Shown here piece by piece: positions 1 through 64,000 of a DNA stretch of 64,000 nt. Positions within the stretch are counted from its first letter, which is position 1; the number at the start of each line of letters is the position of its first letter. Made by a program: the position numbers and the translations under genes. This DNA is from Clostridia bacterium (GTDB taxonomy: Bacteria; Bacillota; Clostridia; Monoglobales; Monoglobaceae). Below the pieces are notes generated by a model. It did no database searches. It was given only the letters and a program-made list of their open reading frames with translations, and had not been told where the DNA came from. The stretch spans positions 1 through 64,000 of the forward strand of contig JAFQIA010000007.1 in assembly GCA_017397725.1 (NCBI GenBank), read 5' to 3'.

Positions 1-245
1 ACGCTGTCTTTCATTTGTCAAGCACTTTTTTGAACTTTTTTTAAAAAGTTTTTTGTGCTTTCCTTTTCTTCCGCCTCTCGTGAGCGACTTGCTTAGTATA
101 TCACCTTTTCATCCCTTTGTCAACGCTTTTTTTCGCGAAAAATCGCACAAAACCGCCATCTTTTTCGGGGTGATTTTTTGATAGTATTTTGGTTTTCCAC
201 AATTCATCCACAAAAAGGTGTTGATAAGTTGGCAAAACGGCAACC
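1..245. other. Gene-free AT-rich left edge
   Basis: I see no gene here. The stretch holds a short perfect inverted repeat at 34-51 (AACTTTTT, two bases, AAAAAGTT), one or two leftward promoters and three degenerate DnaA-box-like nonamers at 193-201, 204-212 and 219-227 (the last on the minus strand), each one base from TTATCCACA. It lies between the rpoC terminator and whatever gene lies to the left of the window. Confidence 0.5.
95..123 (-). promoter_or_regulatory. Sigma-A promoter firing out of the left edge
   Basis: On the minus strand TTGACA (118-123) and TATACT (95-100) are 17 bases apart, a near-perfect vegetative promoter. A second TTGACA lies at 16-21, whose -10 element would be outside the window, so tandem promoters are possible. 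A new leftward transcription unit therefore starts just after the rpoC terminator, and rpoC is not read through into its neighbour. Confidence 0.7.
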
Positions 246-281
246 AAAAAGGAGTTGAGGGATTTCCTCAACTCCTTTTTC
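246..281 (-). terminator. rpoC terminator
   Basis: A 13-bp inverted repeat (AAGGAGTTGAGG with its complement) is flanked by A and T runs on either side. On the minus strand it ends in TTTTT, 17 bases past the rpoC stop codon, as expected for a Rho-independent terminator. It could also work on the plus strand. Confidence 0.8.
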
Positions 282-297
282 AGTGTTTCTTCCTATA

Positions 298-3200
298 TTA
301 TATAGCGTCTTCTTCCGCTGCAATTTCTGCTGCAGCTGCCAGAGTTTCGCCATAGGCAGGGCAAACATCAATATTATTGTAGCGTGCCATACCGGTTCCG
401 GCAGGAACAAGCTTACCAATAATAACGTTTTCTTTAAGACCAACCAGCGGGTCTTTCTTACCCTTGATTGCCGCATCGGTGAGGACACGGGTGGTTTCCT
501 GGAAGGATGCTGCTGACAAGAAGGATTCTGTTGCCAGTGCTGCCTTGGTAATACCCATCAATACGTCGGATGCCTTTGCAGGTTCTTTGCCCTCTGCTTC
601 CATCTTCTGATTGATTTCTTCCAGCTCATAGATGCTGATTAAGGAGCCTGTGAGCAGATCAGTGTCACCGGCATCTTCAATCTTCACCTTGTGCATCATC
701 TGACGTACGATAACCTCGATATGCTTATCGTTGATATCAACACCCTGCAGACGATATACGCGCTGTACTTCCTGAATGAAGTAGTTCTGCACTGCGGTAG
801 AACCCATAATCTCCAGAATATCGTGGGGGTTGATGGAACCCTCAGTCAGCGGATCACCCGCCTGAATCTCCTGTTCATCACGAACCTTGATTCTGGAACC
901 AAAGGGAATCAGATATTCCACTGCTTCGCCGGTTTCCTGATTCATAACGGTGATTTCACGCTTGTTATTCACTTCGGTCAGGCGAACCTTACCGCTGATT
1001 TCGCTGATGATTGCAACGCCCTTAGGCTTTCTTGCCTCAAACAACTCCTCCACACGGGGAAGACCCTGAGTAATATCGTCACCTGCGACACCGCCGGCGT
1101 GGAAGGTTCTCATGGTCAACTGGGTACCCGGCTCACCAATGGACTGTGCTGCGATGATACCAACAGTTTCACCCACATCAACCGGTCTGCCGGATGCCAG
1201 GTTGTGTCCGTAACATTTTGCACAAACACCCACCTTACTACGACACTTCACAACGGAACGGATCTTCACTTCCTGAATGCCTGCATTGACAATCTGGCGT
1301 GCCTGATCTGCGGTAATCATCTCATTTTCCGGAACGATGATTGCACCGGTTTCAGGATGAATGATATTCTCGGTTACGGTTCTGCCCTCCAGACGGTCAA
1401 TCAACGGCTCGATAACCTCATTGCCATCACGGATATCACAAACCACGATACCGTCACGGGTTCCGCAGTCCTCTTCACGGACAATCACTTCCTGAGAAAC
1501 GTCTACCAGACGACGGGTCAAGTAACCGGAGTCGGCAGTACGGAGCGCGGTATCGGTCAAACCTTTACGAGCACCGTGCGTAGAAATGAAGTACTCAAGC
1601 ACGTTCAGTCCCTCACGGAAGTTGGAACGAATCGGAATCTCAATGGTACGACCGGAGGTATCCGCCATCAAACCACGCATTGCTGCCAGCTGACGAATCT
1701 GGTTTACGCTACCACGGGCACCGGAGTTTGCCATCATATAGATAGGATTGAGCTGACTCAGGTTTGCCATCAGGGCATCAGTAACCTTGTTAGAGGTTTC
1801 AGACCAGATATTGATCACGTGGCGGTAACGCTCTTCATCGGTCAACAGACCACGGCGATACTTCTTCATTACCTTTTCGATATTTTCTTCTGCTTCTGCC
1901 AGATACTGTTTCTTTGCCTCCGGCACCTGCATATCGTCCACACAGACGGTGATGGCACCAATGGTGGAATACTTGTATCCCATTGCCTTGATGTCATCCA
2001 GCAGGGTTGCGGTTTCGGTAATGCCGTGAACCTTGATGCTGGCATCGATAATCTTACCCAGCAACTTCTTGTCCACACCCGGTTCCACATTCTCATTGTT
2101 TGCCATCTTGGATTTGGGAGTATGGAGCACATTGTCGCCAATCTCCAGATCCAATGCGTGTTCCGGATTGGTACGGTCTACAAATCCCAAATCCTGCGGG
2201 ATTTTGGAGTTGAAGATCAACCGTCCAACGGTTGCATCAATCAAGCCGGTCTTTTCCTCGCCATTGATGGTACGGGTCACCCGAACACGAATGGGCGCAT
2301 GCAGACCGACAGCATCGTTGTTGTATGCCAGAACAGCCTCATCATAAGAGGAGAACACCTTGCCGGTACCGATTTCGGTATCGTCTTTCAAGGTCAGGTA
2401 GTAGCTACCCAAAACCATATCCTGCGTAGGAACGGTAACAGGCTTACCATCCTGAGGCTTAATCAGGTTGTTCGCAGACAACATCAGGAACCGAGCCTCT
2501 GCCTGCGCCTCTGCAGAAAGGGGCAGATGCACCGCCATCTGGTCACCGTCGAAGTCCGCATTAAACGCAGTACATACCAACGGATGCAGTTTCAAAGCCT
2601 TACCGTCAACCAGAACCGGTTCAAACGCCTGAATACCCAATCTGTGCAGGGTTGGTGCACGGTTGAGGAGTACCGGATGCTCGGAAATCACATCTTCCAG
2701 CACATCCCAAACCTCGGGGCGAACACGCTCTACCATCCGCTTTGCGGATTTGATGTTGTGCGCCAGACCGTCAGCAACCAGTTTCTTCATTACAAAGGGT
2801 TTGAACAGCTCCAGAGCCATCTTCTTGGGCAGACCACACTGATAAATCTTCAGTTCAGGACCAACCACGATAACAGAACGGCCGGAATAGTCAACACGCT
2901 TACCAAGCAGGTTCTGACGGAAACGTCCCTGCTTACCCTTGAGCATATCGGACAAGGATTTAAGGGGTCTGTTACCGGGACCGGTAACAGGACGACCGCG
3001 ACGACCGTTGTCAATCAGCGCATCCACTGCTTCCTGGAGCATTCTCTTTTCGTTTCTGACAATAATTTCGGGAGCACCCAAATCCAACAATCTCTTCAAA
3101 CGATTGTTACGGTTGATGACCCGACGGTACAAATCATTCAGGTCAGAGGTCGCAAAACGACCGCCATCCAACTGTACCATAGGACGGATTTCCGGCGGAA

Positions 3201-3900
3201 TCACCGGAATGACTGTCATAATCATCCATTCGGGTTTGTTGCCGGATTTCCGGAACGCCTCTACAACCTCCAGACGGCGGACGGTCCGAATCTTTTTCTG
3301 ACCCTTTGCACCCTCCAAATCCGCTTTCAGTTCCTGATAAAGCGCTTCCAAATCGATATCGCGAAGCATCTCCAAAATCGCTTCTGCACCCATGCCCGCA
3401 CGGAACATATCTCCGTATTTTTCATAATTTTCCCGATACTCTTTTTCAGAAAGAATCTGGTTCTTCATCAAAGAGGTACGACCCGGATCAATGACTACAT
3501 AAGCTGCAAAATACAGCACCTTTTCCAGTGCACGGGGGGACATATCCAGAATCAGTCCCATCCGGCTGGGGATTCCCTTAAAGTACCAGATATGAGATAC
3601 CGGAACCGCAAGCTCGATGTGCCCCATTCTCTCGCGGCGCACTTTCGCGCGGGTAACCTCAACGCCACAGCGGTCACAGACAACGCCCTTATAACGGACT
3701 CTCTTATACTTTCCGCAATGACATTCCCAGTCCTTCTGCGGGCCAAAGATACGCTCACAGAACAGACCGTCTTTTTCGGGTTTTAAGGTTCTATAATTGA
3801 TAGTCTCGGGCTTTTTTACTTCACCTCTGGACCATTCTCTGATTTTCTCAGGTGAAGCAAGTCCGATTTGAATCGCTTCAAAATTTTGATATTCACTCAT
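298..3900 (-). CDS. rpoC: DNA-directed RNA polymerase subunit beta'
   Basis: This is the 1200-residue beta' subunit of RNA polymerase, which carries the active-site Mg and the DNA clamp. The N-terminal zinc site is visible as CHCGKY...CDRCGVEV. The catalytic [12 protein letters not shown] motif, the bridge-helix/trigger region [17 protein letters not shown] and the second zinc site (Cys in [19 protein letters not shown]) follow in order. The ATG at 3900 begins [10 protein letters not shown]. An in-frame start eight codons earlier has no family support. It lies 82 bases after rpoB in the same transcript. Unlike many Firmicutes, it is not followed by rpsL-rpsG: a terminator and a new promoter come directly after it. 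Confidence 0.98.
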
Positions 3901-3982
3901 AACGACCAAGCCTTTCCAACTCACAAAATTCTGCTGCTGTCTGCGGTGAGTTTCGCAAACAGCGGGAGGATATTCTTATTCT

Positions 3983-6900
3983 TTAGAATATCGTGTCGTC
4001 ATCATCAAAATCTTCTTCTTCGGCCATCAGGTCCAAAGACTCGATATCATCCGAATCCAGATAATCGCCATCAAGACTGCTATCTGCACCGCCAAGGATA
4101 TCATCGATGTCTGCATCATCCTCTGCAAAGAAATCCTCTGCATCAGTATCCTCATCATCAAAGTCATCCTTGCTGTTCATAAATTCGTCCTCTTCCATAC
4201 CTGCGATGTTTACCGGCAAATCGTCCGGCTCATCGTCAATGGATTCCCGAAGGATAATTTCGTTATCGTCTTTGTCCAGAACCTTGATATCCAATGCCAA
4301 GCTCTGCAGTTCTTTTACCAGAACCTTGAAGGACTCCGGAACACCCGGCTCCGGAACATTGTCACCCTTGACAATGGACTCATAAGTCTTCACACGGCCT
4401 ACAATATCATCGGACTTCACAGTCAGAATCTCTTGCAGGGTATAAGCTGCACCATACGCCTCCAGTGCCCAAACCTCCATCTCACCGAAACGCTGACCGC
4501 CGAACTGGGCTTTACCGCCCAGAGGCTGCTGGGTTACCAGCGAGTAAGGTCCGGTAGAACGAGCGTGAATCTTGTCATCAACCAGATGGGCAAGCTTGAG
4601 GTAGTGCATATAACCAACGGTAACCGGATTATCAAAGGGCTCACCGGTACGTCCATCGTAAAGGATGGTCTTACCATTGCGGTTATAACCCGCCTGCTCC
4701 AAAGCATCCATAATGTCTTCCTCGTTGGCACCGTCAAATACCGGTGTTGCAATCTTCCAGCCAAGTGCCTTTGCTGCATAGCCCAGATGCACCTCAAGTA
4801 CCTGTCCGATGTTCATACGGGAAGGCACGCCCAGGGGGTTCAGTACAATCTGCAAGGGAGTGCCATCCGGCAAGAAAGGCATATCCTCTTCCGGCAGAAT
4901 GCGGGAAATGACACCCTTGTTACCGTGACGACCTGCCATCTTATCGCCCACAGAAATCTTTCTCTTTTGTGCGATGTAACAGCGAACCACCTGATTCACA
5001 CCCGGAGGAAGTTCATCACCGTTGGCACGGGTAAAGACTTTGACATCTACAATAATACCATATTCACCATGGGGAACGCGCAATGAAGTGTCACGCACCT
5101 CTCTTGCCTTTTCACCAAAGATGGCACGGAGCAAACGCTCTTCTGCAGTAAGCTCGGTTTCACCCTTGGGGGTAACCTTACCTACCAGAATGTCACCGCT
5201 CTCTACCTCTGCACCCACACGGATGATACCTCTCTCATCCAAGTCGCGCAGAGCATCTTCACCCACATTGGGAATATCCCTGGTAATCTCTTCCGGTCCC
5301 AGTTTGGTATCTCTTGCTTCAATTTCATATTCTTCAATATGGATAGAGGTAAAGATATCTTCCTTGACCAGTTTTTCGTTAATCAGAATCGCATCCTCAT
5401 AGTTGTAACCTTCCCAAGTCATAAATCCGATCAGGATGTTACGACCCAGTCCGATTTCACCGTCCTTAGTAGAAGGACCGTCTGCGATGATTTCACCCTT
5501 TTCTACTTTGTCGCCGTGGTTGACGATGGGACGCTGGTTGATACAGGTACCCTGATTGGAACGGGTGAACTTGGTCAGCTTGTAGGTATCAAGTTCCTTA
5601 TTCTCATTGCGGATGACAATTTCATCTGCAGAAACTTTTTCTACCACGCCGGCTTCCTTGGCGAGAATACATACGCCGGAATCCCGTGCAGCCTTGTATT
5701 CCATACCGGTTCCCACAATGGGAGATTCCGGCATCAGAAGCGGAACTGCCTGACGCTGCATGTTAGAACCCATCAGGGCACGGTTTGCGTCATCGTTTTC
5801 CAGGAAGGGAATCATTGCGGTTGCAATAGAAATAACCTGTCTGGGAGAAACGTCCATATAGTCTACCCGCTCCGGAGCAACTTCCAGGAACTCGTCCTTG
5901 TAACGGGTAACAATCTTTTTGTTGACGAAACGTCCGTTTTCGTCCAGAGGCTCAGTTGCCTGTGCCACATAGAATCCGTCCTCGGCATCCGCGGTCATAT
6001 ACTCAACCTCTTCGGTTACGATGCCGGTTTCCTTGTCGATACGACGATAGGGGGTTTCGATAAAGCCATACTCATTCACCTTGGCAAATCCGCTCAAGGA
6101 GTTGATCAGACCGATGTTGGGACCTTCCGGGGTCTCAATGGGACACATACGACCATAGTGAGAATGGTGTACGTCACGGACCTCAAAGCCTGCACGCTCA
6201 CGGGACAGACCGCCGGGACCCAATGCAGAAAGTCTTCTCTTGTGGGTCAGCTCACCCAAGGGGTTGATCTGGTCCATAAACTGAGAAAGCTGAGAGGAGC
6301 AGAAGAACTCCTTGATTGCAGAGGTAACCGGACGAATGTTGATCAGGGTCTGGGGGGTAATCACATCCAGATCCTGAATGGTCATACGCTCACGAACCAC
6401 ACGCTCCATACGGGAAAGACCGATACGGAACTGGTTCTGCAACAGTTCGCCCACACTACGCAGGCGACGGTTGCCCAGATGGTCGATATCGTCCACACAG
6501 CCAACGCCGTTTGCCAGGTTGCCGATATAAGAGATGGACGCCAGAATATCATCAATCAGGATATGTCTGGGAATCAGTTCATCCTTTCTCTCACGCAGGG
6601 CATTCTTAAATTCCTCAGAGTTCACATCCGGATACTGCTCCAGAATCTCATGGAGAACGATACCGCGAACGGTTTCGGTAATTCCATATTCTCTGGGGTT
6701 ATAATCCACATAATTTTTCAAGTCCACCATACCGTTGGAGATTACCTTGGTGCGATTGCCATCAATGTCCAGAACAAGAGCATTGATTTCTGCCTTTTCC
6801 AGAGCTGCTGCAATCTCCTTGGTTACAACCTCACCCTCGGTAACCAGAACTTCACCGGTGTTGGGGTCTGCCACGGTTTCGCCTGCAACAAAGCCGCAGA

Positions 6901-7750
6901 TACGGGTTGCCAGACGGAGCTTTTTGTTGAACTTGTAACGGCCAACCTTTGCAAGGTCATACCGCTTGGGATCAAAGAACAGGTTGGTCAGCAAGGACTG
7001 CGCACTGTCTACCGTAGGCGGTTCACCCGGACGGAGCTTTCTGTAAACTTCCAGCAAGCCTTCATCCCGTGTGGAGGTGGTATCCTTTTCCATGGTTGCC
7101 AAAAGGCGTGCATCCTCGCCAAAGAACTCGGTAATCTGCGCATCGGTGCCAAAGCCCAACGCACGAATCAACACCGTAACCGGAATCTTTCTGTTACGGT
7201 CAATACGCACATAATAAATGTCGTTGCTGTCGGTTTCATACTCCAGCCATGCACCACGGTTGGGAATCACCTGAGAGGTAAAGAGCTTCTTTCCCACCTT
7301 GTCAAACTCCTGCGCATAGTATACGCTTGGTGCTCTGACCAGCTGAGACACGATAACACGCTCCGCGCCGTTGATGATGAAGGTTCCCGCAGGGGTCATC
7401 AAGGGGAAATCACCCATAAAGATTTCCTGCTCTTTGACTTCACCGGTCTCCTTGTTGATCAGGCGCACCTTGACACGCAGAGGTGCCGCATAAGTGGCAT
7501 CCCGCTCCTTACATTCCTCGATATCGTATTTGGGGGTATCCTCCAAACGATAGTCGATGAATTCCAGAATCAGATTTCCGGTATAGTCTGTAATGGGCGA
7601 AACGTCATGAAAAACTTCTTTCAGCCCTTCTTCCAAAAACCACTCATAAGAGTCCTTTTGAATCTCAATCAGGTTGGGCATCTCCAGAACCTCATTGATT
7701 TTTCCGTAACTCATACGTGTGTTCTTGCCTAGTTTCACAGGATGTACCAT
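3983..7750 (-). CDS. rpoB: DNA-directed RNA polymerase subunit beta
   Basis: This is the 1255-residue beta subunit of RNA polymerase. Family hallmarks include the rifampicin-pocket region ([36 protein letters not shown]), the [12 protein letters not shown] segment and the C-terminal [23 protein letters not shown] chose the ATG at 7750 because AGAGGTG lies about eight bases upstream; a GTG four codons earlier would place that site inside the coding region. The last 71 residues after the conserved end are about half Asp/Glu, an unusually long acidic tail. The gene has its own promoter 240 bases upstream and no rplJL before it. Confidence 0.98.
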
Positions 7751-7990
7751 AAAACCGCTCACCTCTTAAAAATTTATTGAAACTCCGCATCCATTGGATC
7801 CGGATTATTTATAACACTTTTTACCACTCCTAATATTATTAGGAAGAAAGCGCAAAACGCCCCTACCCCACACCCCTCCTTTTTGGAAGAAATTGTGTCG
7901 GGAAAAAGGTCTTGAAAATTACTGAAAACTGTGCTATACTGCTTCTTGAACTGGCAAAAAGCGTAAAGTTGCGCATAGTAAACAGATAAG
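7751..7990 (-). other. rpoB 5' leader
   Basis: About 235 transcribed bases separate the predicted rpoB start site from the ATG. The leader contains a perfect CCTAATA/TATTAGG hairpin at 7827-7841 and an imperfect hairpin CCGCATCC-ATT-GGATCCGG at 7784-7802. There is no open frame with a ribosome site. Attenuation or autogenous control is possible but not demonstrated. The plus-strand promoter of the SLH gene lies inside this leader. Confidence 0.4.
7912..7940 (+). promoter_or_regulatory. Sigma-A promoter of the SLH/phosphodiester glycosidase gene
   Basis: TTGAAA (7912-7917) and TATACT (7935-7940) are 17 bases apart, preceded by TGC just before the -10. The predicted start near 7947 gives a 5' leader of about 175 bases to the ATG at 8123 and lies within the rpoB leader on the other strand. 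Confidence 0.65.
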
Positions 7991-7991
7991 T

Positions 7992-8020
7992 ATTATATCA
8001 TGCAAAAGATAGGTTGTCAA
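7992..8020 (-). promoter_or_regulatory. Sigma-A promoter of rpoBC
   Basis: On the minus strand a perfect TTGACA (8015-8020) and a perfect TATAAT (7992-7997) are 17 bases apart. This is the strongest-looking promoter of the window and fits the high demand for RNA polymerase. It faces the SLH promoter, so the two 5' ends overlap by about 40 bases. Confidence 0.85.
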
Positions 8021-8122
8021 GGAATTTTTGTCCTAAAAATTTTGTGATTTTTACCCTTTTTTGGTCGAAATTATGCATTTTCTTCCTGAAACGCCTTTTT
8101 TTGCGGGGAAAGGAGCACCCCG

Positions 8123-10711
8123 ATGCGAAAATTTAAGCGTATGTTAGCATCGTTTTTGATGCTTTTTGTTTTTTTGAGCACCCTCTCTGCCTATGCCGAG
8201 GTGTTGGGCACCCACACCTCCGCCATGCAGCAGCAGTTTGCGCAGGGCACCACATTTTACACCAATACCTTTCAGGATGCCACGGTAGGCAAACAGACCG
8301 AGCATTACATTACCTATACCCCCAATCCGGATGTGACACCCATTCTCACCAATGGCTCCTCCATTTACGGAAAACGGAATCTTATGCAGGCAAACCAATA
8401 CCTCACCGACCAAGGCCTTTATACCGCAATGGGGGTGAATGCCGACTTCTTCTCACTTCAGACCGGCGTACCCATGAGCAATGTTATCATTAACAAACGG
8501 GTGGTGTCTAAAGACAGCGAAACCCTGTCTGCCATCGGCTTTTACGAGGACGGTTCTGCCTTTATCGGCAGTCTTCCCATTGAAACCACTATGAAGACCA
8601 GCCTTGGTTCTACCACCATAGAATGTATCAATAAATATCGTCAGCCTTATGCCCTTTATCTGTTCACCTCCGACTTCGGGCCTGAAACCTACACCCCGGG
8701 AAACGGCATTCTGGTGGTACTCAAGGATGTGAGCGGAGAGATTACCCTTGGCAGCTCAGTGACCGCCGTGGTGGAGAGCATTGACGAATACGACGGTTCG
8801 GTTGCCATTCCCAAGGGAAAATGGATTTTGAGCGTTTCTGCTGAGGCAGACCAATCCATCAAGGACCGGCTGAACATTTTAGAGGTGGGCAGCAAGGTCA
8901 CCTTTACCACCAAGGAAACCGGAAACGACCCTCGCTGGAAAAAGGCGGTCTATGGCTTGGGGGCATTGGGGGGCAAATTACTCACCGACGGCAAGCTTGA
9001 TTACACCGACGACAGTGCCGCACCCCGTACTGCAGTAGGCATCAAAAAGGACGGCACGGTGGTATTTTATACCATCGACGGCAGAAAAAAGGGATATAGC
9101 TACGGCGTGCGCAAGGAAACCCTTGCCAAGCGGCTGTTGGAGCTTGGCTGCGTAGATGCCATCAACTTGGACGGTGGCGGTTCCACCACGGTGGGAGGAA
9201 CCATCCCCGGCACCTTTGATTTTGAAATTCTCAACCGTCCCTCGGACGGAAGCTTGCGTCAATGTGCCAACTTCTTCTTTTTGAAAAAGAACAACGCCCC
9301 CAGTGGGGTGCCTTATATACTGGAGGTTTCTGACTGGGGCACACCGGTGCTTTCAGGGTCCTCCATCCAACTGACCGCCAAGGCGCTGGACTCTGCTTAT
9401 GGTCCTGCTGATACACCTGACAACATCCGCTTTACCTTAAAAGAAGATGCGGGAACGCCCGCTCCGGATGGCAAAGCCACCGTGGTGCAACCGAACGGGC
9501 GGGTAATTGTTCGCGGCAACGGAGATGTGTATATTCAGGCAAAGAGCGGCAGCATTCAAGGCGAAACCATGCTGCGGGCAGTTGCCACCCCGGGGGAAAT
9601 CAAGATTTTCCATGCCGATACCAAAGAAGAGGTTACCGCACTGACCTTAGAAAAAGGGCAAACCCTTTCCCTGACTGCAACCGCATACTGGTTCGGTCAA
9701 GAAATGGTGGTGGATGACGGAAGCTTCACTTGGCGGACAGTCAGCGACGATGCCGACATTGGCACCATCAGCGAGGACGGCAAGTTCACCGCATCAGAAA
9801 ACAGCGGCGCTACCGGTGTCATTGGGGTCAATGCAGGTCTGCGCACCTATGAAATTCCGGTAGAAATTGAACAGGACGAGGTTCCCCCCGACCCTGTTGC
9901 CTATCCCACCATCAACGGAAAACTGTATCGGGACCGTCTGGATGCGGACATTTCCTCACCCAACGGACTGGTATACACCGCCAAGCTCTATATTGACGGA
10001 AGTCCGGTTTCCTTCCAGTATGACGCAGAAATTGGAAAGCTGTCCTATGCGTTTCCCCAAAATTTTGCAAACAGCTATCACCGGATTACCCTGACCGTCA
10101 CCGATGCCTCCGGTGCCAGCGCCATGGAATCCTATAACTACGGAAACCTGTCAGGAAAGACCCTCTTTCCCGATACCAAAGCCCATTGGGCACGAGATTA
10201 TATCGCATACCTTGCAGACCGCAAGGTGGTCAACGGAAGCGATGACGGCACCTTCCGTCCCAACGACAGTATGACCCGCACCGAGTTTGCCATTATGCTT
10301 TGTAACTATTTGGGGATTCAACCGGAAGAGTATCAGGATGTAACCGTTCCCTTTACCGATGCTGACGAAATCCCTTGGTGGGCGGAGAACCACGTCAAGG
10401 CAATCTATTCTCTGGGCATTATGCAAGGTCAGCTTACCGATTACGGCGTTGCCTTTAACCCCAACGCCAACATCCAACGGTTGGAATACGCCATTTCCAT
10501 CGAGCGGTTGTTGCCGAAAGGTCTTGCCAAAGCACCCATCACCGCTATTGACGAGAATGACATTCCCTATTGGGGGAAGGAAAGCTTGAAGATGGCGACG
10601 GCGCAGAACATCCTGAACGGCTACCCCGACGGCAGTCTTCGTCCCAGACAAAGTGTCACCCGTGCAGAGGCAGTAAAAATCCTCTATTCTGTCTTTGGTG
10701 CAGGGAAATAG
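8123..10711 (+). CDS. Secreted phosphodiester glycosidase with three SLH repeats
   Basis: The 862-residue product begins with a signal peptide (residues 1-25, KR then a hydrophobic run ending AYA). Residues of about 90-400 form a phosphodiester glycosidase domain (NAGPA, PF09992), with the family motif INLDGGGSTTVGG near residue 350. A region with Ig-like/BIG features follows to about 680. Three S-layer homology repeats end the protein: FPDTKAHWARDYI, FTDADEIPWWAENHV and IDENDIPYWGKESL, each followed by a G/P-rich LRP-R-E turn. SLH repeats bind pyruvylated cell-wall polymer, so the enzyme should be displayed on the cell surface and may uncap phospho-sugar diesters. AAAGGAG lies eight bases before the ATG. 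The substrate is unknown. Confidence 0.85.
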   Translation: MRKFKRMLASFLMLFVFLSTLSAYAEVLGTHTSAMQQQFAQGTTFYTNTFQDATVGKQTEHYITYTPNPDVTPILTNGSSIYGKRNLMQANQYLTDQGLYTAMGVNADFFSLQTGVPMSNVIINKRVVSKDSETLSAIGFYEDGSAFIGSLPIETTMKTSLGSTTIECINKYRQPYALYLFTSDFGPETYTPGNGILVVLKDVSGEITLGSSVTAVVESIDEYDGSVAIPKGKWILSVSAEADQSIKDRLNILEVGSKVTFTTKETGNDPRWKKAVYGLGALGGKLLTDGKLDYTDDSAAPRTAVGIKKDGTVVFYTIDGRKKGYSYGVRKETLAKRLLELGCVDAINLDGGGSTTVGGTIPGTFDFEILNRPSDGSLRQCANFFFLKKNNAPSGVPYILEVSDWGTPVLSGSSIQLTAKALDSAYGPADTPDNIRFTLKEDAGTPAPDGKATVVQPNGRVIVRGNGDVYIQAKSGSIQGETMLRAVATPGEIKIFHADTKEEVTALTLEKGQTLSLTATAYWFGQEMVVDDGSFTWRTVSDDADIGTISEDGKFTASENSGATGVIGVNAGLRTYEIPVEIEQDEVPPDPVAYPTINGKLYRDRLDADISSPNGLVYTAKLYIDGSPVSFQYDAEIGKLSYAFPQNFANSYHRITLTVTDASGASAMESYNYGNLSGKTLFPDTKAHWARDYIAYLADRKVVNGSDDGTFRPNDSMTRTEFAIMLCNYLGIQPEEYQDVTVPFTDADEIPWWAENHVKAIYSLGIMQGQLTDYGVAFNPNANIQRLEYAISIERLLPKGLAKAPITAIDENDIPYWGKESLKMATAQNILNGYPDGSLRPRQSVTRAEAVKILYSVFGAGK

Positions 10712-10857
10712 CCCGTCACTCATAAGGAAGAATCGGTTTTGGATGCAGAGCACGGCAAAAACGCAGTGAATCCTTTGTGGATTCACGAGGCTTTTAACAC
10801 CGCTATGCGCCAAAATCATGGTTTCTTGGAGCGAATATTCCTTATGAGCGACGGGCT
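10710..10857. repeat. 148-base rod-shaped inverted repeat, candidate structured RNA or MITE
   Basis: Twenty-base arms at 10710-10729 and 10838-10857 pair with one mismatch. Inside them GGTTTTGG (10735-10742) pairs with CCAAAATC (10810-10817), TGCA-AGC pairs with GCT-TGCG, and a perfect apical hairpin GTGAATCC-TTTGT-GGATTCAC sits at 10766-10786. The whole folds as one long interrupted rod, with an asymmetric internal loop of about 5 against 20 bases. The left arm starts inside the TAG of the SLH gene and the right arm ends two bases before a terminator. I see no good promoter on either strand. Confidence 0.55.
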
Positions 10858-10858
10858 T

Positions 10859-10891
10859 CAAAAAAAGTGTGTCTTTCGACACACTTTTTTT
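10859..10891. terminator. Bidirectional terminator between the SLH and DUF1846 genes
   Basis: A run of A, then GTGTGTC-TTTC-GACACAC, then a run of T makes a symmetric hairpin that can stop transcription from both sides. It overlaps the DUF1846 stop codon at 10890-10892. Confidence 0.8.
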
Positions 10892-12356
10892 ATTTTTGGA
10901 ATTGGGGTTCGCAAGTCAGGTTGACACCCAGACGGCGGAACACCTTTTCATCCACCGAGGAAAGCATTACTGAAGAATGGACCTCACAACCGCGGAGCTT
11001 GTCCAGTTGCTCCATACATTTTTCTGCCAAGGGGTCGGTTGCCGCACAGATCGAAAGGGCGATCAACGCCTCATCGGTATGCAGTCTGGGGTTGCGGTTG
11101 CCTAAATGTCCCACCTTCAAATGCTGAATGGGTTCAATAATGGTGGGCGAAATCAGATGCACCGCATCATCAATCCCCGCCAAGGTCTTCAAGGCATTGA
11201 GCAACAATGCCGAGGATGCCCCCAACAAATCGGAGGTTTTTCCGGTAACAATCTCACCGCTTGGAAGCTCCATGGCAGCCGCCGGCGCACCGGTAATTGC
11301 CGCCTTTTGAAGTGCAGGCGCAATCACATCACGGTCATTGACGGCGATGCCTGCTTTTTTCATCAGCAGTTCCAGTTTCAGGACAACCTCTTCTGTAAGC
11401 AAGCCCTTACGCTGGTCACAAAGAGCGGTGTAATACCGACGAAGAATTTCCTGACGGGAGGCCGCACAGACAATCTCCTCATCCACAATACAGTTGCCTG
11501 CCATATTCACACCCATATCGGTGGGGGATTTGTAGGGACACTCTCCCACCATCCGTTCAAACATTGCCTTGACCACAGGGAAGATTTCCACATCCCGATT
11601 GTAGTTGACGGTGGTTTCGCCATACGCTTCCAGATGGAAGGGGTCAATCATATTCACATCATTCAAATCAGCGGTTGCCGCCTCGTAGGCAAGATTCACC
11701 GGATGGGAAAGGGTCAGGTTCCAGATGGGGAAGGTTTCAAACTTGGCATAGCCTGCCTGAATCCCCCGCTTGTTTTCATGATACAGCTGAGACATACAGG
11801 TTGCCATTTTTCCGCTGCCGGGTCCCGGTGCGGTCACGACCACCAGTTCTCGGGAGGTTTCGATATATTCATTCTTGCCATAACCGTCATCACTGACAAT
11901 CTTGGCAATATCCGAGGGATAGCCATCAATGAGATAGTGCCGGTACACCCGCACTCCCAACGCCTCCAGACGTTTCTGGAATGCCTCAGCGGTAGGCTGG
12001 CCGCAGAACTGGGTCATCACCACGCTACCCACATACAAGCCGATGGTACGGAAACAATCCATCAGTCGAATCACGTCCATATCATAGGTGATTCCCAAAT
12101 CGCCGCGGAGTTTATTTTTTTCAATATCCCCTGCGTTGATAACAATGACAATCTCCACCCGCTCCTTTAACTGGAGCAGCATCCTCAGCTTACTGTCCGG
12201 CTGAAAGCCCGGCAGCACTCTGGAGGCGTGGTAATCGTCAAACAGCTTGCCGCCAAATTCCAGATACAGCTTGCCGCCAAACTTGGAAATTCTCTCCCGA
12301 ATATGTTCCGACTGCATCCGCAGATATTTCTCGTTATCAAATCCTATTCCCGTCAC
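10890..12356 (-). CDS. DUF1846 family protein
   Basis: The 488-residue product matches the DUF1846 (PF08903) family in length and in segments such as GFDNEKYLRMQSEHIRERI at the N-terminus and HLKVGHLGNRNPRLHTDE near the C-terminus. The family is widespread in anaerobic Firmicutes and other gut bacteria, and its function is unknown. A P-loop-like APGPGSGK occurs near residue 177, suggesting nucleotide binding, which is inference. The start is a GTG with GGGAGG eight bases upstream. It is monocistronic, with its own promoter and terminator. Confidence 0.85.
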   Translation of the reverse strand: MTGIGFDNEKYLRMQSEHIRERISKFGGKLYLEFGGKLFDDYHASRVLPGFQPDSKLRMLLQLKERVEIVIVINAGDIEKNKLRGDLGITYDMDVIRLMDCFRTIGLYVGSVVMTQFCGQPTAEAFQKRLEALGVRVYRHYLIDGYPSDIAKIVSDDGYGKNEYIETSRELVVVTAPGPGSGKMATCMSQLYHENKRGIQAGYAKFETFPIWNLTLSHPVNLAYEAATADLNDVNMIDPFHLEAYGETTVNYNRDVEIFPVVKAMFERMVGECPYKSPTDMGVNMAGNCIVDEEIVCAASRQEILRRYYTALCDQRKGLLTEEVVLKLELLMKKAGIAVNDRDVIAPALQKAAITGAPAAAMELPSGEIVTGKTSDLLGASSALLLNALKTLAGIDDAVHLISPTIIEPIQHLKVGHLGNRNPRLHTDEALIALSICAATDPLAEKCMEQLDKLRGCEVHSSVMLSSVDEKVFRRLGVNLTCEPQFQK

Positions 12357-12397
12357 GGTGTATCCCTCCCCGCATGGTATTCATCTTCCAATTTTTT

Positions 12398-12426
12398 ATT
12401 ATACAAAAAAAACAAACAGGTTGCAA
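12398..12426 (-). promoter_or_regulatory. Promoter of the DUF1846 gene, overlapping a hairpin
   Basis: On the minus strand TTGCAA (12421-12426) and TATAAT (12398-12403) are 17 bases apart. The -35 box lies in the loop of an AACAGGTCTTGCAACCTGTT hairpin followed by a T run, so a terminator-like structure and a promoter share the same bases. Confidence 0.65.
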
Positions 12427-12452
12427 GACCTGTTTTTGATTTTCTGCAAAAA

Positions 12453-12480
12453 AAGTGGGCATTTTGTAAAATGCCCACTT
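12453..12480 (-). terminator. ytfJ operon terminator
   Basis: A perfect 13-bp stem AAGTGGGCATTTT with a two-base loop is followed by seven T on the minus strand, just past the ytfJ stop codon. It closes the lysA-to-ytfJ operon. Confidence 0.85.
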
Positions 12481-12486
12481 AAAATT

Positions 12487-12933
12487 TTAGATTTCACTAA
12501 AGTCCTCTTCATCAATATCGTCTACGGTAACTTCTACTTTCTTCCCCTTGTGAAAAAGCTCTGCCACCTTGTCAATTGCCTCGGGTGCCATATCCAGAAG
12601 CCGGTCATAGATGCCATTCTGGGGCGTGATGGACAACATCCGGATTTTTCCGTTGCCTACCACCAAAAACGCCTCGGGGGTCAAAGAGATGCCGCCGCCG
12701 GTACCGCCGCCGAACATATCCTTGGGCACATCGGCGTTCTTGCCGGCGCGGAATTTTTCAAATTCGGTTCCGCCAACGCCAAAGCCCATTGCCACCTTGG
12801 AAATCGGGATAATCACCGTGCCGTCAGGCGTGGTGATGGGGTCTCCTACAATGGTATTGACATCGATCATACTTTTCAGGCCCTGCAACGCCGTGTACAT
12901 AATTCCCTCAATCGGATGTTTGTTTTCTGCCAT
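12487..12933 (-). CDS. ytfJ: GerW/YtfJ family sporulation protein
   Basis: The 148-residue product matches the YtfJ/GerW family (PF09579): HPIEGIMYTALQGLKSMIDVN at the start, then the central VAMGFGVGGTEF and the glycine-rich FGGGTGGGISLTPEAFLVV. In Bacillus the protein is made in the forespore and affects germination of spores. The ATG at 12933 is chosen because AGGAAG lies seven bases upstream; an in-frame GTG three codons earlier would bury that site. It overlaps the end of the DUF2953 gene by 26 bases, which implies translational coupling. The ytfI-ytfJ pairing is conserved in Firmicutes. Confidence 0.9.
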   Translation of the reverse strand: MAENKHPIEGIMYTALQGLKSMIDVNTIVGDPITTPDGTVIIPISKVAMGFGVGGTEFEKFRAGKNADVPKDMFGGGTGGGISLTPEAFLVVGNGKIRMLSITPQNGIYDRLLDMAPEAIDKVAELFHKGKKVEVTVDDIDEEDFSEI

Positions 12934-13624
12934 TTTTTCCACTTCCTTTTTTTATTTTTTCCCACAGATAAGTAACCGCCATCCGTCCGTACTCTTTGAG
13001 TATCGTATGGATAATATGCGCCGGTCTTACCTTAATTATACTCCTAATTTCCAAATGAAACCGGGGAACATTAAAATTCGGTTCCAGCTCCAGCTTGGGA
13101 TAGTCCATCTTTACATACCCGCACAAAAGGGGGTAAAACACTCCCAAGGCACTCCAGATTGCACCATATGCCATGCCGGTATATGCGGGATTTCCGGTGC
13201 CGAACTCCAATCGAATCTCGGTTTCTTCTATCCAGATTTTATACCTTAACCCCTCAAAGACAGCGGCAAAGCTTTCCCGGGCATCCTCCCAGAGCTGTCG
13301 GTATTCAGCAATGAGTGCGCCGGGCCCGCCCGGTTGATAGCCGCCCTTTTCAGGATCGTAAATTCGTTTTTTATCTTCCTTCCATCGGGAAAGAACGGGA
13401 TTTTCCTTCTCCTCTGCCGAAGCCCCTTTGCGCTTAGAGGGTGCTGCCTGTTTGGAAAAGTCCTTTTCCAGAAGTTTTTTCCGAAAACCCAACCCCCTGA
13501 GTTCGATGGTGAGATTTCTGCCTTTCAGTTCCAAAAAAATCTTCCACCGATGCCACAGCGCTGCGGCCAACAGAAGGAGTGCCGTCAGGATGATTCCCAA
13601 CAATCCAAACAACAGATAGCGCAT
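12908..13624 (-). CDS. DUF2953 domain protein (YtfI-like)
   Basis: The 238-residue product has one N-terminal membrane segment (residues 3-24), a basic linker with KRKGASAEEKE, and a C-terminal domain with IEETEIRLEFGTGNPAYTG and FHLEIRSIIKVRPAHII, typical of DUF2953 (PF11167). This family includes Bacillus YtfI, which is encoded next to ytfJ, as here. Its function is unknown; the company suggests a role in sporulation or the spore envelope. It follows scpB by 20 bases and overlaps ytfJ. Confidence 0.85.
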   Translation of the reverse strand: MRYLLFGLLGIILTALLLLAAALWHRWKIFLELKGRNLTIELRGLGFRKKLLEKDFSKQAAPSKRKGASAEEKENPVLSRWKEDKKRIYDPEKGGYQPGGPGALIAEYRQLWEDARESFAAVFEGLRYKIWIEETEIRLEFGTGNPAYTGMAYGAIWSALGVFYPLLCGYVKMDYPKLELEPNFNVPRFHLEIRSIIKVRPAHIIHTILKEYGRMAVTYLWEKIKKGSGKNGRKQTSD

Positions 13625-13644
13625 ATCTGCAGGCTCCTCTCCGC

Positions 13645-14265
13645 TTAGATTTCGTCTTCCTCAGGCTCTTCCTGAAGATTCATCGGGGGCAGCATCCCAA
13701 TTTGCTCTGCCTCCAGCTCCATACTGATTTGTTCGCCCTCATCCTCGGGGGTGCCAAAGGTTTCAAACTCCGGCAAATCTGCCAGAGATGGGATACCGAA
13801 AATACGCAAAAATTCCTGGGTGGTTCCAAACAAAATCGGTCTTCCCGGCGCATCCAGCCTCCCCTTTTCTTCAATGAGGTTTCGCTCCATCAGTCGGTTC
13901 ACCACATAATCGCAGTTGACCCCACGGATATGCTCAATGGCACTGCGGGTCACCGGTTGCTTGTATGCCACAATGGCAAGCACCTCGATGGCGGCATTGG
14001 AAAGACTCTGCTTCCGTCTTGGCTCTGCCAGCATCGCCACATAGTCGTGGTACTCCCCACGGGTGCACATCTGATAGGCATCCTCCATCTGGATGATATG
14101 GATGCCCCGCCGCTCGAAGTTATAGCTATCCATCATCTTCTTCAAAATCTCCCGCAGGGATTTTTTGTCCACATCCACAATGTCCGCCAGTTTTTCCAGT
14201 TCCACAGCATCGCCTGCCGCAAACAAAACCGCTTCCAGAATCGATTGTATTTCTCTGATTTCCAT
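13645..14265 (-). CDS. scpB: Segregation and condensation protein B
   Basis: This 206-residue protein is the ScpB kleisin-partner subunit of the SMC-ScpAB condensin, which organises and helps segregate the chromosome. Two winged-helix domains are visible: the first has IQSILEAVLFAAGDAV, and the second has LSNAAIEVLAIVAYKQPVTR and GRPILFGTTQEFLRIFGI. The acidic C-terminal 35 residues are typically variable. It begins 16 bases after scpA. Confidence 0.95.
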   Translation of the reverse strand: MEIREIQSILEAVLFAAGDAVELEKLADIVDVDKKSLREILKKMMDSYNFERRGIHIIQMEDAYQMCTRGEYHDYVAMLAEPRRKQSLSNAAIEVLAIVAYKQPVTRSAIEHIRGVNCDYVVNRLMERNLIEEKGRLDAPGRPILFGTTQEFLRIFGIPSLADLPEFETFGTPEDEGEQISMELEAEQIGMLPPMNLQEEPEEDEI

Positions 14266-14281
14266 ATGCTTACAGCCTTTC

Positions 14282-15052
14282 TTAATCCTCTATACTATTG
14301 AGGTCCACATCCTCTGCATTGCCGGTCCGGAAAATCTGAGGATTGGAAAAATCCCCCTGCTCCTCATATTCTATCCGGATTTTCTTCAATTTAATCAGTT
14401 CCAGCACCGCCAAGAAGGATGCCACCGCCTCGGGTCGGGATTTGATGCCCCGAAAAAGTTCCCGAAACTTCAGTCGGCTCTTTTTCAAAAGCCGGTTCCA
14501 GATGCTTGCCACCTTTTCCCGCATCGAAACCTTTTCGTGTCCCACAATGCCGTGGAAGGAATGCTTGGGCGGCGGTTGCTTGCGCTCTAATTTTTGATAT
14601 GCCCGCTTGTAGGCAAGAATCAAGTTTTCGGGGGTCATCCCCGCATAGCTCCACTCTGCCGGCGGGCGCTCAATCAAATCCGGAACCTTAAAGAACATCG
14701 ATGCACCAATGGATTGACGGGGGCGAAGATATTCCGCTGCATCCTTGATTTTGCTGTACTCCACCAACCGCCGAATCAGTTCTTCCTTGGGGTCAATGGC
14801 ATCTTCCTCATCCTCTTCGGGTTTGGGAAGAAGCATACGGGATTTGATTTGCAGCAATGTGGCTGCCAGAACCAAGAACTCGCTGGAAACCTCCAAATCC
14901 ATCTCCTGCATCTCCTGTACCACAGCAAGGTACTGGTCCAGAATGATAGAGATGGGGATATCGTAAATGCTGACCTTGTTTTTGCGGACCAAGGTCAACA
15001 ACAAATCCAACGGCCCCTCAAAATGTTCCAGCTTGAAGTTTAACTGCTCCAT
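14282..15052 (-). CDS. scpA: Segregation and condensation protein A
   Basis: This 256-residue kleisin bridges the SMC heads. The N-terminal motif FEGPLDLLLTLVRKNKVSIYD and the C-terminal winged helix (FLAVLELIKLKKIRIEYEEQ) are diagnostic. The ATG at 15052 has GAGGTG seven bases upstream; a GTG three codons earlier would overlap that site. The gene starts 11 bases after the M50 protease gene. Chromosome condensation genes downstream of lysA in one operon is an arrangement seen in Clostridia. Confidence 0.95.
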   Translation of the reverse strand: MEQLNFKLEHFEGPLDLLLTLVRKNKVSIYDIPISIILDQYLAVVQEMQEMDLEVSSEFLVLAATLLQIKSRMLLPKPEEDEEDAIDPKEELIRRLVEYSKIKDAAEYLRPRQSIGASMFFKVPDLIERPPAEWSYAGMTPENLILAYKRAYQKLERKQPPPKHSFHGIVGHEKVSMREKVASIWNRLLKKSRLKFRELFRGIKSRPEAVASFLAVLELIKLKKIRIEYEEQGDFSNPQIFRTGNAEDVDLNSIED

Positions 15053-15063
15053 AGGTAACACCT

Positions 15064-15750
15064 CTACAACAATACACCAATTAACAAGTTATAAAATGAA
15101 AGAATCACATTTTCACAGCTGTATAAAAAGCTATTGAAAAAGGGTAAATTGATTAAAATAATCAAAATGATAAATCCGTAGCGTTCCCACTGCATCAACC
15201 AAAAATAAAGTCTTGCAGGCAGGATTGCCGTCAACACCTTGGACCCGTCAAGGGGCGGAACCGGAATCAAGTTGAAGATACCCAGGCCCAGATTGATGAC
15301 AACCAAGTAGTAGCATATCATGTGGCATACCTCTGCCAGACGGTAACCCACCGTCACTTCACCGGTGGTGTATAATACCTGAAACAAAAGTACGGTCCCC
15401 AGCTGTGCCACAAACGCCAGCAAGAAGTTGGAAATGGGTCCTGCTAAAGAGGTCAGCACCATTCCTGCCTTTTTATGCTTAAAGTTCCACGGATTCACCG
15501 GAACCGGTCTTGCCCAGCCAAAGCCGAACAGGAACAGGCAAAGAGCGCCCATAGGCTCCAGATGATGTAAGGGATTCATAGAAAGCCTGCCCGATGATTT
15601 TGCGGTTTTGTCCCCCATCCAGTATGCCGCAAGCCCGTGACAAAGCTCGTGCACCGTCAGGGAAAGCAGAACGCAGAACACCAATATTAACAGATAAAGC
15701 AGCTTCTCCACGCCATTGAGATTGCCGTTACGAAGTACTGAGAATAACAT
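15064..15750 (-). CDS. Site-2 protease family (M50) membrane metalloprotease
   Basis: The 228-residue polytopic protein has the zinc motif HELCH in the first half (residues of about 34-38) and the second metal-ligand motif NLIPVPPLDGSK near residue 165, with four to six membrane segments. This small S2P subgroup lies beside scpA in many Firmicutes. Substrates are unknown; regulated intramembrane proteolysis is the family role. Confidence 0.88.
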   Translation of the reverse strand: MLFSVLRNGNLNGVEKLLYLLILVFCVLLSLTVHELCHGLAAYWMGDKTAKSSGRLSMNPLHHLEPMGALCLFLFGFGWARPVPVNPWNFKHKKAGMVLTSLAGPISNFLLAFVAQLGTVLLFQVLYTTGEVTVGYRLAEVCHMICYYLVVINLGLGIFNLIPVPPLDGSKVLTAILPARLYFWLMQWERYGFIILIILINLPFFNSFLYSCENVILSFYNLLIGVLL

Positions 15751-15768
15751 ATTCCTTCCCTCTTTCTA

Positions 15769-17070
15769 CTATAAATCACAATTGAGCAAATCCTCATAAC
15801 GCTCACGCCGAACCGCCAGACTTGCTTTGCCGTCCTTCAGCATCACCACCGGCGGGCGGGGAATCCGGTTATAGTTGCTCGCCATCGAATAATGGTACGC
15901 ACCGGTTGCCAGCATTGCAAGGAGGTCTCCCGGCTCCACCTTGGGAAGGGCAATATCCCGAATGAGGATGTCCCCCGATTCACAGCATTTGCCTGCAACC
16001 GTCACCGTCATTTCCGGCTCACCCAACGGATTGCGGGGGAGCACCGCCTCGTATTCTGCTCCGTACATAATATGACGGGGGTTGTCCGCCATACCGCCGT
16101 CCACCGACACATAGGTGCGGACATTGGGGATTTCTTTGACGCATCCCACCGTATAAAGGGTGAGTCCCGCCGACGCCACAATGGACCGTCCGGGTTCAAT
16201 CACAATAAAGGGCAGGTTCATCCCAAGACGGGCACATTCCTGATGCACCACCTGAGACACCGCCTCCATATAGCGGTCGTAGTCAATGGGCATATCCTCT
16301 TTCACATACTTGATGCCAAAGCCGCCGCCCAGATTCAGTTCTTTGAGTTCCAACCCGAAGGCATCCTTGACGGTTGCCATCAGCTTTAGCATCACCTTTG
16401 CCGCCATCTGGAAGGGTTCCAGTTCAAAAATCTGAGAACCAATGTGGCAATGGATGCCTACAACCTCTACCGAAGAAAGCTTTGCGGCATAGCCGATGAT
16501 TTCCTCTGCCTCACCGGTTTCCAGCGCAACCCCGAACTTGGAATCAATCTGTCCGGTCTGGATAAAGCTGTGGGTATGGGCATCGATGCCCGGCTTGATG
16601 CGGAAAAGAATCTTTGCGATTTTTCCCATCTCACCGGCAATCCGATTCAGCATATCCAGTTCATAGCGGTTGTCCACCACAAATCTGCCAACGCCATACT
16701 CCAGTGCAAGGGTCAGCTCCGCCTCGGTCTTGTTGTTTCCATGAAAATAGATTTTTTCTGCAGGGAATCCTGCCTGAAGTGCAGTATAAAGCTCGCCGCC
16801 GGACACCACATCGATGCCCATTCCCTCCTCCTGCATCATCCGATAAATCGCCTTGCAGGAAAAGGCTTTGCTGGCATAGAGTACCAGTCCGTTGCCGTCA
16901 TAATATTCCTCAATACTTTTGCGGTATGTCCGGCAGTTTTGACGAATCTGCATTTCATCCATCACATAGGCGGGGGTGCCAAACTGGCGGGCAACCTCAG
17001 TGAGATCACAACCAGCCATGGAGAGATTTCCGTTTTCGTTCACCGTCAGACAATCCATCACGAATTGCAT
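15769..17070 (-). CDS. lysA: Diaminopimelate decarboxylase
   Basis: The 433-residue enzyme makes L-lysine from meso-diaminopimelate with pyridoxal phosphate. The PLP lysine is K68 in YASKAFSCK. HCHIGSQ, the GGGFGIKY glycine loop, CCESGD and the C-terminal GAYHYSMASNYN follow in the expected order for fold-III decarboxylases. GGAGG lies nine bases before the ATG. It is the first gene of the operon that continues into scpA-scpB. Confidence 0.95.
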   Translation of the reverse strand: MQFVMDCLTVNENGNLSMAGCDLTEVARQFGTPAYVMDEMQIRQNCRTYRKSIEEYYDGNGLVLYASKAFSCKAIYRMMQEEGMGIDVVSGGELYTALQAGFPAEKIYFHGNNKTEAELTLALEYGVGRFVVDNRYELDMLNRIAGEMGKIAKILFRIKPGIDAHTHSFIQTGQIDSKFGVALETGEAEEIIGYAAKLSSVEVVGIHCHIGSQIFELEPFQMAAKVMLKLMATVKDAFGLELKELNLGGGFGIKYVKEDMPIDYDRYMEAVSQVVHQECARLGMNLPFIVIEPGRSIVASAGLTLYTVGCVKEIPNVRTYVSVDGGMADNPRHIMYGAEYEAVLPRNPLGEPEMTVTVAGKCCESGDILIRDIALPKVEPGDLLAMLATGAYHYSMASNYNRIPRPPVVMLKDGKASLAVRRERYEDLLNCDL

Positions 17071-17131
17071 TGCTGTCAGCCTCCTCTTGTCTATCCATAA
17101 AAAGAAAAATTTACTATTTTCCTAATTATAT

Positions 17132-17160
17132 AGTATAGCACATAGGAAATCGTTTGTCAA
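17132..17160 (-). promoter_or_regulatory. Sigma-A promoter of the lysA-scpAB operon
   Basis: On the minus strand TTGACA (17155-17160) and TATACT (17132-17137) are 17 bases apart, 60 bases before the lysA start. I see no lysine riboswitch in the short leader. Confidence 0.8.
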
Positions 17161-17203
17161 ACAACCAAATAATTAGAAAAAATGAATTTTTTTCAAAAAA
17201 CAC

Positions 17204-17232
17204 TTGCATCTTAAGAATGATTGTGCTATACT
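17204..17232 (+). promoter_or_regulatory. Sigma-A promoter of rpsB-tsf
   Basis: TTGCAT (17204-17209) and TATACT (17227-17232) are 17 bases apart, with TGC before the -10. It is back to back with the lysA promoter. Confidence 0.75.
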
Positions 17233-17241
17233 GTTATGGCG

Positions 17242-17343
17242 TTTGGGCAGATTTTGTCCAAATAGCATCAAATACACACGCTTGGCGATTGCCTGAAAAG
17301 TGCCGCACACCCATGACGGTTTCAGGGTAAAATGACCCAAGCG
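17242..17343 (+). promoter_or_regulatory. Structured rpsB leader, candidate S2 autoregulatory RNA
   Basis: Two structures precede rpsB. TTTGG/CCAAA closes a first hairpin at about 17243-17261. A second, nested one pairs CGCTTGG (17279-17285) with CCAAGCG (17337-17343) and CCTGAAA (17292-17298) with TTTCAGG (17320-17326) around a small CCG/CGG stem. The outer stem ends just before the ribosome site region. Ribosomal protein S2 represses its own leader in E. coli and related leaders are known in other bacteria; whether this one does so is inference. Confidence 0.55.
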
Positions 17344-17371
17344 GAGGAAAAAACTATGGAGGTGTTAAATC

Positions 17372-18124
17372 ATGGGAGTTATTCAAATGAAGCAGTTGCT
17401 TGAAGCAGGTGTTCACTTCGGACACCAGACCCGTCGTTGGAACCCTAAAATGGCGGAGTACATTTTCACCGAGAGAAATGGTATTTATATCATCGATCTC
17501 CAGAAGACCGTAAAGAAGATTGAGGAAGCTTACTACTTTATTCGTGACATCGCAGCAGATGGCGGAAACATTCTTTTTGTCGGCACCAAAAAGCAGGCAC
17601 AGGATGCAATCCGTGAAGAGGCTGAGCGTACCGGTATGTATTTTGTAAACGCAAGATGGCTGGGCGGTATGCTGACCAACTTCAAGACCATCAAGAAGAG
17701 AATCGAGCGTCTTTATCAGTTGGAAAAGATGGCAGAAGACGGCACCATGGCTCTGCTTCCCAAGAAAGAGGTTATCAAACTGAACCTGGAGCAGGAAAAG
17801 CTGGAGAAGTTCCTGGGCGGTATCAAAGAGATGAAAGACCTGCCCGCTGCTCTGTTCGTAGTTGACCCCAGAAAAGAAAAGAACGCAATCGCAGAGGCAC
17901 ACAAGCTGGGTATTCCGGTAATCGCAATCGTTGATACCAACTGTGACCCTGAAGAGGCTGACTTCCCCATCCCCGGTAACGACGATGCAATCCGCGCGGT
18001 AAAACTGATTGTTTCTACCATCGGTAACGCAATCATCGAGGGCAGACAGGGCGAGCAGAACGCTCCCGCTGCTGCTGAGGAGACCGAGGCTGAAGTATCC
18101 TTGGATATGCTTGACGAAGAATAA
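17372..18124 (+). CDS. rpsB: 30S ribosomal protein S2
   Basis: The 250-residue protein shows the S2 signature [21 protein letters not shown] at the start, [15 protein letters not shown], and the second signature [20 protein letters not shown] followed by [13 protein letters not shown]. It ends in an Ala/Glu-rich tail. GGAGGTG lies seven bases before the ATG. It is followed by tsf after 45 bases, the near-universal bacterial order. Confidence 0.98.
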
Positions 18125-18169
18125 GAACCTGCCGTTTTCGGCAAACAGATAAGAAAGGAAGAGATTCTT

Positions 18170-19081
18170 ATGGCATTTACTGCACAAGATGTTAAAAAGT
18201 TGAGAGAAATGACCAACTGCGGTATGATGGACTGCAAAAAAGCCCTGACCGAAACCGACGGCGATATGGACAAGGCTGTGGAGTTCCTGAGAGAAAAGGG
18301 ACTTGCTACCGCTGCTAAAAAAGCAGGCAGAATCGCATCTGAGGGTATGGTTGAAGCAATCGTCATTGACGGTGTTGGTGTTGCTGTTGAAGTAAACTCC
18401 GAAACCGACTTTGTTGCAAAGAATGCAGATTTCCAGAACTTTGTACACGCAATTGCAGAAGTTATCGCAAAAGAGAACCCCGCTGACGTTGAGGCTCTGA
18501 AGGAAATGAAGATCAGCGACAGCCAGACTGTTGGCGAAGCATTGACCGAGAAAATCGCTACCATCGGCGAGAATATGAACATCCGTCGTTTTGAGCGTTT
18601 TGATGGTGTCAATCAGGCATACATTCATGCCGGTGGCAGAATCGGTGTTCTGGTAAACTTTGAAGTTGCTGACGCTTCCAAAGCAAACGACGAAGCTTTC
18701 GTTACCATGGCAAAGGACGTTGCAATGCAGATTGCAGCAATCGCTCCTCAGTATGTTCGTGAAGAAGAGGTTCCCGCTGACGTAGTGGAACACGAAAAGG
18801 GCATCCTGAAAGCACAGGCACTCAATGAGGGCAAGCCCGAAGCAATCGTTGAAAAGATGATTGTTGGCCGTATCAAGAAGTTCTTCAAGGACATCTGTCT
18901 GGTAGAACAACCCTTTGTTAAGGATGGCGACATCACCGTTGGCAAGTATGTAGAGAACGTTGCAAAATCTCTGGGCACCGAAATCAAGATTGCAAAATTT
19001 GCACGTCTTGAAAAGGGTGAAGGCCTGGAAAAGAGAGAAGACAACTTTGCAGACGAAGTTGCAAAGATGATGGGCAACTAA
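18170..19081 (+). CDS. tsf: Elongation factor Ts
   Basis: The 303-residue guanine-nucleotide exchange factor for EF-Tu begins with the UBA-like domain LREMTNCGMMDCKKAL, then GRIASEGMV and the catalytic-core segment NSETDFVAKN. AAAGGAAG precedes the ATG by about nine bases. It shares the rpsB promoter and is closed by a terminator 16 bases after its stop. Confidence 0.98.
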   Translation: MAFTAQDVKKLREMTNCGMMDCKKALTETDGDMDKAVEFLREKGLATAAKKAGRIASEGMVEAIVIDGVGVAVEVNSETDFVAKNADFQNFVHAIAEVIAKENPADVEALKEMKISDSQTVGEALTEKIATIGENMNIRRFERFDGVNQAYIHAGGRIGVLVNFEVADASKANDEAFVTMAKDVAMQIAAIAPQYVREEEVPADVVEHEKGILKAQALNEGKPEAIVEKMIVGRIKKFFKDICLVEQPFVKDGDITVGKYVENVAKSLGTEIKIAKFARLEKGEGLEKREDNFADEVAKMMGN

Positions 19082-19096
19082 TTTCAAACAATCCAC

Positions 19097-19129
19097 AAAA
19101 GGAACGAATCTGAGATTCGTTCCTTTTTT
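19097..19129 (+). terminator. rpsB-tsf terminator
   Basis: AAGGAACGAATC-TG-AGATTCGTTCC-type hairpin preceded by A and followed by TTTTTT. Confidence 0.85.
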
Positions 19130-19471
19130 ATTTTTCATCAAAAAACGAGGCTTGTCTACACTAAAAAATCGAATTTGTCAAGAAGAAAAATAATTTATTA
19201 TGTAAACCATTTTGTAACATACTTGTAACACAAAAAATTCTCTGTCAAAATAACTCACATTTGGAAAAATCCGCAAACCCACGTTTTATCAATTATTCAC
19301 AAAGTTATCCACATTTTCCACAGTTTTGCACAGTGGAAAGTGCGAAAAGGGGAGTTTTCCACAGCCCACGCATTTATGGGAAAAGACGGACATCCGTAGT
19401 GTGACATTTGGTTTACAATAAAATTACAAAATTTTTTCATAGCTCGGTCCGGGATACTTTTTATTTTTTTC
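19130..19471. other. Gene-free AT-rich stretch with DnaA-box-like cluster
   Basis: No gene is supported in the 447 bases between tsf and the next start. Its centre holds five DnaA-box-like nonamers flanked on both sides by AT-rich DNA (about 19180-19260 and 19400-19475). Confidence 0.6.
19293..19363 (+). promoter_or_regulatory. Cluster of five DnaA-box-like sites
   Basis: In the same orientation I read TTATTCACA (19293-19301), the exact consensus TTATCCACA (19305-19313), TTTTCCACA (19314-19322), TTTTGCACA (19324-19332) and TTTTCCACA (19355-19363). Two fit TTATNCACA fully and three differ by one base. Such density suggests DnaA binding, either as an origin-like element, a DnaA-titration site or a regulatory region. 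Neither dnaA nor dnaN is nearby. Confidence 0.6.
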
Positions 19472-19500
19472 TTGTATGTAGAGGGAATTTATGCTATACT
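19472..19500 (+). promoter_or_regulatory. Promoter of the DUF512-der-plsY-gpsA unit
   Basis: TTGTAT (19472-19477) and TATACT (19495-19500), 17 bases apart, with TGC before the -10 element, 28 bases upstream of the first ATG. Confidence 0.7.
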
Positions 19501-19528
19501 AAAATAATAAGAAGAAAGGGGGATGCCT

Positions 19529-20803
19529 ATGTCCGCCATCATTGCAACCGTAGAACCAAAAAGTCTTGCATTTGATGCCGGAATCCGTGCCGGTGATCAG
19601 ATTCTTTCCATCAACGGGATTGCAATCTACGACTATCTGGATTATATGTATGCCTCCTGTCAAGAGGTTGTAGAGATTCAACTTGCGGACCGGTTGGTGT
19701 CCATCCCCAATGAGGATTTTATGCCGTTGGGAATCGGCTTTGACACCCTGCTCATTGATGAGCCCCGTTCCTGTCACAACCGCTGTGTCTTTTGTTTTAT
19801 CGACCAATTGCCCAAAGGAATGCGGGAAACCTGCTACTTTAAGGATGACGATTATCGTCTTTCTTTTTTACAGGGCAATTATGTGAGTATGACCAATATG
19901 AAGCAAGAGGACGTAGACCGGATTTTGCGATACAATCTTCCCCGCATCAATATCTCGGTACACACCACCAATCCGGAGCTTAGGCAAACTATGCTCCATA
20001 ACAAACGGGCAGGCGAGGTGCTTTCTTACCTGAAGCAATTCGCAGACGGCGGGCTGAACATCAACGCCCAAATCGTCCTTTGCCCCGGTTATAATGACGG
20101 CAAGGAGCTGGACCGCACCTTAGAGGATTTGGGACAGCTCGCTTACAGTATTGAAAGCATCTCCATCGTTCCGGTAGGACTTTCCGACCACCGACAGGGG
20201 CTCTCACCCTTGACCGGCTTTGACAAAGCCTCCTCCTCCGCCGTAATCAAGCAGGTTACCCGCTGGCAGGAAGAATTTTTGAAAAAATATGGTACACGTC
20301 TGGTTTATTTGGGGGATGAATTCTATCTGATGGCAGAACAAGCATTGCCGGATTATGTAAACTACGAGGGGTTCCCCCAGATTGAAAACGGTGTCGGGCT
20401 TTGCGCCTCCCTCCGCTATGAATTTTGTGAGGCGCTCAAGGACAGCCGCTTTTCTCTACCCAAAGGGAGAAAATCCATTGCCACCGGAATAAGTGCCCTG
20501 CCCCTGATTCAGGAGCTTGTGGGGATGTTAAAAGGAGACTGTATCGCCGTTTACCCGATTGAGAATCACTTTTTTGGAAAACGCATCACTGTAACCGGTC
20601 TGCTGACGGGCGGGGATTTGGTCAGCCAGCTTAAGGGCAAGGATTTGGGGGAGGAGTTATTGATTTCCTCTGCCATGCTGCGCCACAATGACACGGTGTT
20701 TTTGGACGATATGACGGTGGCAGAGCTTTCCAATCAGTTGGGCGTACTTGTGACCGTGGTACCCAATGACGGATATGCTTTGTTAGAGGCATTATTGAAA
20801 TAG
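19529..20803 (+). CDS. PDZ / radical-SAM-like DUF512 protein
   Basis: The 424-residue product has an N-terminal PDZ-like domain (residues 1-60, AFDAGIRAGDQILSING), a radical-SAM-type cluster motif CHNRCVFC followed by FIDQLPKGMR, a TIM-barrel-like region (INISVHTTNPELR), and a C-terminal DUF512 domain (PF04459) with YLGDEFYLMAEQ. Proteins of this architecture are fused-domain FeS proteins of unknown reaction and often precede der in Clostridia, as here. The second ATG (19529) is preferred because AGGGGG lies six bases upstream; the first ATG directly abuts that site. Confidence 0.88.
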   Translation: MSAIIATVEPKSLAFDAGIRAGDQILSINGIAIYDYLDYMYASCQEVVEIQLADRLVSIPNEDFMPLGIGFDTLLIDEPRSCHNRCVFCFIDQLPKGMRETCYFKDDDYRLSFLQGNYVSMTNMKQEDVDRILRYNLPRINISVHTTNPELRQTMLHNKRAGEVLSYLKQFADGGLNINAQIVLCPGYNDGKELDRTLEDLGQLAYSIESISIVPVGLSDHRQGLSPLTGFDKASSSAVIKQVTRWQEEFLKKYGTRLVYLGDEFYLMAEQALPDYVNYEGFPQIENGVGLCASLRYEFCEALKDSRFSLPKGRKSIATGISALPLIQELVGMLKGDCIAVYPIENHFFGKRITVTGLLTGGDLVSQLKGKDLGEELLISSAMLRHNDTVFLDDMTVAELSNQLGVLVTVVPNDGYALLEALLK

Positions 20804-20818
20804 AAAAGGAGAAAAAGA

Positions 20819-22144
20819 ATGAAACCGGTAGTTGCAGTTGTGGGTCGTCCCAATGTGGGAAAATCCACCTTATTTAATAAGATTACAGGCAAACGCATCT
20901 CCATTGTCGAGGATACTCCCGGCATCACACGGGACCGCATCTATGCAGATGCAGAGTGGTGCGGACGGGAATTTACCTTGATTGACACCGGCGGCATTGA
21001 ACCGGACAGCAAGGATATCATCCTCTCCCAGATGCGGGAGCAGGCAAATATGGCGGTGGATATGGCAGATGTCATCTTGTTTATGGTGAATGTCCGGGAC
21101 GGAATGACCGCCGCAGACAAAGAGGTTGCCGCCATGCTGCAAAAGTGTGGCAGGCCGGTGCTTTTGGTCTGCAACAAGGTGGACAATCCCGGTAACCCGC
21201 CTATGGAAATGTACGAATTTTATAACTTGGGCGTTGGGGACCCCTTCCCTGTTTCCTCCATCCATGGTCTGGGCGTGGGCGATTTGCTGGACGAGGTGGT
21301 TTCCTACTTCCCGCCGGAAGAAGATCTTTCCCAGGATGAAAATGTGATCCATGTTGCCATTGTAGGAAAACCCAATGCGGGAAAATCCTCCTTGGTCAAC
21401 CGCATCTTGGGTGAGAATCGCGTGATTGTCAGCAGTATTGCAGGAACCACCCGCGACGCCATCGACAGCAATTACGAAAAAGACGGACAGAAGTATGTCT
21501 TTATCGATACTGCGGGGATGCGGAAGCGGGGTAAAATCGACGAGAATGTGGAGCGCTACAGCGTAGTGCGGGCATTGGGTGCGGTAGACCGTGCCGATGT
21601 TTGTCTGATTCTGATTGATGCCACCGAGGGCATCACCGAGCAGGATACCAAGATTGCCGGCTATGTCCACGATCAGGGCAAGGCAAGTATTGTAGTGGTT
21701 AACAAATGGGATTTGGTGGAGAAAGAAACCAATACCATGAAGAACTTCCAGAATCGGGTCAAAGAGGGACTCAACTTTATGATGTACGCCCCCTCGGTCT
21801 ATATCTCCGCCAAGACCGGACAGCGGGTTGACGGACTGTTTCAGGGGATTCAGGATGTGCTGGAGCAGAACACCAAGCGGATTTCCACCGGTCTTCTCAA
21901 TGATGTCATCAACGAGGCAATTGCCATGGTTCAGCCACCCTCGGACAAGGGCAAACGGCTGAAAATCTATTACGCCACACAGGCAGGCGTCAAACCGCCC
22001 ACCTTTGTGCTCTTTGTCAACAATGCAGAACTGGCACATTATTCCTACATCCGTTATCTGGAGAATCAGCTCCGTGCCAAGTTCGGCTTTGAGGGAACCC
22101 CGATTAAGTTTATCATTCGGGAGAAAAATAAAGGAGATCAATAA
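20819..22144 (+). CDS. der: Ribosome biogenesis GTPase Der (EngA)
   Basis: The 441-residue protein has two tandem GTPase domains. G1 motifs are GRPNVGKST (from residue 9) and GKPNAGKSS (from residue 183), each followed by TPGITRD or GTTRD, DTGG or DTAG, and NKVD or NKWD. The C-terminal KH-like domain contains KIYYATQAGVKPPTFVLFVN. Der acts in 50S subunit assembly. GGAG lies before the ATG and DUF512 ends 15 bases upstream. Confidence 0.98.
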   Translation: MKPVVAVVGRPNVGKSTLFNKITGKRISIVEDTPGITRDRIYADAEWCGREFTLIDTGGIEPDSKDIILSQMREQANMAVDMADVILFMVNVRDGMTAADKEVAAMLQKCGRPVLLVCNKVDNPGNPPMEMYEFYNLGVGDPFPVSSIHGLGVGDLLDEVVSYFPPEEDLSQDENVIHVAIVGKPNAGKSSLVNRILGENRVIVSSIAGTTRDAIDSNYEKDGQKYVFIDTAGMRKRGKIDENVERYSVVRALGAVDRADVCLILIDATEGITEQDTKIAGYVHDQGKASIVVVNKWDLVEKETNTMKNFQNRVKEGLNFMMYAPSVYISAKTGQRVDGLFQGIQDVLEQNTKRISTGLLNDVINEAIAMVQPPSDKGKRLKIYYATQAGVKPPTFVLFVNNAELAHYSYIRYLENQLRAKFGFEGTPIKFIIREKNKGDQ

Positions 22145-22145
22145 T

Positions 22146-22772
22146 ATGGAATGGATATGGATTTTACTCGCTGCTGTGCTCGCCTATGGCATCGGTAGTA
22201 TCAGCACCGCCATCTTGGTTGGAAAACTTCTCGCCGGAGAGGACATTCGCTCTCACGGCAGCGGCAACGCAGGCGCAACCAACGCCCTGCGTACCTACGG
22301 CAAAAAGGCTGCCCTGCTGGTGCTCCTGGGAGATGTGTTAAAAACCGTTGTGGCAATCGGGGTGGCTTACCTGATTCGCTCTTTGGTGAAACTGGATGAT
22401 GCCCTTTGGGCACCCATGCTCTACCTTGCAACCGTAGGCGCAGTTCTGGGGCACAATTTCCCCTTGTATTTTCAGTTCCGTGGTGGCAAGGGAGTTCTGG
22501 TTTCCTCGGTTGCCATCTTGTTTACCGACTGGAAAATCGGTCTTCTGGTCATTGTCATCGCCCTGTTGGTGATGGTGGTGTGGCGGTATGTTTCTTTGGG
22601 CAGCGTGCTTGGGGCACTCTCTTATGTAATTTTTGCCCTCCTCTTCCATTGGGGTGACTGGCTGTTGCTCATCCACGCAGTGGTGCTTTCCGGCTTGCTG
22701 ATTTTTATGCACCGCGCCAATATCCGTCGCCTGATACAAGGAACCGAAAACAAGCTGGGACAGAAAAAGTAG
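22146..22772 (+). CDS. plsY: Glycerol-3-phosphate acyltransferase PlsY
   Basis: The 208-residue membrane enzyme transfers acyl groups from acyl phosphate to glycerol-3-phosphate, the first step of phospholipid synthesis. Family motifs are GSISTAILVGKL, SGNAGATNALRTYGKK and GHNFPLYFQFRGGKGV, across five or more membrane segments. The ATG is one base after the der stop and its ribosome site (AAAGGAG) is inside der, so the two are coupled. gpsA, which makes its substrate, follows directly. Confidence 0.96.
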   Translation: MEWIWILLAAVLAYGIGSISTAILVGKLLAGEDIRSHGSGNAGATNALRTYGKKAALLVLLGDVLKTVVAIGVAYLIRSLVKLDDALWAPMLYLATVGAVLGHNFPLYFQFRGGKGVLVSSVAILFTDWKIGLLVIVIALLVMVVWRYVSLGSVLGALSYVIFALLFHWGDWLLLIHAVVLSGLLIFMHRANIRRLIQGTENKLGQKK

Positions 22773-22788
22773 CGGAAAGGAGTCCATT

Positions 22789-23805
22789 ATGGCAAATGTA
22801 AGTATTATCGGCTCCGGAAGCTGGGGCACCGCCATTGCAATTATGCTGGCAGAAAACGGCCATCAGGTAACCTTGTGGTCCTATTTCCCCGAAGAAAGTG
22901 ATGCCCTGAAAACCCATGGGGAGAACATCCCTTTCCTCCCCGGTGTCAAAATTCCAGACTCGGTGCGTTTTACCTCACAAATTGCAGACTGCGTGCCCGC
23001 AGATTTGATGATCACCGCGACCCCCTCCCACGCTATGCGGAATACCGCAAAGGCGCTTTCTAAGGTGGTCCCTGAGGGGCAGTTGGTACTCAACATCTCC
23101 AAGGGTCTGGAGGAAGGCACTCTTGCTACCCTCTCTCAGGTTTTGCAGGAGGAACTGCCTCAGGCAGAAATTGCTGTGATGTCGGGGCCCAGCCACGCTG
23201 AGGAGGTTTCCCGTCGGATTCCCACCACCAATGTGGTTGCGGCAGCAAGCGAGCAGACCGCCAATCGAATTCAGGATATTATGATGAACAAGCGATTCCG
23301 CATCTACACCAACCCGGACATTCTGGGCGTGGAATTGGGCGGTTCCTTAAAGAATGTCATTGCCCTTTGCGCCGGAATCTTAGACGGAATGGGACTTGGC
23401 GACAACACCAAAGCAGCGCTGATGACCCGCAGTATCGTAGAAATGGCGCGGTTGGGCGTTGCCATGGGCGCCAAAGCGGAAACCTTTTACGGGCTTTCCG
23501 GCATTGGTGATTTGATTGTCACCTGTACCAGTATGCATTCCAGAAACCGACGCGCCGGCATCCTGATTGGTCAGGGCAAATCCCCTGAGGAGGCACAAAA
23601 AGAGGTCAAGATGGTGGTTGAGGGTGTGAAAACCTGCAAGGCAGCCTATGCCCTTGCGGAAAAGGTAGGCGTAGAAATGCCTATTGTCCGTGAGGCGTAT
23701 CGGGTGCTCTTTGAGGGGATGTCCCCCAAGGATGCAGTTTCCCACCTGATGGAGCGAGAAAAGAAACACGAAAGCGAAAAAGGCTTTTTGGATATGGAAA
23801 ACTAA
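22789..23805 (+). CDS. gpsA: NAD(P)-dependent glycerol-3-phosphate dehydrogenase
   Basis: The 338-residue enzyme reduces dihydroxyacetone phosphate to sn-glycerol-3-phosphate for phospholipids. The nucleotide-binding GSGSWGTA begins at residue 8; NISKGLE (K105) and GGSLKNVIALCAG (K188) carry the catalytic lysines, and GLSGIGDLIVTC is present. It follows plsY by 16 bases with GAAAGGAG upstream, so substrate and acyltransferase synthesis are co-expressed. Confidence 0.97.
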   Translation: MANVSIIGSGSWGTAIAIMLAENGHQVTLWSYFPEESDALKTHGENIPFLPGVKIPDSVRFTSQIADCVPADLMITATPSHAMRNTAKALSKVVPEGQLVLNISKGLEEGTLATLSQVLQEELPQAEIAVMSGPSHAEEVSRRIPTTNVVAAASEQTANRIQDIMMNKRFRIYTNPDILGVELGGSLKNVIALCAGILDGMGLGDNTKAALMTRSIVEMARLGVAMGAKAETFYGLSGIGDLIVTCTSMHSRNRRAGILIGQGKSPEEAQKEVKMVVEGVKTCKAAYALAEKVGVEMPIVREAYRVLFEGMSPKDAVSHLMEREKKHESEKGFLDMEN

Positions 23806-23843
23806 AACAAAATCCGTGAGTGTTACCACTCACGGATTTTGTT
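23806..23843. terminator. Bidirectional terminator between gpsA and spoIVA
   Basis: A perfect 17-bp stem (AACAAAATCCGTGAGTG) with a TTAC loop lies between the convergent gpsA and spoIVA genes and touches the spoIVA stop codon. Confidence 0.85.
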
Positions 23844-25323
23844 ATAATATGATACAAATCATACCGCCGCTGCCCTCGTTGATGATTTTCTGCAGGGTTT
23901 CCTGCAGCTTCATCTGGGCATCATCCGGCATTCGGTAGAGCTTGTTATGCAGGCCCTCATTCACCAGCTCGTGGAGGGATTTGCCAAAGATGTTGGAATC
24001 CCATATCTTTTTGGTGTCATTCTCAAATTCATTGAGCAAATAATGCACCAACTCCTCCGACTGCCGTTCGGTCCCCACGATGGGGCTGACCTCGGTTTCG
24101 ATGTCTGCCCGAATCATATGAATGGACGGCGCACTGGCCTTCAGCCGCACCCCGAACCGGCTCCCCTGCTTGACGATTTCCGGCTCCTCCAAGGTCAATT
24201 CCTCTAACGACGGGGTCACAATGCCATAGCCTTTCTGCTTGACCTCCATAAGGGCAGAGGAAACCTTGTCGTATTCCTGCTTGATTTCCGCCAGCTTTAA
24301 GAGTAGTTTCAGGAGTGCTTGCGGGTCCTCTACGGCGAATCCGGTTTCCTCCTGCAGGGTCTGGTAGAACAATTGTTCGGGCACGGTTACCTTGAGCTTT
24401 ACCACGCCCTCGCCGGCATCGATATTCTCAACCCTTGCCCCCTCAATGAAATCGCACGCCCCAAGCTGATGAGGAAGCTCCATCACATCCGAAATCTTGC
24501 GGATGGTTTCCGCCCCGCTGAAAAAGGCATCCTGAATCCCCTGACGGAGCGGATGTTCCATACCGAGGGAGAGAATCCAGTTGGGCAGGTCGATACCCAC
24601 CTCTTTTAAGGGGAACTCATACAGAATTTGCTCCATCACTGTATTGATTTCCCGTTCGGTCATCTCCTTGCAGTTCATGGGGAGCACCTTGACCGAAAAC
24701 TTTTCCCGAATCTCGTCACAGTAGGCAAGGGTCTGGGGGTTGTCGGGGTGAACGCTGTTGACAATCACCACAAAGGGTTTATTCAGCTCCAAAAGCTCGC
24801 CGATGACCCGCTCCTCTGCCTCCAGATAATCCTGCCGATCAATGTCGCAAACACTTCCGTCACAGGTGACCACCACCCCTACGGTGGAATGCTCCGCAAT
24901 CACCTTGCGGGTCCCGATTTCCGCCGCGTCTGCAAAGGGAATGGGTTCTTCTGACCAAGGGCTCATCACCATGCGGGGCATCTCGTCCTCAATATAGCCT
25001 CTTGCCCCATCCACGATGTAGCCCACGCAGTCAATCATCCGCATCTTGAATGCGGCAGAATCCCCCACCGAGATTTCTACCGCCTCGTTGGGGATAAATT
25101 TGGGTTCGGTGGTCATAATGGTCCGCCCGCCTGCACTCTGGGGCAGTTCATCCATGGCACGGCTGCGCTTGAAATCGTTTTCCATCCTTGGCAGAACCAC
25201 CATGTCCATAAACTTTTTAATAAAGGTGGACTTTCCTGTGCGCACCGGCCCGACCACACCGATATAGATATCGCCCTGGGTTCTGGTGGCAATATCCCGA
25301 TAAATATGATTGTAGGTGTCCAT
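23842..25323 (-). CDS. spoIVA: Stage IV sporulation protein A
   Basis: The 493-residue ATPase polymerises on the forespore surface as the basement layer of the spore coat. The Walker A motif GPVRTGKST spans residues 25-33 (K31); SAGGRTIMTTEPKFIPNEAVE and MIDCVGYIVDGARGYIEDE follow, and the protein ends in GGMICIIL, the conserved C-terminus that contacts SpoVM. Its membrane anchor partner spoVM is encoded 5 kb away in this window. AGGAGG lies before the ATG. Confidence 0.98.
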   Translation of the reverse strand: MDTYNHIYRDIATRTQGDIYIGVVGPVRTGKSTFIKKFMDMVVLPRMENDFKRSRAMDELPQSAGGRTIMTTEPKFIPNEAVEISVGDSAAFKMRMIDCVGYIVDGARGYIEDEMPRMVMSPWSEEPIPFADAAEIGTRKVIAEHSTVGVVVTCDGSVCDIDRQDYLEAEERVIGELLELNKPFVVIVNSVHPDNPQTLAYCDEIREKFSVKVLPMNCKEMTEREINTVMEQILYEFPLKEVGIDLPNWILSLGMEHPLRQGIQDAFFSGAETIRKISDVMELPHQLGACDFIEGARVENIDAGEGVVKLKVTVPEQLFYQTLQEETGFAVEDPQALLKLLLKLAEIKQEYDKVSSALMEVKQKGYGIVTPSLEELTLEEPEIVKQGSRFGVRLKASAPSIHMIRADIETEVSPIVGTERQSEELVHYLLNEFENDTKKIWDSNIFGKSLHELVNEGLHNKLYRMPDDAQMKLQETLQKIINEGSGGMICIIL

Positions 25324-25352
25324 ATTTTACCTCCTCGTACTTCTTTGCTATC

Positions 25353-25382
25353 AGTATATTTTGTGCTTGTTTCCTTTATGAC
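25353..25382 (-). promoter_or_regulatory. Sigma-E-like promoter of spoIVA
   Basis: On the minus strand GTCATAAA (25375-25382) and AATATACT (25353-25360) are 14 bases apart. Each matches six of eight positions of the mother-cell sigma-E consensus as I recall it (GTCATATT, CATACACT). spoIVA is a classical sigma-E gene in Bacillus. Confidence 0.5.
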
Positions 25383-25420
25383 AGTTCCGAAAAAATTCTT
25401 TCCCAAAACCAAGACACACC

Positions 25421-25449
25421 TTGACACCAAAGAAAAACCGTGATAAAAT
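25421..25449 (+). promoter_or_regulatory. Sigma-A promoter of tRNA-Gly
   Basis: Perfect TTGACA (25421-25426) and TAAAAT (25444-25449), 17 bases apart, 10 bases before the tRNA. Confidence 0.8.
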
Positions 25450-25459
25450 AGGGACAATT

Positions 25460-25533
25460 GCAGGCGTAGTTTAGTGGCAAAACATCAGCTTCCCAAGCTG
25501 AGGTTGTGGGTTCGATTCCCATCGCCTGCTCCA
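25460..25533 (+). tRNA. tRNA-Gly (anticodon CCC)
   Basis: A full cloverleaf can be drawn: acceptor GCAGGCG/CGCCTGC, D arm with AGTGG, anticodon stem TCAGC/GCTGA around the loop TTCCCAA (anticodon CCC, reading GGG), T stem GTGGG/CCCAT with loop TTCGATT. The 3' CCA is encoded. It stands alone with its own promoter and terminator. Confidence 0.95.
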
Positions 25534-25534
25534 G

Positions 25535-25563
25535 AAAAAAGACATCCGTTGGATGTCTTTTTT
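25535..25563 (+). terminator. tRNA-Gly terminator
   Basis: AAAAAAGACATCC-GTT-GGATGTCTTTTTT directly after the encoded CCA. Confidence 0.85.
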
Positions 25564-25565
25564 CA

Positions 25566-25677
25566 GTTATATTTGTGCTTCGCACAGCTCAAGGAACAAA
25601 TATAATACCACTGCAAACCAAGTTTGCAATATCACTTTTACTTTGAAAATAACACTCCAACGGAGTTGGAATATCAC
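25566..25677. repeat. Run of small palindromes joined by AATATCACT-like linkers
   Basis: Three inverted repeats occur in a row: TTATATTTGT with ACAAATATAA (25566-25604), GCAAACCAAGTTTGC (25613-25627) and CCAACGGAGTTGG (25657-25669). The palindromes are separated by the recurring linkers AATACCACT, AATATCACT, AATAACACT and AATATCACT. The arrangement looks like a degenerate tandem of a small mobile palindromic unit. No coding function. Confidence 0.6.
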
Positions 25678-25732
25678 TAAAAAGCACCCTTGGGCGGTAC
25701 TTCTTAGGGATAAGCCGCCCCTGGGTGCTTTT
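25678..25732 (-). terminator. Acyl-CoA synthetase gene terminator
   Basis: AAAAGCACCC pairs with GGGTGCTTTT and an inner GGGCGG with CCGCCC, on the minus strand just past the stop codon at 25735. The loop is long (about 17 bases). Confidence 0.75.
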
Positions 25733-25734
25733 CT

Positions 25735-27399
25735 TTATTTCTCTTGATCTTCTTTCCGGATTTGGGCACGCTTGATTTTTCCGCCGATGGTTTTGGGAAG
25801 CTCATCCACAAACTCAATCACACGGGGATACTTATAAGGTGCGGTGGTCCGTTTTACATGATTCTGCAAATCCTTAATCAGTTCCTCGGACGGTTCCCAA
25901 CCCTTTGCCAGAACGATGGTGGCTTTGACCACCTGTCCGCGGATGGGGTCGGGGGCACCGGTGATGGCACACTCTACCACCGAGGGATGCTCAATCAGAG
26001 CGCTTTCTACCTCAAAGGGGCCGATGCGGTAACCGGAACATTTGATGACATCATCATCTCTGCCGATGAACCAGTAATAGCCATCCTCGTCACGCCACGC
26101 CACATCGCCGGTATCATACCAAGGCCCATTCAGTGCCGCCTCGGTCAGCTTTTCGTCCTTATAATAACCAACCATCAGTCCGGGAGGCGGGGTTTCCTTG
26201 ACACCCTTGACCACGATTTTACCCTCTTCACCATCCTCGGTGGGGGCACCGTCGTTGTTCACCAGACACAAATCGTAAAGGGGTGACGGCTTGCCGCAAG
26301 AACCGATTTTGGGTTCAAACCATTGAAAGTTTGCAAGGAGTACCGTGGACTCGGTCTGTCCAAATCCCTCATAGAGCCGCAGTCCGGTTTTTTCCAACCA
26401 ACGGTTATACACTTCGGGATTAAGCGGCTCGCCTGCGGTACAGCAATGCTTGATGCAGGAAAGGTCGAACTTGGACAAATCCTCCTGCAGCATAAACCGG
26501 AACATGGTCGGGGGTGCACAGAAGGTGGTCACCTGATACTTACAAATCTTCTTCAAAAGATTCAGCGGCACAAACTTGTCCATATCATAGGCAAAAATGG
26601 TAGCACCGCAAACCCATTGTCCGTAAATCTTGCCCCAGCCGAATTTTGCCCAGCCGGAATCGGAAACCGACATATGGAGCTTGTCCTCCTGCACCTGTTG
26701 CCAATACTTGGCGGTGACAATATGCCCCAGCGGATAAGTACAGTTGTGCCGAACCATTTTCGGCATACCGGTGGTTCCGGAGGTAAAGAATACAATAAAG
26801 GTATCATCCCAACGAGTACGCGCATCCCCCTCAGGGCGAGGAAATTCTTCACTCATAGGTGCAATGGCATCCTCAAAATTCAGCCAACCATCCCGATGGG
26901 TGTTGACCAGAATCTTATACTTCATTTCCGGCATATCCGGTTGTGCCAGTTCCACCTGCTCCATGACAAAGGGATCGTCCACACAAACCATCGCCTTGAC
27001 GCCCGCCGCATTGGCACGATAAACAATATCCTTTTTGGTCAGCTGCAGAGTTCCAGGAATCAGCACCGCGCCCAGCTTATGTAATGCGGTAGCGCAAACC
27101 CAATACTCCCAACGGCGGCGCAGAATCAAAAGCACCGCATCGCCTTTTTTGATGCCAATACTCAAAAAGTAGTTGGCAAGGCGGTTGGACAGCTTTTTGA
27201 TGTCTAAAAAGGTAAGAAACTTTTCCTCATCGTGGTCATTACACCAGACCAAAGCCTTTTTCTTTTCGTCTTGTTCTGCCCAAGCATCCACAATGTCAAA
27301 CCCAAAGTTGAAATACTCCGGTACATTGACCTTGTAATTCGCTTTGAAATCCTCATAGGAATCAAAGTCCATTCTGGGCAAAAAACGCTCCAATAACAT
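25735..27399 (-). CDS. AMP-dependent acyl-CoA synthetase
   Basis: The 554-residue ligase activates a carboxylic acid as acyl-AMP and then acyl-CoA. Core motifs of the AMP-binding family are FFTSGTTGMPKMVRHN, YEGFGQTES, YDTGDVAWRDEDGYYWFIGRD and the C-terminal lysine motif PKTIGGKIKR. It resembles medium-chain or acetyl-type ligases of gut Clostridia; the acid cannot be read from the sequence. AAAGGAG lies eight bases before the ATG at 27399. It follows the XRE-cupin regulator by 17 bases in one unit, so the regulator probably senses a related acid or CoA ester. Confidence 0.9.
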   Translation of the reverse strand: MLLERFLPRMDFDSYEDFKANYKVNVPEYFNFGFDIVDAWAEQDEKKKALVWCNDHDEEKFLTFLDIKKLSNRLANYFLSIGIKKGDAVLLILRRRWEYWVCATALHKLGAVLIPGTLQLTKKDIVYRANAAGVKAMVCVDDPFVMEQVELAQPDMPEMKYKILVNTHRDGWLNFEDAIAPMSEEFPRPEGDARTRWDDTFIVFFTSGTTGMPKMVRHNCTYPLGHIVTAKYWQQVQEDKLHMSVSDSGWAKFGWGKIYGQWVCGATIFAYDMDKFVPLNLLKKICKYQVTTFCAPPTMFRFMLQEDLSKFDLSCIKHCCTAGEPLNPEVYNRWLEKTGLRLYEGFGQTESTVLLANFQWFEPKIGSCGKPSPLYDLCLVNNDGAPTEDGEEGKIVVKGVKETPPPGLMVGYYKDEKLTEAALNGPWYDTGDVAWRDEDGYYWFIGRDDDVIKCSGYRIGPFEVESALIEHPSVVECAITGAPDPIRGQVVKATIVLAKGWEPSEELIKDLQNHVKRTTAPYKYPRVIEFVDELPKTIGGKIKRAQIRKEDQEK

Positions 27400-27416
27400 C
27401 GAATACACTCCTTTGT

Positions 27417-27986
27417 TTAGTCTTCTGCAATCACCGTGATGAATCGAACCTCTTCCTCCCCGTGGCAACGCTGACCGTGAGGACGGTTGGGGTCAAAGTA
27501 GGCACTGTCGCCCGGTTCCAGAATATACACTCTGTCGCCCCATTGTAGTTCCATGGTTCCCTCCAGCACATAGTTGAACTCCTGACCGCCATGGATGGCA
27601 AGCGCCGCAGGCGGGTCATCCGGCTTTAAAATGGCATAGAAAGGCTGCATCACTTTTTCTGCAAAGCGGTAAGCCATATCCTCCAGATGATAGCCGGGGT
27701 AACGCTCCGCCTTGGATGCACAACCCTTTTTCACCACCTGAATGGTGCGCAGATTGGCGCTCTGGCCTGTCATAATTTCAGAAAGCTCCACGCCACAAAT
27801 GTTCGCAATATTGCAAATCAAACTGATGGGAATCCCGCTGGCGTTCTCTTCATACGCCTTGTAGGTTTCAGCAGAAATGCCCAACTGCTCTGCAAATTCC
27901 TCCTGGGTGTATCCGCAGACATCACGCAATTCAATAATCCGTTGGGTAATCTCTTTCACGCTATCGTTTTCAAACCCTGCTCCCAT
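27417..27986 (-). CDS. XRE-family regulator with cupin domain
   Basis: The 189-residue product has an N-terminal Cro/CI helix-turn-helix (residues of about 10-64, GYTQEEFAEQLGISAETYKAYE) and a C-terminal cupin barrel (about 105-185) with the ligand-pocket motifs HGGQEFNYVLEGTMELQWG and DPNRPHGQRC. Such regulators often control the adjoining ligase or transporter in response to a small molecule. The ATG at 27986 has AAGGAG eight bases upstream. Self-regulation of the regulator-ligase unit is likely but inferred. Confidence 0.9.
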   Translation of the reverse strand: MGAGFENDSVKEITQRIIELRDVCGYTQEEFAEQLGISAETYKAYEENASGIPISLICNIANICGVELSEIMTGQSANLRTIQVVKKGCASKAERYPGYHLEDMAYRFAEKVMQPFYAILKPDDPPAALAIHGGQEFNYVLEGTMELQWGDRVYILEPGDSAYFDPNRPHGQRCHGEEEVRFITVIAED

Positions 27987-28022
27987 ACGCTCAACTCCTT
28001 TGAAAATCATAGTAATCAATAT

Positions 28023-28051
28023 ATTATACACCATTCTTCGTGGAATTTCAA
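28023..28051 (-). promoter_or_regulatory. Sigma-A promoter of the XRE-cupin / acyl-CoA synthetase unit
   Basis: On the minus strand TTGAAA (28046-28051) and perfect TATAAT (28023-28028), 17 bases apart. Confidence 0.8.
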
Positions 28052-28080
28052 TGGTTTTTTCACGGAATTATGGATTTTGC

Positions 28081-28109
28081 TTGCAAGATTCCCGATTCCA
28101 TATTATAAT
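28081..28109 (+). promoter_or_regulatory. Sigma-A promoter of the GH13 gene
   Basis: TTGCAA (28081-28086) and perfect TATAAT (28104-28109), 17 bases apart, about 28 bases before the likely transcript-to-ATG interval. It is divergent from the XRE-cupin promoter. Confidence 0.75.
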
Positions 28110-28144
28110 AAAGTATCGTTACTTTTCAAATCGAGGTTATTACT

Positions 28145-30046
28145 ATGCGACTTTTTCACAATTCTCAACAGTTGGATTTCCGCAAACCCTTTGGTGCTAT
28201 CCCCACCGGAAGCAAGGTCACCCTTTCTTTACAGGTAGAGGATTCCCAAGGCGTACCTGCCGTTTCTCTACGTCTGGTACGCAAGGATGGCGAAGAAACC
28301 CTGCCTATGACACAAGATTCCAAAACCGAACTTTATACTGTCACCATTTCTGTTGGGGACACCCCCCAACTGCTTTGGTATGATTTTGTGGTGACCGATG
28401 GTACAGGAACTCTGTATTATCACAACAACCCTGCCCGCTTGGGTGGTGTGGGGGAACCCACACCCCATCCGGTTGCCAACAGCTTTCAAATCACCGTCTA
28501 TGACAAAGACTACCACACCCCCGCCTGGTTTCGGGGACAGGTGATGTATCAGATTTTCCCCGACCGGTTTTATGGCGTTCACCCCAACGGAGAAATCCCT
28601 CGCAAGCGACCGGAGTACGCCATCCACTATGACTGGTACGAGGGGCTTTCCAACCACCGCCACCCTGTCGAGGACGGCCCTGCCTGTGACGATTTTTATG
28701 GCGGGAACCTGAAAGGCATTCAGGCAAAGCTCCCGTATCTCCAATCCTTGGGGGTGGGCGTTCTTTACCTGAACCCCATTTTTGATGCCTATTCGGTCCA
28801 CAAATATGATACTGCCGACTACAAGACCATTGACCCCATGTTTGGCACCGAGGAGGATTTTGCAGACCTTTGCCGTGAGGCTGAAAAATTGGGCATCCGC
28901 ATCATTCTGGACGGGGTGTTCAGCCACACCGGTGCAGACAGTATTTATTTTAACAAATATGGCAACTACGGGGAGCCTCAGGGTGCCTATCGGGACTATC
29001 ACTCCCCTTATCACAGTTGGTATCAGTTCACCGACTTTCTCAACTACCAAAGCTGGTGGGGTTGCAGCAATCTGCCCAACGTGAACGAGATGGAACCCTC
29101 CTACCTTGATTATATCCTGCGGGATGAGGATGCGGTGGTGAAGAAATGGATTTCCAGGGGTGCTTCCGGCTGGCGGTTGGATGTGGCAGATGAACTGCCT
29201 GACGAATTTATCCAAATTCTCCGACAGGAGGTCAAAAAAGCAAACCCCGATGCGGTGGTCATCGGCGAGGTCTGGGAGGATGCCTCCAACAAGACCGCCT
29301 ATGGTACCCAGCGAGAATACCTTTTGGGGCACGAGCTGGATAGCGTGATGAATTACCCCTTTAAGGATCAGGTGCTTTCCTACCTGATGGGTTGGAGCGA
29401 TGCGGCAACACTCCACGCCCACATCCTTTCTCAATTAGAAAACTATCCCGCCCAGACCCTTTATTCCTTGATGAATATTCTGGGCACCCACGATACCATG
29501 CGAGTCAAATCCCTCCTTGGGGGAATGGACGAAAACTGCGGCACCGCCCGTCTCAGCTCCGGCAATGAGGAGCTGGCAACCGCTCGATTGCGGCTTGGCG
29601 CCTTTTTGCAGATGACCTTTTATGGCGTGCCCTGTATCTATTATGGCGACGAGGTGGGCATGGAGGGCGGCAAGGACCCCCACAATCGTGGCACCTACCC
29701 TTGGCGGCATATCGACCCCTCTCTGCGGGAATGGTACCAGACCCTTGGTAATCTTCGTCAGAATACCTCTGTGCTGAAACACGGTTATTTTACTCCTGTC
29801 TATGCAGAGGGGGATGTGTACGCCTATGTCCGTCACTTCGTAGACGGCAAGACCCCCTTTGGCGAAAAGGGCGATGGTGGCTTTGCCCTCTGTCTGGTGA
29901 ATCGTGCCTTTGAAGAGCGTCAGGTCACCTTGGACCTTTCTTTCTTTGGGCAAAAGGTGTTGACCGAATATTTTTCCAAAGAGAGTCTAAACGCAAACGA
30001 CACCATTACCTTACCGCCCCTTGGCGCAAAACTGTATTTTGGATAA
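28145..30046 (+). CDS. GH13 alpha-amylase family enzyme (neopullulanase/maltogenic amylase type)
   Basis: The 633-residue enzyme has an N-terminal beta-sandwich (about 1-120) and a GH13 barrel. The four conserved regions are DGVFSHTG (from D256), GWRLDVADE (nucleophile D346), GEVWED (acid/base E375) and GTHDT (D450). No signal peptide is present, so it should act on maltodextrins inside the cell, in the manner of cyclomaltodextrinase or neopullulanase; exact specificity is uncertain. GAGG lies eight bases before the ATG. No sugar transporter is adjacent. Confidence 0.9.
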   Translation: MRLFHNSQQLDFRKPFGAIPTGSKVTLSLQVEDSQGVPAVSLRLVRKDGEETLPMTQDSKTELYTVTISVGDTPQLLWYDFVVTDGTGTLYYHNNPARLGGVGEPTPHPVANSFQITVYDKDYHTPAWFRGQVMYQIFPDRFYGVHPNGEIPRKRPEYAIHYDWYEGLSNHRHPVEDGPACDDFYGGNLKGIQAKLPYLQSLGVGVLYLNPIFDAYSVHKYDTADYKTIDPMFGTEEDFADLCREAEKLGIRIILDGVFSHTGADSIYFNKYGNYGEPQGAYRDYHSPYHSWYQFTDFLNYQSWWGCSNLPNVNEMEPSYLDYILRDEDAVVKKWISRGASGWRLDVADELPDEFIQILRQEVKKANPDAVVIGEVWEDASNKTAYGTQREYLLGHELDSVMNYPFKDQVLSYLMGWSDAATLHAHILSQLENYPAQTLYSLMNILGTHDTMRVKSLLGGMDENCGTARLSSGNEELATARLRLGAFLQMTFYGVPCIYYGDEVGMEGGKDPHNRGTYPWRHIDPSLREWYQTLGNLRQNTSVLKHGYFTPVYAEGDVYAYVRHFVDGKTPFGEKGDGGFALCLVNRAFEERQVTLDLSFFGQKVLTEYFSKESLNANDTITLPPLGAKLYFG

Positions 30047-30115
30047 GCACCAATAAGGCAATTTCGCATACTGTAATAACAGAAACCCATAGGCAAAAAG
30101 AAAGGGTGATTGGTT

Positions 30116-30292
30116 ATGTGGAGAAGGCGAAATTGCGGTTGCCGTCCCAAATGCGGGCGACAGATTGGTGCAAGCCTGATTTCTCTCGGCTTGGGGATAT
30201 TCCTTGCGCATATCATTCCTTACTATCTCCTCATCACCTTGCTTGGGGTAGCGCTCATTGCCCTTGGCATCTGGAACCTGATGGGAAAATGA
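30116..30292 (+). CDS. Small cysteine-rich membrane protein
   Basis: The 58-residue product starts MWRRRNCGCRPKCGR and then has two hydrophobic segments (about 19-37 and 40-55). AAAGG lies about nine bases before the ATG. Small proteins with a short CxC head and a hydrophobic hairpin are common in Clostridia and have no assigned function. It lies 31 bases before spoVM, so a sporulation role is possible. A CATACTGT at 30067-30074 resembles a sigma-E -10 element, without a clear -35. Confidence 0.6.
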   Translation: MWRRRNCGCRPKCGRQIGASLISLGLGIFLAHIIPYYLLITLLGVALIALGIWNLMGK

Positions 30293-30323
30293 CCGTCCTA
30301 TATGCGGAAAGGAGTTTGTTCTT

Positions 30324-30404
30324 ATGCAAATTGTTGTTGTCAAAGCCCCCAAAATGTTGAGAGGAATCCTCAAACTGATGTTCAAAATGAATCGGGAACA
30401 TTAA
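30324..30404 (+). CDS. spoVM: Stage V sporulation protein M
   Basis: This 26-codon gene encodes MQIVVVKAPKMLRGILK followed by LMFKMNREH. Bacillus SpoVM is also 26 residues, an amphipathic helix that recognises the convex forespore membrane and anchors SpoIVA. The pattern agrees: hydrophobic N-terminus, lysine at 7, proline at 9 (key residue in Bacillus), lysine at 10, then an amphipathic helix with basic residues. AAAGGAG lies nine bases before the ATG and a strong terminator follows the stop. The gene is too short for most annotation pipelines. Confidence 0.88.
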   Translation: MQIVVVKAPKMLRGILKLMFKMNREH

Positions 30405-30445
30405 CACAGAAAGAGCACCCAAAAAGGGTGCTCTTTCTGTGTTTT
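30404..30445 (+). terminator. spoVM terminator
   Basis: A 17-bp stem ACACAGAAAGAGCACCC with a five-A loop, followed by TTTT. Confidence 0.85.
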
Positions 30446-30680
30446 ACTGCAATAAATAGATGATGCTGGGAAGAAATGAACGGAAGAGAGTGCAACACAT
30501 CGTACTCATATTTTCCAGACGGAAAGCGGTTTTCTTTCGCTTGTGTCAACGCTACTTTTGGACGAGCAAAAGTAGCATTTGCACAAACGAAAAGGATTCG
30601 CAATCCTTGCGGATGATAGGAACCCCCTTGCGCGAGCAACACACAGAACCGTCCCCTGTGCTACAGAACCGTCCCCTGTG
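30446..30680. repeat. Non-coding repeat-like stretch downstream of bioY
   Basis: A hairpin GCTACTTTTG/CAAAAGTAGC (30551-30576) is enclosed by TTGTG/CACAA, and a second AAGGATTCGCAATCCTT palindrome follows (about 30589-30606). A 20-base unit (ACAGAACCGTCCCCTGTGCT) occurs twice in tandem at 30643-30662 and 30663-30682 and runs into the last codon region of bioY. I see no gene; the open frame on the minus strand lacks a ribosome site. Confidence 0.55.
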
Positions 30681-31199
30681 CTATCGCAACACTTTTTTCA
30701 GTCGCTTGCCAAGGCTTGCCGCCAGAACAGTGAGCAGGCAATCCATGGGCAGGGTGACAAAGACACAGCTTATGAGCAGTCCTTTCAACGCCACGGTCTG
30801 GTTGAGATAACAGGTCAAAAGTAGATAATAATAGAGTGTACCAAACAGGTAAATCACGAAGAGCCCCGCAAACGCCGCCTTGAGATAGCCGCCCTTTGCA
30901 AGTTTTCCCGTCACCCATCCGGCTGCCACAAATCCAATCAAATAGCCAAAGGTGGGGCTAAGCAGATAACCAACTCCTCCGCCCTGACTGAAAATCGGCA
31001 ACCCAAAAAGCCCCAACGCCAGATAGCAAAGCATGGTGAGGGGAGCATAGGTTTTTCCAAGAAGCAGACCCGCAAGTAACACAAACAAAGTCTGCATGGT
31101 AAAAGGAATGGTCAAAAGGGGAATCCTTACCCATGCGCCCACCGCCGTCAAGGCAAGAAACAAGGCGCACCGAATCAAGGTTTTGGTGGTATCGTTCAT
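30681..31199 (-). CDS. bioY: Biotin transporter BioY (S component)
   Basis: The 172-residue membrane protein is the substrate-binding component of an ECF-type biotin transporter. It shows LTAVGAWVRIPLLTIPFTMQTLFVLLAG-type family segments (read in parts: VRIPLLTIPFTMQTLFVLL, LGLFGLPIFSQGGG, SPTFGYLIGF) and about six membrane segments. The ATG at 31199 has GGAGG just upstream; an upstream open extension is repeat DNA. The gene sits at the end of the biotin-dependent decarboxylase operon, consistent with supplying its cofactor. No BirA operator is recognised. Confidence 0.92.
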   Translation of the reverse strand: MNDTTKTLIRCALFLALTAVGAWVRIPLLTIPFTMQTLFVLLAGLLLGKTYAPLTMLCYLALGLFGLPIFSQGGGVGYLLSPTFGYLIGFVAAGWVTGKLAKGGYLKAAFAGLFVIYLFGTLYYYLLLTCYLNQTVALKGLLISCVFVTLPMDCLLTVLAASLGKRLKKVLR

Positions 31200-31219
31200 A
31201 GTCCTCCAAGTATTCACAG

Positions 31220-31510
31220 AGACGCAAAAAAACGCAGGTATATTTTGTGAAATTGTTCTCGTCGCTGTAAATATAAGGGCTCTCACAAAGCAAGCTTTGT
31301 GGGAAAGAGGAGCAGCTGCTTGTAAGAGCGATGGCATTGTATATGCCGAGCAATCAAAGCAGATTGCGACGAACTGCAGAGAGCAATTTCGCAAAAAGCA
31401 AGCAACGGCAAGGAGAGCTCGATGTCCTCCTTGCCGTTCATTGTATTTGGAATCATTGCAATGGATTTTTATAAAAACCCGCTTGCGGTAGACCAAGTTT
31501 TTTTGCGTCT
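31220..31510. repeat. Dispersed hairpin element, long copy
   Basis: Perfect 14-bp terminal inverted repeats AGACGCAAAAAAAC (31220-31233) and GTTTTTTTGCGTCT (31497-31510) bound 291 bases. Inside, an 18-bp imperfect stem pairs 31243-31260 with 31379-31396, and a second hairpin at 31406-31436 (CGGCAAGGAG...CTCCTTGCCG) follows. The same parts recur in order at 38791-38963. This copy carries about 100 extra bases in the first loop. It lies three bases past the oadA stop and just before bioY. Confidence 0.75.
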
Positions 31511-31512
31511 GC

Positions 31513-32910
31513 TTAAATGTAGTGCGTTTTTTCCTGCATATCCACAAGGTCCTTATCCACCTTGTATTTTTCTGCACGGCGCTGTTCAAAGAATTTCACG
31601 GCAACCTGATCAAACAGGGCATAGGACAATACATCCTCTTCCTGCTCCATCCATTCTGCACATTCTTTCTTCAAGCGGTCCAGCTCCGGTGCAATCAGGT
31701 CAGCGGGACGACAGGTGATTGCCTCCTCGTCACCGATAATCTTTTTGCGGAATTCATCCTTAATCGGAACCGGGGTCTGACCGTACTCACCCTTACAGAT
31801 GCCCTTGGTTTCCTTGGAAACCATCTTGTAACGTTCACCCATAATGACATTGAGTACTGCCTGTGTACCCACAATCTGGCTGGTGGGGGTAACCAACGGC
31901 GGGTAACCCAAATCCTCACGAACGCGGGGAACCTCTTTCAGTACCTCATCCAGCTTGTCTTCCTTGCCCTGCTGCTTGAGCTGAGATACCAAGTTAGACA
32001 GCATACCGCCGGGAACCTGATATTTCAAGGTATTGATATCAACGCCCATTACCTTGGTGCTCAAAAGTCCGCTTTCCAGATACTTCTCTCTGAGCGGTTT
32101 GAAGTAATCTGCAATCTCGGTCAGGATATCCAGATTCATACCGGTATCATACTCGGTGCCCTCCAGCGTTGCAACCAGAGGCTCAGTGGGCGGCTGAGAA
32201 GTACCCAGTGCCAAGGGAGAAAGAGCACAGTCTACATAGTCAATGCCCGCCTCGATTGCCTTGAGGTAGGTCATGGAAGCCACGCCACTGGTATAGTGGG
32301 TGTGCAGTTCCAGAGGAACCTTGACCTCTGCCTTGAGCTGTTTTACCAGATCATACGCATTGTAGGGGGTCAAAAGACCTGCCATATCCTTGATACAGAT
32401 AGAATCTGCACCACAGTTTTCATATTCCTTCGCCAGTTTCACGAAAAATTCGTTATCGTGAACGGGGCTGATGGTGTAGGAGATGGCAGCCTGCACATGA
32501 CCGCCCTCCTTTTTGGTTGCATTGATGGCGGTCTGCAAATTCCGCACATCGTTGAGTGCATCAAAAATTCTGATAATATCAATACCGTTTGCGATAGATT
32601 TTTGCACAAAGTATTCTACCACATCATCTGCATAGTGACGGTAACCAAGGACATTCTGTCCACGGAAGAGCATCTGCAGCTTGGTGTTGGGAGCGGCTGC
32701 TCTGATTTTACGCAGTCTTTCCCAGGGGTCTTCGTTCAAAAAACGCAGGCACGCATCAAAGGTTGCGCCGCCCCATACCTCCAGCGCGTGGTATCCGGCT
32801 TTATCCATCAACGGAAGCGCCGGAAGCATTTCCTCGGTGGTCATACGGGTGGCAATCAAAGACTGATGCGCATCACGGCATATGGTTTCTGTAATTCCTA
32901 CTTTCGCCAT
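31513..32910 (-). CDS. oadA: Oxaloacetate decarboxylase alpha / pyruvate-type carboxyltransferase subunit
   Basis: The 465-residue protein is a 5S-type carboxyltransferase TIM barrel with the C-terminal PYC-OADA domain. TICRDAHQSL (metal ligand D13), FRGQNVLGYRHYADD, the carboxyl-carrying K174 in CIKDMAGLL and the zinc histidines H203/H205 in LHTHYTSG are visible. It moves CO2 between oxaloacetate/pyruvate and biotin. OadA proteins often end in their own biotin domain near residue 590; this one lacks it, so the separate carrier at 34226 must serve. AGGAGG precedes the ATG. It is the fifth enzyme gene of the operon. Confidence 0.93.
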   Translation of the reverse strand: MAKVGITETICRDAHQSLIATRMTTEEMLPALPLMDKAGYHALEVWGGATFDACLRFLNEDPWERLRKIRAAAPNTKLQMLFRGQNVLGYRHYADDVVEYFVQKSIANGIDIIRIFDALNDVRNLQTAINATKKEGGHVQAAISYTISPVHDNEFFVKLAKEYENCGADSICIKDMAGLLTPYNAYDLVKQLKAEVKVPLELHTHYTSGVASMTYLKAIEAGIDYVDCALSPLALGTSQPPTEPLVATLEGTEYDTGMNLDILTEIADYFKPLREKYLESGLLSTKVMGVDINTLKYQVPGGMLSNLVSQLKQQGKEDKLDEVLKEVPRVREDLGYPPLVTPTSQIVGTQAVLNVIMGERYKMVSKETKGICKGEYGQTPVPIKDEFRKKIIGDEEAITCRPADLIAPELDRLKKECAEWMEQEEDVLSYALFDQVAVKFFEQRRAEKYKVDKDLVDMQEKTHYI

Positions 32911-32937
32911 AGAAAATACCTCCTATTCTTTCTCTAA

Positions 32938-34215
32938 TTATGCAAACATTGCAAGGAACACACCTGCTGCAACAGCACTACCGATAACGCCTGCCACATT
33001 GGGGCCCATAGCGTGCATCAGCAGGAAGTTTGCGGGGTTCTCTTTCTGGCCAACGGTCTGGGATACACGTGCTGCCATGGGCACTGCAGATACACCTGCC
33101 GAACCAATCAACGGGTTCACCTTGCCGCCGGTCAGCTTGCACATAATCTTACCCAACAGCAATCCGCCTGCGGTACTGAAGCAGAATGCAATCAAGCCAA
33201 GTGCCACAATACCCAAGGTCTCGCCGGTGAGGAAGGTTTCCGCAGTTGCGGTTGCACCTACGGTCAATCCTAAGAAGATGGTGATGGTGTTCATCAAACC
33301 ATTCTGTGCAGTTTTGCTCAGACGGTCAACCACACCACTCTCTTTTGCCAGGTTACCCAGCATCAGCATACCTACCAGAGAAACTGCATCCGGCACAATC
33401 AAAGCTACCACGATGGTAACCACAATCGGGAACACAATCTTCTCGGTCTTGCTGACAGGACGGAGCTGTTCCATCACAATCTGGCGTTCTTTCTTGGTGG
33501 TCAGCGCCTTCATAATCGGCGGCTGAATGACCGGAATCAACGCCATATACGAGTATGCTGCAACGGCGATTGCCGGAAGCAGATGGGGCGCCAAAGTCTT
33601 GGTGACATAAATGGCTGTGGGGCCGTCTGCGCCACCGATGATACCGATGGAAGCTGCCTCATTGACGCCAAAGTTGATGCCGGGGATGGTTGCGCCCAGA
33701 ACCAGTGCACCCAAGAAGGTCAGGAACACACCCATCTGTGCTGCCGCACCCAGAATGATGCTCTTGGGGTTTGCAATCAGGGGACCAAAGTCGGTCATCA
33801 CGCCGATGCCCAAGAAAATCAGCGGGGGATAGATGCCCAATTTCACGCCTAAGTATAGCAAATCCAAAAGTCCGCCCTTGGTAAAAATCAGGTTCATATC
33901 CAAAGTCTTTCCATCAATGAAATATGCCGGATCGGTAAAGTATTCCGGATGCATCATAATGGCACCGGAGTTTGCAAACATTGGCAGGTTGGTCAGCAAC
34001 ATACCAAATGCAATGGGCAGAAGCAGCAACGGTTCAAACTGCTTTTTAATTGCCAGATACAAGAGCACACAAGCAATCACCAGCATCAAAGGGGTACCAA
34101 TGACACCCATCAGCTGGTCAAAGCCACCGGTGCCGGCTGCGATTGCAGCTTTGGCATTTTCAATCAACGCAGCAATACCGGTGCTGTTCAAGAAACTTAT
34201 CAAACTCTCTAACAC
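32938..34215 (-). CDS. oadB: Na+-pumping decarboxylase beta subunit
   Basis: The 425-residue polytopic protein decarboxylates carboxybiotin and couples this to Na+ export (OadB/MmdB/GcdB family). Conserved segments are GIGVMTDFGPLIANPK, NEAASIGIIGGADGPTAIY, the region with conserved Asp used for Na+, and NPLIGSAGVSAVPMAARVSQ plus NFLLMHAMGPNVAGVIGSA at the end. The start is GTG with AGGAG seven bases upstream. Gaps of 10 and 27 bases join it to the carrier and oadA genes. Confidence 0.95.
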   Translation of the reverse strand: MLESLISFLNSTGIAALIENAKAAIAAGTGGFDQLMGVIGTPLMLVIACVLLYLAIKKQFEPLLLLPIAFGMLLTNLPMFANSGAIMMHPEYFTDPAYFIDGKTLDMNLIFTKGGLLDLLYLGVKLGIYPPLIFLGIGVMTDFGPLIANPKSIILGAAAQMGVFLTFLGALVLGATIPGINFGVNEAASIGIIGGADGPTAIYVTKTLAPHLLPAIAVAAYSYMALIPVIQPPIMKALTTKKERQIVMEQLRPVSKTEKIVFPIVVTIVVALIVPDAVSLVGMLMLGNLAKESGVVDRLSKTAQNGLMNTITIFLGLTVGATATAETFLTGETLGIVALGLIAFCFSTAGGLLLGKIMCKLTGGKVNPLIGSAGVSAVPMAARVSQTVGQKENPANFLLMHAMGPNVAGVIGSAVAAGVFLAMFA

Positions 34216-34225
34216 AATATCACTC

Positions 34226-34606
34226 CTAACCCAAAGAAACTAAAACATCACCAGTGTTGACAGAGCTACCCTGAGCGGCGCTGACTGCCACAACTTTGCC
34301 GGCAGACGGAGCCATAATCTCGTTTTCCATCTTCATTGCTTCCAGAACGCAAAGCACGTCACCGGAATTGACAGTGTCGCCAACCTTTACCTTGACAGAC
34401 ACAATGGTGCCGGGCATAGGAGCGGTAACATTGGTTGCACCTGCAGGGGGAGCTGCGGCAGGAGCCGGAGCCTGTGCAGGAGCCGGAGCGGGTGCTGCTG
34501 CAGGAGCAGCTGCACGGGGAGCAGGGGATGCAGTAGATGCGCCGCCTACCTCTTCTACTTCAACTTCATAAGAGTTGCCATTGACATTGATAATAAACTT
34601 TCTCAT
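34226..34606 (-). CDS. Biotin carboxyl carrier protein of the decarboxylase
   Basis: The 126-residue carrier has a short N-terminal domain (1-20), a 35-residue Ala/Pro linker, and a biotinyl domain with the biotin-accepting K92 in [10 protein letters not shown]. Such 1.3S/MmdC-type carriers shuttle carboxybiotin between transferase and membrane subunits. In this operon it is the only carrier, so it must serve whichever of the two transferases are active. Confidence 0.95.
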
Positions 34607-34618
34607 AGGTATTCCTCC

Positions 34619-34969
34619 TTAAAATCTGGCATCGATGACATCCCGCAAGCCTGCTTTGTTCCAAGCCGGAGCGAAAGTGTCAATTCTACGATATGATTTG
34701 ATATTCAAATGATAGGTCGATGTGTTCAGGCTGGCTGCCACTGCTGCGGTGAGCACAGCAATCAATTCGCTGTCGTCCATCACAACCTCGGCAGGTGCTC
34801 CCGTAGCGGGAGCCTCAGCTTTTTTTGGCGTGTTCCCATCCTCCGGACGGTAAAAAATTGTTTTCATCAGCATCATCACGAGCATCAGAATCAGCAAAAC
34901 GCCAAAAACGATAATCAGACCGGTTGCTGTTACCTGTAAGCCTTGGCTTAACGCTTCAGATAAAGTCAT
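34619..34969 (-). CDS. oadG: Decarboxylase gamma/delta subunit
   Basis: The 116-residue protein has one N-terminal membrane helix (about 12-36, GLIIVFGVLLILMLVMMLM), a Pro/Ala linker, and a C-terminal DDSELIAVLTAAVAASL segment that in this family contacts the biotin carrier or transferase. OadG/MmdD subunits hold the complex at the membrane. Two in-frame ATGs are six bases apart; I prefer 34969, nine bases from GGAG, over 34975, only three bases away. Confidence 0.88.
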   Translation of the reverse strand: MTLSEALSQGLQVTATGLIIVFGVLLILMLVMMLMKTIFYRPEDGNTPKKAEAPATGAPAEVVMDDSELIAVLTAAVAASLNTSTYHLNIKSYRRIDTFAPAWNKAGLRDVIDARF

Positions 34970-34991
34970 AGTCATCTTCTCCTTTCATCCA

Positions 34992-36533
34992 TTACAGCGG
35001 AATATTTCCGTGCTTCTTACTGGGACGGGTTTCCCGTTTGCTCATCAGCATTTCCAGAGCAGAAATCAGTCTGGGGCGGGTGGAATCAGGTTCAATCACA
35101 TCGTCCACATAGCCGCGGGCTGCCGCAACATACGGATTGGCAAACTTTTCGGTATATTCCTGAATTTTTTCACTGCGGGTCGCAATCGGGTCAGCGGATT
35201 CTGCAATGTCCTTGCGGAAGATGATGTTTGCCGCACCATCCGGACCCATTACTGCGATTTCTGCGCTGGGCCAAGCAAATACCATATCTGCGCCCAGATG
35301 CTTGCTGTTCATAGCAATGTAAGCGCCGCCGTAAGCCTTTCTCACAATCACATTGATTTTGGGAACGGTTGCTTCAGAAAAAGCATAGAGCAGTTTTGCA
35401 CCGTGACGGATGATACCATTGTGTTCCTGTGTCACGCCGGGCAGGTAGCCAGGCACATCGGTAAAGGTAACAATCGGCAGATTAAAGCTGTCACAGAAAC
35501 GGACAAATCTTGCACCCTTGTCAGAGGAATTGCAATCCAGAGCACCTGCCATTACCTTGGGCTGGTTGGCAATGATGCCAATGGTGTTTCCGTTCATTCG
35601 TGCAAAGCCGGTGACGATATTGCCTGCAAAATCCTTGAACATTTCCACAAACTCGCCATCGTCTACAACCTCGGTGATGATATCACGGATGTCATAAGAC
35701 TTGTTGTTATCCTCAGGAATGATGTTGGTCAGCTTTTCAGAAAGACGATTGAGATCATCATTACATTCATAAGCCGGTGCCATCTCCAGATTGTTGGCAG
35801 GGAGCATCGAAAGCAGGTTCTTCACCTGATTGATACATTCTTCTTCAGAAGTACAAGCCATGGTTGCCACACCGCTCTTTGCCGCATGGGTAGCTGCGCC
35901 GCCCAGTTCTTCAAAGGTAACATCCTCGCCGGTTACGGATTTGACAACTGACGGACCGGTAATGAACATCTGGCTGGTTTTGTCCACCATAAAGACAAAG
36001 TCACAGATTGCGGGGGAGTACACTGCGCCGCCGGCACAGGGGCCCATAATGATTGCAATCTGAGGAATCACGCCGGATGCCAAGGTGTTGCGATAGAAAA
36101 TATCGCCAAAGCCCTTCAGGGCATCAATGCCTTCCTGAATTCTTGCGCCGCCGGAATCGTTGATACCGATAATGGGCGCACCCATCTTCATTGCCATATC
36201 CATTACTTTGCAGATTTTTGCTGCGTGCATCTCGCCCAAAGAACCACCGATTACGGTGAAATCCTGTGCGTATGCATACACCAGACGGCCGTCTACGGTA
36301 CCATAACCGCAAACAACACCCTCGCCCGGTGCTTTGGTTTCAGCCATATCGAACTCGGTACATCTGTGGGTTACAAACGCATCGACTTCCACAAAGCTGC
36401 CCGGATCAAAGAGCATATCCAGACGTTCTCTGGCAGTCTTTTTACCGGCATCGTGCTGCTTTTTGATTTTGTCAGCGCCGCCGCCCTGTTCAATGGCAGC
36501 TCGTTGCTGCTGCAGGTAGTCTAACTTACCCAT
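34992..36533 (-). CDS. mmdA: Methylmalonyl-CoA-type acyl-CoA carboxyltransferase/decarboxylase alpha
   Basis: The 513-residue protein is a 12S-type carboxyltransferase with two crotonase-like halves. The N-terminal half has [14 protein letters not shown] and [18 protein letters not shown] with the oxyanion [12 protein letters not shown]; the C-terminal half has [18 protein letters not shown] and [14 protein letters not shown]. It carries CO2 between an acyl-CoA (methylmalonyl-CoA is the best guess) and biotin. GGAGG lies eight bases before the ATG. It heads the enzyme part of the operon, 32 bases after rluB. Glutaconyl-CoA or propionyl-CoA specificity cannot be excluded. Confidence 0.93.
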
Positions 36534-36565
36534 TTACATTGCCTCCTTGATATATATACTTCATC

Positions 36566-37348
36566 CTATTTACGTTTTTTGTATTTGGTATGCCCAAATT
36601 TTTCTCTGCTGACCTGTGCAGAGGATTTTTTGCCGGTCCCGATTTTCTTCAGCATATTCACCTCAGCCTCGGTGAGTTTTCTCCACCTGCCAAGGGGAAC
36701 ATGTCCCAGAATCAGTCCCGCCTCACGGGTGCGTTTCAGCTTTTTGACCACACAGCCAACCGCTTCAAACATCCGCCTGACCTGACGGTTTTTCCCTTCG
36801 TGGATGGTGATTTCCAGCTTGGTACCCAAACGGGTTGCGCCAATCACTTCCACCTTTGCCGGACTGGTCTTGACCCCGTCCAGCATAATCCCATTCCTGA
36901 GCTGCAACAGAGTATTCATGGAGATATTTCCGGTAACCTCTGCCTCATAGGTTTTTTCCACATTGTTTTTGGGATGGGTAATACGATAGGTCAAATCCCC
37001 GTCATTGGTCATCAGCAAAAGGCCCTCGGTGTCATAGTCCAGTCTGCCCACCGGATAGATGCGCACCGGAATATCCGCCACCAAATCCATCACGGTGTTT
37101 CTGCCCTTGTCATCGGACACGGTGGTGACATACCCCACCGGTTTGTTAAGCAGCACATACACCATCTTTTTTTCAGGTTCCACCAAAGTGCCGTCTACCT
37201 CAATTCTGTCGTTTGCCTCATCAATTTGCACGCCCATTTCAGAGATGACAACGCCGTTGACCGAAACCCTGCCCTGCTGAATCAAATTCTCAGCGCCTCT
37301 GCGGGATGCGACACCGCAGTGAGCCAAATATTTTTGCAGTCTTACCAC
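36566..37348 (-). CDS. rluB: rRNA pseudouridine synthase, RluB/RsuA family
   Basis: The 260-residue protein has an N-terminal S4 RNA-binding domain (MVRLQKYLAHCGVASRR) and the pseudouridine synthase domain with the catalytic aspartate in GRLDYDTEGLLLMTNDGDL and HEGKNRQVRRM later. The last 25 residues are basic. The GTG at 37348 is chosen because AAAGGGG lies eight bases upstream; an earlier GTG has no ribosome site. It is transcribed from its own promoter and runs into mmdA without a visible terminator. Confidence 0.93.
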   Translation of the reverse strand: MVRLQKYLAHCGVASRRGAENLIQQGRVSVNGVVISEMGVQIDEANDRIEVDGTLVEPEKKMVYVLLNKPVGYVTTVSDDKGRNTVMDLVADIPVRIYPVGRLDYDTEGLLLMTNDGDLTYRITHPKNNVEKTYEAEVTGNISMNTLLQLRNGIMLDGVKTSPAKVEVIGATRLGTKLEITIHEGKNRQVRRMFEAVGCVVKKLKRTREAGLILGHVPLGRWRKLTEAEVNMLKKIGTGKKSSAQVSREKFGHTKYKKRK

Positions 37349-37374
37349 AGTATCTTGCCCCTTTCGCACTTATC

Positions 37375-37413
37375 AATAAATCCGTATGGCATTTTAAGCC
37401 ATACGGATTTATT
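37375..37413 (-). terminator. Hairpin after the D,D-carboxypeptidase gene
   Basis: A perfect 16-bp stem AATAAATCCGTATGGC with a 7-base loop lies between the carboxypeptidase gene and rluB. The downstream T run is weak, and the hairpin overlaps the rluB -10 element by three bases. Confidence 0.6.
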
Positions 37414-37439
37414 ATACCCTATTTTTCCAAGAATTGCAA
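37411..37439 (-). promoter_or_regulatory. Sigma-A promoter of rluB and the decarboxylase operon
   Basis: On the minus strand TTGCAA (37434-37439) and perfect TATAAT (37411-37416), 17 bases apart. It is the only good promoter seen upstream of mmdA. Confidence 0.75.
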
Positions 37440-37529
37440 CAGAAAAATTGCTGCCCCTTCACCATTTCTGCCACTTTTTTATTTTCTTGCTTGTGCATTT
37501 TGTATAATTTTCGACAATCTCCTTTTTTC

Positions 37530-38678
37530 TCAAAATGATAGGTGAAAAAGCCGCAGCCAACGCCTGTAAACAGCATCCAGATTTTGTCGAAATCCCGTGC
37601 GGACCGACGCAGGGAGGAATACCCGCTGTGCCTCCTGTAGAGCGACAAGGGAAACAGTTTTTACCACTGTCTGGTTACAGCGGATACGCACCCTGCCACA
37701 GTCCTGCCCCAATTCCACCGATGCCCGAAGCTCCTCCTCCGGCTCCGCATCTACATACAAGGTTTCCCCCTCTGCCACAGGATAGGAAACATCCTCTTCT
37801 GCCCCGTAGGAAACCTCGGTCACATCCGAGCCGGAAACGCCAATCTTTCCCATAGGCTTTCCCTTTTCTACCACCTTTTCCATCCGGTAAACAGAAAAGA
37901 GATGGTTATACAGGGTTTGGTGGTCATTCCAGTCGTCCGGCGCATGTAAGGTCACGCAAATCAAGGTCATATCCTCACGCTGTGCAGCAGAAACCAGACA
38001 CCGCCCCGCCGCCTTGGTAAAGCCGGTCTTGACCCCGATACACCCCTCATACATCCGAAGTAGTTTATTGTGGTTGGTCAGCACTCTGGGGTACGCCTTT
38101 CCCTCCCCTTCAATCCGATAGGTTTTGGTTGCCACAATGCGGGCAAAATCGGGATTCTTGAGTGCCGCCGCCGTCAGGCGCGCCATATCCTCTGCCGTAG
38201 AATAGTGGTTTTCATCCGGCAAGCCGTTGGGGTTTGCAAATCGGGTGTGCTTTACGCCCAATTCCTTTGCCTTTTGGTTCATCATCTCCACAAAGGCATC
38301 CACCCCGCCAAAATGCTCGGCAATAGCAACTGCCGCATCATTACCGGAGGCAAGCATCAATCCGTACAGCAGTTCCTCCAAGGTCAGCTTTTCCCCCGCC
38401 TGAAGATACATACTGGAGCCCTCTACCCCCGCTGCTGTGTTGGACACGGTGATAGTAACATCGATGGGACTATGTTCTATGGCAGTGAGCGCCGTCATAA
38501 TCTTGGTGGTGCTTGCCATCGCCATGGGCGTTTGCGCATTTTTTTGATATAACACTCTCCCCGATTCCGGTTCCAAAACCACGCAAGCCTTTGCCGATAC
38601 TCCCGGTGCCGCCTTGACACCCACCGGAACAAGCAAAAACAAGCAGAGAAGAGAAGAAAAAAGTCCTCGTCCTGTCAT
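37530..38678 (-). CDS. D-alanyl-D-alanine carboxypeptidase (class S11)
   Basis: The 382-residue penicillin-binding protein trims the terminal D-Ala of peptidoglycan stem peptides. After a signal peptide (1-24) come the active-site motifs STTK (S56-K59), SGN (S111-N113) and KTG (K217). The C-terminal beta domain and a final amphipathic helix rich in Arg (residues of about 355-382) fit peripheral membrane anchoring. GGAGG lies six bases before the ATG. A weak sigma-E-like pair (CATATAGT at 38707-38714) leaves a DacB-type sporulation role open. Confidence 0.93.
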   Translation of the reverse strand: MTGRGLFSSLLCLFLLVPVGVKAAPGVSAKACVVLEPESGRVLYQKNAQTPMAMASTTKIMTALTAIEHSPIDVTITVSNTAAGVEGSSMYLQAGEKLTLEELLYGLMLASGNDAAVAIAEHFGGVDAFVEMMNQKAKELGVKHTRFANPNGLPDENHYSTAEDMARLTAAALKNPDFARIVATKTYRIEGEGKAYPRVLTNHNKLLRMYEGCIGVKTGFTKAAGRCLVSAAQREDMTLICVTLHAPDDWNDHQTLYNHLFSVYRMEKVVEKGKPMGKIGVSGSDVTEVSYGAEEDVSYPVAEGETLYVDAEPEEELRASVELGQDCGRVRIRCNQTVVKTVSLVALQEAQRVFLPASVRTGFRQNLDAVYRRWLRLFHLSF

Positions 38679-38753
38679 AATCTCCCTCCGTTTTCTTTTC
38701 TTTCTTACTATATGCAAGAAAGAAAAAGTCATACCCGGAAGAAATTGACAAAG

Positions 38754-38779
38754 AAAAAAGCACCCGAATGGGTGCTTTT
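38754..38779 (-). terminator. mgsA terminator
   Basis: AAAAGCACCC-GAAT-GGGTGCTTTT with a TTTTTT tail on the minus strand, beyond the dispersed element that follows mgsA. Confidence 0.75.
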
Positions 38780-38790
38780 GCGTTTACCAA

Positions 38791-38963
38791 GGTGCCGAAA
38801 AACGAAGTGTATATTTTGCAAAATCGTTTTCGTCGCTGTACAGAGGTACTGCAGAGAACGATTTTGCAAAAAGCAAGCAACGGCAAGGAGAACTCGATGT
38901 TCTCCTTGCCGTTTTTATCCTCTATATATTTCTTGCTTGCGGTAGACCGAGTTTTTCGGTGCC
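38791..38963. repeat. Dispersed hairpin element, short copy
   Basis: The 173-base element has imperfect terminal repeats (GGTGCCGAAAAAC and GTTTTTCGGTGCC, 11 of 13 pairing). An 18-bp stem pairs 38814-38831 with 38854-38871, and a perfect 13-bp hairpin CGGCAAGGAGAAC follows at 38881-38911. It matches the copy at 31220-31510 part by part, including AAGCAAGCAACGGCAAGGAG and CTTGCGGTAGACC. It lies four bases past the mgsA stop and upstream of the mgsA terminator. Confidence 0.75.
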
Positions 38964-38967
38964 GCCA

Positions 38968-39372
38968 TTATTTCTTAGGATTCACGATATCTCTCCAGCC
39001 AAGGTCGCCACGGGCAATACCCATAATCAAAACCTCTGCCGTTGCCACATTGGTAGCAAGGGGGATGTTATGCACATCACAAAGCCGGAACAGTGCCGAA
39101 ACATCCGGTTCGTGAGGCTGTGCGGTCAGCGGGTCACGGAAAAAGAGCACCGCATCAATTTCATTATATGCAATGCGGGCACCAATCTGCTGGTCACCGC
39201 CCTCCGGACCTGACAAAAACTTGCTGATGGGAAGACCAGTTGCATCTTCAACCATTGCACCTGTTGTTCCGGTAGCACACAAATTATGCTGTCTTAAAAT
39301 GCCGCTGTAGGCAATACAAAAATCAACCATAAGTTCTTTTTTCTTGTCATGGGCAATCAATGCAATATTCAT
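38968..39372 (-). CDS. mgsA: Methylglyoxal synthase
   Basis: The 134-residue enzyme turns dihydroxyacetone phosphate into methylglyoxal and phosphate, a bypass of lower glycolysis. It shows [33 protein letters not shown] and the catalytic-aspartate region [19 protein letters not shown]. The ATG at 39372 has GGGGAG eight bases upstream; the in-frame ATG seven codons earlier precedes that site. It has its own promoter after mrdA. Confidence 0.95.
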
Positions 39373-39414
39373 AGGATGCTCTCCCCTTTTCATTATTTTC
39401 CAACTATATCACTT

Positions 39415-39443
39415 ATCATATCACAGATTTTGCAAAAAGTCAA
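39415..39443 (-). promoter_or_regulatory. Sigma-A promoter of mgsA
   Basis: On the minus strand TTGACT (39438-39443) and TATGAT (39415-39420), 17 bases apart, in the 77-base gap after mrdA. Confidence 0.7.
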
Positions 39444-39449
39444 AGCTTT

Positions 39450-41585
39450 TTAATCGGCTCCCTCTATGGTGGGTTGCTTGGGATTGGCACGTTCCTCTTT
39501 TAATTCCATATAGGCATCAAAAATCTGTCTTGCAACCCTTGCCGCATAATGGCTGGTGGCACCGTGTTCAATGACTACCGCAACCACGATTTCCGGATTT
39601 TCATAAGGCGCAAATCCCACAAACAACACATTGTCTGCGCCATTTGGAACCTCTGCCGTACCGGTCTTTCCTGCCGCCCGATACTCCGCATCCTCAAACG
39701 CCGCCTTGGCAGTACCGTTGGTTACCACCTGCCGCATCCCCTGTGTCACCTTTTGGAAGGTGGAATCCTGAATAGGATTCTCTGCAAGAAGCTCGGGGTT
39801 TTTGCGATAGACCACCTCTTGAGTGTTATAATCCACAATCTCATTGACCAGATGCAGACGATAGCGTCTACCCTTGTTGAGCAGGGTAGCAATATAATTG
39901 GCAAGCTGTGCCGGCGTAAACAGGTTGTCCGACTGGCCGATTGCCGCCTGAATCACATCGCCCGGATACCAAGGAACATCCAATGCCTTGCGGTGTTCAG
40001 GTCCTGCCACCACGCCTTTGCCCTCACCCAGTTCGATGCCGGTAGGCTCTCCCAAACCGAACCGTTTGGCATAGTCATTGAGAGTTTCGATACCGGTCAG
40101 TCGCCCGATTTCATAAAAGAAGTAGTTGCAGGATACCCCCAACGCCTCTGCCACCTCGATGGTTCCGTGGGTTTCCCGCTTGGAGGAATAAATCAAACAG
40201 GTGGGTTGAAAGTCCTTAAAGAAGGTGTATTTTCCCTTATCCTGAATATAGGTGTTTGGCTCTATCACACCGGTTTCCAGTGCCGCAATGGCAGTCAGCG
40301 GCTTAAAGGTCGAACCGGGGGAATAGGTGCCATCCAAGGCACGATTGAGCAGCGGCAACGACTTTGCCTGCGAAAGCTCGGTATAATCCTCCACAAAGGT
40401 TTCCGGATTGTAGGTGGGATAAGATGCCAACGCAAGCACCTCGCCGGTGCTGGGCACAATGGCAATGGCACCGCCCGCACCATTGCGACTCACCGCCGCG
40501 GTAACATTCTCCTTAAGCGCTTGTTCTGCCGCCTTTTGCAGTTCCAAATCCAAAGTCAGCTTGGCATAGTTGCCCGGTTCCACTGCCTGACTTTGCAGAA
40601 TCTCGGTCTGCCCGCCGCTGCGGGACATGGACACGCTCTTGTATCCGTCTTTTCCCCTGAGATACTTTTCCAGAACCTTTTCCAAGCCGTCCTTGCCGAT
40701 GATGTCATTGATGCCATAGCCCTCTTTTTGAAGTTCCTCATATTCCTCGGCATAAATCTTGTCGGTTCTGCCTAAGATATGCGCCGCCGTGCTTCCGTGA
40801 GCAAAGGTGCGAATAGGTTCCATTTCAATTTCCACACCGGGATACTTTTCCCCTTGCTCCTTAATCAGCTGTAGCACCTTGGGCCCGATATCTCGCGCCA
40901 ACACATAGGGGTTGTTGGCACCAAAATGACTCTTTTCCATATCGTACCGCACCGAGGCAATGAGGACCGCCTCTTTGTGGGTGTATTTTCCCGAAAGGCT
41001 GTAACGGCTGCGATAATATTCTGCAATCTCTCTTGCAGAGTTGTAGGCGGTCAGCTTTTCTTCCTCTTTCCAATCGGCAACTTTTTTTGCCTGTTGCTCT
41101 TTCATCCGGTCGGCTTCCTGCACATCCACCTCTTTGCCATCCCGCAGAGCCTCCCGAATCTCTTGTTCCTTGTCCTCTATCTTTTTGCGGCTTTCCTTGC
41201 CCTCGGTATAGGTAAAGCCCCAAAAGCCGTTTTCTTCATCATAAAAAATCGGAAACTGGGTCGCCAGTGTTCCGTCGTTTTCCAGAATCAGCTTGCTGAG
41301 CGCAAGGATTTCATCATGCAAATCATCCTTGCTGATGTCAATCTTCTGAATCTGCACCACATACCCCATCCGGTTCTGGACAAAGGCTTTTCCGTATCGG
41401 TCTAAAATCTCGCCGCGAGGTGCTTTGACGGGGTAAGCCTGCACCAATCTTTGCTGTGCCACCTGACGGTATTCTTCGCCCTTGACCACCTGCAAATCAA
41501 ACAGACGAATGATACAAACCAATGCCAGAATCACCACCAGTATCAAAACTGCCAGATATCTTCCGCCAAAATTCCGTCCTTCCAT
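39450..41585 (-). CDS. mrdA: Elongasome penicillin-binding protein 2
   Basis: The 711-residue class B PBP crosslinks peptidoglycan during cell elongation. One N-terminal membrane helix (8-28) is followed by the dimerisation domain with PRGEILDRYGK, then the transpeptidase with SxxK at S425 (GSTFKP), SCN, and KTG at K640. A charged insert of about 80 residues (about 120-200, rich in Lys/Glu) looks like a coiled coil. It closes the mreBCD operon, as is usual for rod-shape systems, and works with the RodA at 58496. Confidence 0.95.
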   Translation of the reverse strand: MEGRNFGGRYLAVLILVVILALVCIIRLFDLQVVKGEEYRQVAQQRLVQAYPVKAPRGEILDRYGKAFVQNRMGYVVQIQKIDISKDDLHDEILALSKLILENDGTLATQFPIFYDEENGFWGFTYTEGKESRKKIEDKEQEIREALRDGKEVDVQEADRMKEQQAKKVADWKEEEKLTAYNSAREIAEYYRSRYSLSGKYTHKEAVLIASVRYDMEKSHFGANNPYVLARDIGPKVLQLIKEQGEKYPGVEIEMEPIRTFAHGSTAAHILGRTDKIYAEEYEELQKEGYGINDIIGKDGLEKVLEKYLRGKDGYKSVSMSRSGGQTEILQSQAVEPGNYAKLTLDLELQKAAEQALKENVTAAVSRNGAGGAIAIVPSTGEVLALASYPTYNPETFVEDYTELSQAKSLPLLNRALDGTYSPGSTFKPLTAIAALETGVIEPNTYIQDKGKYTFFKDFQPTCLIYSSKRETHGTIEVAEALGVSCNYFFYEIGRLTGIETLNDYAKRFGLGEPTGIELGEGKGVVAGPEHRKALDVPWYPGDVIQAAIGQSDNLFTPAQLANYIATLLNKGRRYRLHLVNEIVDYNTQEVVYRKNPELLAENPIQDSTFQKVTQGMRQVVTNGTAKAAFEDAEYRAAGKTGTAEVPNGADNVLFVGFAPYENPEIVVAVVIEHGATSHYAARVARQIFDAYMELKEERANPKQPTIEGAD

Positions 41586-41607
41586 TGCTTACCCCTCCTT
41601 TCCGGTA

Positions 41608-42108
41608 TCAAGAAACCTGCTTGATACGCAATAATCTCATACTCAGGCGGACAGGCTTTGCCAACAAAAATCCTACCACGCCATTATAAATTGCTTCTAT
41701 CATACCAATCCGGAACATCGCCGTCCCGAACCCCATATCGCTACCAACCGCCTTGCGGGCAAGGTAATACATCAGTCCCGCAATCAAGGATGCCACAATG
41801 GTTCCCAAAAAATTTGCCAGTTGTTTTTCTCCGCTGAAAAAGCGGGTTCCCAAAATTCCCGCTCCTACGCCGAGATACAGGTAAATCAAGCCACTGACCC
41901 CAATCATCCGTCCTACCAAAATGTCATAGGCAAGACCAAAGATTGCTCCGCAAATTGCGCCCTCTGTAGTTCCGCGGAAAAATCCAATCATCACCACAAA
42001 GCAAAGGAACAAGTTGGGGGCAATTCCCCAAACTGCGATTCCCCGTGCCAGTGTCGGCTGAAAAATGGTCAACAAAAGCATCCAGAACAGGTAAAATACC
42101 ACTCTCAT
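41608..42108 (-). CDS. mreD: Rod-shape-determining protein MreD
   Basis: The 166-residue membrane protein has five or so hydrophobic segments and the MreD pattern LTIFQPTLARGIAVWGIAPNL and FFRGTTEGAICGAIFGLAYD. It belongs to the elongasome. Its ATG overlaps the mreC TGA by four bases (ATGA), so translation is coupled. Confidence 0.93.
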   Translation of the reverse strand: MRVVFYLFWMLLLTIFQPTLARGIAVWGIAPNLFLCFVVMIGFFRGTTEGAICGAIFGLAYDILVGRMIGVSGLIYLYLGVGAGILGTRFFSGEKQLANFLGTIVASLIAGLMYYLARKAVGSDMGFGTAMFRIGMIEAIYNGVVGFLLAKPVRLSMRLLRIKQVS

Positions 42109-43151
42109 TCTCTCAACTCCTGTCCGCTGACGCTACTGGGTTTGGGGGTGCTGCTGGGTCGCACGGTTGCGCTGGGTTTGGGTGTTGCAGTGGGGCGAGC
42201 AGTCGCCGTTGCCGCCGGTCTGGTGGCCGTGGGTGTTGACGTTTCCTCCTCGTCCTCCTCTTCAGGTTCCTCTTCCATCAAGGGGTCCTCCTCACTGCGG
42301 GCAATCACCTCAACCGCATTCAAAAGCACAAACACCTGTTGCAGCTTACCAAAGTTCACCATGGGTTCTACAATGGCATACTTGGACATATTGGTGTTAT
42401 CCTCTTTGATTTCCAGAACCCTGCCAATCAGCAAGCCCTTGGGATAAACTCCGCCCATACCGGAGGTTTCTACATAATCATCCCGCTCCAGTTCGGCATC
42501 ACGGGACAGATAGCCAAGCTTACACTTTCCGCTCAGGCGCAGGGAGGAATCCCCCTCTGCCACGCCCACATCCTTGGTGCGCAGAACCATTGCCCCCACA
42601 CCGCATTCGGGGTCAAGCAGAGTCACAACCTCTGCCCAATCCGAACCCACGCGGGAGATTTTGCCCACCAGCTCTTTTTTCTCAGTCAAAACCGCCTGTC
42701 CCTCTTGGATGCCATCATCGCTGCCCTTGCCGATGGTAAAGGTGCCATACCAGTTGGACGGGTTTTTGGCAATCACCGATGCTGCCAAAAGCTCCAGTTC
42801 ATGCTCGGTCTTTGTCAAATCCAGCATTTCCCGAAGCTGTGCATTCTCGGTTTCCAGACCTCTGGCATCACGCAAACGCTTGTCCAGCTCTACATTCTCA
42901 TTTTTTAATGCCTGATTCTCCTCCCGCAATGCCTTGACACCGCCGAAATAGGAAAACAGATTCACAAACCAGTTGCCCGACTTTTGCACTGCCGCCTGTC
43001 CGGGCTCGGCAACACCTTCTACGGCTTGTTCGATGAAGGTTGCCCCCTCACTTGCCGCCAACGCCGCAAAAATGCCAATCACGATGGCAAGGATCAGGGT
43101 TGCCGCAATCAGCAACACTAAGCCTTTATGGTCTACAAAAAAATTTCTCAC
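42105..43151 (-). CDS. mreC: Rod-shape-determining protein MreC
   Basis: The 348-residue protein has one N-terminal membrane helix (10-33), a coiled coil (about 72-112, EENQALKNENVELDKRLRDA), and the two-barrel MreC domain with VIAKNPSNWYGTFTIGKGS. It scaffolds MreB and PBP2. After the family end (about residue 285) a 60-residue tail occurs: acidic first, then Thr/Pro/Ala-rich repeats (TATPKPSATVRPSSTPKPS). Such a tail is unusual for MreC and resembles the tail of the class A PBP at 54059. The start is GTG. Confidence 0.95.
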   Translation of the reverse strand: MRNFFVDHKGLVLLIAATLILAIVIGIFAALAASEGATFIEQAVEGVAEPGQAAVQKSGNWFVNLFSYFGGVKALREENQALKNENVELDKRLRDARGLETENAQLREMLDLTKTEHELELLAASVIAKNPSNWYGTFTIGKGSDDGIQEGQAVLTEKKELVGKISRVGSDWAEVVTLLDPECGVGAMVLRTKDVGVAEGDSSLRLSGKCKLGYLSRDAELERDDYVETSGMGGVYPKGLLIGRVLEIKEDNTNMSKYAIVEPMVNFGKLQQVFVLLNAVEVIARSEEDPLMEEEPEEEDEEETSTPTATRPAATATARPTATPKPSATVRPSSTPKPSSVSGQELRE

Positions 43152-43168
43152 TTTGATCCCTCACAACC

Positions 43169-44167
43169 TTACAGGAACCGGGATTTCCGGTTCATCTCAA
43201 GCAGAAAGTCCAAGGACTTTCCTGCACCCACAGCAACACATTCCATGGGAGACTCCGCAATATACACCGGGATTTCGGTGCTGACATTGATCAGTCTGCC
43301 CAGTCCCCGCAGTTTGGCTCCGCCGCCTGCCAGAACGATGCCGCTTTCCATAATATCCGACGCAAGCTCCGGCGGTGTATTCTCCAGCGCCATCTTGACT
43401 GCATCTACAATCTGGTTTGCATACTCCTGCAAAACCTCCCGAATCTCATCGGTGGCAACAATGGCGGTTTTGGGAAGTCCTGTCACCATATCCCGTCCGC
43501 TGATTTCCATTTTTTCTTTGTCCTTGTGAAAGTACACCGACCCGATTTCACACTTGACCTGCTCGGCAGTCACATCCCCAATGGAGGTGTTGTATCTCTT
43601 CTTCACATACTGGACGATGGCATTGTCAAAGGTTTCGCCTGCCACCCTCACCGAGTGGGAAACCACCACGCCGCCCAAAGAAACCACCGCAACCTCAGTG
43701 ATTCCGGCGCCCACATTCACAATCATACTTCCGTGGGGCTGACTGATGTCCACCCCACAGCCAATGGCTGCTGCCAAGGGTTCTTCAATCAGATAAACCT
43801 CTCTGGCACCGGCACTCTGTGCCGCCTCGGTGACCGCACGGCGTTCTACCTCGGTGATACTGCAAGGTACGCAAATCACCGTGCGCACCCGCAAAAAGTT
43901 GTTCTTGGTCGCCTTTTTGATGACATACCTTAAAAGCTCCACCGTTCCGCCAAAGCTGGTAATCACACCATTGCGGATAGGCCGAAGTGCCTGCACCCCG
44001 TCCGGAGTTCTGCCCAGCATATCTCTGGCTTCATCCCCGATTGCCAAAACCTGACGGGTCTTTCTGCTGCGAATCACCATGGATGGCTCATTCAGTACAA
44101 TGCCGCTCTTTTTCTCATAAACCAAGGTGTTCGCCGTTCCCAGATCAATTCCCAAATCCATTGGCAT
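43169..44167 (-). CDS. mreB: Rod-shape-determining protein MreB
   Basis: The 332-residue bacterial actin forms membrane-bound filaments that guide wall synthesis. ATP-site motifs are GIDLGTANTLVY (phosphate 1), EPLAAAIGCGVD, IVNVGAGITEVAVVSLGG (phosphate 2) and VLAGGGAKLRGL (adenosine). GGAG lies eight bases before the ATG. The gene order maf-mreB-mreC-mreD is the standard one in Firmicutes. Confidence 0.97.
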   Translation of the reverse strand: MPMDLGIDLGTANTLVYEKKSGIVLNEPSMVIRSRKTRQVLAIGDEARDMLGRTPDGVQALRPIRNGVITSFGGTVELLRYVIKKATKNNFLRVRTVICVPCSITEVERRAVTEAAQSAGAREVYLIEEPLAAAIGCGVDISQPHGSMIVNVGAGITEVAVVSLGGVVVSHSVRVAGETFDNAIVQYVKKRYNTSIGDVTAEQVKCEIGSVYFHKDKEKMEISGRDMVTGLPKTAIVATDEIREVLQEYANQIVDAVKMALENTPPELASDIMESGIVLAGGGAKLRGLGRLINVSTEIPVYIAESPMECVAVGAGKSLDFLLEMNRKSRFL

Positions 44168-44171
44168 ACTA

Positions 44172-44768
44172 TCATCTCCCTGCGTTTGATAACAATTCTA
44201 TCTGAAAGTTCTCTTTTAAGAGGATTCCCAGCTTGCACAAGGGTAATCCTACCACATTGAAATAATCTCCTTGAATGCCTTCAATCAACAATGCGCCCAA
44301 ATCCTGAATACCATAAGCGCCCGCCTTGTCCATAGGCTCGCCCGAGGCAATGTACTGACGGATTTCCTCTTCGCTTAAATCACGAAAACGCACTTCGGTT
44401 ACCTCTGCGTCGGTCACCGTCTTACCGGTTTGGGTATCGATGATTGCCACACCGGTAAACACCCGATGCCGATTGCCCGAAAGTCGGGAGAGCATAGAAA
44501 ACGCCTCCTCCTCGTCCCGAGGCTTGCCTAAAATCTGATTTTCCAGCACCACCACGGTATCTGCCGCCAGAATGATGGCATCTTTTCCGCATTGGTCTGC
44601 AATATGCCGCGCCTTTTCCTCTGCCAATCGCTTGACGGTCTGCTCCGGCGATTCTCCGGCAATCAACGTTTCCTCGCTGTCATCGGTCATCACCGAAAAG
44701 GCAGGCAACAATCGGCTTAATAACTCCCGCCGCCTTGGCGACTGGGATGCCAAGATAAATTCTTTCAT
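44172..44768 (-). CDS. maf: Maf family nucleotide pyrophosphatase
   Basis: The 198-residue protein hydrolyses non-canonical or excess nucleoside triphosphates. LASQSPRRRELL is the N-terminal signature, and ILAADTVV, GKPRDEEEAFSMLSRLSG and GAYGIQDLGA follow; the pattern fits the dTTP/UTP-type (YhdE) group. The ATG at 44768 has GGAG eight bases upstream. Its position before mreB is conserved in Bacillus and Clostridia. Confidence 0.94.
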   Translation of the reverse strand: MKEFILASQSPRRRELLSRLLPAFSVMTDDSEETLIAGESPEQTVKRLAEEKARHIADQCGKDAIILAADTVVVLENQILGKPRDEEEAFSMLSRLSGNRHRVFTGVAIIDTQTGKTVTDAEVTEVRFRDLSEEEIRQYIASGEPMDKAGAYGIQDLGALLIEGIQGDYFNVVGLPLCKLGILLKENFQIELLSNAGR

Positions 44769-44780
44769 CAAAATAGCTCC

Positions 44781-45215
44781 TTAAAATCCCGTGGATCCGA
44801 ATCCACCACTGCCACGGTCGGTTTTTTCCAGTTCCTCCACCACGGTCAAATCCGCAAGGGCAACCGGGAGAAATACCATTTGCGCAATCCGGTCCCCCGG
44901 ATTGACGGTATAATCGTGGCCTGAAATATTATGCAGTACCACCCGAATCTCTCCGGTGTAGTCGCTGTCAATCACGCCAACACAGTTTGCCATAGAAATT
45001 CCCTTTTTGTACGCCAAACCGCTGCGGGGGAAGATAAATCCGCCATAGCCCTTGGGAATCTGCATGGCAATTCCGGTGGGAATCATGGCTCTGCCACCTA
45101 CCTTTAACACAATAGGGGCATCCATTGCCGCAGACAGGTCCATCCCTGCACTTCCGTCGGTGGCATATTCCGGTTTGATGGCTTTGTCATTGAGATATTT
45201 GATTTTTACTTCCAT
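44781..45215 (-). CDS. dut: Deoxyuridine triphosphatase
   Basis: The 144-residue enzyme cleaves dUTP to dUMP and keeps uracil out of DNA. The five trimeric dUTPase motifs are visible: GSAGMDL, PRSGLA, GVIDSDYTGEI, PGDRIAQMVF and the C-terminal RGSGGFGSTGF that closes on the active site. It lies next to maf, another nucleotide-pool cleaner. AAAGGA precedes the ATG. Confidence 0.97.
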   Translation of the reverse strand: MEVKIKYLNDKAIKPEYATDGSAGMDLSAAMDAPIVLKVGGRAMIPTGIAMQIPKGYGGFIFPRSGLAYKKGISMANCVGVIDSDYTGEIRVVLHNISGHDYTVNPGDRIAQMVFLPVALADLTVVEELEKTDRGSGGFGSTGF

Positions 45216-45230
45216 AATCGTAATCCTTTC

Positions 45231-47282
45231 TTACAAAACTCCTTTATAAAAATGCAAGCGGGTATATTCCTCCGGTACAGAAACCGGAGCCTTCCCGAAA
45301 TATTGTGCCGCAATCTCCCTACATTGTTCGGGCTCCTCAACCGTAAAAAGCAACCGCCCATATGCAATGCCGGTTTTTGTCACATCCGCAAGCTTGTCCG
45401 CCGCAAACAAGGGCACGCTGTTGAGAATCACGCTCCGGCATACATCATCATCCTTGATGACCGGAAACACCGTTCCCTTGCGGTCGGTGAGGGTTCCATT
45501 TCCGCTACAAGTACAGGAATCCTGATTTTTCAGTACACAGTTTTCGGTAATCATTAAGGGCAGATGTCCGTAAATCAGCAGTTCTAAGGGAATGCTTTTT
45601 TGGATATCCCGCACCTGTGCCAGATTCAATTCCGCGGACAGGCAAAGGGTATCGATGCCCATTTCCTCCCATTGGCGCACTGCCGACGAGGATGCCACAT
45701 TCAGCCGATGCCCGCCGTGGAGCTTCCAGTTTTTTTGGCTGAGCCAATGGATGTTCTCTGCCCGAAGATGAGTAAATCCCATCTCTGATAACTGCTGAAG
45801 TTGCCCCCAGACTTTCTGTTGCCCATCATCGGTCACAATCACCGGCGGAGCAACCACCACCCGCTCTTTCTCGGCAAGATAGTTTTCCGGCGCCTTGATC
45901 AGCACCGAAAGAGGCAGGTCGATATATCCAAAAGGAAAATCCTTGATGGCATCAAACTGCTCTGCCGTTCTTACCGATGCGGTCAGCTGCATCTCCTGTT
46001 TTTGATTGGGAAACGACTCTTGGGGCAGGGAAACAAAGGGCTTTTTCGCATCTTTTTGTATTGCTTCCTCCAGCTTGGCAATCCCATCCCGCCGCAGTTG
46101 GTTCAACATTTTCACCGGAGCAAAGGGTCTGCCTGCCACCTCCACCTCGATGAGGGAAAACACAAACGCCGTGCCGCCGGTTTTGGAAATCTGTCCTACC
46201 ACTCCATCTTTGGTTGCAGGATTCTTTTCCGCCCGCGGAAGGGGTTCTTCTCCAACGACTTCTATCTGCTCCCCCATTGCTTTGAGGGAAAGTCGGGGGC
46301 GTTCCCCCTCTTTCAGCCAGACCTTGCAAACTACCTTAGTTTGCCGTTCCTCAGCGTGGGGCATCTCCATCTCCCCGCCTTTGGCATAGGGGTTATCCGG
46401 CTTGTCAAAGGCAAACATCTCTTTGCCTTTTTGATTCTTCCAATATCCATCGGTTAACCCGCCCCGATAGAACACCCGATTTAAGCGGGTTTCTTCCTCT
46501 TTGGTGGGCTGCCTGTTTTCGTCTATACATCGGCGATATGCCGCTACCACCTCTGCCACATAGGCAGGGCCTTTCATTCTCCCCTCAATTTTCAGGGAGG
46601 CAATCCCCAGTTCCTCAAGGGTTTTCAGGTGCCGCATCAGGCACATATCCTTCAGGCTGAGGAAAAATTTCTCATTTCCATTTTTGCCTTGGTACGGCTG
46701 TCGGCATGGCTGGGCACATTTGCCCCGATTGCCACTTCTGCCGCCCAGAACACTACTCATCAGGCATTGTCCCGAATAGCTCATACACATGGCTCCGTGG
46801 ACAAACACCTCCAATTCCGCCTGGCAGTTGTGGGCGATATATCCAATCTCTTCTGCCGAAAGCTCACGGGCAAGCACCACCCGCTGGACCCCCAAGCTTT
46901 CCAGCATTTTCACCCCGCTTAGATTATGCACCGTCATCTGGGTGCTTGCATGAATGGGAAGGTCAGGGCAAATCTGCCGAATCCGCCGAAGCACTCCCAT
47001 ATCCTGCACAATCACACCATCTACACCCGCATCGGCGAGCAGGGCAATCAGGGAATCCAGTTCCTCATATTCCCTGTCAAGGGTCATGGTATTGACCGTC
47101 ACATAAGTCTTTACACCCCGCAAACGGCAATAGGAAACCGCCTCCCGAAGTTCCTCCTCCGAGAAGTTGTCCGCAAAACTTCTTGCGCCAAACTGCTTGC
47201 CCGCAAAGTAGACCGCATCTGTGCCATACTTCACCGCAGTTTTTAAGCATTCCATATTCCCCGCAGGTGCCAGTAGTTCCAT
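45231..47282 (-). CDS. U32 family peptidase / RNA hydroxylase (RlhA-like)
   Basis: The 683-residue protein starts ELLAPAGNMECLKTAVKYG, has the U32 signature EVFVHGAMCMSYSGQC and the cysteine set MCMSYSGQCLMSS...GKCAQPCRQPY, and ends in a long DUF3656-like region. Long U32 proteins of this type include E. coli RlhA, needed for hydroxylation of 23S rRNA, while shorter ones (TrhP) act with TrmR on tRNA U34. A TrmR homologue occurs at 59607, but elsewhere in the window. Length favours the RlhA type. Actual peptidase activity is doubtful for the group. Confidence 0.88.
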   Translation of the reverse strand: MELLAPAGNMECLKTAVKYGTDAVYFAGKQFGARSFADNFSEEELREAVSYCRLRGVKTYVTVNTMTLDREYEELDSLIALLADAGVDGVIVQDMGVLRRIRQICPDLPIHASTQMTVHNLSGVKMLESLGVQRVVLARELSAEEIGYIAHNCQAELEVFVHGAMCMSYSGQCLMSSVLGGRSGNRGKCAQPCRQPYQGKNGNEKFFLSLKDMCLMRHLKTLEELGIASLKIEGRMKGPAYVAEVVAAYRRCIDENRQPTKEEETRLNRVFYRGGLTDGYWKNQKGKEMFAFDKPDNPYAKGGEMEMPHAEERQTKVVCKVWLKEGERPRLSLKAMGEQIEVVGEEPLPRAEKNPATKDGVVGQISKTGGTAFVFSLIEVEVAGRPFAPVKMLNQLRRDGIAKLEEAIQKDAKKPFVSLPQESFPNQKQEMQLTASVRTAEQFDAIKDFPFGYIDLPLSVLIKAPENYLAEKERVVVAPPVIVTDDGQQKVWGQLQQLSEMGFTHLRAENIHWLSQKNWKLHGGHRLNVASSSAVRQWEEMGIDTLCLSAELNLAQVRDIQKSIPLELLIYGHLPLMITENCVLKNQDSCTCSGNGTLTDRKGTVFPVIKDDDVCRSVILNSVPLFAADKLADVTKTGIAYGRLLFTVEEPEQCREIAAQYFGKAPVSVPEEYTRLHFYKGVL

Positions 47283-47296
47283 TCTATTCCTCCGTC

Positions 47297-47680
47297 TTAT
47301 CGGGGTCTGCGCAATGCAGACAGCTCGGTTTCCCGCTTGGCAAGCTCAATCTGCAGTTTGTGGATATCATCCTTCAGCTTGTCCACTTCCTGCTTTGCCA
47401 GAGCAAGTTCCTCGTTCTTTGCATGGGATTCCTCGGTGTAGTGGGTAAGTTCTGCCCGCAGATTGTCCAGAATTTCTTCATTCTTGAGCAAATCATCTGC
47501 AATGTTGATAGACGCCAGAACCGCTGTCATCGCCGTACTCAAATGCTTGTTTCCCTCTTGGATCTGCGCCATGCGTTTGTTGACCAGAAGCGCAACCCTC
47601 TGCACATATTCTTCCGGCTCATTGGTGACCAGAACATATTCTGCATTGTTGATTTTTACTTCTACTCTTTTGTTCTCCAT
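47297..47680 (-). CDS. zapA: Cell division protein ZapA
   Basis: The 127-residue protein has an N-terminal globular part (MENKRVEVKINNAEYVL, EEYVQRVALLVNKRM) and a coiled coil from about 70 to 120. ZapA crosslinks FtsZ filaments at midcell. The ATG at 47680 lies eight bases from AAAGGA; the ATG three codons earlier directly abuts that site. It stands just before the U32 gene, as in many Firmicutes. Confidence 0.88.
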   Translation of the reverse strand: MENKRVEVKINNAEYVLVTNEPEEYVQRVALLVNKRMAQIQEGNKHLSTAMTAVLASINIADDLLKNEEILDNLRAELTHYTEESHAKNEELALAKQEVDKLKDDIHKLQIELAKRETELSALRRPR

Positions 47681-47685
47681 GACTT

Positions 47686-48219
47686 TCATCCTTTCAAACT
47701 GACCGCTTTCAAAATCCCTGCCACGGTCTTGGCATCATTGATTTCATTCTTCATAATTTTGGAAAGTACTTCATTAAGGGGCATCCTTACAATATCCAGA
47801 TATTCATCAGGATCAGGATGGGTTTCCCCTTGGGTGAGCCCCGTTGCCAGATACATATGGGTCTTTTCATCGGTAAAGCCAGGGGATGGATAGATGAATC
47901 CCAGATAGACAAACTCCTCTGCCTTAAGTCCGGTTTCTTCTTCCAGTTCCCTCATTCCGCAGAGGCGGTGATCCTCCCCCGCATCCAGCTTTCCTGCCGG
48001 AATCTCATAGATGGCATCCTCAATGGGTTTGCGAAACTGCTTGACCAGCACCACACGATCTTCCTCATCGATTGCCACCACGCCAACCCCGCCAGGATGG
48101 AATACCAGTTCCCGCTCTGCCAAAGAACCGTCAGGCATTTCTACCTCATCCACCTTGAGGGTGACGATTCTTCCTTTAAAAATCTCTTTGGAAGTAACGG
48201 ATTTTTCTTCAAATATCAT
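47686..48219 (-). CDS. Nudix hydrolase (ADP-ribose pyrophosphatase type)
   Basis: The 177-residue enzyme has the Nudix box GKLDAGEDHRLCGMRELEEE followed by TGL, and the preceding VVLVKQFRKPIEDAIYEIPA typical of ADP-ribose pyrophosphatases (NudF). It should hydrolyse ADP-ribose to AMP and ribose-5-phosphate. It is the first gene of the zapA-mre operon; GAGG lies about eight bases before the ATG. The zapA start is five bases past its stop. Confidence 0.93.
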   Translation of the reverse strand: MIFEEKSVTSKEIFKGRIVTLKVDEVEMPDGSLAERELVFHPGGVGVVAIDEEDRVVLVKQFRKPIEDAIYEIPAGKLDAGEDHRLCGMRELEEETGLKAEEFVYLGFIYPSPGFTDEKTHMYLATGLTQGETHPDPDEYLDIVRMPLNEVLSKIMKNEINDAKTVAGILKAVSLKG

Positions 48220-48237
48220 AACATCTACCTCGTTTCT

Positions 48238-48284
48238 GTCAATCTGTGAAGGGGTCTTTCAAAAAGGCATCTTCACAGGTTGAC
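48238..48284. repeat. Imperfect palindrome before the Nudix gene
   Basis: GTCAATCTGTGAAG (48238-48251) pairs with CTTCACAGGTTGAC (48271-48284) with one G-T wobble and a 19-base loop. It overlaps the edge of the gdhA terminator and may be part of the Nudix leader or an operator. Confidence 0.5.
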
Positions 48285-48324
48285 AGGCACAAGTCCGCAA
48301 AAGCGGACCTGTGCCCTGTTTGTC
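48282..48324 (-). terminator. gdhA terminator
   Basis: GGCACA-A-GTCCGC, AAAA loop, GCGGAC-C-TGTGCC, extended by GACA/TGTC, six bases past the gdhA stop codon. The T tail is short. Confidence 0.7.
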
Positions 48325-48329
48325 ATTTC

Positions 48330-49685
48330 TTATACAATTCCCTGAGCCATCATTGCGTTTGCCACTTTCTTAAAGCCTGCAATGTTACCGCCGGCTACCA
48401 AATCATAGCCAAGACCGTATTCTTCCGCAGCCTCCATAGAAACCTTGTGAATGTTCATCATGATGCCCTTGAGCTTTTCGTCCACTTCTTCTGCGGACCA
48501 GCCATATCTCATAGAGTTCTGTGCCATTTCCAGAGCGGAAACTGCAACACCGCCGGCATTGACTGCCTTGGACGGACCAACGATCAGACCCTTAGAGCGC
48601 AATTCTACCATTGCCTCGTTGGTGGTGGGCATATTGGCAACCTCGATGTAGTACTTGGTGCCATTGGCAAGAATCTGTGCTGCTTCCTTCATGCCGATTT
48701 CGTTCTGGGTTGCACAAGGCATACAGATGTCTACCTTAACACCCCAAGGCTTCTCGCCTGCGTGGAATTCGCAACCAAACTTTTCTGCATAGTCCTGTGC
48801 ACGGTCACGACCGGAGGAACGCATTTCCAGAAGATAATCCCACTTTTCCTGAGTGCCAACGCCATCGGGATCATATACATAACCATCCGGACCGGAGATG
48901 GTGACAACCTTACCGCCCAGCTCGGTTACCTTTTGGCAAACGCCCCAAGCAACATTGCCGAAACCAGAAACTGCAACGGTCTTACCTACAAAGGTATCAC
49001 CCTCGTGCTTGAGCACTTCGTTTGCATAATAAGTAGCACCGAAACCGGTTGCCTCGGGACGAATCAAAGAACCGCCGTATTCCAGACCCTTACCGGTCAG
49101 AACGCCGTTCTCCCAGCAACCCTTGATTCTCTTATACTGGCCGTAGAGGAAACCAATCTCTCTGCCGCCAACACCGATATCTCCTGCAGGAACGTCCACA
49201 TCAGGGCCGATATGTCTGTAAAGCTCGGTCATAAACGCCTGACAGAACCGCATAATTTCGCCATCGCTCTTGCCTCTGGGGTCAAAGTCAGAACCACCCT
49301 TACCGCCGCCGATAGGAAGACCGGTCAAGCTGTTTTTGAAGGTCTGCTCAAAGCCCAAAAACTTGATGATGCCGGAATATACAGACGGATGGAAACGCAG
49401 ACCGCCCTTATACGGACCGATTGCGCTGTTGAACTGTACACGGAAGCCTCTGTTTACCTGAGTCTTGCCCTGGTCATCCACCCAAGAGATACGGAAGGTA
49501 ATCATTCTTTCCGGCTCTACCAGTCTTTCAATCAAGCCGTTTGCCTCATACTCCGGATGCATTGCAACCACCGGTTCGATGGATTCAAATACTTCCTCTA
49601 CGGTCTGCAGAAACTCAGGCTCGTTTTTATCTCTCGCCTGAACCTGTTCAAACACTCTCTTTAAGTACTCATTTTTTAATGCCAT
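48330..49685 (-). CDS. gdhA: NADP-type glutamate dehydrogenase
   Basis: The 451-residue enzyme reductively aminates 2-oxoglutarate to glutamate. Substrate lysines lie in GPYKGGLRFHP and PIGGGKGGSDFDPRGKSD; the dinucleotide fold shows VAVSGFGNVAWG, and NAGGVAVSALEMAQNS is present. Length and motifs fit the hexameric NADPH class. It lies 26 bases after nfnB and shares its transcript, so NADPH made by NfnAB can feed ammonium assimilation. Confidence 0.97.
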   Translation of the reverse strand: MALKNEYLKRVFEQVQARDKNEPEFLQTVEEVFESIEPVVAMHPEYEANGLIERLVEPERMITFRISWVDDQGKTQVNRGFRVQFNSAIGPYKGGLRFHPSVYSGIIKFLGFEQTFKNSLTGLPIGGGKGGSDFDPRGKSDGEIMRFCQAFMTELYRHIGPDVDVPAGDIGVGGREIGFLYGQYKRIKGCWENGVLTGKGLEYGGSLIRPEATGFGATYYANEVLKHEGDTFVGKTVAVSGFGNVAWGVCQKVTELGGKVVTISGPDGYVYDPDGVGTQEKWDYLLEMRSSGRDRAQDYAEKFGCEFHAGEKPWGVKVDICMPCATQNEIGMKEAAQILANGTKYYIEVANMPTTNEAMVELRSKGLIVGPSKAVNAGGVAVSALEMAQNSMRYGWSAEEVDEKLKGIMMNIHKVSMEAAEEYGLGYDLVAGGNIAGFKKVANAMMAQGIV

Positions 49686-49711
49686 TTTTCATTTCTCCTT
49701 TTATATAAATT

Positions 49712-51121
49712 TTATTCTTTTTCTGTTTTTTCATCCGCAAGGTATTCATCCATCGCCTGCGCGGCAGTTTTGCCAGCGCCCATAGCAAGAATCACCGTTG
49801 CGGCGCCGGTGACGGCATCGCCGCCGGCATAGACACCTTGTTTGGAGGTTTCTCCCGTTTCCTCTTTGACCACAATACAGCCACGGCTGTTGGTTTCCAG
49901 ATCAGGGGTGGTACTGCGAATCAGGGGGTTGGGGGACTGACCGATGGCAACAATCACCGTGTCCACATCCATACAGAACTCACTGCCCTCAATCTTGGTC
50001 ACACTCTTACGGCCTGAGCTATCCGGCGTACCCAACTCCATCCGGATACATTCCATCTGCTCAATCCAGCCATCGTCAGTGCCCAGAATCCGGATCGGAT
50101 TGCAAAGGAGCTCAAAAATAACTCCTTCATCCTTGGCGTGCTGGATTTCCTCACTGCGGGCGGGCATTTCATCCGCACCCCGACGATAGACAATGGATAC
50201 CTGTTCGGCACCCAATCTCTTGGCACATCTTGCCGCATCCATGGCGACATTACCGCCGCCAATGACAGCCACCTTTTTGCCGATGCGGATTGGGGTATCA
50301 TATTCGGGGAACCGATACGCCTTCATCAAATTGATACGGGTCAAAAACTCATTGGCAGAATACACACCATTGAGGTTTTCTCCCTCGATACCCATAAAGC
50401 TGGGCAATCCCGCTCCGGTACCGATGAACACCGCATCAAAGCCCTCGTCCGTGAGAAGTTCTTCCACCGAAAGCACCTTACCGATGACCATATCGGTCAT
50501 AATGGTAACCCCGATTTCTTTCAATTTGTCAATCTCTGCCTTGACAATCTCCTTGGGCAGACGGAATTCAGGGATTCCGTAAACCAAAACCCCGCCGGGG
50601 GTGTGAAAGGCTTCAAATACCGTAACGGCATATCCTTTTTTGGCAAGGTCTCCCGCACAGGTAAGCCCTGCGGGCCCTGCGCCCACCACCGCAACCTTTT
50701 TGCCGTTGGGCTCAGGGAGAGGAGTTTCCTTTCTGCCGTGTTTGCGATACCAGTCCGCCACAAACCGTTCCAGTCTGCCGATTGCCACCGGCTCACCCTT
50801 GTTGTGACGCACACACCGTGCCTCACATTGGCTCTCTTGGGGGCAAACTCTGCCGCACACTGCAGGCAAAGAACTGGTTTCCTGAATCTTGTGATAAGCT
50901 TCTTCAAACTTCCGCTCTGCCACCAGTCCGATAAATTCGGGAATCTTAACCTTGACAGGACAGCCCTCAATACACAACGGCTTTTTACAACGGAAGCAAC
51001 GCTGTGCCTCCTCCACCGCCATTTCCGCGGTGTAGCCTATGGCTACCTCGTCAAAGTTCTTGTTTCTCACATTCGGCTCCTGTTCAGGCATTTCCACTTT
51101 TTTCTGCGATAAGTTAAGCAT
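49712..51121 (-). CDS. nfnB: NfnB / glutamate synthase small-subunit-like flavoprotein
   Basis: The 469-residue protein has N-terminal cysteine clusters for 4Fe-4S centres (CFRCKKPLCIEGCPV and CGRVCPQESQCEARC), an FAD site GAGPAGLTCAGDLA near residue 150 and an NADPH site GGGNVAMDAARCAKRLG near 290. This is the large subunit of the electron-bifurcating NADH-dependent ferredoxin:NADP+ oxidoreductase when paired with NfnA; alone the family also acts as GltD. The eight-base overlap with nfnA supports Nfn. No gltB is nearby. Confidence 0.92.
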   Translation of the reverse strand: MLNLSQKKVEMPEQEPNVRNKNFDEVAIGYTAEMAVEEAQRCFRCKKPLCIEGCPVKVKIPEFIGLVAERKFEEAYHKIQETSSLPAVCGRVCPQESQCEARCVRHNKGEPVAIGRLERFVADWYRKHGRKETPLPEPNGKKVAVVGAGPAGLTCAGDLAKKGYAVTVFEAFHTPGGVLVYGIPEFRLPKEIVKAEIDKLKEIGVTIMTDMVIGKVLSVEELLTDEGFDAVFIGTGAGLPSFMGIEGENLNGVYSANEFLTRINLMKAYRFPEYDTPIRIGKKVAVIGGGNVAMDAARCAKRLGAEQVSIVYRRGADEMPARSEEIQHAKDEGVIFELLCNPIRILGTDDGWIEQMECIRMELGTPDSSGRKSVTKIEGSEFCMDVDTVIVAIGQSPNPLIRSTTPDLETNSRGCIVVKEETGETSKQGVYAGGDAVTGAATVILAMGAGKTAAQAMDEYLADEKTEKE

Positions 51122-51956
51122 GGTTCATACCCTCCAGTCTGCACAAATGCTCGGTTGCCTGACGTTCTTCCTTGGCAAATACCTTGCTCCGGCGAATCGC
51201 CTCGTCAAAGTCCACCAGATGTCCGTCAAAGTCCGGCCCGTCCACACAGGCGAACTTGGTTTCGCCATCCACAGTGACCCGACAGCCTCCGCACATTCCC
51301 GTGCCGTCAATCATAATAGAATTCATACTCACAATGGTTTTGATGCCATAAGGTCGGGTGAGCTCGCTCACCGCCCGCATCATCACCAGAGGTCCAATGG
51401 CAATTACCGCATCGTAATGCTTGCCTGCTTTGAGCAGCTCCTCCAGCTTTTGGGTGACAAACCCCTGCTGACCATTCGAACCGTCATCGGTCATAATATA
51501 GAGATTGCTACAGGATTCTCTGCAGGCATCCTTCAAGATAATCATATCCTGATTCCGAAATCCGTTAATCATATCCACCTTGGCACCCATCTGGTGCAGC
51601 TTTTTCGCTTGGGGATAAGCAATCGCCGTACCCAAGCCGCCGCCAATCACCGCAACGGACTTGAATTCCTCCAGCTCTGACGCCTTGCCCAAAGGCCCTA
51701 CAAAGTCTAAGAGCGCATCCCCCGCCCCCAGCTGATTCAGCCGACGGGTGGTCTGCCCTACAATTTGAAAAATCACCGTTACCGTCCCTCTGTCACGGTC
51801 AAAATCCGCAATGGTAAAAGGAACCCGCTCGCCCTGCTCATCAATCCGCAAAATGATGAACTGCCCCGGTTCTGCTTTTCTTGCCACATAGGGCGCTTTG
51901 ACCTCAATCAACGAAACGGTATCGTTTAGTATTTCTTTTCTAATAATCGGGAACAA
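51114..51956 (-). CDS. nfnA: NfnA, ferredoxin:NADP oxidoreductase subunit alpha
   Basis: The 280-residue protein resembles dihydroorotate dehydrogenase PyrK: FAD-binding VPFTIADFDRDRG, NAD-binding VIGGGLGTAIAYP and a 2Fe-2S site at the end (DGTGMCGGCRVTV, KFACVDGPDF). Together with NfnB it couples NADH and reduced ferredoxin to NADP+ reduction. The start is TTG, supported by GGAGGTG seven bases upstream. It is the first gene of nfnA-nfnB-gdhA. Confidence 0.93.
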   Translation of the reverse strand: MFPIIRKEILNDTVSLIEVKAPYVARKAEPGQFIILRIDEQGERVPFTIADFDRDRGTVTVIFQIVGQTTRRLNQLGAGDALLDFVGPLGKASELEEFKSVAVIGGGLGTAIAYPQAKKLHQMGAKVDMINGFRNQDMIILKDACRESCSNLYIMTDDGSNGQQGFVTQKLEELLKAGKHYDAVIAIGPLVMMRAVSELTRPYGIKTIVSMNSIMIDGTGMCGGCRVTVDGETKFACVDGPDFDGHLVDFDEAIRRSKVFAKEERQATEHLCRLEGMNHA

Positions 51957-52017
51957 GAAACAACACCTCCGTCACAAAATAAAAAAGATTCTACTCTCCC
52001 ACTCTCATAATCAATCT

Positions 52018-52046
52018 ATTATAGCACAGTTTCGCCACTGTTTCAA
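52018..52046 (-). promoter_or_regulatory. Sigma-A promoter of nfnAB-gdhA
   Basis: On the minus strand TTGAAA (52041-52046) and perfect TATAAT (52018-52023), 17 bases apart, about 60 bases before nfnA. Confidence 0.8.
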
Positions 52047-52079
52047 TGATTTTTTGCAAAAAACTTTGCCTTTTATGGC

Positions 52080-52109
52080 AAAAAAATCCCCCGACTTTAC
52101 GTCGAGGGA
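52080..52109 (-). terminator. Terminator of the copper-amine-oxidase-N gene
   Basis: TCCC-C-CGAC, TTTAC loop, GTCG-A-GGGA, followed on the minus strand by seven T. Confidence 0.75.
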
Positions 52110-52122
52110 AGATTGCGTTTCT

Positions 52123-53019
52123 TTAATTCAAAATATCACTTTCGGTATCGGGGCTGATTTCATTGGCAAAGGCATCAAAGGACATACCCAGATTGTTCAT
52201 ATAGGTATCGTAATAACCCAAGGAACGAATGCCGGTGGTGGTCTTGTTGATAACCAGATGTTGCACCCCGTCAATCAAGGTGGTGATACCGGTAAACCGA
52301 ACCACCTCACCTGCGGGATTGTCATTGCCAAACTGCTCCTTCCAGTATGCCGAGATATACTCTCCATAGGAAGTGTCCTCCGAAATAGAGGTCTTGGTGG
52401 GAGTGCAGAAGTATACCTTGTCATAAGAGCCGATGCCATTTTTCTGCAAAGAGCGCAGATAGAAGCTGCCGTTGGATGCATCCTTGGCAATCACGCCGGT
52501 CAGGGCGCAAAGGGTTCCCTCTGCCTGATAAGGAATCTCGCTGACCACAACCTGATTTTCGGTGCGGGGTTTGGGAATAATCACCGCAGTGCGGTTGGGG
52601 TTATCCCATTGCACATCCGCAGAAAACGCCTCCGAAATGGCACGCACCGGAACATAGGTGCGGTCATTCTGGATGGTTGCAGGAACATCCATCTCGATAT
52701 TTTCTTTGGGCTCTGCTTTTCCGTTTTTGATGGTATATTGTCCCATAATGCTGTTACCAATCTGCAGAGAAAGCAGGGTATCATACAGGACGATCTGGAT
52801 GCGTTTGTCATCGTTGAACCAGTAAATGGTTGCATCTAATGCCTCGGAAACCGCACGGAGAGGAAGCATCAATCGTTCATTGATAATCAGCGGACCGTTC
52901 CCCTCTTGGAACTGCAACGCCTCACCGACTACAACCTTTTCATTTGCGGCAAATGCCGCACCGGGTACCAAAGCACCCACCAGCAAAACTGCTGCCAAAA
53001 TTCCGGCTAACTTTTTCAT
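52123..53019 (-). CDS. Secreted protein with copper amine oxidase N-terminal domain
   Basis: The 298-residue product has a signal peptide (1-24, ending AAFAAN) and residues 35-150 resembling the copper amine oxidase N-terminal domain (PF07833): LMLPLRAVSEALDATIYWFNDD and TYVPVRAISEAFSADVQWD. In Clostridia this domain is a common surface/stalk module without oxidase activity. The rest (150-298) is not recognised. GGAGG lies five bases before the ATG at 53019. It is monocistronic. Confidence 0.82.
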   Translation of the reverse strand: MKKLAGILAAVLLVGALVPGAAFAANEKVVVGEALQFQEGNGPLIINERLMLPLRAVSEALDATIYWFNDDKRIQIVLYDTLLSLQIGNSIMGQYTIKNGKAEPKENIEMDVPATIQNDRTYVPVRAISEAFSADVQWDNPNRTAVIIPKPRTENQVVVSEIPYQAEGTLCALTGVIAKDASNGSFYLRSLQKNGIGSYDKVYFCTPTKTSISEDTSYGEYISAYWKEQFGNDNPAGEVVRFTGITTLIDGVQHLVINKTTTGIRSLGYYDTYMNNLGMSFDAFANEISPDTESDILN

Positions 53020-53068
53020 AAAATCCTCCATTCCGCCCATAACATTGCTCAAGTTTTTTGTTATTTTC

Positions 53069-53097
53069 ATTATATCGCACCCAAGCAATAAAATCAA
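53069..53097 (-). promoter_or_regulatory. Sigma-A promoter of the copper-amine-oxidase-N gene
   Basis: On the minus strand TTGATT (53092-53097) and perfect TATAAT (53069-53074), 17 bases apart. Confidence 0.75.
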
Positions 53098-53217
53098 TAA
53101 GAAAGTATGAATTTTTTCAAAAACCTTTTTTGTTAAATAAAACCATCATATTTTTTCAGTTTTTTCATAAAAATAGAAAACAGTACTTGGATTCCAAACA
53201 GAAAGGCAGTGTATGTG

Positions 53218-54027
53218 ATGGCATATGTTTTTGATTATGCAGAGCTTGAAAAAAGTCTTGCCTCCTTTCGGCATCTGCATCCTCAGATTCCGGTATTCTC
53301 CATCGGCAAGAGCCGTGAGGGACGGCATCTTTACGGCATCAAGTTGGGGAAGGGCGGCAAACGCGTTTTCTTCAATGGTGCCCACCACGGGATGGAGTGG
53401 CTGACCGCAAAACTGCTGATGCAATTTGCAGAGGAGTTGGCACAGGGCGACCATCAGGCAAATACCCTGCTTCAGGGACGTTCCCTCTATCTGGTTCCTA
53501 TGGTGAATCCCGACGGCGTGGAAATCGCCGCCGGTGGCAAAGAATGGCAGGCAAATGCTTTTGGGGTGGACCTCAATCACAATTATGATGCACTCTGGCA
53601 TCTTTCCAAGCAGAGTGAAAAGGATGCCGGCATTTTTGGGCCCGGTCCCACCCGATTCTCCGGTCCATTCCCCGAATCCGAGCCGGAAACCCGTGCCGTT
53701 GCCGATTTTACACGACAAAACGGATTCGACCTCGCCATTGCCTTTCACAGTCAGGGAGAGGTGATCTATTGGGATTTTTGCGGTTTTGCACCGGACAAAT
53801 CCTACACCATCGCCAAGCAGATGGAAGCAGTCAGTCCCTACCGGATGGATACCGTCAGCGGCATCGCCTCCTTTGGCGGGTACAAGGACTGGTTCATCCG
53901 CACCTTTAAGCGTCCCGCCTTCACCGTAGAAATCGGGCAGGGGAAAAACCCTCTGCCCATAGAGGACCTTGCAACAATATATCCTCGAACACTGCCCTTG
54001 ATGCTGGAGGCAATCCGCCTTGCATAA
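53218..54027 (+). CDS. M14 family zinc carboxypeptidase
   Basis: The 269-residue peptidase has the zinc ligands HHGME (H57 and E60), a substrate-binding NPDGVEIA and DLNHNYD, the third ligand His in AIAFHSQGEV and the catalytic glutamate in FTVEIGQG. It resembles gamma-D-glutamyl-diaminopimelate endopeptidases that cut wall peptides. No signal peptide is seen, so it may recycle murein peptides in the cytoplasm or act in the developing spore. The ATG at 53218 is conventional; a GTG one codon earlier has slightly better spacing to AAAGG. Confidence 0.88.
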   Translation: MAYVFDYAELEKSLASFRHLHPQIPVFSIGKSREGRHLYGIKLGKGGKRVFFNGAHHGMEWLTAKLLMQFAEELAQGDHQANTLLQGRSLYLVPMVNPDGVEIAAGGKEWQANAFGVDLNHNYDALWHLSKQSEKDAGIFGPGPTRFSGPFPESEPETRAVADFTRQNGFDLAIAFHSQGEVIYWDFCGFAPDKSYTIAKQMEAVSPYRMDTVSGIASFGGYKDWFIRTFKRPAFTVEIGQGKNPLPIEDLATIYPRTLPLMLEAIRLA

Positions 54028-54060
54028 GTAAAAAGCACCCACAAGGGTGCTTTTTTACTT
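54027..54060. terminator. Bidirectional terminator between the M14 and PBP genes
   Basis: AGTAAAAAGCACCC-ACAA-GGGTGCTTTTTTACT lies between the two convergent stop codons. Confidence 0.85.
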
Positions 54061-56239
54061 ATTCTTCTAATGTTCCGCTTGTGGGAGGCGGGGGCGTTGT
54101 TCCGGTGGTGGCACTGGGGGTCGGGGTTTCGGTTCCCTCTCCATCTTCACCCTCGGCTCCCTCTTCGCCCTCCTCTTCGGTCTTCAAGTCCTCGTGTTCT
54201 GAGGTACATTGTCCGGGAAGGTTGTTGGACTTAAAGTAATATCCCTCGACAGGGCAATGCTCCCCTGCCCGTTTTCCGGTAACCGTACAATAATCGATGT
54301 ACGCCACACCGCTGGGGGTGCTGATGCTCCGTCTTTCGTTGAGCTGCTGATGCGCCTTGTTCATTACTGCGCGGAAGGTTCCCACACAGGGGTTGCCGCC
54401 GGCAATCTCCTGAGGTGTGTCATAGCCGTACCAGACCGCCGCAGAATAATAGGGGGTGAACCCTACAAACCAGCGGTTGGTATTTTCGTCGGTAGTACCG
54501 GTCTTACCTGCGGTAAAGATGCCATTGGAAAGTCCTGCACCGCCGCCAGTACCCGAGGTAACAACCTCATTGAGCAGACGGGTCATCACAAAGGCGGTGG
54601 ATGCACTCATTGCCTCGTGGGAATGACGGTCTGCGGTGAGAATCACATTTCCCTCTTTGTCCTTGACCTCGGTGTAAATATAGGGTTTGTTATAGATACC
54701 CTCATTGGCAAAGGTGGCATAGGCAGCCGCCATTTCCAAGACGGTGACGCCATCGGTCAATCCGCCCAGACCCAACTGAGAATAACCAATATCACTGTAA
54801 ATCGTTCCGTTGATATCCCGCTTTTCTACAAGGGTGGTGATGCCCATCTTGTTCCGCAGAAAATCAAAGCTCTTTTTTGCGCCCAAATCATCCAGAACCG
54901 CTACCGCAATGGTATTGAGGGAGCTGCGCACCGCTCTGCGGATATCCACCGCGCCACGATACTGCCGGTCACTGTTGCGGGGCGTCCAGTTGCCGTAAGA
55001 TTTTGCCTCGTCCTGATAAATCGAGCCGGGGGTGATTACCTTTGCCTCAATCGCCGGCGCATAAACCGCGATGGGTTTGATGGACGAGCCCGGCTGTCTG
55101 ACACTCATGGACGCACGGTTCAGGTTCAGGCTCTCCGTCTTTTCGCCAATGCCTCCGGCAATACCCGCCACCTGACCGGTGCGGACATCAATGATGGCAA
55201 TGGCAGACTGCGCCTTGCTGTCAGGGAAATTCTTTACATTTTCATAATACTCTTCCACCGCATTCTGTACCTGCGGTACATAGGTGGTATAAATCTTCAA
55301 GCCGCCGGAATAGACCATCTTGTTTGCCAGACTTTCGGAATAGCCTGCCGCCTGAAGGTCCCGCAACACGTCCCGAATCACCTGATCCACAAAATAGGAG
55401 GTTGCGCCGGTTCCCTTGTTCCTTTCCTTATTGCTGTCTGTAGCAAAGGTAAGGGGTTCGTTGACTGCCTCATCATACTCCTGCTGAGAAATATAGGAAA
55501 GCTCCAGCATTTTGCCCAGAACCATCTTCTGACGTTCCTTATTCTTTTCCGGATTCACAAAGGGGTCATACAAAGACGGGTACTGGGTGATGCCTGCCAA
55601 GGATGCACACTCGGCAAGGGTCAGCTCCGACACATCCTTGTCAAAGTAAATACCTGCTGCAGTCTGCACACCGTTACAACCTTGGGACAGGTAGATGCAG
55701 TTGAGATAAAGCTCTAAAATCTGTTCCTTATCCAGTTGTTTTTCCAATGCCACCGCCCGTGAAATCTCACGGATTTTTCTTGCGGCAACCTGTTCCCGCT
55801 CGCCGGTGATATTTTTCACCAACTGTTGGGTAATGGTGCTTCCGCCAAGGGTGGCACCGCTCTTTCCGGTAATCTTTCTGCCCACCCATGTCATGGTTGC
55901 CTTGATGGTACGAGGAAGGTCATATCCCTTGTGCTTGTAAAAACGCTCATCCTCAATGGACACAAAGGCATCCTTTAAATCCTGCGGAATTTTATCAATA
56001 TCCGCCCATTCCCGATTCTCTTCTGAGCTCAGGGAATGAAGCTCCTTCTCCTCACCGGTTTTGGGGTCTAAGTAGACCAAGGCGGTATTCTGGCGCAGAG
56101 TCAATGCCTCGACATCCAACCCATCCATATTGCCCCAAAGGCCAAAAATCGCACCGCCGAAGAAAATCCCGACCAGCAGGATTCCCGCAAGCAGGGTGGT
56201 TCCAAAAACAAGAAGAAATCTTTTTCTGTATTCTTTCAT
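54059..56239 (-). CDS. Class A penicillin-binding protein (PBP1a-like)
   Basis: The 726-residue bifunctional murein synthase has one N-terminal membrane helix (8-32), a GT51 glycosyltransferase domain (AFVSIEDERFYKHKG, GGSTITQQLVKN, LELYLNCIYL) and a transpeptidase domain with GSSIKP, SSLN and GKTGTTDENTNRWFVGF. The last 50 residues are Glu-rich and then Thr/Pro-rich. The ATG at 56239 has GGAG seven bases upstream; an ATG two codons earlier is too close to it. It supports wall growth alongside the RodA/PBP2 elongasome. Confidence 0.95.
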   Translation of the reverse strand: MKEYRKRFLLVFGTTLLAGILLVGIFFGGAIFGLWGNMDGLDVEALTLRQNTALVYLDPKTGEEKELHSLSSEENREWADIDKIPQDLKDAFVSIEDERFYKHKGYDLPRTIKATMTWVGRKITGKSGATLGGSTITQQLVKNITGEREQVAARKIREISRAVALEKQLDKEQILELYLNCIYLSQGCNGVQTAAGIYFDKDVSELTLAECASLAGITQYPSLYDPFVNPEKNKERQKMVLGKMLELSYISQQEYDEAVNEPLTFATDSNKERNKGTGATSYFVDQVIRDVLRDLQAAGYSESLANKMVYSGGLKIYTTYVPQVQNAVEEYYENVKNFPDSKAQSAIAIIDVRTGQVAGIAGGIGEKTESLNLNRASMSVRQPGSSIKPIAVYAPAIEAKVITPGSIYQDEAKSYGNWTPRNSDRQYRGAVDIRRAVRSSLNTIAVAVLDDLGAKKSFDFLRNKMGITTLVEKRDINGTIYSDIGYSQLGLGGLTDGVTVLEMAAAYATFANEGIYNKPYIYTEVKDKEGNVILTADRHSHEAMSASTAFVMTRLLNEVVTSGTGGGAGLSNGIFTAGKTGTTDENTNRWFVGFTPYYSAAVWYGYDTPQEIAGGNPCVGTFRAVMNKAHQQLNERRSISTPSGVAYIDYCTVTGKRAGEHCPVEGYYFKSNNLPGQCTSEHEDLKTEEEGEEGAEGEDGEGTETPTPSATTGTTPPPPTSGTLEE

Positions 56240-56268
56240 GTTCATTCTCCTTTAAGTTCTTTTATGGT

Positions 56269-56274
56269 AGTATA
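56269..56274 (-). promoter_or_regulatory. Extended -10 promoter of the class A PBP gene
   Basis: On the minus strand TGGTATACT gives a TATACT -10 with the TGn extension, 30 bases before the ATG; no clear -35 is seen. Confidence 0.45.
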
Positions 56275-56286
56275 CCATATTTTTGT

Positions 56287-56316
56287 GTATAAAAAGAGCT
56301 TTCCGTGTTAATAATA
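56287..56316 (+). promoter_or_regulatory. Sigma-F/G-type promoter of the BofC-like gene
   Basis: GTATA (56287-56291) and GTTAATAATA (56307-56316) are 15 bases apart. The Bacillus sigma-F consensus, as I recall it, is GYATA, 15 bases, GGnnAnAnTw; only one position deviates. This fits a forespore gene. Confidence 0.55.
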
Positions 56317-56368
56317 GATTAAATTCGTGTTACAAACGTCGAGAAAGCACAAGATATGGGGGTCTTTT

Positions 56369-56749
56369 ATGGTCAAAAAAATGTTTCGCAGTCTGATTCT
56401 TGGCATCGTGGTCTTTGCGGTTTCCTTACTGGCAGGCTATCTGTCCTATATGCTTACCTATCGTTATCAGGCCCAAAAGGTTCTGGAGCAGCTCCCGCCC
56501 AACGATGCGGTTTCTGCCGCGGCGGTTTCAGTCGCAGGGCCTTTGGACACCCGACAGCACTATCTTGCCCGCATGGAAAACGGAAAAATCGTCATCTATG
56601 CCGTCACCGATGATACCGAATCCTTTTTGTATACCTTGGACATCCGTGCGGGAGAGCTGCCCCCGGGCGACCTTGCAGAGCTTCGTCAAGGCATTGTCCT
56701 GACCAACCGCCAAGAGCTTGCCTCTTTTGAGGAAGACTTTAATAGTTAA
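56369..56749 (+). CDS. BofC C-terminal-domain-like protein
   Basis: The 126-residue product has an N-terminal membrane helix (8-28) and a C-terminal part with HYLARMENGKIVIYAV, RAGELPPGDLAELRQGIVL and a final ELASFEEDFNS. This resembles the BofC C-terminal domain (YxVKExNGKIAVF, DxYVDxLPxxDxxxLxxGI, EELxxLLEDY), found in Clostridial spore-associated proteins; BofC in Bacillus delays SigmaK activation. GGGGG precedes the ATG. The forespore-type promoter upstream supports the call, but family membership is inferred by eye. Confidence 0.65.
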   Translation: MVKKMFRSLILGIVVFAVSLLAGYLSYMLTYRYQAQKVLEQLPPNDAVSAAAVSVAGPLDTRQHYLARMENGKIVIYAVTDDTESFLYTLDIRAGELPPGDLAELRQGIVLTNRQELASFEEDFNS

Positions 56750-56780
56750 AAAATGCATCGGCAAAGCCGATGCATTTTTT
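56748..56780. terminator. Bidirectional terminator between the BofC-like and antiporter genes
   Basis: Perfect 15-bp stem AAAAAATGCATCGGC with an AAA loop, overlapping both stop codons. Confidence 0.85.
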
Positions 56781-57732
56781 ATCGAAGAATAATATAGATC
56801 ACGTACGCAATGTAGGTAATTACCATAGCACCGCCTACCGGGCGGGAAATCTTTTTGCCGGCTGCGGTCAAAAGATATACCATCAGCCCAATCACGAATA
56901 AAATCGCAGTATCGTAAACCGCCAGCATCTCTACGCAAACCGGATGCAAAGTGGCAGAAATCCCCAAAACAAACAGGATATTAAACACATTGGAACCTAC
57001 GATATTACCCCAAGCCAAATCCACCTCGCCTTTGCGGCAAGCAACCAAAGAGGTAATCAGCTCCGGCAGAGAGGTACCAAGGGCAACCACCGTCAACCCA
57101 ATCAGGGTATCGCTGACCCCCAACACCTTTGCAATGGCAGTCGATGCGTCCACCACCAAATCTCCGCCAAAAATCACACCGGCAAGACCGCCAAGGAAAA
57201 AGAGCAGACTCTTCCAAGGAGAGGGCATCTCGGTTTCCTCTTCCATATCCTCACCGTTCATGCCATCCTTGATGTTCATATACATATAGATCCCCATCAA
57301 CAGAAGCAGCAGCAAGCCCTCGGCTCTGCTCAAAAACGGGGCATTCCCCTCGCCCACAATGGGATCGGCAATCATCAAAAGCAGCGCCATCGTAATCACC
57401 AGATGAAATGGGTAATCCCGATTGACTGCAATGGGTTTGATGGGCAGAGGGCGAATCAGGGCACACAAGCCTCCCACCGCAAGCAGATTAAACAAATTGG
57501 AGCCCAAAATATTGGAAATAGAGATGGCATTGTTTCCATTCATCGCAGCGGTAATGCTGACTGCCGCCTCCGGCGCACTGGTACCGAATGCCACAATGGT
57601 CATACCAATGACCAATGTGGGGATATGGAACCGCCGTGCAAAACCTACTGCACCGTCCACCAAAAAATCTGCGCCCTTAATCAAGAGTACAAATCCTACC
57701 AAAAGCAATAAAATATCTAATATTGTTGCCAT
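56779..57732 (-). CDS. Calcium/sodium antiporter (CaCA family)
   Basis: The 317-residue membrane protein has ten or so helices in two inverted halves. Each half bears an alpha repeat: [14 protein letters not shown] with [10 protein letters not shown] in the first, and [13 protein letters not shown] with [10 protein letters not shown] in the second. It should export Ca2+ or exchange Na+ (YrbG type). It has its own promoter. Confidence 0.95.
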
Positions 57733-57767
57733 CTGCCATTCTCCTTATTTTCGTGAAATACCGATTT

Positions 57768-57796
57768 ATTATAATACAGGAACCCCTTTCTGTCAA
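57768..57796 (-). promoter_or_regulatory. Sigma-A promoter of the antiporter gene
   Basis: On the minus strand perfect TTGACA (57791-57796) and perfect TATAAT (57768-57773), 17 bases apart. Confidence 0.85.
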
Positions 57797-57845
57797 ATCA
57801 AAAATATTTTTTCAAAAAAAGATGGTTATTTTTCAAAACTTATGC

Positions 57846-57851
57846 TACAAT
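57846..57851 (+). promoter_or_regulatory. Extended -10 promoter of rubredoxin
   Basis: TATGCTACAAT gives a TACAAT -10 with TGn extension; the -35 (TGGTTA, 17 bases upstream) is weak. The ATG is 36 bases downstream. Confidence 0.5.
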
Positions 57852-57887
57852 AGAATTATAAAATCTTTTTTGAAAGGAGTAACCCAT

Positions 57888-58046
57888 ATGAAAAAGTATG
57901 TTTGCACCGTTTGTGGCTATGTTTATGACGAGGCGGTAGGCGATCCGGACAACGGCATTGAAGCCGGAACTGCTTGGGAGGATGTTCCCGATGACTTCCT
58001 TTGCCCCCTCTGCGGCGTAGGAAAAGACCAATTTGAGGAAGAATAA
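57888..58046 (+). CDS. Rubredoxin
   Basis: The 52-residue one-iron electron carrier has the four iron ligands C6, C9, C39 and C42 in [12 protein letters not shown] and [12 protein letters not shown]. Rubredoxins serve oxygen and peroxide detoxification or electron transfer in strict anaerobes. AAAGGAG lies eight bases before the ATG. It is followed after 134 bases by the NrdD-like gene, which has its own promoter. Confidence 0.98.
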
Positions 58047-58112
58047 TCCCCTTGCTTTTCGGGTCATTCCTCAACATATTGTGTTTGTAATAAAATTTTA
58101 ACACAACATCTA

Positions 58113-58141
58113 TTGACATATGGCAATTCTGGGTGTATAAT
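58113..58141 (+). promoter_or_regulatory. Sigma-A promoter of the NrdD-like gene
   Basis: Perfect TTGACA (58113-58118) and perfect TATAAT (58136-58141), 17 bases apart, indicating strong vegetative expression. Confidence 0.85.
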
Positions 58142-58180
58142 ACGGGCATACGAAAAAATCTGATTTAGGAGGATACTGCA

Positions 58181-58453
58181 ATGACCGTAAACGTGATTAA
58201 TGGAACTATGAATTCCAACGAAATCAATTATTATGCCCAGCATATCCGCAAGAACAATCCGGGGATGGAGATTGATTCTTTGACCCTGACCATCTGTGAT
58301 GACGGCTTTGTGGATGCTGCCTATGATCTGCACCCGGTTCCCTTTGAACGGATTCGCCGGATTACCGGTTATCTGGTAGGAACGGTAGACCGGTTCAACA
58401 ACGCCAAGCGTGCAGAGGAACATGACCGCGTCAAGCATATGAGCTGCAACTAA
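58181..58453 (+). CDS. Free-standing NrdD-like glycyl-radical domain protein
   Basis: The 90-residue product ends in RRITGYLVGTVDRFNNAK followed by RAEEHDRVKH (residues 59-86). The C-terminus of E. coli anaerobic ribonucleotide reductase NrdD reads RRVCGYLG, then FNAGKQEEVKRRVKH, where the glycine after the cysteine is the radical-bearing G681. G63 here occupies that place. The N-terminal 55 residues do not match NrdD, and the CxxC zinc pairs of NrdD are absent (only C39 and C89). AGGAGG lies eight bases before the ATG; a strong terminator follows. Small NrdD-like proteins occur in other Clostridia; their function is not established. Confidence 0.75.
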   Translation: MTVNVINGTMNSNEINYYAQHIRKNNPGMEIDSLTLTICDDGFVDAAYDLHPVPFERIRRITGYLVGTVDRFNNAKRAEEHDRVKHMSCN

Positions 58454-58455
58454 AA

Positions 58456-58497
58456 AACAAGAATCCCCTGACCTTTGGTCAGGGGATTCTTTTGTTT
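58456..58497. terminator. Bidirectional terminator between the NrdD-like gene and rodA
   Basis: AAGAATCCCCTGACC-TTT-GGTCAGGGGATTCTT with flanking ACA/TGT and T runs on both strands. Confidence 0.85.
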
Positions 58498-59602
58498 AAA
58501 AGTGAATCAATCGGCATCGCCAACGGACGTTCAGGACCAATCCAATGGCAAGCATATTGGTCAGCATAGACGAGCCTCCATAACTGAAAAAGGGCAAGGT
58601 GATACCGGTAACCGGGAAAATACCGATGCACATCCCGATATTTTCAAACACCTGAAACAGCAGCATTGCCGCTACGCCGGTACAGATATAGGTACCCAGT
58701 TTGTTTCTGGAATGGATGCCGATATACAGGCATCGGATGATAATTAGGCTCAACAGCAACAAAGTTGCGATCGCCCCCACCATACCCAATTCCTCACAGA
58801 TGGCAGAAAAGATAAAATCGGTATGTCGCTCGGGAAGAAGATTGTTCACCTGACTGGAACCCTTGTAAAGGCCGGTGCCAAAAAGCTTGCCGGAACCTAC
58901 GGCAATCTTGGACTGAATCACGTGGTAGCCAGCTCCCGCCGGATCCCGTTCCGGATGGAACAGGGTAATGATTCGATTTTTTTGGTATTCCTGTAACACA
59001 AAAAACCAAAAAAGCGGAAATGCCGCCGCCAAAGCCGCTACGCCGCCTACGATATACTTCCAGCTGATTCCCGCCACAAAAAGAAGCACCAAGGCAATGC
59101 TGACAAAGACCATGGCGGTTCCAAGGTCGGGTTGGAGCAAAATCAATACACACAAAATGCCCAGATGGGCAAGGAGCTTCAGCACCGTCTTGGGTTGATG
59201 CAGTTTTTCCTCGCATTCAGAAAGATGCTTGGAAAAGGTAATGATAAAGATAATCTTTGCAATCTCTGCCGGCTGCAGATTGATGAATCCAAGGGAGAAC
59301 CAGCTGCGGGCACCGCCCTGCACCGTGCCAATCCCCGGAATCAATACCAGAATCAAAAGTCCTACCGCAACAAGATACAGATGGGTTGCAATCTGGGACA
59401 GATATTGATAATCCAGAATCATCAATGCTACCACACCGCCGATGCCCAGAATCAGGGCAACCGTCTGGATGATGACATAGCGGCTCCCGCCGGTACTGGA
59501 AATCATAATAATCCCAAAGATTGCAGTCAGCAAGGTCAGGATGACCAATGGAATATCCAGATTGCGGCTGAGCCCTCTCAGTCTGTTTCCTTGATAGAAC
59601 AC
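58496..59602 (-). CDS. rodA: RodA/FtsW-family peptidoglycan polymerase
   Basis: The 368-residue SEDS protein has about ten membrane helices. It shows the family segments FSLGFINLQPAEIAKIIFII, LILLQPDLGTAMVF, SKIAVGSGKLFGTGLYKGSS, LPERHTDFIFSAICEELG and the end signature LPFFSYGGSSMLTNMLAIG. SEDS proteins polymerise lipid II together with a class B PBP, here probably the MrdA at 39450. RodA rather than FtsW or SpoVE is favoured by the linkage to mltG and by GLYKGSSQVNNLLPE. The start is GTG with GGAG eight bases upstream. Confidence 0.93.
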   Translation of the reverse strand: MFYQGNRLRGLSRNLDIPLVILTLLTAIFGIIMISSTGGSRYVIIQTVALILGIGGVVALMILDYQYLSQIATHLYLVAVGLLILVLIPGIGTVQGGARSWFSLGFINLQPAEIAKIIFIITFSKHLSECEEKLHQPKTVLKLLAHLGILCVLILLQPDLGTAMVFVSIALVLLFVAGISWKYIVGGVAALAAAFPLFWFFVLQEYQKNRIITLFHPERDPAGAGYHVIQSKIAVGSGKLFGTGLYKGSSQVNNLLPERHTDFIFSAICEELGMVGAIATLLLLSLIIIRCLYIGIHSRNKLGTYICTGVAAMLLFQVFENIGMCIGIFPVTGITLPFFSYGGSSMLTNMLAIGLVLNVRWRCRLIHF

Positions 59603-59606
59603 GGTT

Positions 59607-60254
59607 TCATCTCCTTTTATAACTCAACGCCACGCCGTCCCCCACCGGAAGCACCGAGGTTTCCAGTTGCGGGGTGGATGACAGCATTTTCAGGTATTCC
59701 CTGAGTCGCTTGACAATGGTAATCTTTCGCCGCTGCACCAATTCGTCGGTGGCAGTCATTCCCTTGTAGAGCACATTGTCTGACACCAACAATCCGCCCT
59801 CTTTCAGGCAGCGCATACAATGGGGAAAGAACTCCCCATACTGCGCCTTTGCCGCATCCATAAAAATCATATCATAGCTGCCGTCCATGGTGGGAAGGAT
59901 TTCCTTGGCATCCCCTTCATAAAGGTGGATTTTTTCTTCCATTCCTGCCTTTTTGAAATTCTCCCGTGCCACCCTTGCGGCATCGGGGGAAAGCTCGATG
60001 GTGTCCACCCTTTCACAGCCTGCCGCCACCATACAAATAGCAGAATAGCCGATGGCACAACCTACCTCCAGTACCGATTTCACCTTGCCAAGCTGAATCA
60101 GCAGTTCCAACAGCTTGATGGTTTCCGGTTGGGAAATAGGGACCCCATGCTCCTTGGCAAACGCCTCCATCTCACCCTGAATCCCTTGCCTTTCCGGCAA
60201 CAAATCCCGCAGATAGCGGATGATGTATTCATAATTAATCGAATCGTCAATCAC
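59607..60254 (-). CDS. trmR: O-methyltransferase (TrmR-like)
   Basis: The 215-residue SAM-dependent enzyme has the motif VLEVGCAIGYSAICM near residue 61 and the aspartates of the metal/substrate site in YDMIFMDAAKAQYGEFF, with LVSDNVLYKG later. It matches the class that includes Bacillus TrmR (YrrM), which methylates 5-hydroxyuridine at tRNA position 34. In Bacillus yrrM follows yrrL (mltG), as here. The GTG start has GGGGAG seven bases upstream. Confidence 0.85.
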   Translation of the reverse strand: MIDDSINYEYIIRYLRDLLPERQGIQGEMEAFAKEHGVPISQPETIKLLELLIQLGKVKSVLEVGCAIGYSAICMVAAGCERVDTIELSPDAARVARENFKKAGMEEKIHLYEGDAKEILPTMDGSYDMIFMDAAKAQYGEFFPHCMRCLKEGGLLVSDNVLYKGMTATDELVQRRKITIVKRLREYLKMLSSTPQLETSVLPVGDGVALSYKRR

Positions 60255-60268
60255 CGATGTTCTCCCCT

Positions 60269-61285
60269 TTAGTTGGATTGTGTTTCTATGGTTTTGCGGT
60301 TATGTTCTTCAAAGGTTTCGGAGAACAAATTCTCGCTCCCGTCTGCAGTTGCCACAAAATAGAGATAGTTGGTTTCTGCCGGAGAAAGTGCCGCACGAAT
60401 GGACGCCGCTCCCGGAGAGGCAATGGGTCCATAAGGCAATCCCGCATACATATAAGTATTGTACGGGGAATCAATGGCGGTATCCCGATTGCTGAGAATG
60501 TCTTTTCGTTCCTTTAAGATGTACTGCACCGTGGCACAGGATTCCAGTTTCATCCCTATATCAATACGGTTATAAAACACCGATGCCACAAGCGGACGCT
60601 CGGCATCGTTTGCCGCCTCCCGCTCAATCACCGATGCCATAATCAGGATTTCATCCAAGGTACGGGTACTCCCTGCCTCTTCATAAAGGGGCAATGCCTT
60701 TTGAGAAAATGCCTTGAGCATCTTATCAAGAATCTGGTGCTCCGATTCCTCTCTGGAAAACAAATAGGTATCGGGATAAAGGTATCCCTCCAACCGGTTT
60801 TCCCGCTCCGGAATTTGGGCGATAAAGGGATAATCAAAGGCTCCGGATGCAATCTCCTGATAGAACGCATCTTTGTCGCCCAAGCCCTCTTCCACCAACA
60901 AATCCACAATCTGGCGCAGTTCATAGCCCTCGGGAATCACCACCCGCACTGCGTGCATCTCTTCCGCGTCCGGCGCCGATTGCAGTTTCAGATAAAGTTC
61001 CCCATAGCTCATAGACTTATCCACCCGATGCCAGCCTTTTTTCCAGACCGGCGCTTCCTTGGTCCGCACATAAAGGCGGAAGAAAAAGGGATGGGAAATC
61101 ACATCATTCTCTTTGAGCATGCTTGCGATACTTGCCGTCCCTGCTCCGTCGGAAATCCGCACCTCAAGGCTCTCGGATTTTCCCACGCCAAAAAGGTCAC
61201 CCAAGACGGAAATCCCGATACCGATCAAAAGCACCAGTACCGCCGCAAGGATAAGAGAAAGCAACTTTTTTTTGGATGTTTGCAT
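60269..61285 (-). CDS. mltG: Endolytic murein transglycosylase MltG
   Basis: The 338-residue membrane-anchored protein cuts nascent glycan strands. A membrane helix (9-30) is followed by a LysM-like region, then the YceG domain with RLEGYLYPDTYLF, the catalytic E221 in ASVIEREA, SPYNTYMYAGLPYGPI and LSPAETNYLYFVA. It is 14 bases before trmR and in the same operon as rodA, so polymerisation and strand cutting are co-expressed. Confidence 0.96.
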   Translation of the reverse strand: MQTSKKKLLSLILAAVLVLLIGIGISVLGDLFGVGKSESLEVRISDGAGTASIASMLKENDVISHPFFFRLYVRTKEAPVWKKGWHRVDKSMSYGELYLKLQSAPDAEEMHAVRVVIPEGYELRQIVDLLVEEGLGDKDAFYQEIASGAFDYPFIAQIPERENRLEGYLYPDTYLFSREESEHQILDKMLKAFSQKALPLYEEAGSTRTLDEILIMASVIEREAANDAERPLVASVFYNRIDIGMKLESCATVQYILKERKDILSNRDTAIDSPYNTYMYAGLPYGPIASPGAASIRAALSPAETNYLYFVATADGSENLFSETFEEHNRKTIETQSN

Positions 61286-61303
61286 TTGGACTCACACTCC
61301 CAT

Positions 61304-62215
61304 CTATTGGAACAACAGCAGTCCCAAAATACTCACAATACAGAGTAAAATCGGCAGATTCACAAAACTCTGCCCCAAAAATTCTTTAGTTTCTATCCGC
61401 ACCACCGACTTCTTTCGCTTGGTGATGGTGGAAAGGATGATCCAGCCAACGGCAAACACTGCCACCCCAAAGGCAAACAATTGAAGGGTTCCCACCGGCG
61501 TGTCAAACAGTTCGTTGCTGAAATAAGAAAGCAGGAGTGCCGTGATATTGTTCACCAAATGGAATAGCATACACGCATACAAAGAGCCTGTCCGTCTGAG
61601 CAACAATATAAGCATCGCCCCCAAAAACAGGTAGCCGATAAAGCCTGCCACGCTGCCGTGCATCAGGGCAAACATCACGGTGGTAAAAATCAGCGCCACA
61701 TAGCTGTTAAACTCTGCCATAACGCCATAGACAATGCCTCTTAACAAAAATTCTTCAAACACCGCAGGGACAATCCCCAGAACCAGAATCGCCATAGTCA
61801 GTTCCCAAGGTGTTTGGGGGATGAATCCATCGCTTTGCCCCAGCAACAGGTTCAGGGGCAGGTTCAGGACAATCATCACAAACTGGCAACCAAACCCCGC
61901 CAGAATAATCCAAGGAATCAATGTGCTTTTGCAACGTTTAAGTCCAAATCCCTCTCGTGCCTCCCGCACGGTGAGCAGGCGGTTTTCCTTGGCATAAAGG
62001 GAAATGGGAAGCAGATATGCCAACAGTTCAATCACCAACATCTGCAGATACACCGGAGGCGGCACGGCAAAAAAGCTGGAAATCAGTCCTGCCACCATCG
62101 TGACCGCCGTCTGGACCACTACCACAAAAAACAGCATCCAGCGTATGCTTTTTAATTTATGTTTTCCCTCCCGATAGGAGGTGCTTTGCATCCAATCTTT
62201 TTCTTGCGAAACCAT
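61304..62215 (-). CDS. CPBP-family intramembrane metalloprotease
   Basis: The 303-residue polytopic protein has the CAAX/CPBP motifs EEFLLRG (motif 1, near residue 170), FALMHG (motif 2) and HLVNN (motif 3). Members process small peptides or prenylated proteins; the target here is unknown. The ATG at 62215 has AAAGGTG five bases upstream. It lies between fcl and mltG with short gaps. Confidence 0.9.
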   Translation of the reverse strand: MVSQEKDWMQSTSYREGKHKLKSIRWMLFFVVVVQTAVTMVAGLISSFFAVPPPVYLQMLVIELLAYLLPISLYAKENRLLTVREAREGFGLKRCKSTLIPWIILAGFGCQFVMIVLNLPLNLLLGQSDGFIPQTPWELTMAILVLGIVPAVFEEFLLRGIVYGVMAEFNSYVALIFTTVMFALMHGSVAGFIGYLFLGAMLILLLRRTGSLYACMLFHLVNNITALLLSYFSNELFDTPVGTLQLFAFGVAVFAVGWIILSTITKRKKSVVRIETKEFLGQSFVNLPILLCIVSILGLLLFQ

Positions 62216-62219
62216 TGTT

Positions 62220-62798
62220 TCACCTTTCTTCTGTTTCGATTTTCTCGGTAATGACCAAATCCACAGGCTTGTCAAAGGCATCCTTGGGAAGGTTCTCGGT
62301 CAGGCAAGCAGAAAAGGCAAGCCCCACCATAAGCCCGTGAAAGTCTTGGGTATATCGGTCATAATAGCCGCCGCCGTAACCCAGTCGGGTTCCGTCCTTG
62401 GCAAAAGCAAGGGCAGGGAGCAAAATCAACTCCACCTGCTCAGGCGGGAGAATCGGTCCGTCCTTTGGCTCTAAAATGCCGTACGCCCCTGTTTGCAGCT
62501 GCTCCAAATCCTGAATCACAATCGCATCCATCTTGTGGGTGACTTTGTCACAGCGGGGTACCCCCACCGTTACTCCAAGAGAGAGTAATTTTGCAATCAA
62601 ACTATGGGTATGGACCTCACTTCCAATGGAAAGGTAGACAAAAACCCGTTTGATCTGCTTTTCCTGAATCAGGGCAAGGACCTTTTCTGCAATTATTTCA
62701 CTATCTATTTCCCGTTGTGCGGGGGGAATCCCATCCCGCACGGTCCGGAAATGCTTTCTTTTTTCCGCCTTTTGGGCAGCGATTGATTCACACATCAT
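62220..62798 (-). CDS. 5-formyltetrahydrofolate cyclo-ligase
   Basis: The 192-residue enzyme turns 5-formyl-THF into methenyl-THF using ATP. It shows KRKHFRTVRDGIPPAQRE at the start, VFVYLSIGSEVHTHSLI, and the ATP/folate motifs PALAFAKDGTRLGYGGGYYDR. Its start lies inside the DJ-1 gene end (about 10 bases of overlap), so translation is coupled; the ribosome site is weak, and 62795 is an alternative start. Confidence 0.93.
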   Translation of the reverse strand: MMCESIAAQKAEKRKHFRTVRDGIPPAQREIDSEIIAEKVLALIQEKQIKRVFVYLSIGSEVHTHSLIAKLLSLGVTVGVPRCDKVTHKMDAIVIQDLEQLQTGAYGILEPKDGPILPPEQVELILLPALAFAKDGTRLGYGGGYYDRYTQDFHGLMVGLAFSACLTENLPKDAFDKPVDLVITEKIETEER

Positions 62799-63348
62799 AA
62801 TGAAACTGCATCTGGGAAAGCAGTCGTTTCCCCTTGCCGGGGTTTTCCTGATTCTGATAGCAATAATCCACAATGGCAGCACCAAATTCCAATGCGGTGC
62901 CTGCCCCCTTGGCGGTGATGTAATTTCCGTCAACCACAACGCCTTGGTCCTCTAAGATTGCACCTTCCAGCTGGTCCTCAAAGCCGGGGAAGCATACTGC
63001 CTTTTTCCCCTCTAAAAGTCCCAACGAGCCGGGAATCATGGGTGCGGCACAAATGGCGGCAATCAGTTTTTTCTGCTCTGCGCAATGGTGCAAAAGGGCA
63101 ATCACCTGCGGGTTCTTTTGCAGGTTCAAGGTTCCGGGCATGCCACCGGGAAGAACCATCCCCTCCATAGCATCCATATCCACATCGTTAAGCGTCAAAT
63201 CCGCTTGGATAGCGATGCCATGGGCACCGGTTACGGGATTTTCGTCAATCGCAACCGTCTTGATTGGGATTTCCGCTCTGCGGACGATATCCAACGGCGC
63301 AACCGCCTCGGTTTCTTCAAATCCGTCTGCCAAAAAAAGATACAACAT
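62788..63348 (-). CDS. DJ-1/PfpI family protein
   Basis: The 186-residue protein has LADGFEETEAVAPLDIVRRA at the N-terminus, VLPGGMPG, and the nucleophile elbow with C100 in AAICAAPMI. Family members act as protein or nucleotide deglycases against methylglyoxal damage, although this is debated. The presence of mgsA in the window makes a methylglyoxal link attractive but unproven. The ATG at 63348 has GAGGG upstream. Confidence 0.93.
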   Translation of the reverse strand: MLYLFLADGFEETEAVAPLDIVRRAEIPIKTVAIDENPVTGAHGIAIQADLTLNDVDMDAMEGMVLPGGMPGTLNLQKNPQVIALLHHCAEQKKLIAAICAAPMIPGSLGLLEGKKAVCFPGFEDQLEGAILEDQGVVVDGNYITAKGAGTALEFGAAIVDYCYQNQENPGKGKRLLSQMQFHYDV

Positions 63349-63353
63349 CGTTT

Positions 63354-64000
63354 TTAACCCTCTTTCTTTACCGTAAGGATAAACTTGGGGAGCGCCTTGA
63401 ACCGTCCCAGTCTGCTGGGTTGCTTCAAGAATCGGTACAGCCATTCCAGATTGCACTTGATAAAGATTTCCGGCGCACGCTTGACCTCGCCGGCAAACAC
63501 ATCCAGCGCACCGCCCACTCCCATACACAGGTTTACTTGTAGTTTGTCCCGATTCTGATGAATCCATTTTTCCTGCTTGGGCGCACCCAAGCAAACCAAC
63601 AACAGCTTTGCGCCGGAGCGATTGATTTGTTCGATAATCTCAGGCTCGTCCTCGGGCTTAAAGTATCCGTCCCGGCAACCGGAAACCACCAGATTGGGGT
63701 AGGTTTCTTCCAGCTTTTCTTTTGCTTTTTCTGCAACGCCCGGTTTGGCACCAAACAGGAACACGCCCTCACCGGTCTTGGCAATACTCTCAAGCAAAGC
63801 GCAGGTCAAATCAAAGCCTGCCACCCGCTCGGGCACAGGATTTTTCAGCATACGGGAGGCATAGACCACCCCGATGCCGTCGGGGGTACACAAATCCGCC
63901 TGATTGAGCACCTTGCAAAATTCGGGGTCCTGATAGCCTGCCATCACGATCTCCGGATTGGGGGTGTAAATGGCGGAAACCCCCGGTGTACGCACCAGTT
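63354..64000 (-). CDS. WecG/TagA/CpsF family glycosyltransferase (N-terminus beyond the right edge)
   Basis: At least 215 residues of a WecG/TagA-type N-acetylmannosaminyl transferase lie in the window. Motifs are YTPNPEIVMAG, DGIGVVYASRM, FLFGAKPGVAEKAKEKL, KLLLVCLGAPKQEKWIHQ and MGVGGALDVFAGEVKRAPE, followed by the basic C-terminus LEWLYRFLKQPSRLGR. The open frame runs off the end at 64000. Such enzymes transfer ManNAc onto lipid-linked GlcNAc for wall teichoic-acid-like polymers. It starts the operon ending in rodA. Confidence 0.92.
   Translation of the reverse strand, partial: LVRTPGVSAIYTPNPEIVMAGYQDPEFCKVLNQADLCTPDGIGVVYASRMLKNPVPERVAGFDLTCALLESIAKTGEGVFLFGAKPGVAEKAKEKLEETYPNLVVSGCRDGYFKPEDEPEIIEQINRSGAKLLLVCLGAPKQEKWIHQNRDKLQVNLCMGVGGALDVFAGEVKRAPEIFIKCNLEWLYRFLKQPSRLGRFKALPKFILTVKKEG

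Follow-up and report, generated by a model that had tools for sequence, protein, structure and literature searches.

Origins of replication in Firmicutes are bipartite and are arranged around dnaA. Outside oriC, Bacillus subtilis has six further clusters of DnaA boxes, deletion of all six leads to early initiation, and restoring one cluster to the six-deleted strain partly relieves it (PMC13220808, PMC5295017). The regions of that chromosome that bind DnaA most strongly in vitro include those downstream of jag and of gcp (PMC4447404). In Escherichia coli, the non-coding datA, DARS1 and DARS2 loci, with three to six DnaA boxes, act away from oriC, and the core of DARS consists of three such boxes (PMC4585315). 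The distance of datA and DARS from oriC is conserved (PMC5010248). Both datA and DARS2 need IHF, DARS2 also needs Fis, and B. subtilis is without IHF, datA and DARS (PMC13220808).

The element analyzed here, E, is a real, conserved DnaA-box cluster outside oriC. Similar to the B. subtilis clusters (jag/trmE, gcp/ydiF), its boxes are intergenic and lie off oriC, copies occur downstream of jag, and its core is found beside tsaD/gcp. Unlike in B. subtilis, only one cluster was found here as opposed to six, motifs matching a dif arm occur at both ends, and the element changes place between related genomes; it is also set apart by a fixed three-box core, a distinction made without a comparison of box spacing. 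The five boxes of E equal those of datA in number, an IHF site lying between boxes in datA, and a core of three boxes is also seen in DARS, where it promotes ADP release from DnaA. Unlike datA and DARS with their conserved distance from oriC, E moves. With the Firmicutes oriC it shares several DnaA boxes in AT-rich, non-coding DNA, but it is not beside dnaA, has no skew switch and shows no visible DnaA-trio run. We found no published description of E in the excerpts available from the literature on DnaA-box clusters, datA/DARS and initiator titration.

The source copy lies between tsf and a DUF512 gene in a 64-kb window (the whole stretch of 64,000 nucleotides analyzed) from a member of the Monoglobaceae (Table 1). 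A preliminary description had placed five DnaA-box-like sites at 19293-19363 in AT-rich surroundings. All five are present there on a single strand, as exact matches to TTWTNCACA within 71 bp, and G+C is 0.34 over E versus 0.50 over the window. TTWTNCACA occurs 13 times in the window against 5.7 expected. When the window was dinucleotide-shuffled 300 times, the largest group of same-strand boxes per 71 bp was 0 in 2 shuffles, 1 in 295 and 2 in 3, compared with the 5 observed. In the source assembly (G000; 1.74 Mb in 29 contigs), same-strand pairs at most 30 bp apart are confined to the cluster (4 overlapping matches), with no matches to a reversed-pattern control and no face-to-face pairs; the assembly is 84% complete, so a second cluster could be missing from it. 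Contigs C15 and C16 of this assembly carry the same box at position 24, probably a contig-end repeat. Elsewhere, seven same-strand boxes in a row were observed at a contig end (G008:C175:5462-5554, L091) in a setting unlike that of E, possibly a repeat within coding sequence.

Table 1. Features of the source window, and dif-like sites in three genomes. Coordinates are window positions unless a contig or locus is named.
Feature	Position	Strand	Basis or remark
rpsB	17372-18124		NCBIfam TIGR01011
tsf (elongation factor Ts), upstream gene	18170-19081	+	NCBIfam TIGR00116, 324 bits, over cut-off
Inverted repeat then T run, probable tsf terminator	19098-19129	+	Read by eye
E, conserved non-coding element	19177-19429	+	Alignment of 8 genomes; profile R1
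GTCAAGAA, conserved left edge of E	19177-19184	+	The 8 aligned copies vary at one position
TTATGTAAAC, left flank motif, identical to one dif arm	19198-19207	+	Comparison with B. subtilis dif
TGTAAC-N5-TGTAAC direct repeat	19213-19229	+	Close relatives only
DnaA box 1, TTATTCACA	19293-19301	+	Read in sequence, motif count
DnaA box 2, TTATCCACA, perfect consensus	19305-19313	+	Read in sequence, motif count
DnaA box 3, TTTTCCACA	19314-19322	+	Core steps kept in 32/32 copies read
DnaA box, TTTTGCACA	19324-19332	+	Exact box at +31 in the source genome only, among 32
Distal DnaA box, TTTTCCACA, 62 bp from box 1	19355-19363	+	Motif count
GTTTACAATAA (reverse TTATTGTAAAC), right flank motif, inverted relative to left	19411-19421	-	Alignment
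TTGTAT-N17-TATACT, promoter-like for DUF512, outside E	19472-19500	+	Read by eye
DUF512/radical SAM protein gene, downstream	19523-20803	+	TIGR03279, 378.6 bits, below cut-off 574.7
der, after DUF512	20819-22144		TIGR03594, over cut-off
dif-like dyad or arm with TTATGTAAAC	L413 (G000:C5 ~102430-102460)		
dif-like dyad or arm with TTATGTAAAC	L412 (G003:C56)		
dif-like dyad or arm with TTATGTAAAC	L421 (G020:C13)		

The five boxes form the core of an AT-rich, non-coding element of about 253-255 bp. Three same-strand boxes were matched in 16 of 50 relatives' genomes, and the arrangement TTATTCACA-NNN-TTWTNCACA-TTWTCCACA recurs in eight of those 16, the source genome included; the eight-genome alignment spans approximately 255 bp, from GTCAAGAA to past GGTTTACAATAA. 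Profile R1, built on sequence only, was run against 51 genomes of the order Monoglobales with at most 40 candidates scored per genome and strict filters, so that match counts may be low. It matched all 38 genomes of the source family, once in 36 and twice in two (G006 and G030), the weakest matches being a partial one in G014 and that in G007 (E-value 8e-4). Of the 13 genomes of the order that fall outside the family, 6 gave weak matches. E is thus a conserved, family-wide element of gut bacteria, present at about one copy per genome and at differing places. The second copy in G006 (C14:137755-138003, 54 bits) is more diverged. None of six weak Rfam matches to E was above the gathering score, and the consensus RNA fold (-8.2 kcal/mol) has no support; E is therefore treated as a DNA site, and an RNA gene was ruled out. 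The direct repeat TGTAAC-N5-TGTAAC, similar to the motif of WalR/YycF-type operators, is a weak lead for an OmpR-type regulator site, and an operator of that type was dropped as a main idea given that the repeat is confined to close relatives.

The box architecture was described from 32 of the 38 copies in the family, namely 30 loci of the profile search and those in G022 and G010, with G007, G009, G014, G027, G031 and G035 left out. In the source window, boxes 1 to 3 constitute the core, spaced by a 12-bp and then a 9-bp step, and the best three-box core has these steps in 32/32 copies, an agreement partly built in by a script that sought the best match at those steps. The weight given to the core thus comes from the good fit of its boxes to TTWTNCACA and not from step agreement alone: summed across the core, 8 copies show no departure, 11 show 1, 8 show 2 and 5 show 3. 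An exact distal box is present in 18 of the 32 copies, at +73 or +74 in 14 genomes and at +62 to +64 in the four genomes of the source genus; the two distances differ by about one helical turn. Across the class Clostridia, box triples whose gaps measure 0-12 bp occur in 52 of 293 genomes. Among the 75 triples listed, counting overlapping triples and related genomes separately, the gap pair (3,0) accounts for 20, followed by (0,3) with 6 and (2,3) with 5, from 169 possible pairs.

The same core extends to other Firmicutes. A strict-core scan of named genomes produced 114 stretches, of which the 80 loci listed were examined; the matches listed include Clostridia, Thermoanaerobacter wiegelii, Caldanaerobacter, Ruminiclostridium cellobioparum and Paenibacillus, and at none of the 80 is dnaA found within 3-8 kb around the core. 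Neighbors among these 80 loci, named by reading, are glycyl-tRNA synthetase (at least 16), PolC (at least 12), LepA (at least 10) and TsaD/Gcp (at least 3), and hpf is near the core in at least 9, one of them tested by NCBIfam. Further loci at class level have hpf nearby in 5 of 26 cases. Three-box clusters near this gene for a ribosome hibernation factor (L326, L318, L381, L382, L389, L393 and L398) occur in distant Clostridia and in Paenibacillus.

Does E mark the place where replication starts? E is the densest box cluster in the stretches scanned of G000:C4 and G003:C67 and in 248 kb around it in G022, but GC skew is of like sign to the left and right of E in G000:C4, G003:C67 (about 50 kb checked on each side), G006:C9 (25 and 95 kb) and G001:C27. 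The only skew sign change near E in G000 coincides with a small block of genes on the + strand (17-24 kb). In the complete genome of a relative, G022, skew turns from negative to positive near 1.155 Mb, while E is at 0.102 Mb with positive skew on both sides, 1.05 Mb from the skew minimum. Its two 16S genes, located at 1.013 Mb (-) and 1.793 Mb (+), face outward from the interval that separates them, and dnaA is at 1.345 Mb; since skew is mixed over 1.17-1.31 Mb, the origin can be placed only to within about 0.15 Mb. No DnaA-trio run was seen by eye beside the boxes, and the G-rich strand is the one that carries the boxes in 12 of 14 genomes compared (exceptions, G000 and G008).

The position of dnaA itself gives some room to an origin at E. 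In the source genome dnaA adjoins jag and two genes that we take, by sequence reading, to be rpmH and rnpA, as in other Firmicutes. The dnaA-rpmH gap is the classic Firmicutes origin position, and in the source genome (L074 14300-15700, contig C14) it contains no DnaA-box cluster. Nor is dnaA at a clear skew switch in G003, G001 or G010, and the search for the family oriC was negative, the best group of weak boxes (1.04-1.35 Mb of G022) being unconvincing. Nevertheless, skew and position lead us to reject E as an origin apart from dnaA, a reading we regard as extremely unlikely. The preliminary description had already doubted an origin, and the skew of four genomes together with the location of E in G022 upholds that doubt. 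It was right, too, that dnaA is not near the cluster (dnaA sits on contig C14) and that genes at 24-64 kb are mostly oriented toward it; the GC-skew check it proposed confirmed that there is no switch at E, but the clear switch sought at dnaA was missing from G003, G001 and G010. A terminus position for E, at best loosely suggested, was set aside as well: in G022 the element falls within a single replichore, where skew to either side has the same sign, and there is no skew switch at E in G003, G006 or G000 either.

Genes next to E differ from genome to genome, and no local gene adjoins it in all of them. In 20 of 32 copies sigH is directly upstream on the same strand (19 by clustering, G003 by tblastn), whereas the source genome has tsf as neighbor and its own sigH on contig C20 without E. 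Other neighbors are AdhE (G001), jag (G021, G024), a response regulator (G018, G021, G024) and, with names from sequence reading, NrdD (G005, G013) and GdhA and SmpB (G004, G012); the settings in G002, G008 and G015 are different again. This variation bears directly on the possibility that E is a DnaA-controlled operator of an adjacent gene, either DUF512-der or tsf. The promoter-like sequence 109 bp past the last box would suit such an operator, and some of the B. subtilis clusters are places where DnaA acts as a transcription factor (PMC4447404). Yet both upstream and downstream genes vary, the latter having convergent orientation in G018, G021 and G024, and among 29 DUF512 loci of relatives (L011-L039, some ending at contig ends) none has the box cluster. 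None of these 29 has tsf upstream of DUF512 either, and in G001 the gene preceding DUF512 is not tsf. Because the neighbors change, a local DUF512-der operator is rejected as the conserved role, and an operator reading in general appears improbable. Of the two alternatives in the preliminary description, the titration or regulatory site thus fits best, and the DUF512-der control unit is not supported.

The changing locations also raise the possibility of a small mobile element or phage-derived segment. At least six settings occur within one family, and prophage-like genes adjoin E in four genomes, among them terminase genes (L083 3371-8879; L090 11125-12684) in G001 and, of a similar kind, in G018, G021 and G024. 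Against this, 36 of 38 genomes have a single match, 20 of 32 copies keep sigH as their neighbor, neither a target duplication nor element ends were found, and the core has 0 matches in a viral collection, on which ground a phage or virus element was discarded. We consider mobility of this kind a very unlikely explanation.

The ends of E carry a second type of motif. The left flank motif, TTATGTAAAC, is identical in sequence to the right-hand arm of dif in B. subtilis, ACTTCCTAGAATATATATTATGTAAACT (PMC3025954), a likeness to Firmicutes dif and XerD-bound sites. Both flank motifs are present in 23 of 32 copies and neither in the other 9, never one alone, in genomes that are related. G005 and G013 have a variant left motif, TTACGTAAAC, and in genera g9 and g2 the left side carries one further inverted copy. 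Unlike the arms of dif, those of E face inward and are far apart, leaving no recombination core; dif has two inverted arms around a 6-8 bp center, and E, with single arms only, agrees with the dif consensus at 17 of 28 positions. Given single, inward-facing arms, binding is at most to be inferred and recombination is unlikely. With conserved sequence also running on outside the arms, E was rejected as a dif site or Xer-integrated circle. The sigH neighborhood has been left by 12 of 23 genomes with the motifs versus 0 of 9 without (Fisher p 0.012), but by genus the comparison is 4/6 versus 0/2 (p 0.43), and the link of relocation to the motifs is not relied on.

The 11-base form TTATGTAAACY has 2-6 matches in each of five genomes, not above the reversed control in four of the five, which indicates that the 11-mer itself is not rare. 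One match lies just 3' of an Xer-type tyrosine recombinase gene in each of G000, G003 and G020; two of these proteins were run against the XerC model and reached 229-231 bits, short of its cut-off of 335. The site following the gene is a candidate for the chromosomal dif, placed next to the gene of its recombinase in the manner of XerS/difSL. Flanking of DnaA boxes by dif-arm motifs appears to be a new feature. It suggests a composite site at which DnaA and an Xer recombinase would act together, for example to pause or unload SMC or to mark a late-replicating region. The two or three arm copies around the boxes in 23 of 32 copies, missing as a set from 9, agree with this, as does the same arm, as dyad or arm, beside the Xer-type gene in three genomes, and XerD of B. 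subtilis unloads SMC near the terminus (PMC8357415, PMC12322038). The unpaired arms, the frequency of the 11-base form, the nine copies that retain boxes without arms, and a relative closeness to the terminus in one genome only all count against it. Overall we judge a composite site unlikely.

By analogy with B. subtilis, we consider it reasonably likely that E serves as a sink or control site for DnaA, as the clusters of that species do; it probably controls the initiator rather than being the start site of chromosome copying. The three phased core boxes and the distal box, which share one orientation, would serve as the assembly site for DnaA; DnaA bound at E would be kept from oriC, and initiation would be delayed until more DnaA is made. 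The sequence predicts binding of DnaA to E in the cell and, on the flanking dif-arm motifs, of a second protein, possibly an Xer recombinase, and the analogy suggests an effect of E on the timing of initiation. The sink reading draws on boxes far above chance with fixed spacing at about one copy in 38/38 family genomes, on the 12-bp plus 9-bp steps as the commonest arrangement (20 of 75 triples, the next having 6), on a core away from dnaA at all 80 loci listed, on settings shared with B. subtilis DnaA regions (jag and tsaD/gcp), and on the lack of any constant local gene beside E. Counting against a sink, 13 of 32 copies have a core with 2 or 3 mismatches to the consensus, summed over its three boxes, and the single cluster contrasts with the six in B. 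subtilis.

A bolder and rather unlikely version is that E is a single movable DnaA sink with Xer/dif-arm sites at its ends, which would read both the initiator and the terminus machinery and could be retuned by moving. E would then shift place as a unit while being kept in every genome of the family, and relocation would change its copy time in the cell cycle. No tie between initiator and terminus through one site is described in the available excerpts of the literature on DnaA with dif, clusters and titration.

E bears on the means by which Firmicutes restrain initiation in the absence of Hda, SeqA, datA and DARS. With one fixed-core cluster per genome, a single deletion would be enough to test the titration idea, compared with the six required in B. 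subtilis, and the natural moves of E among related genomes offer a ready test of whether position makes a difference to a DnaA sink. Should Xer bind the flanks, E would tie control of the initiator to the terminus machinery.
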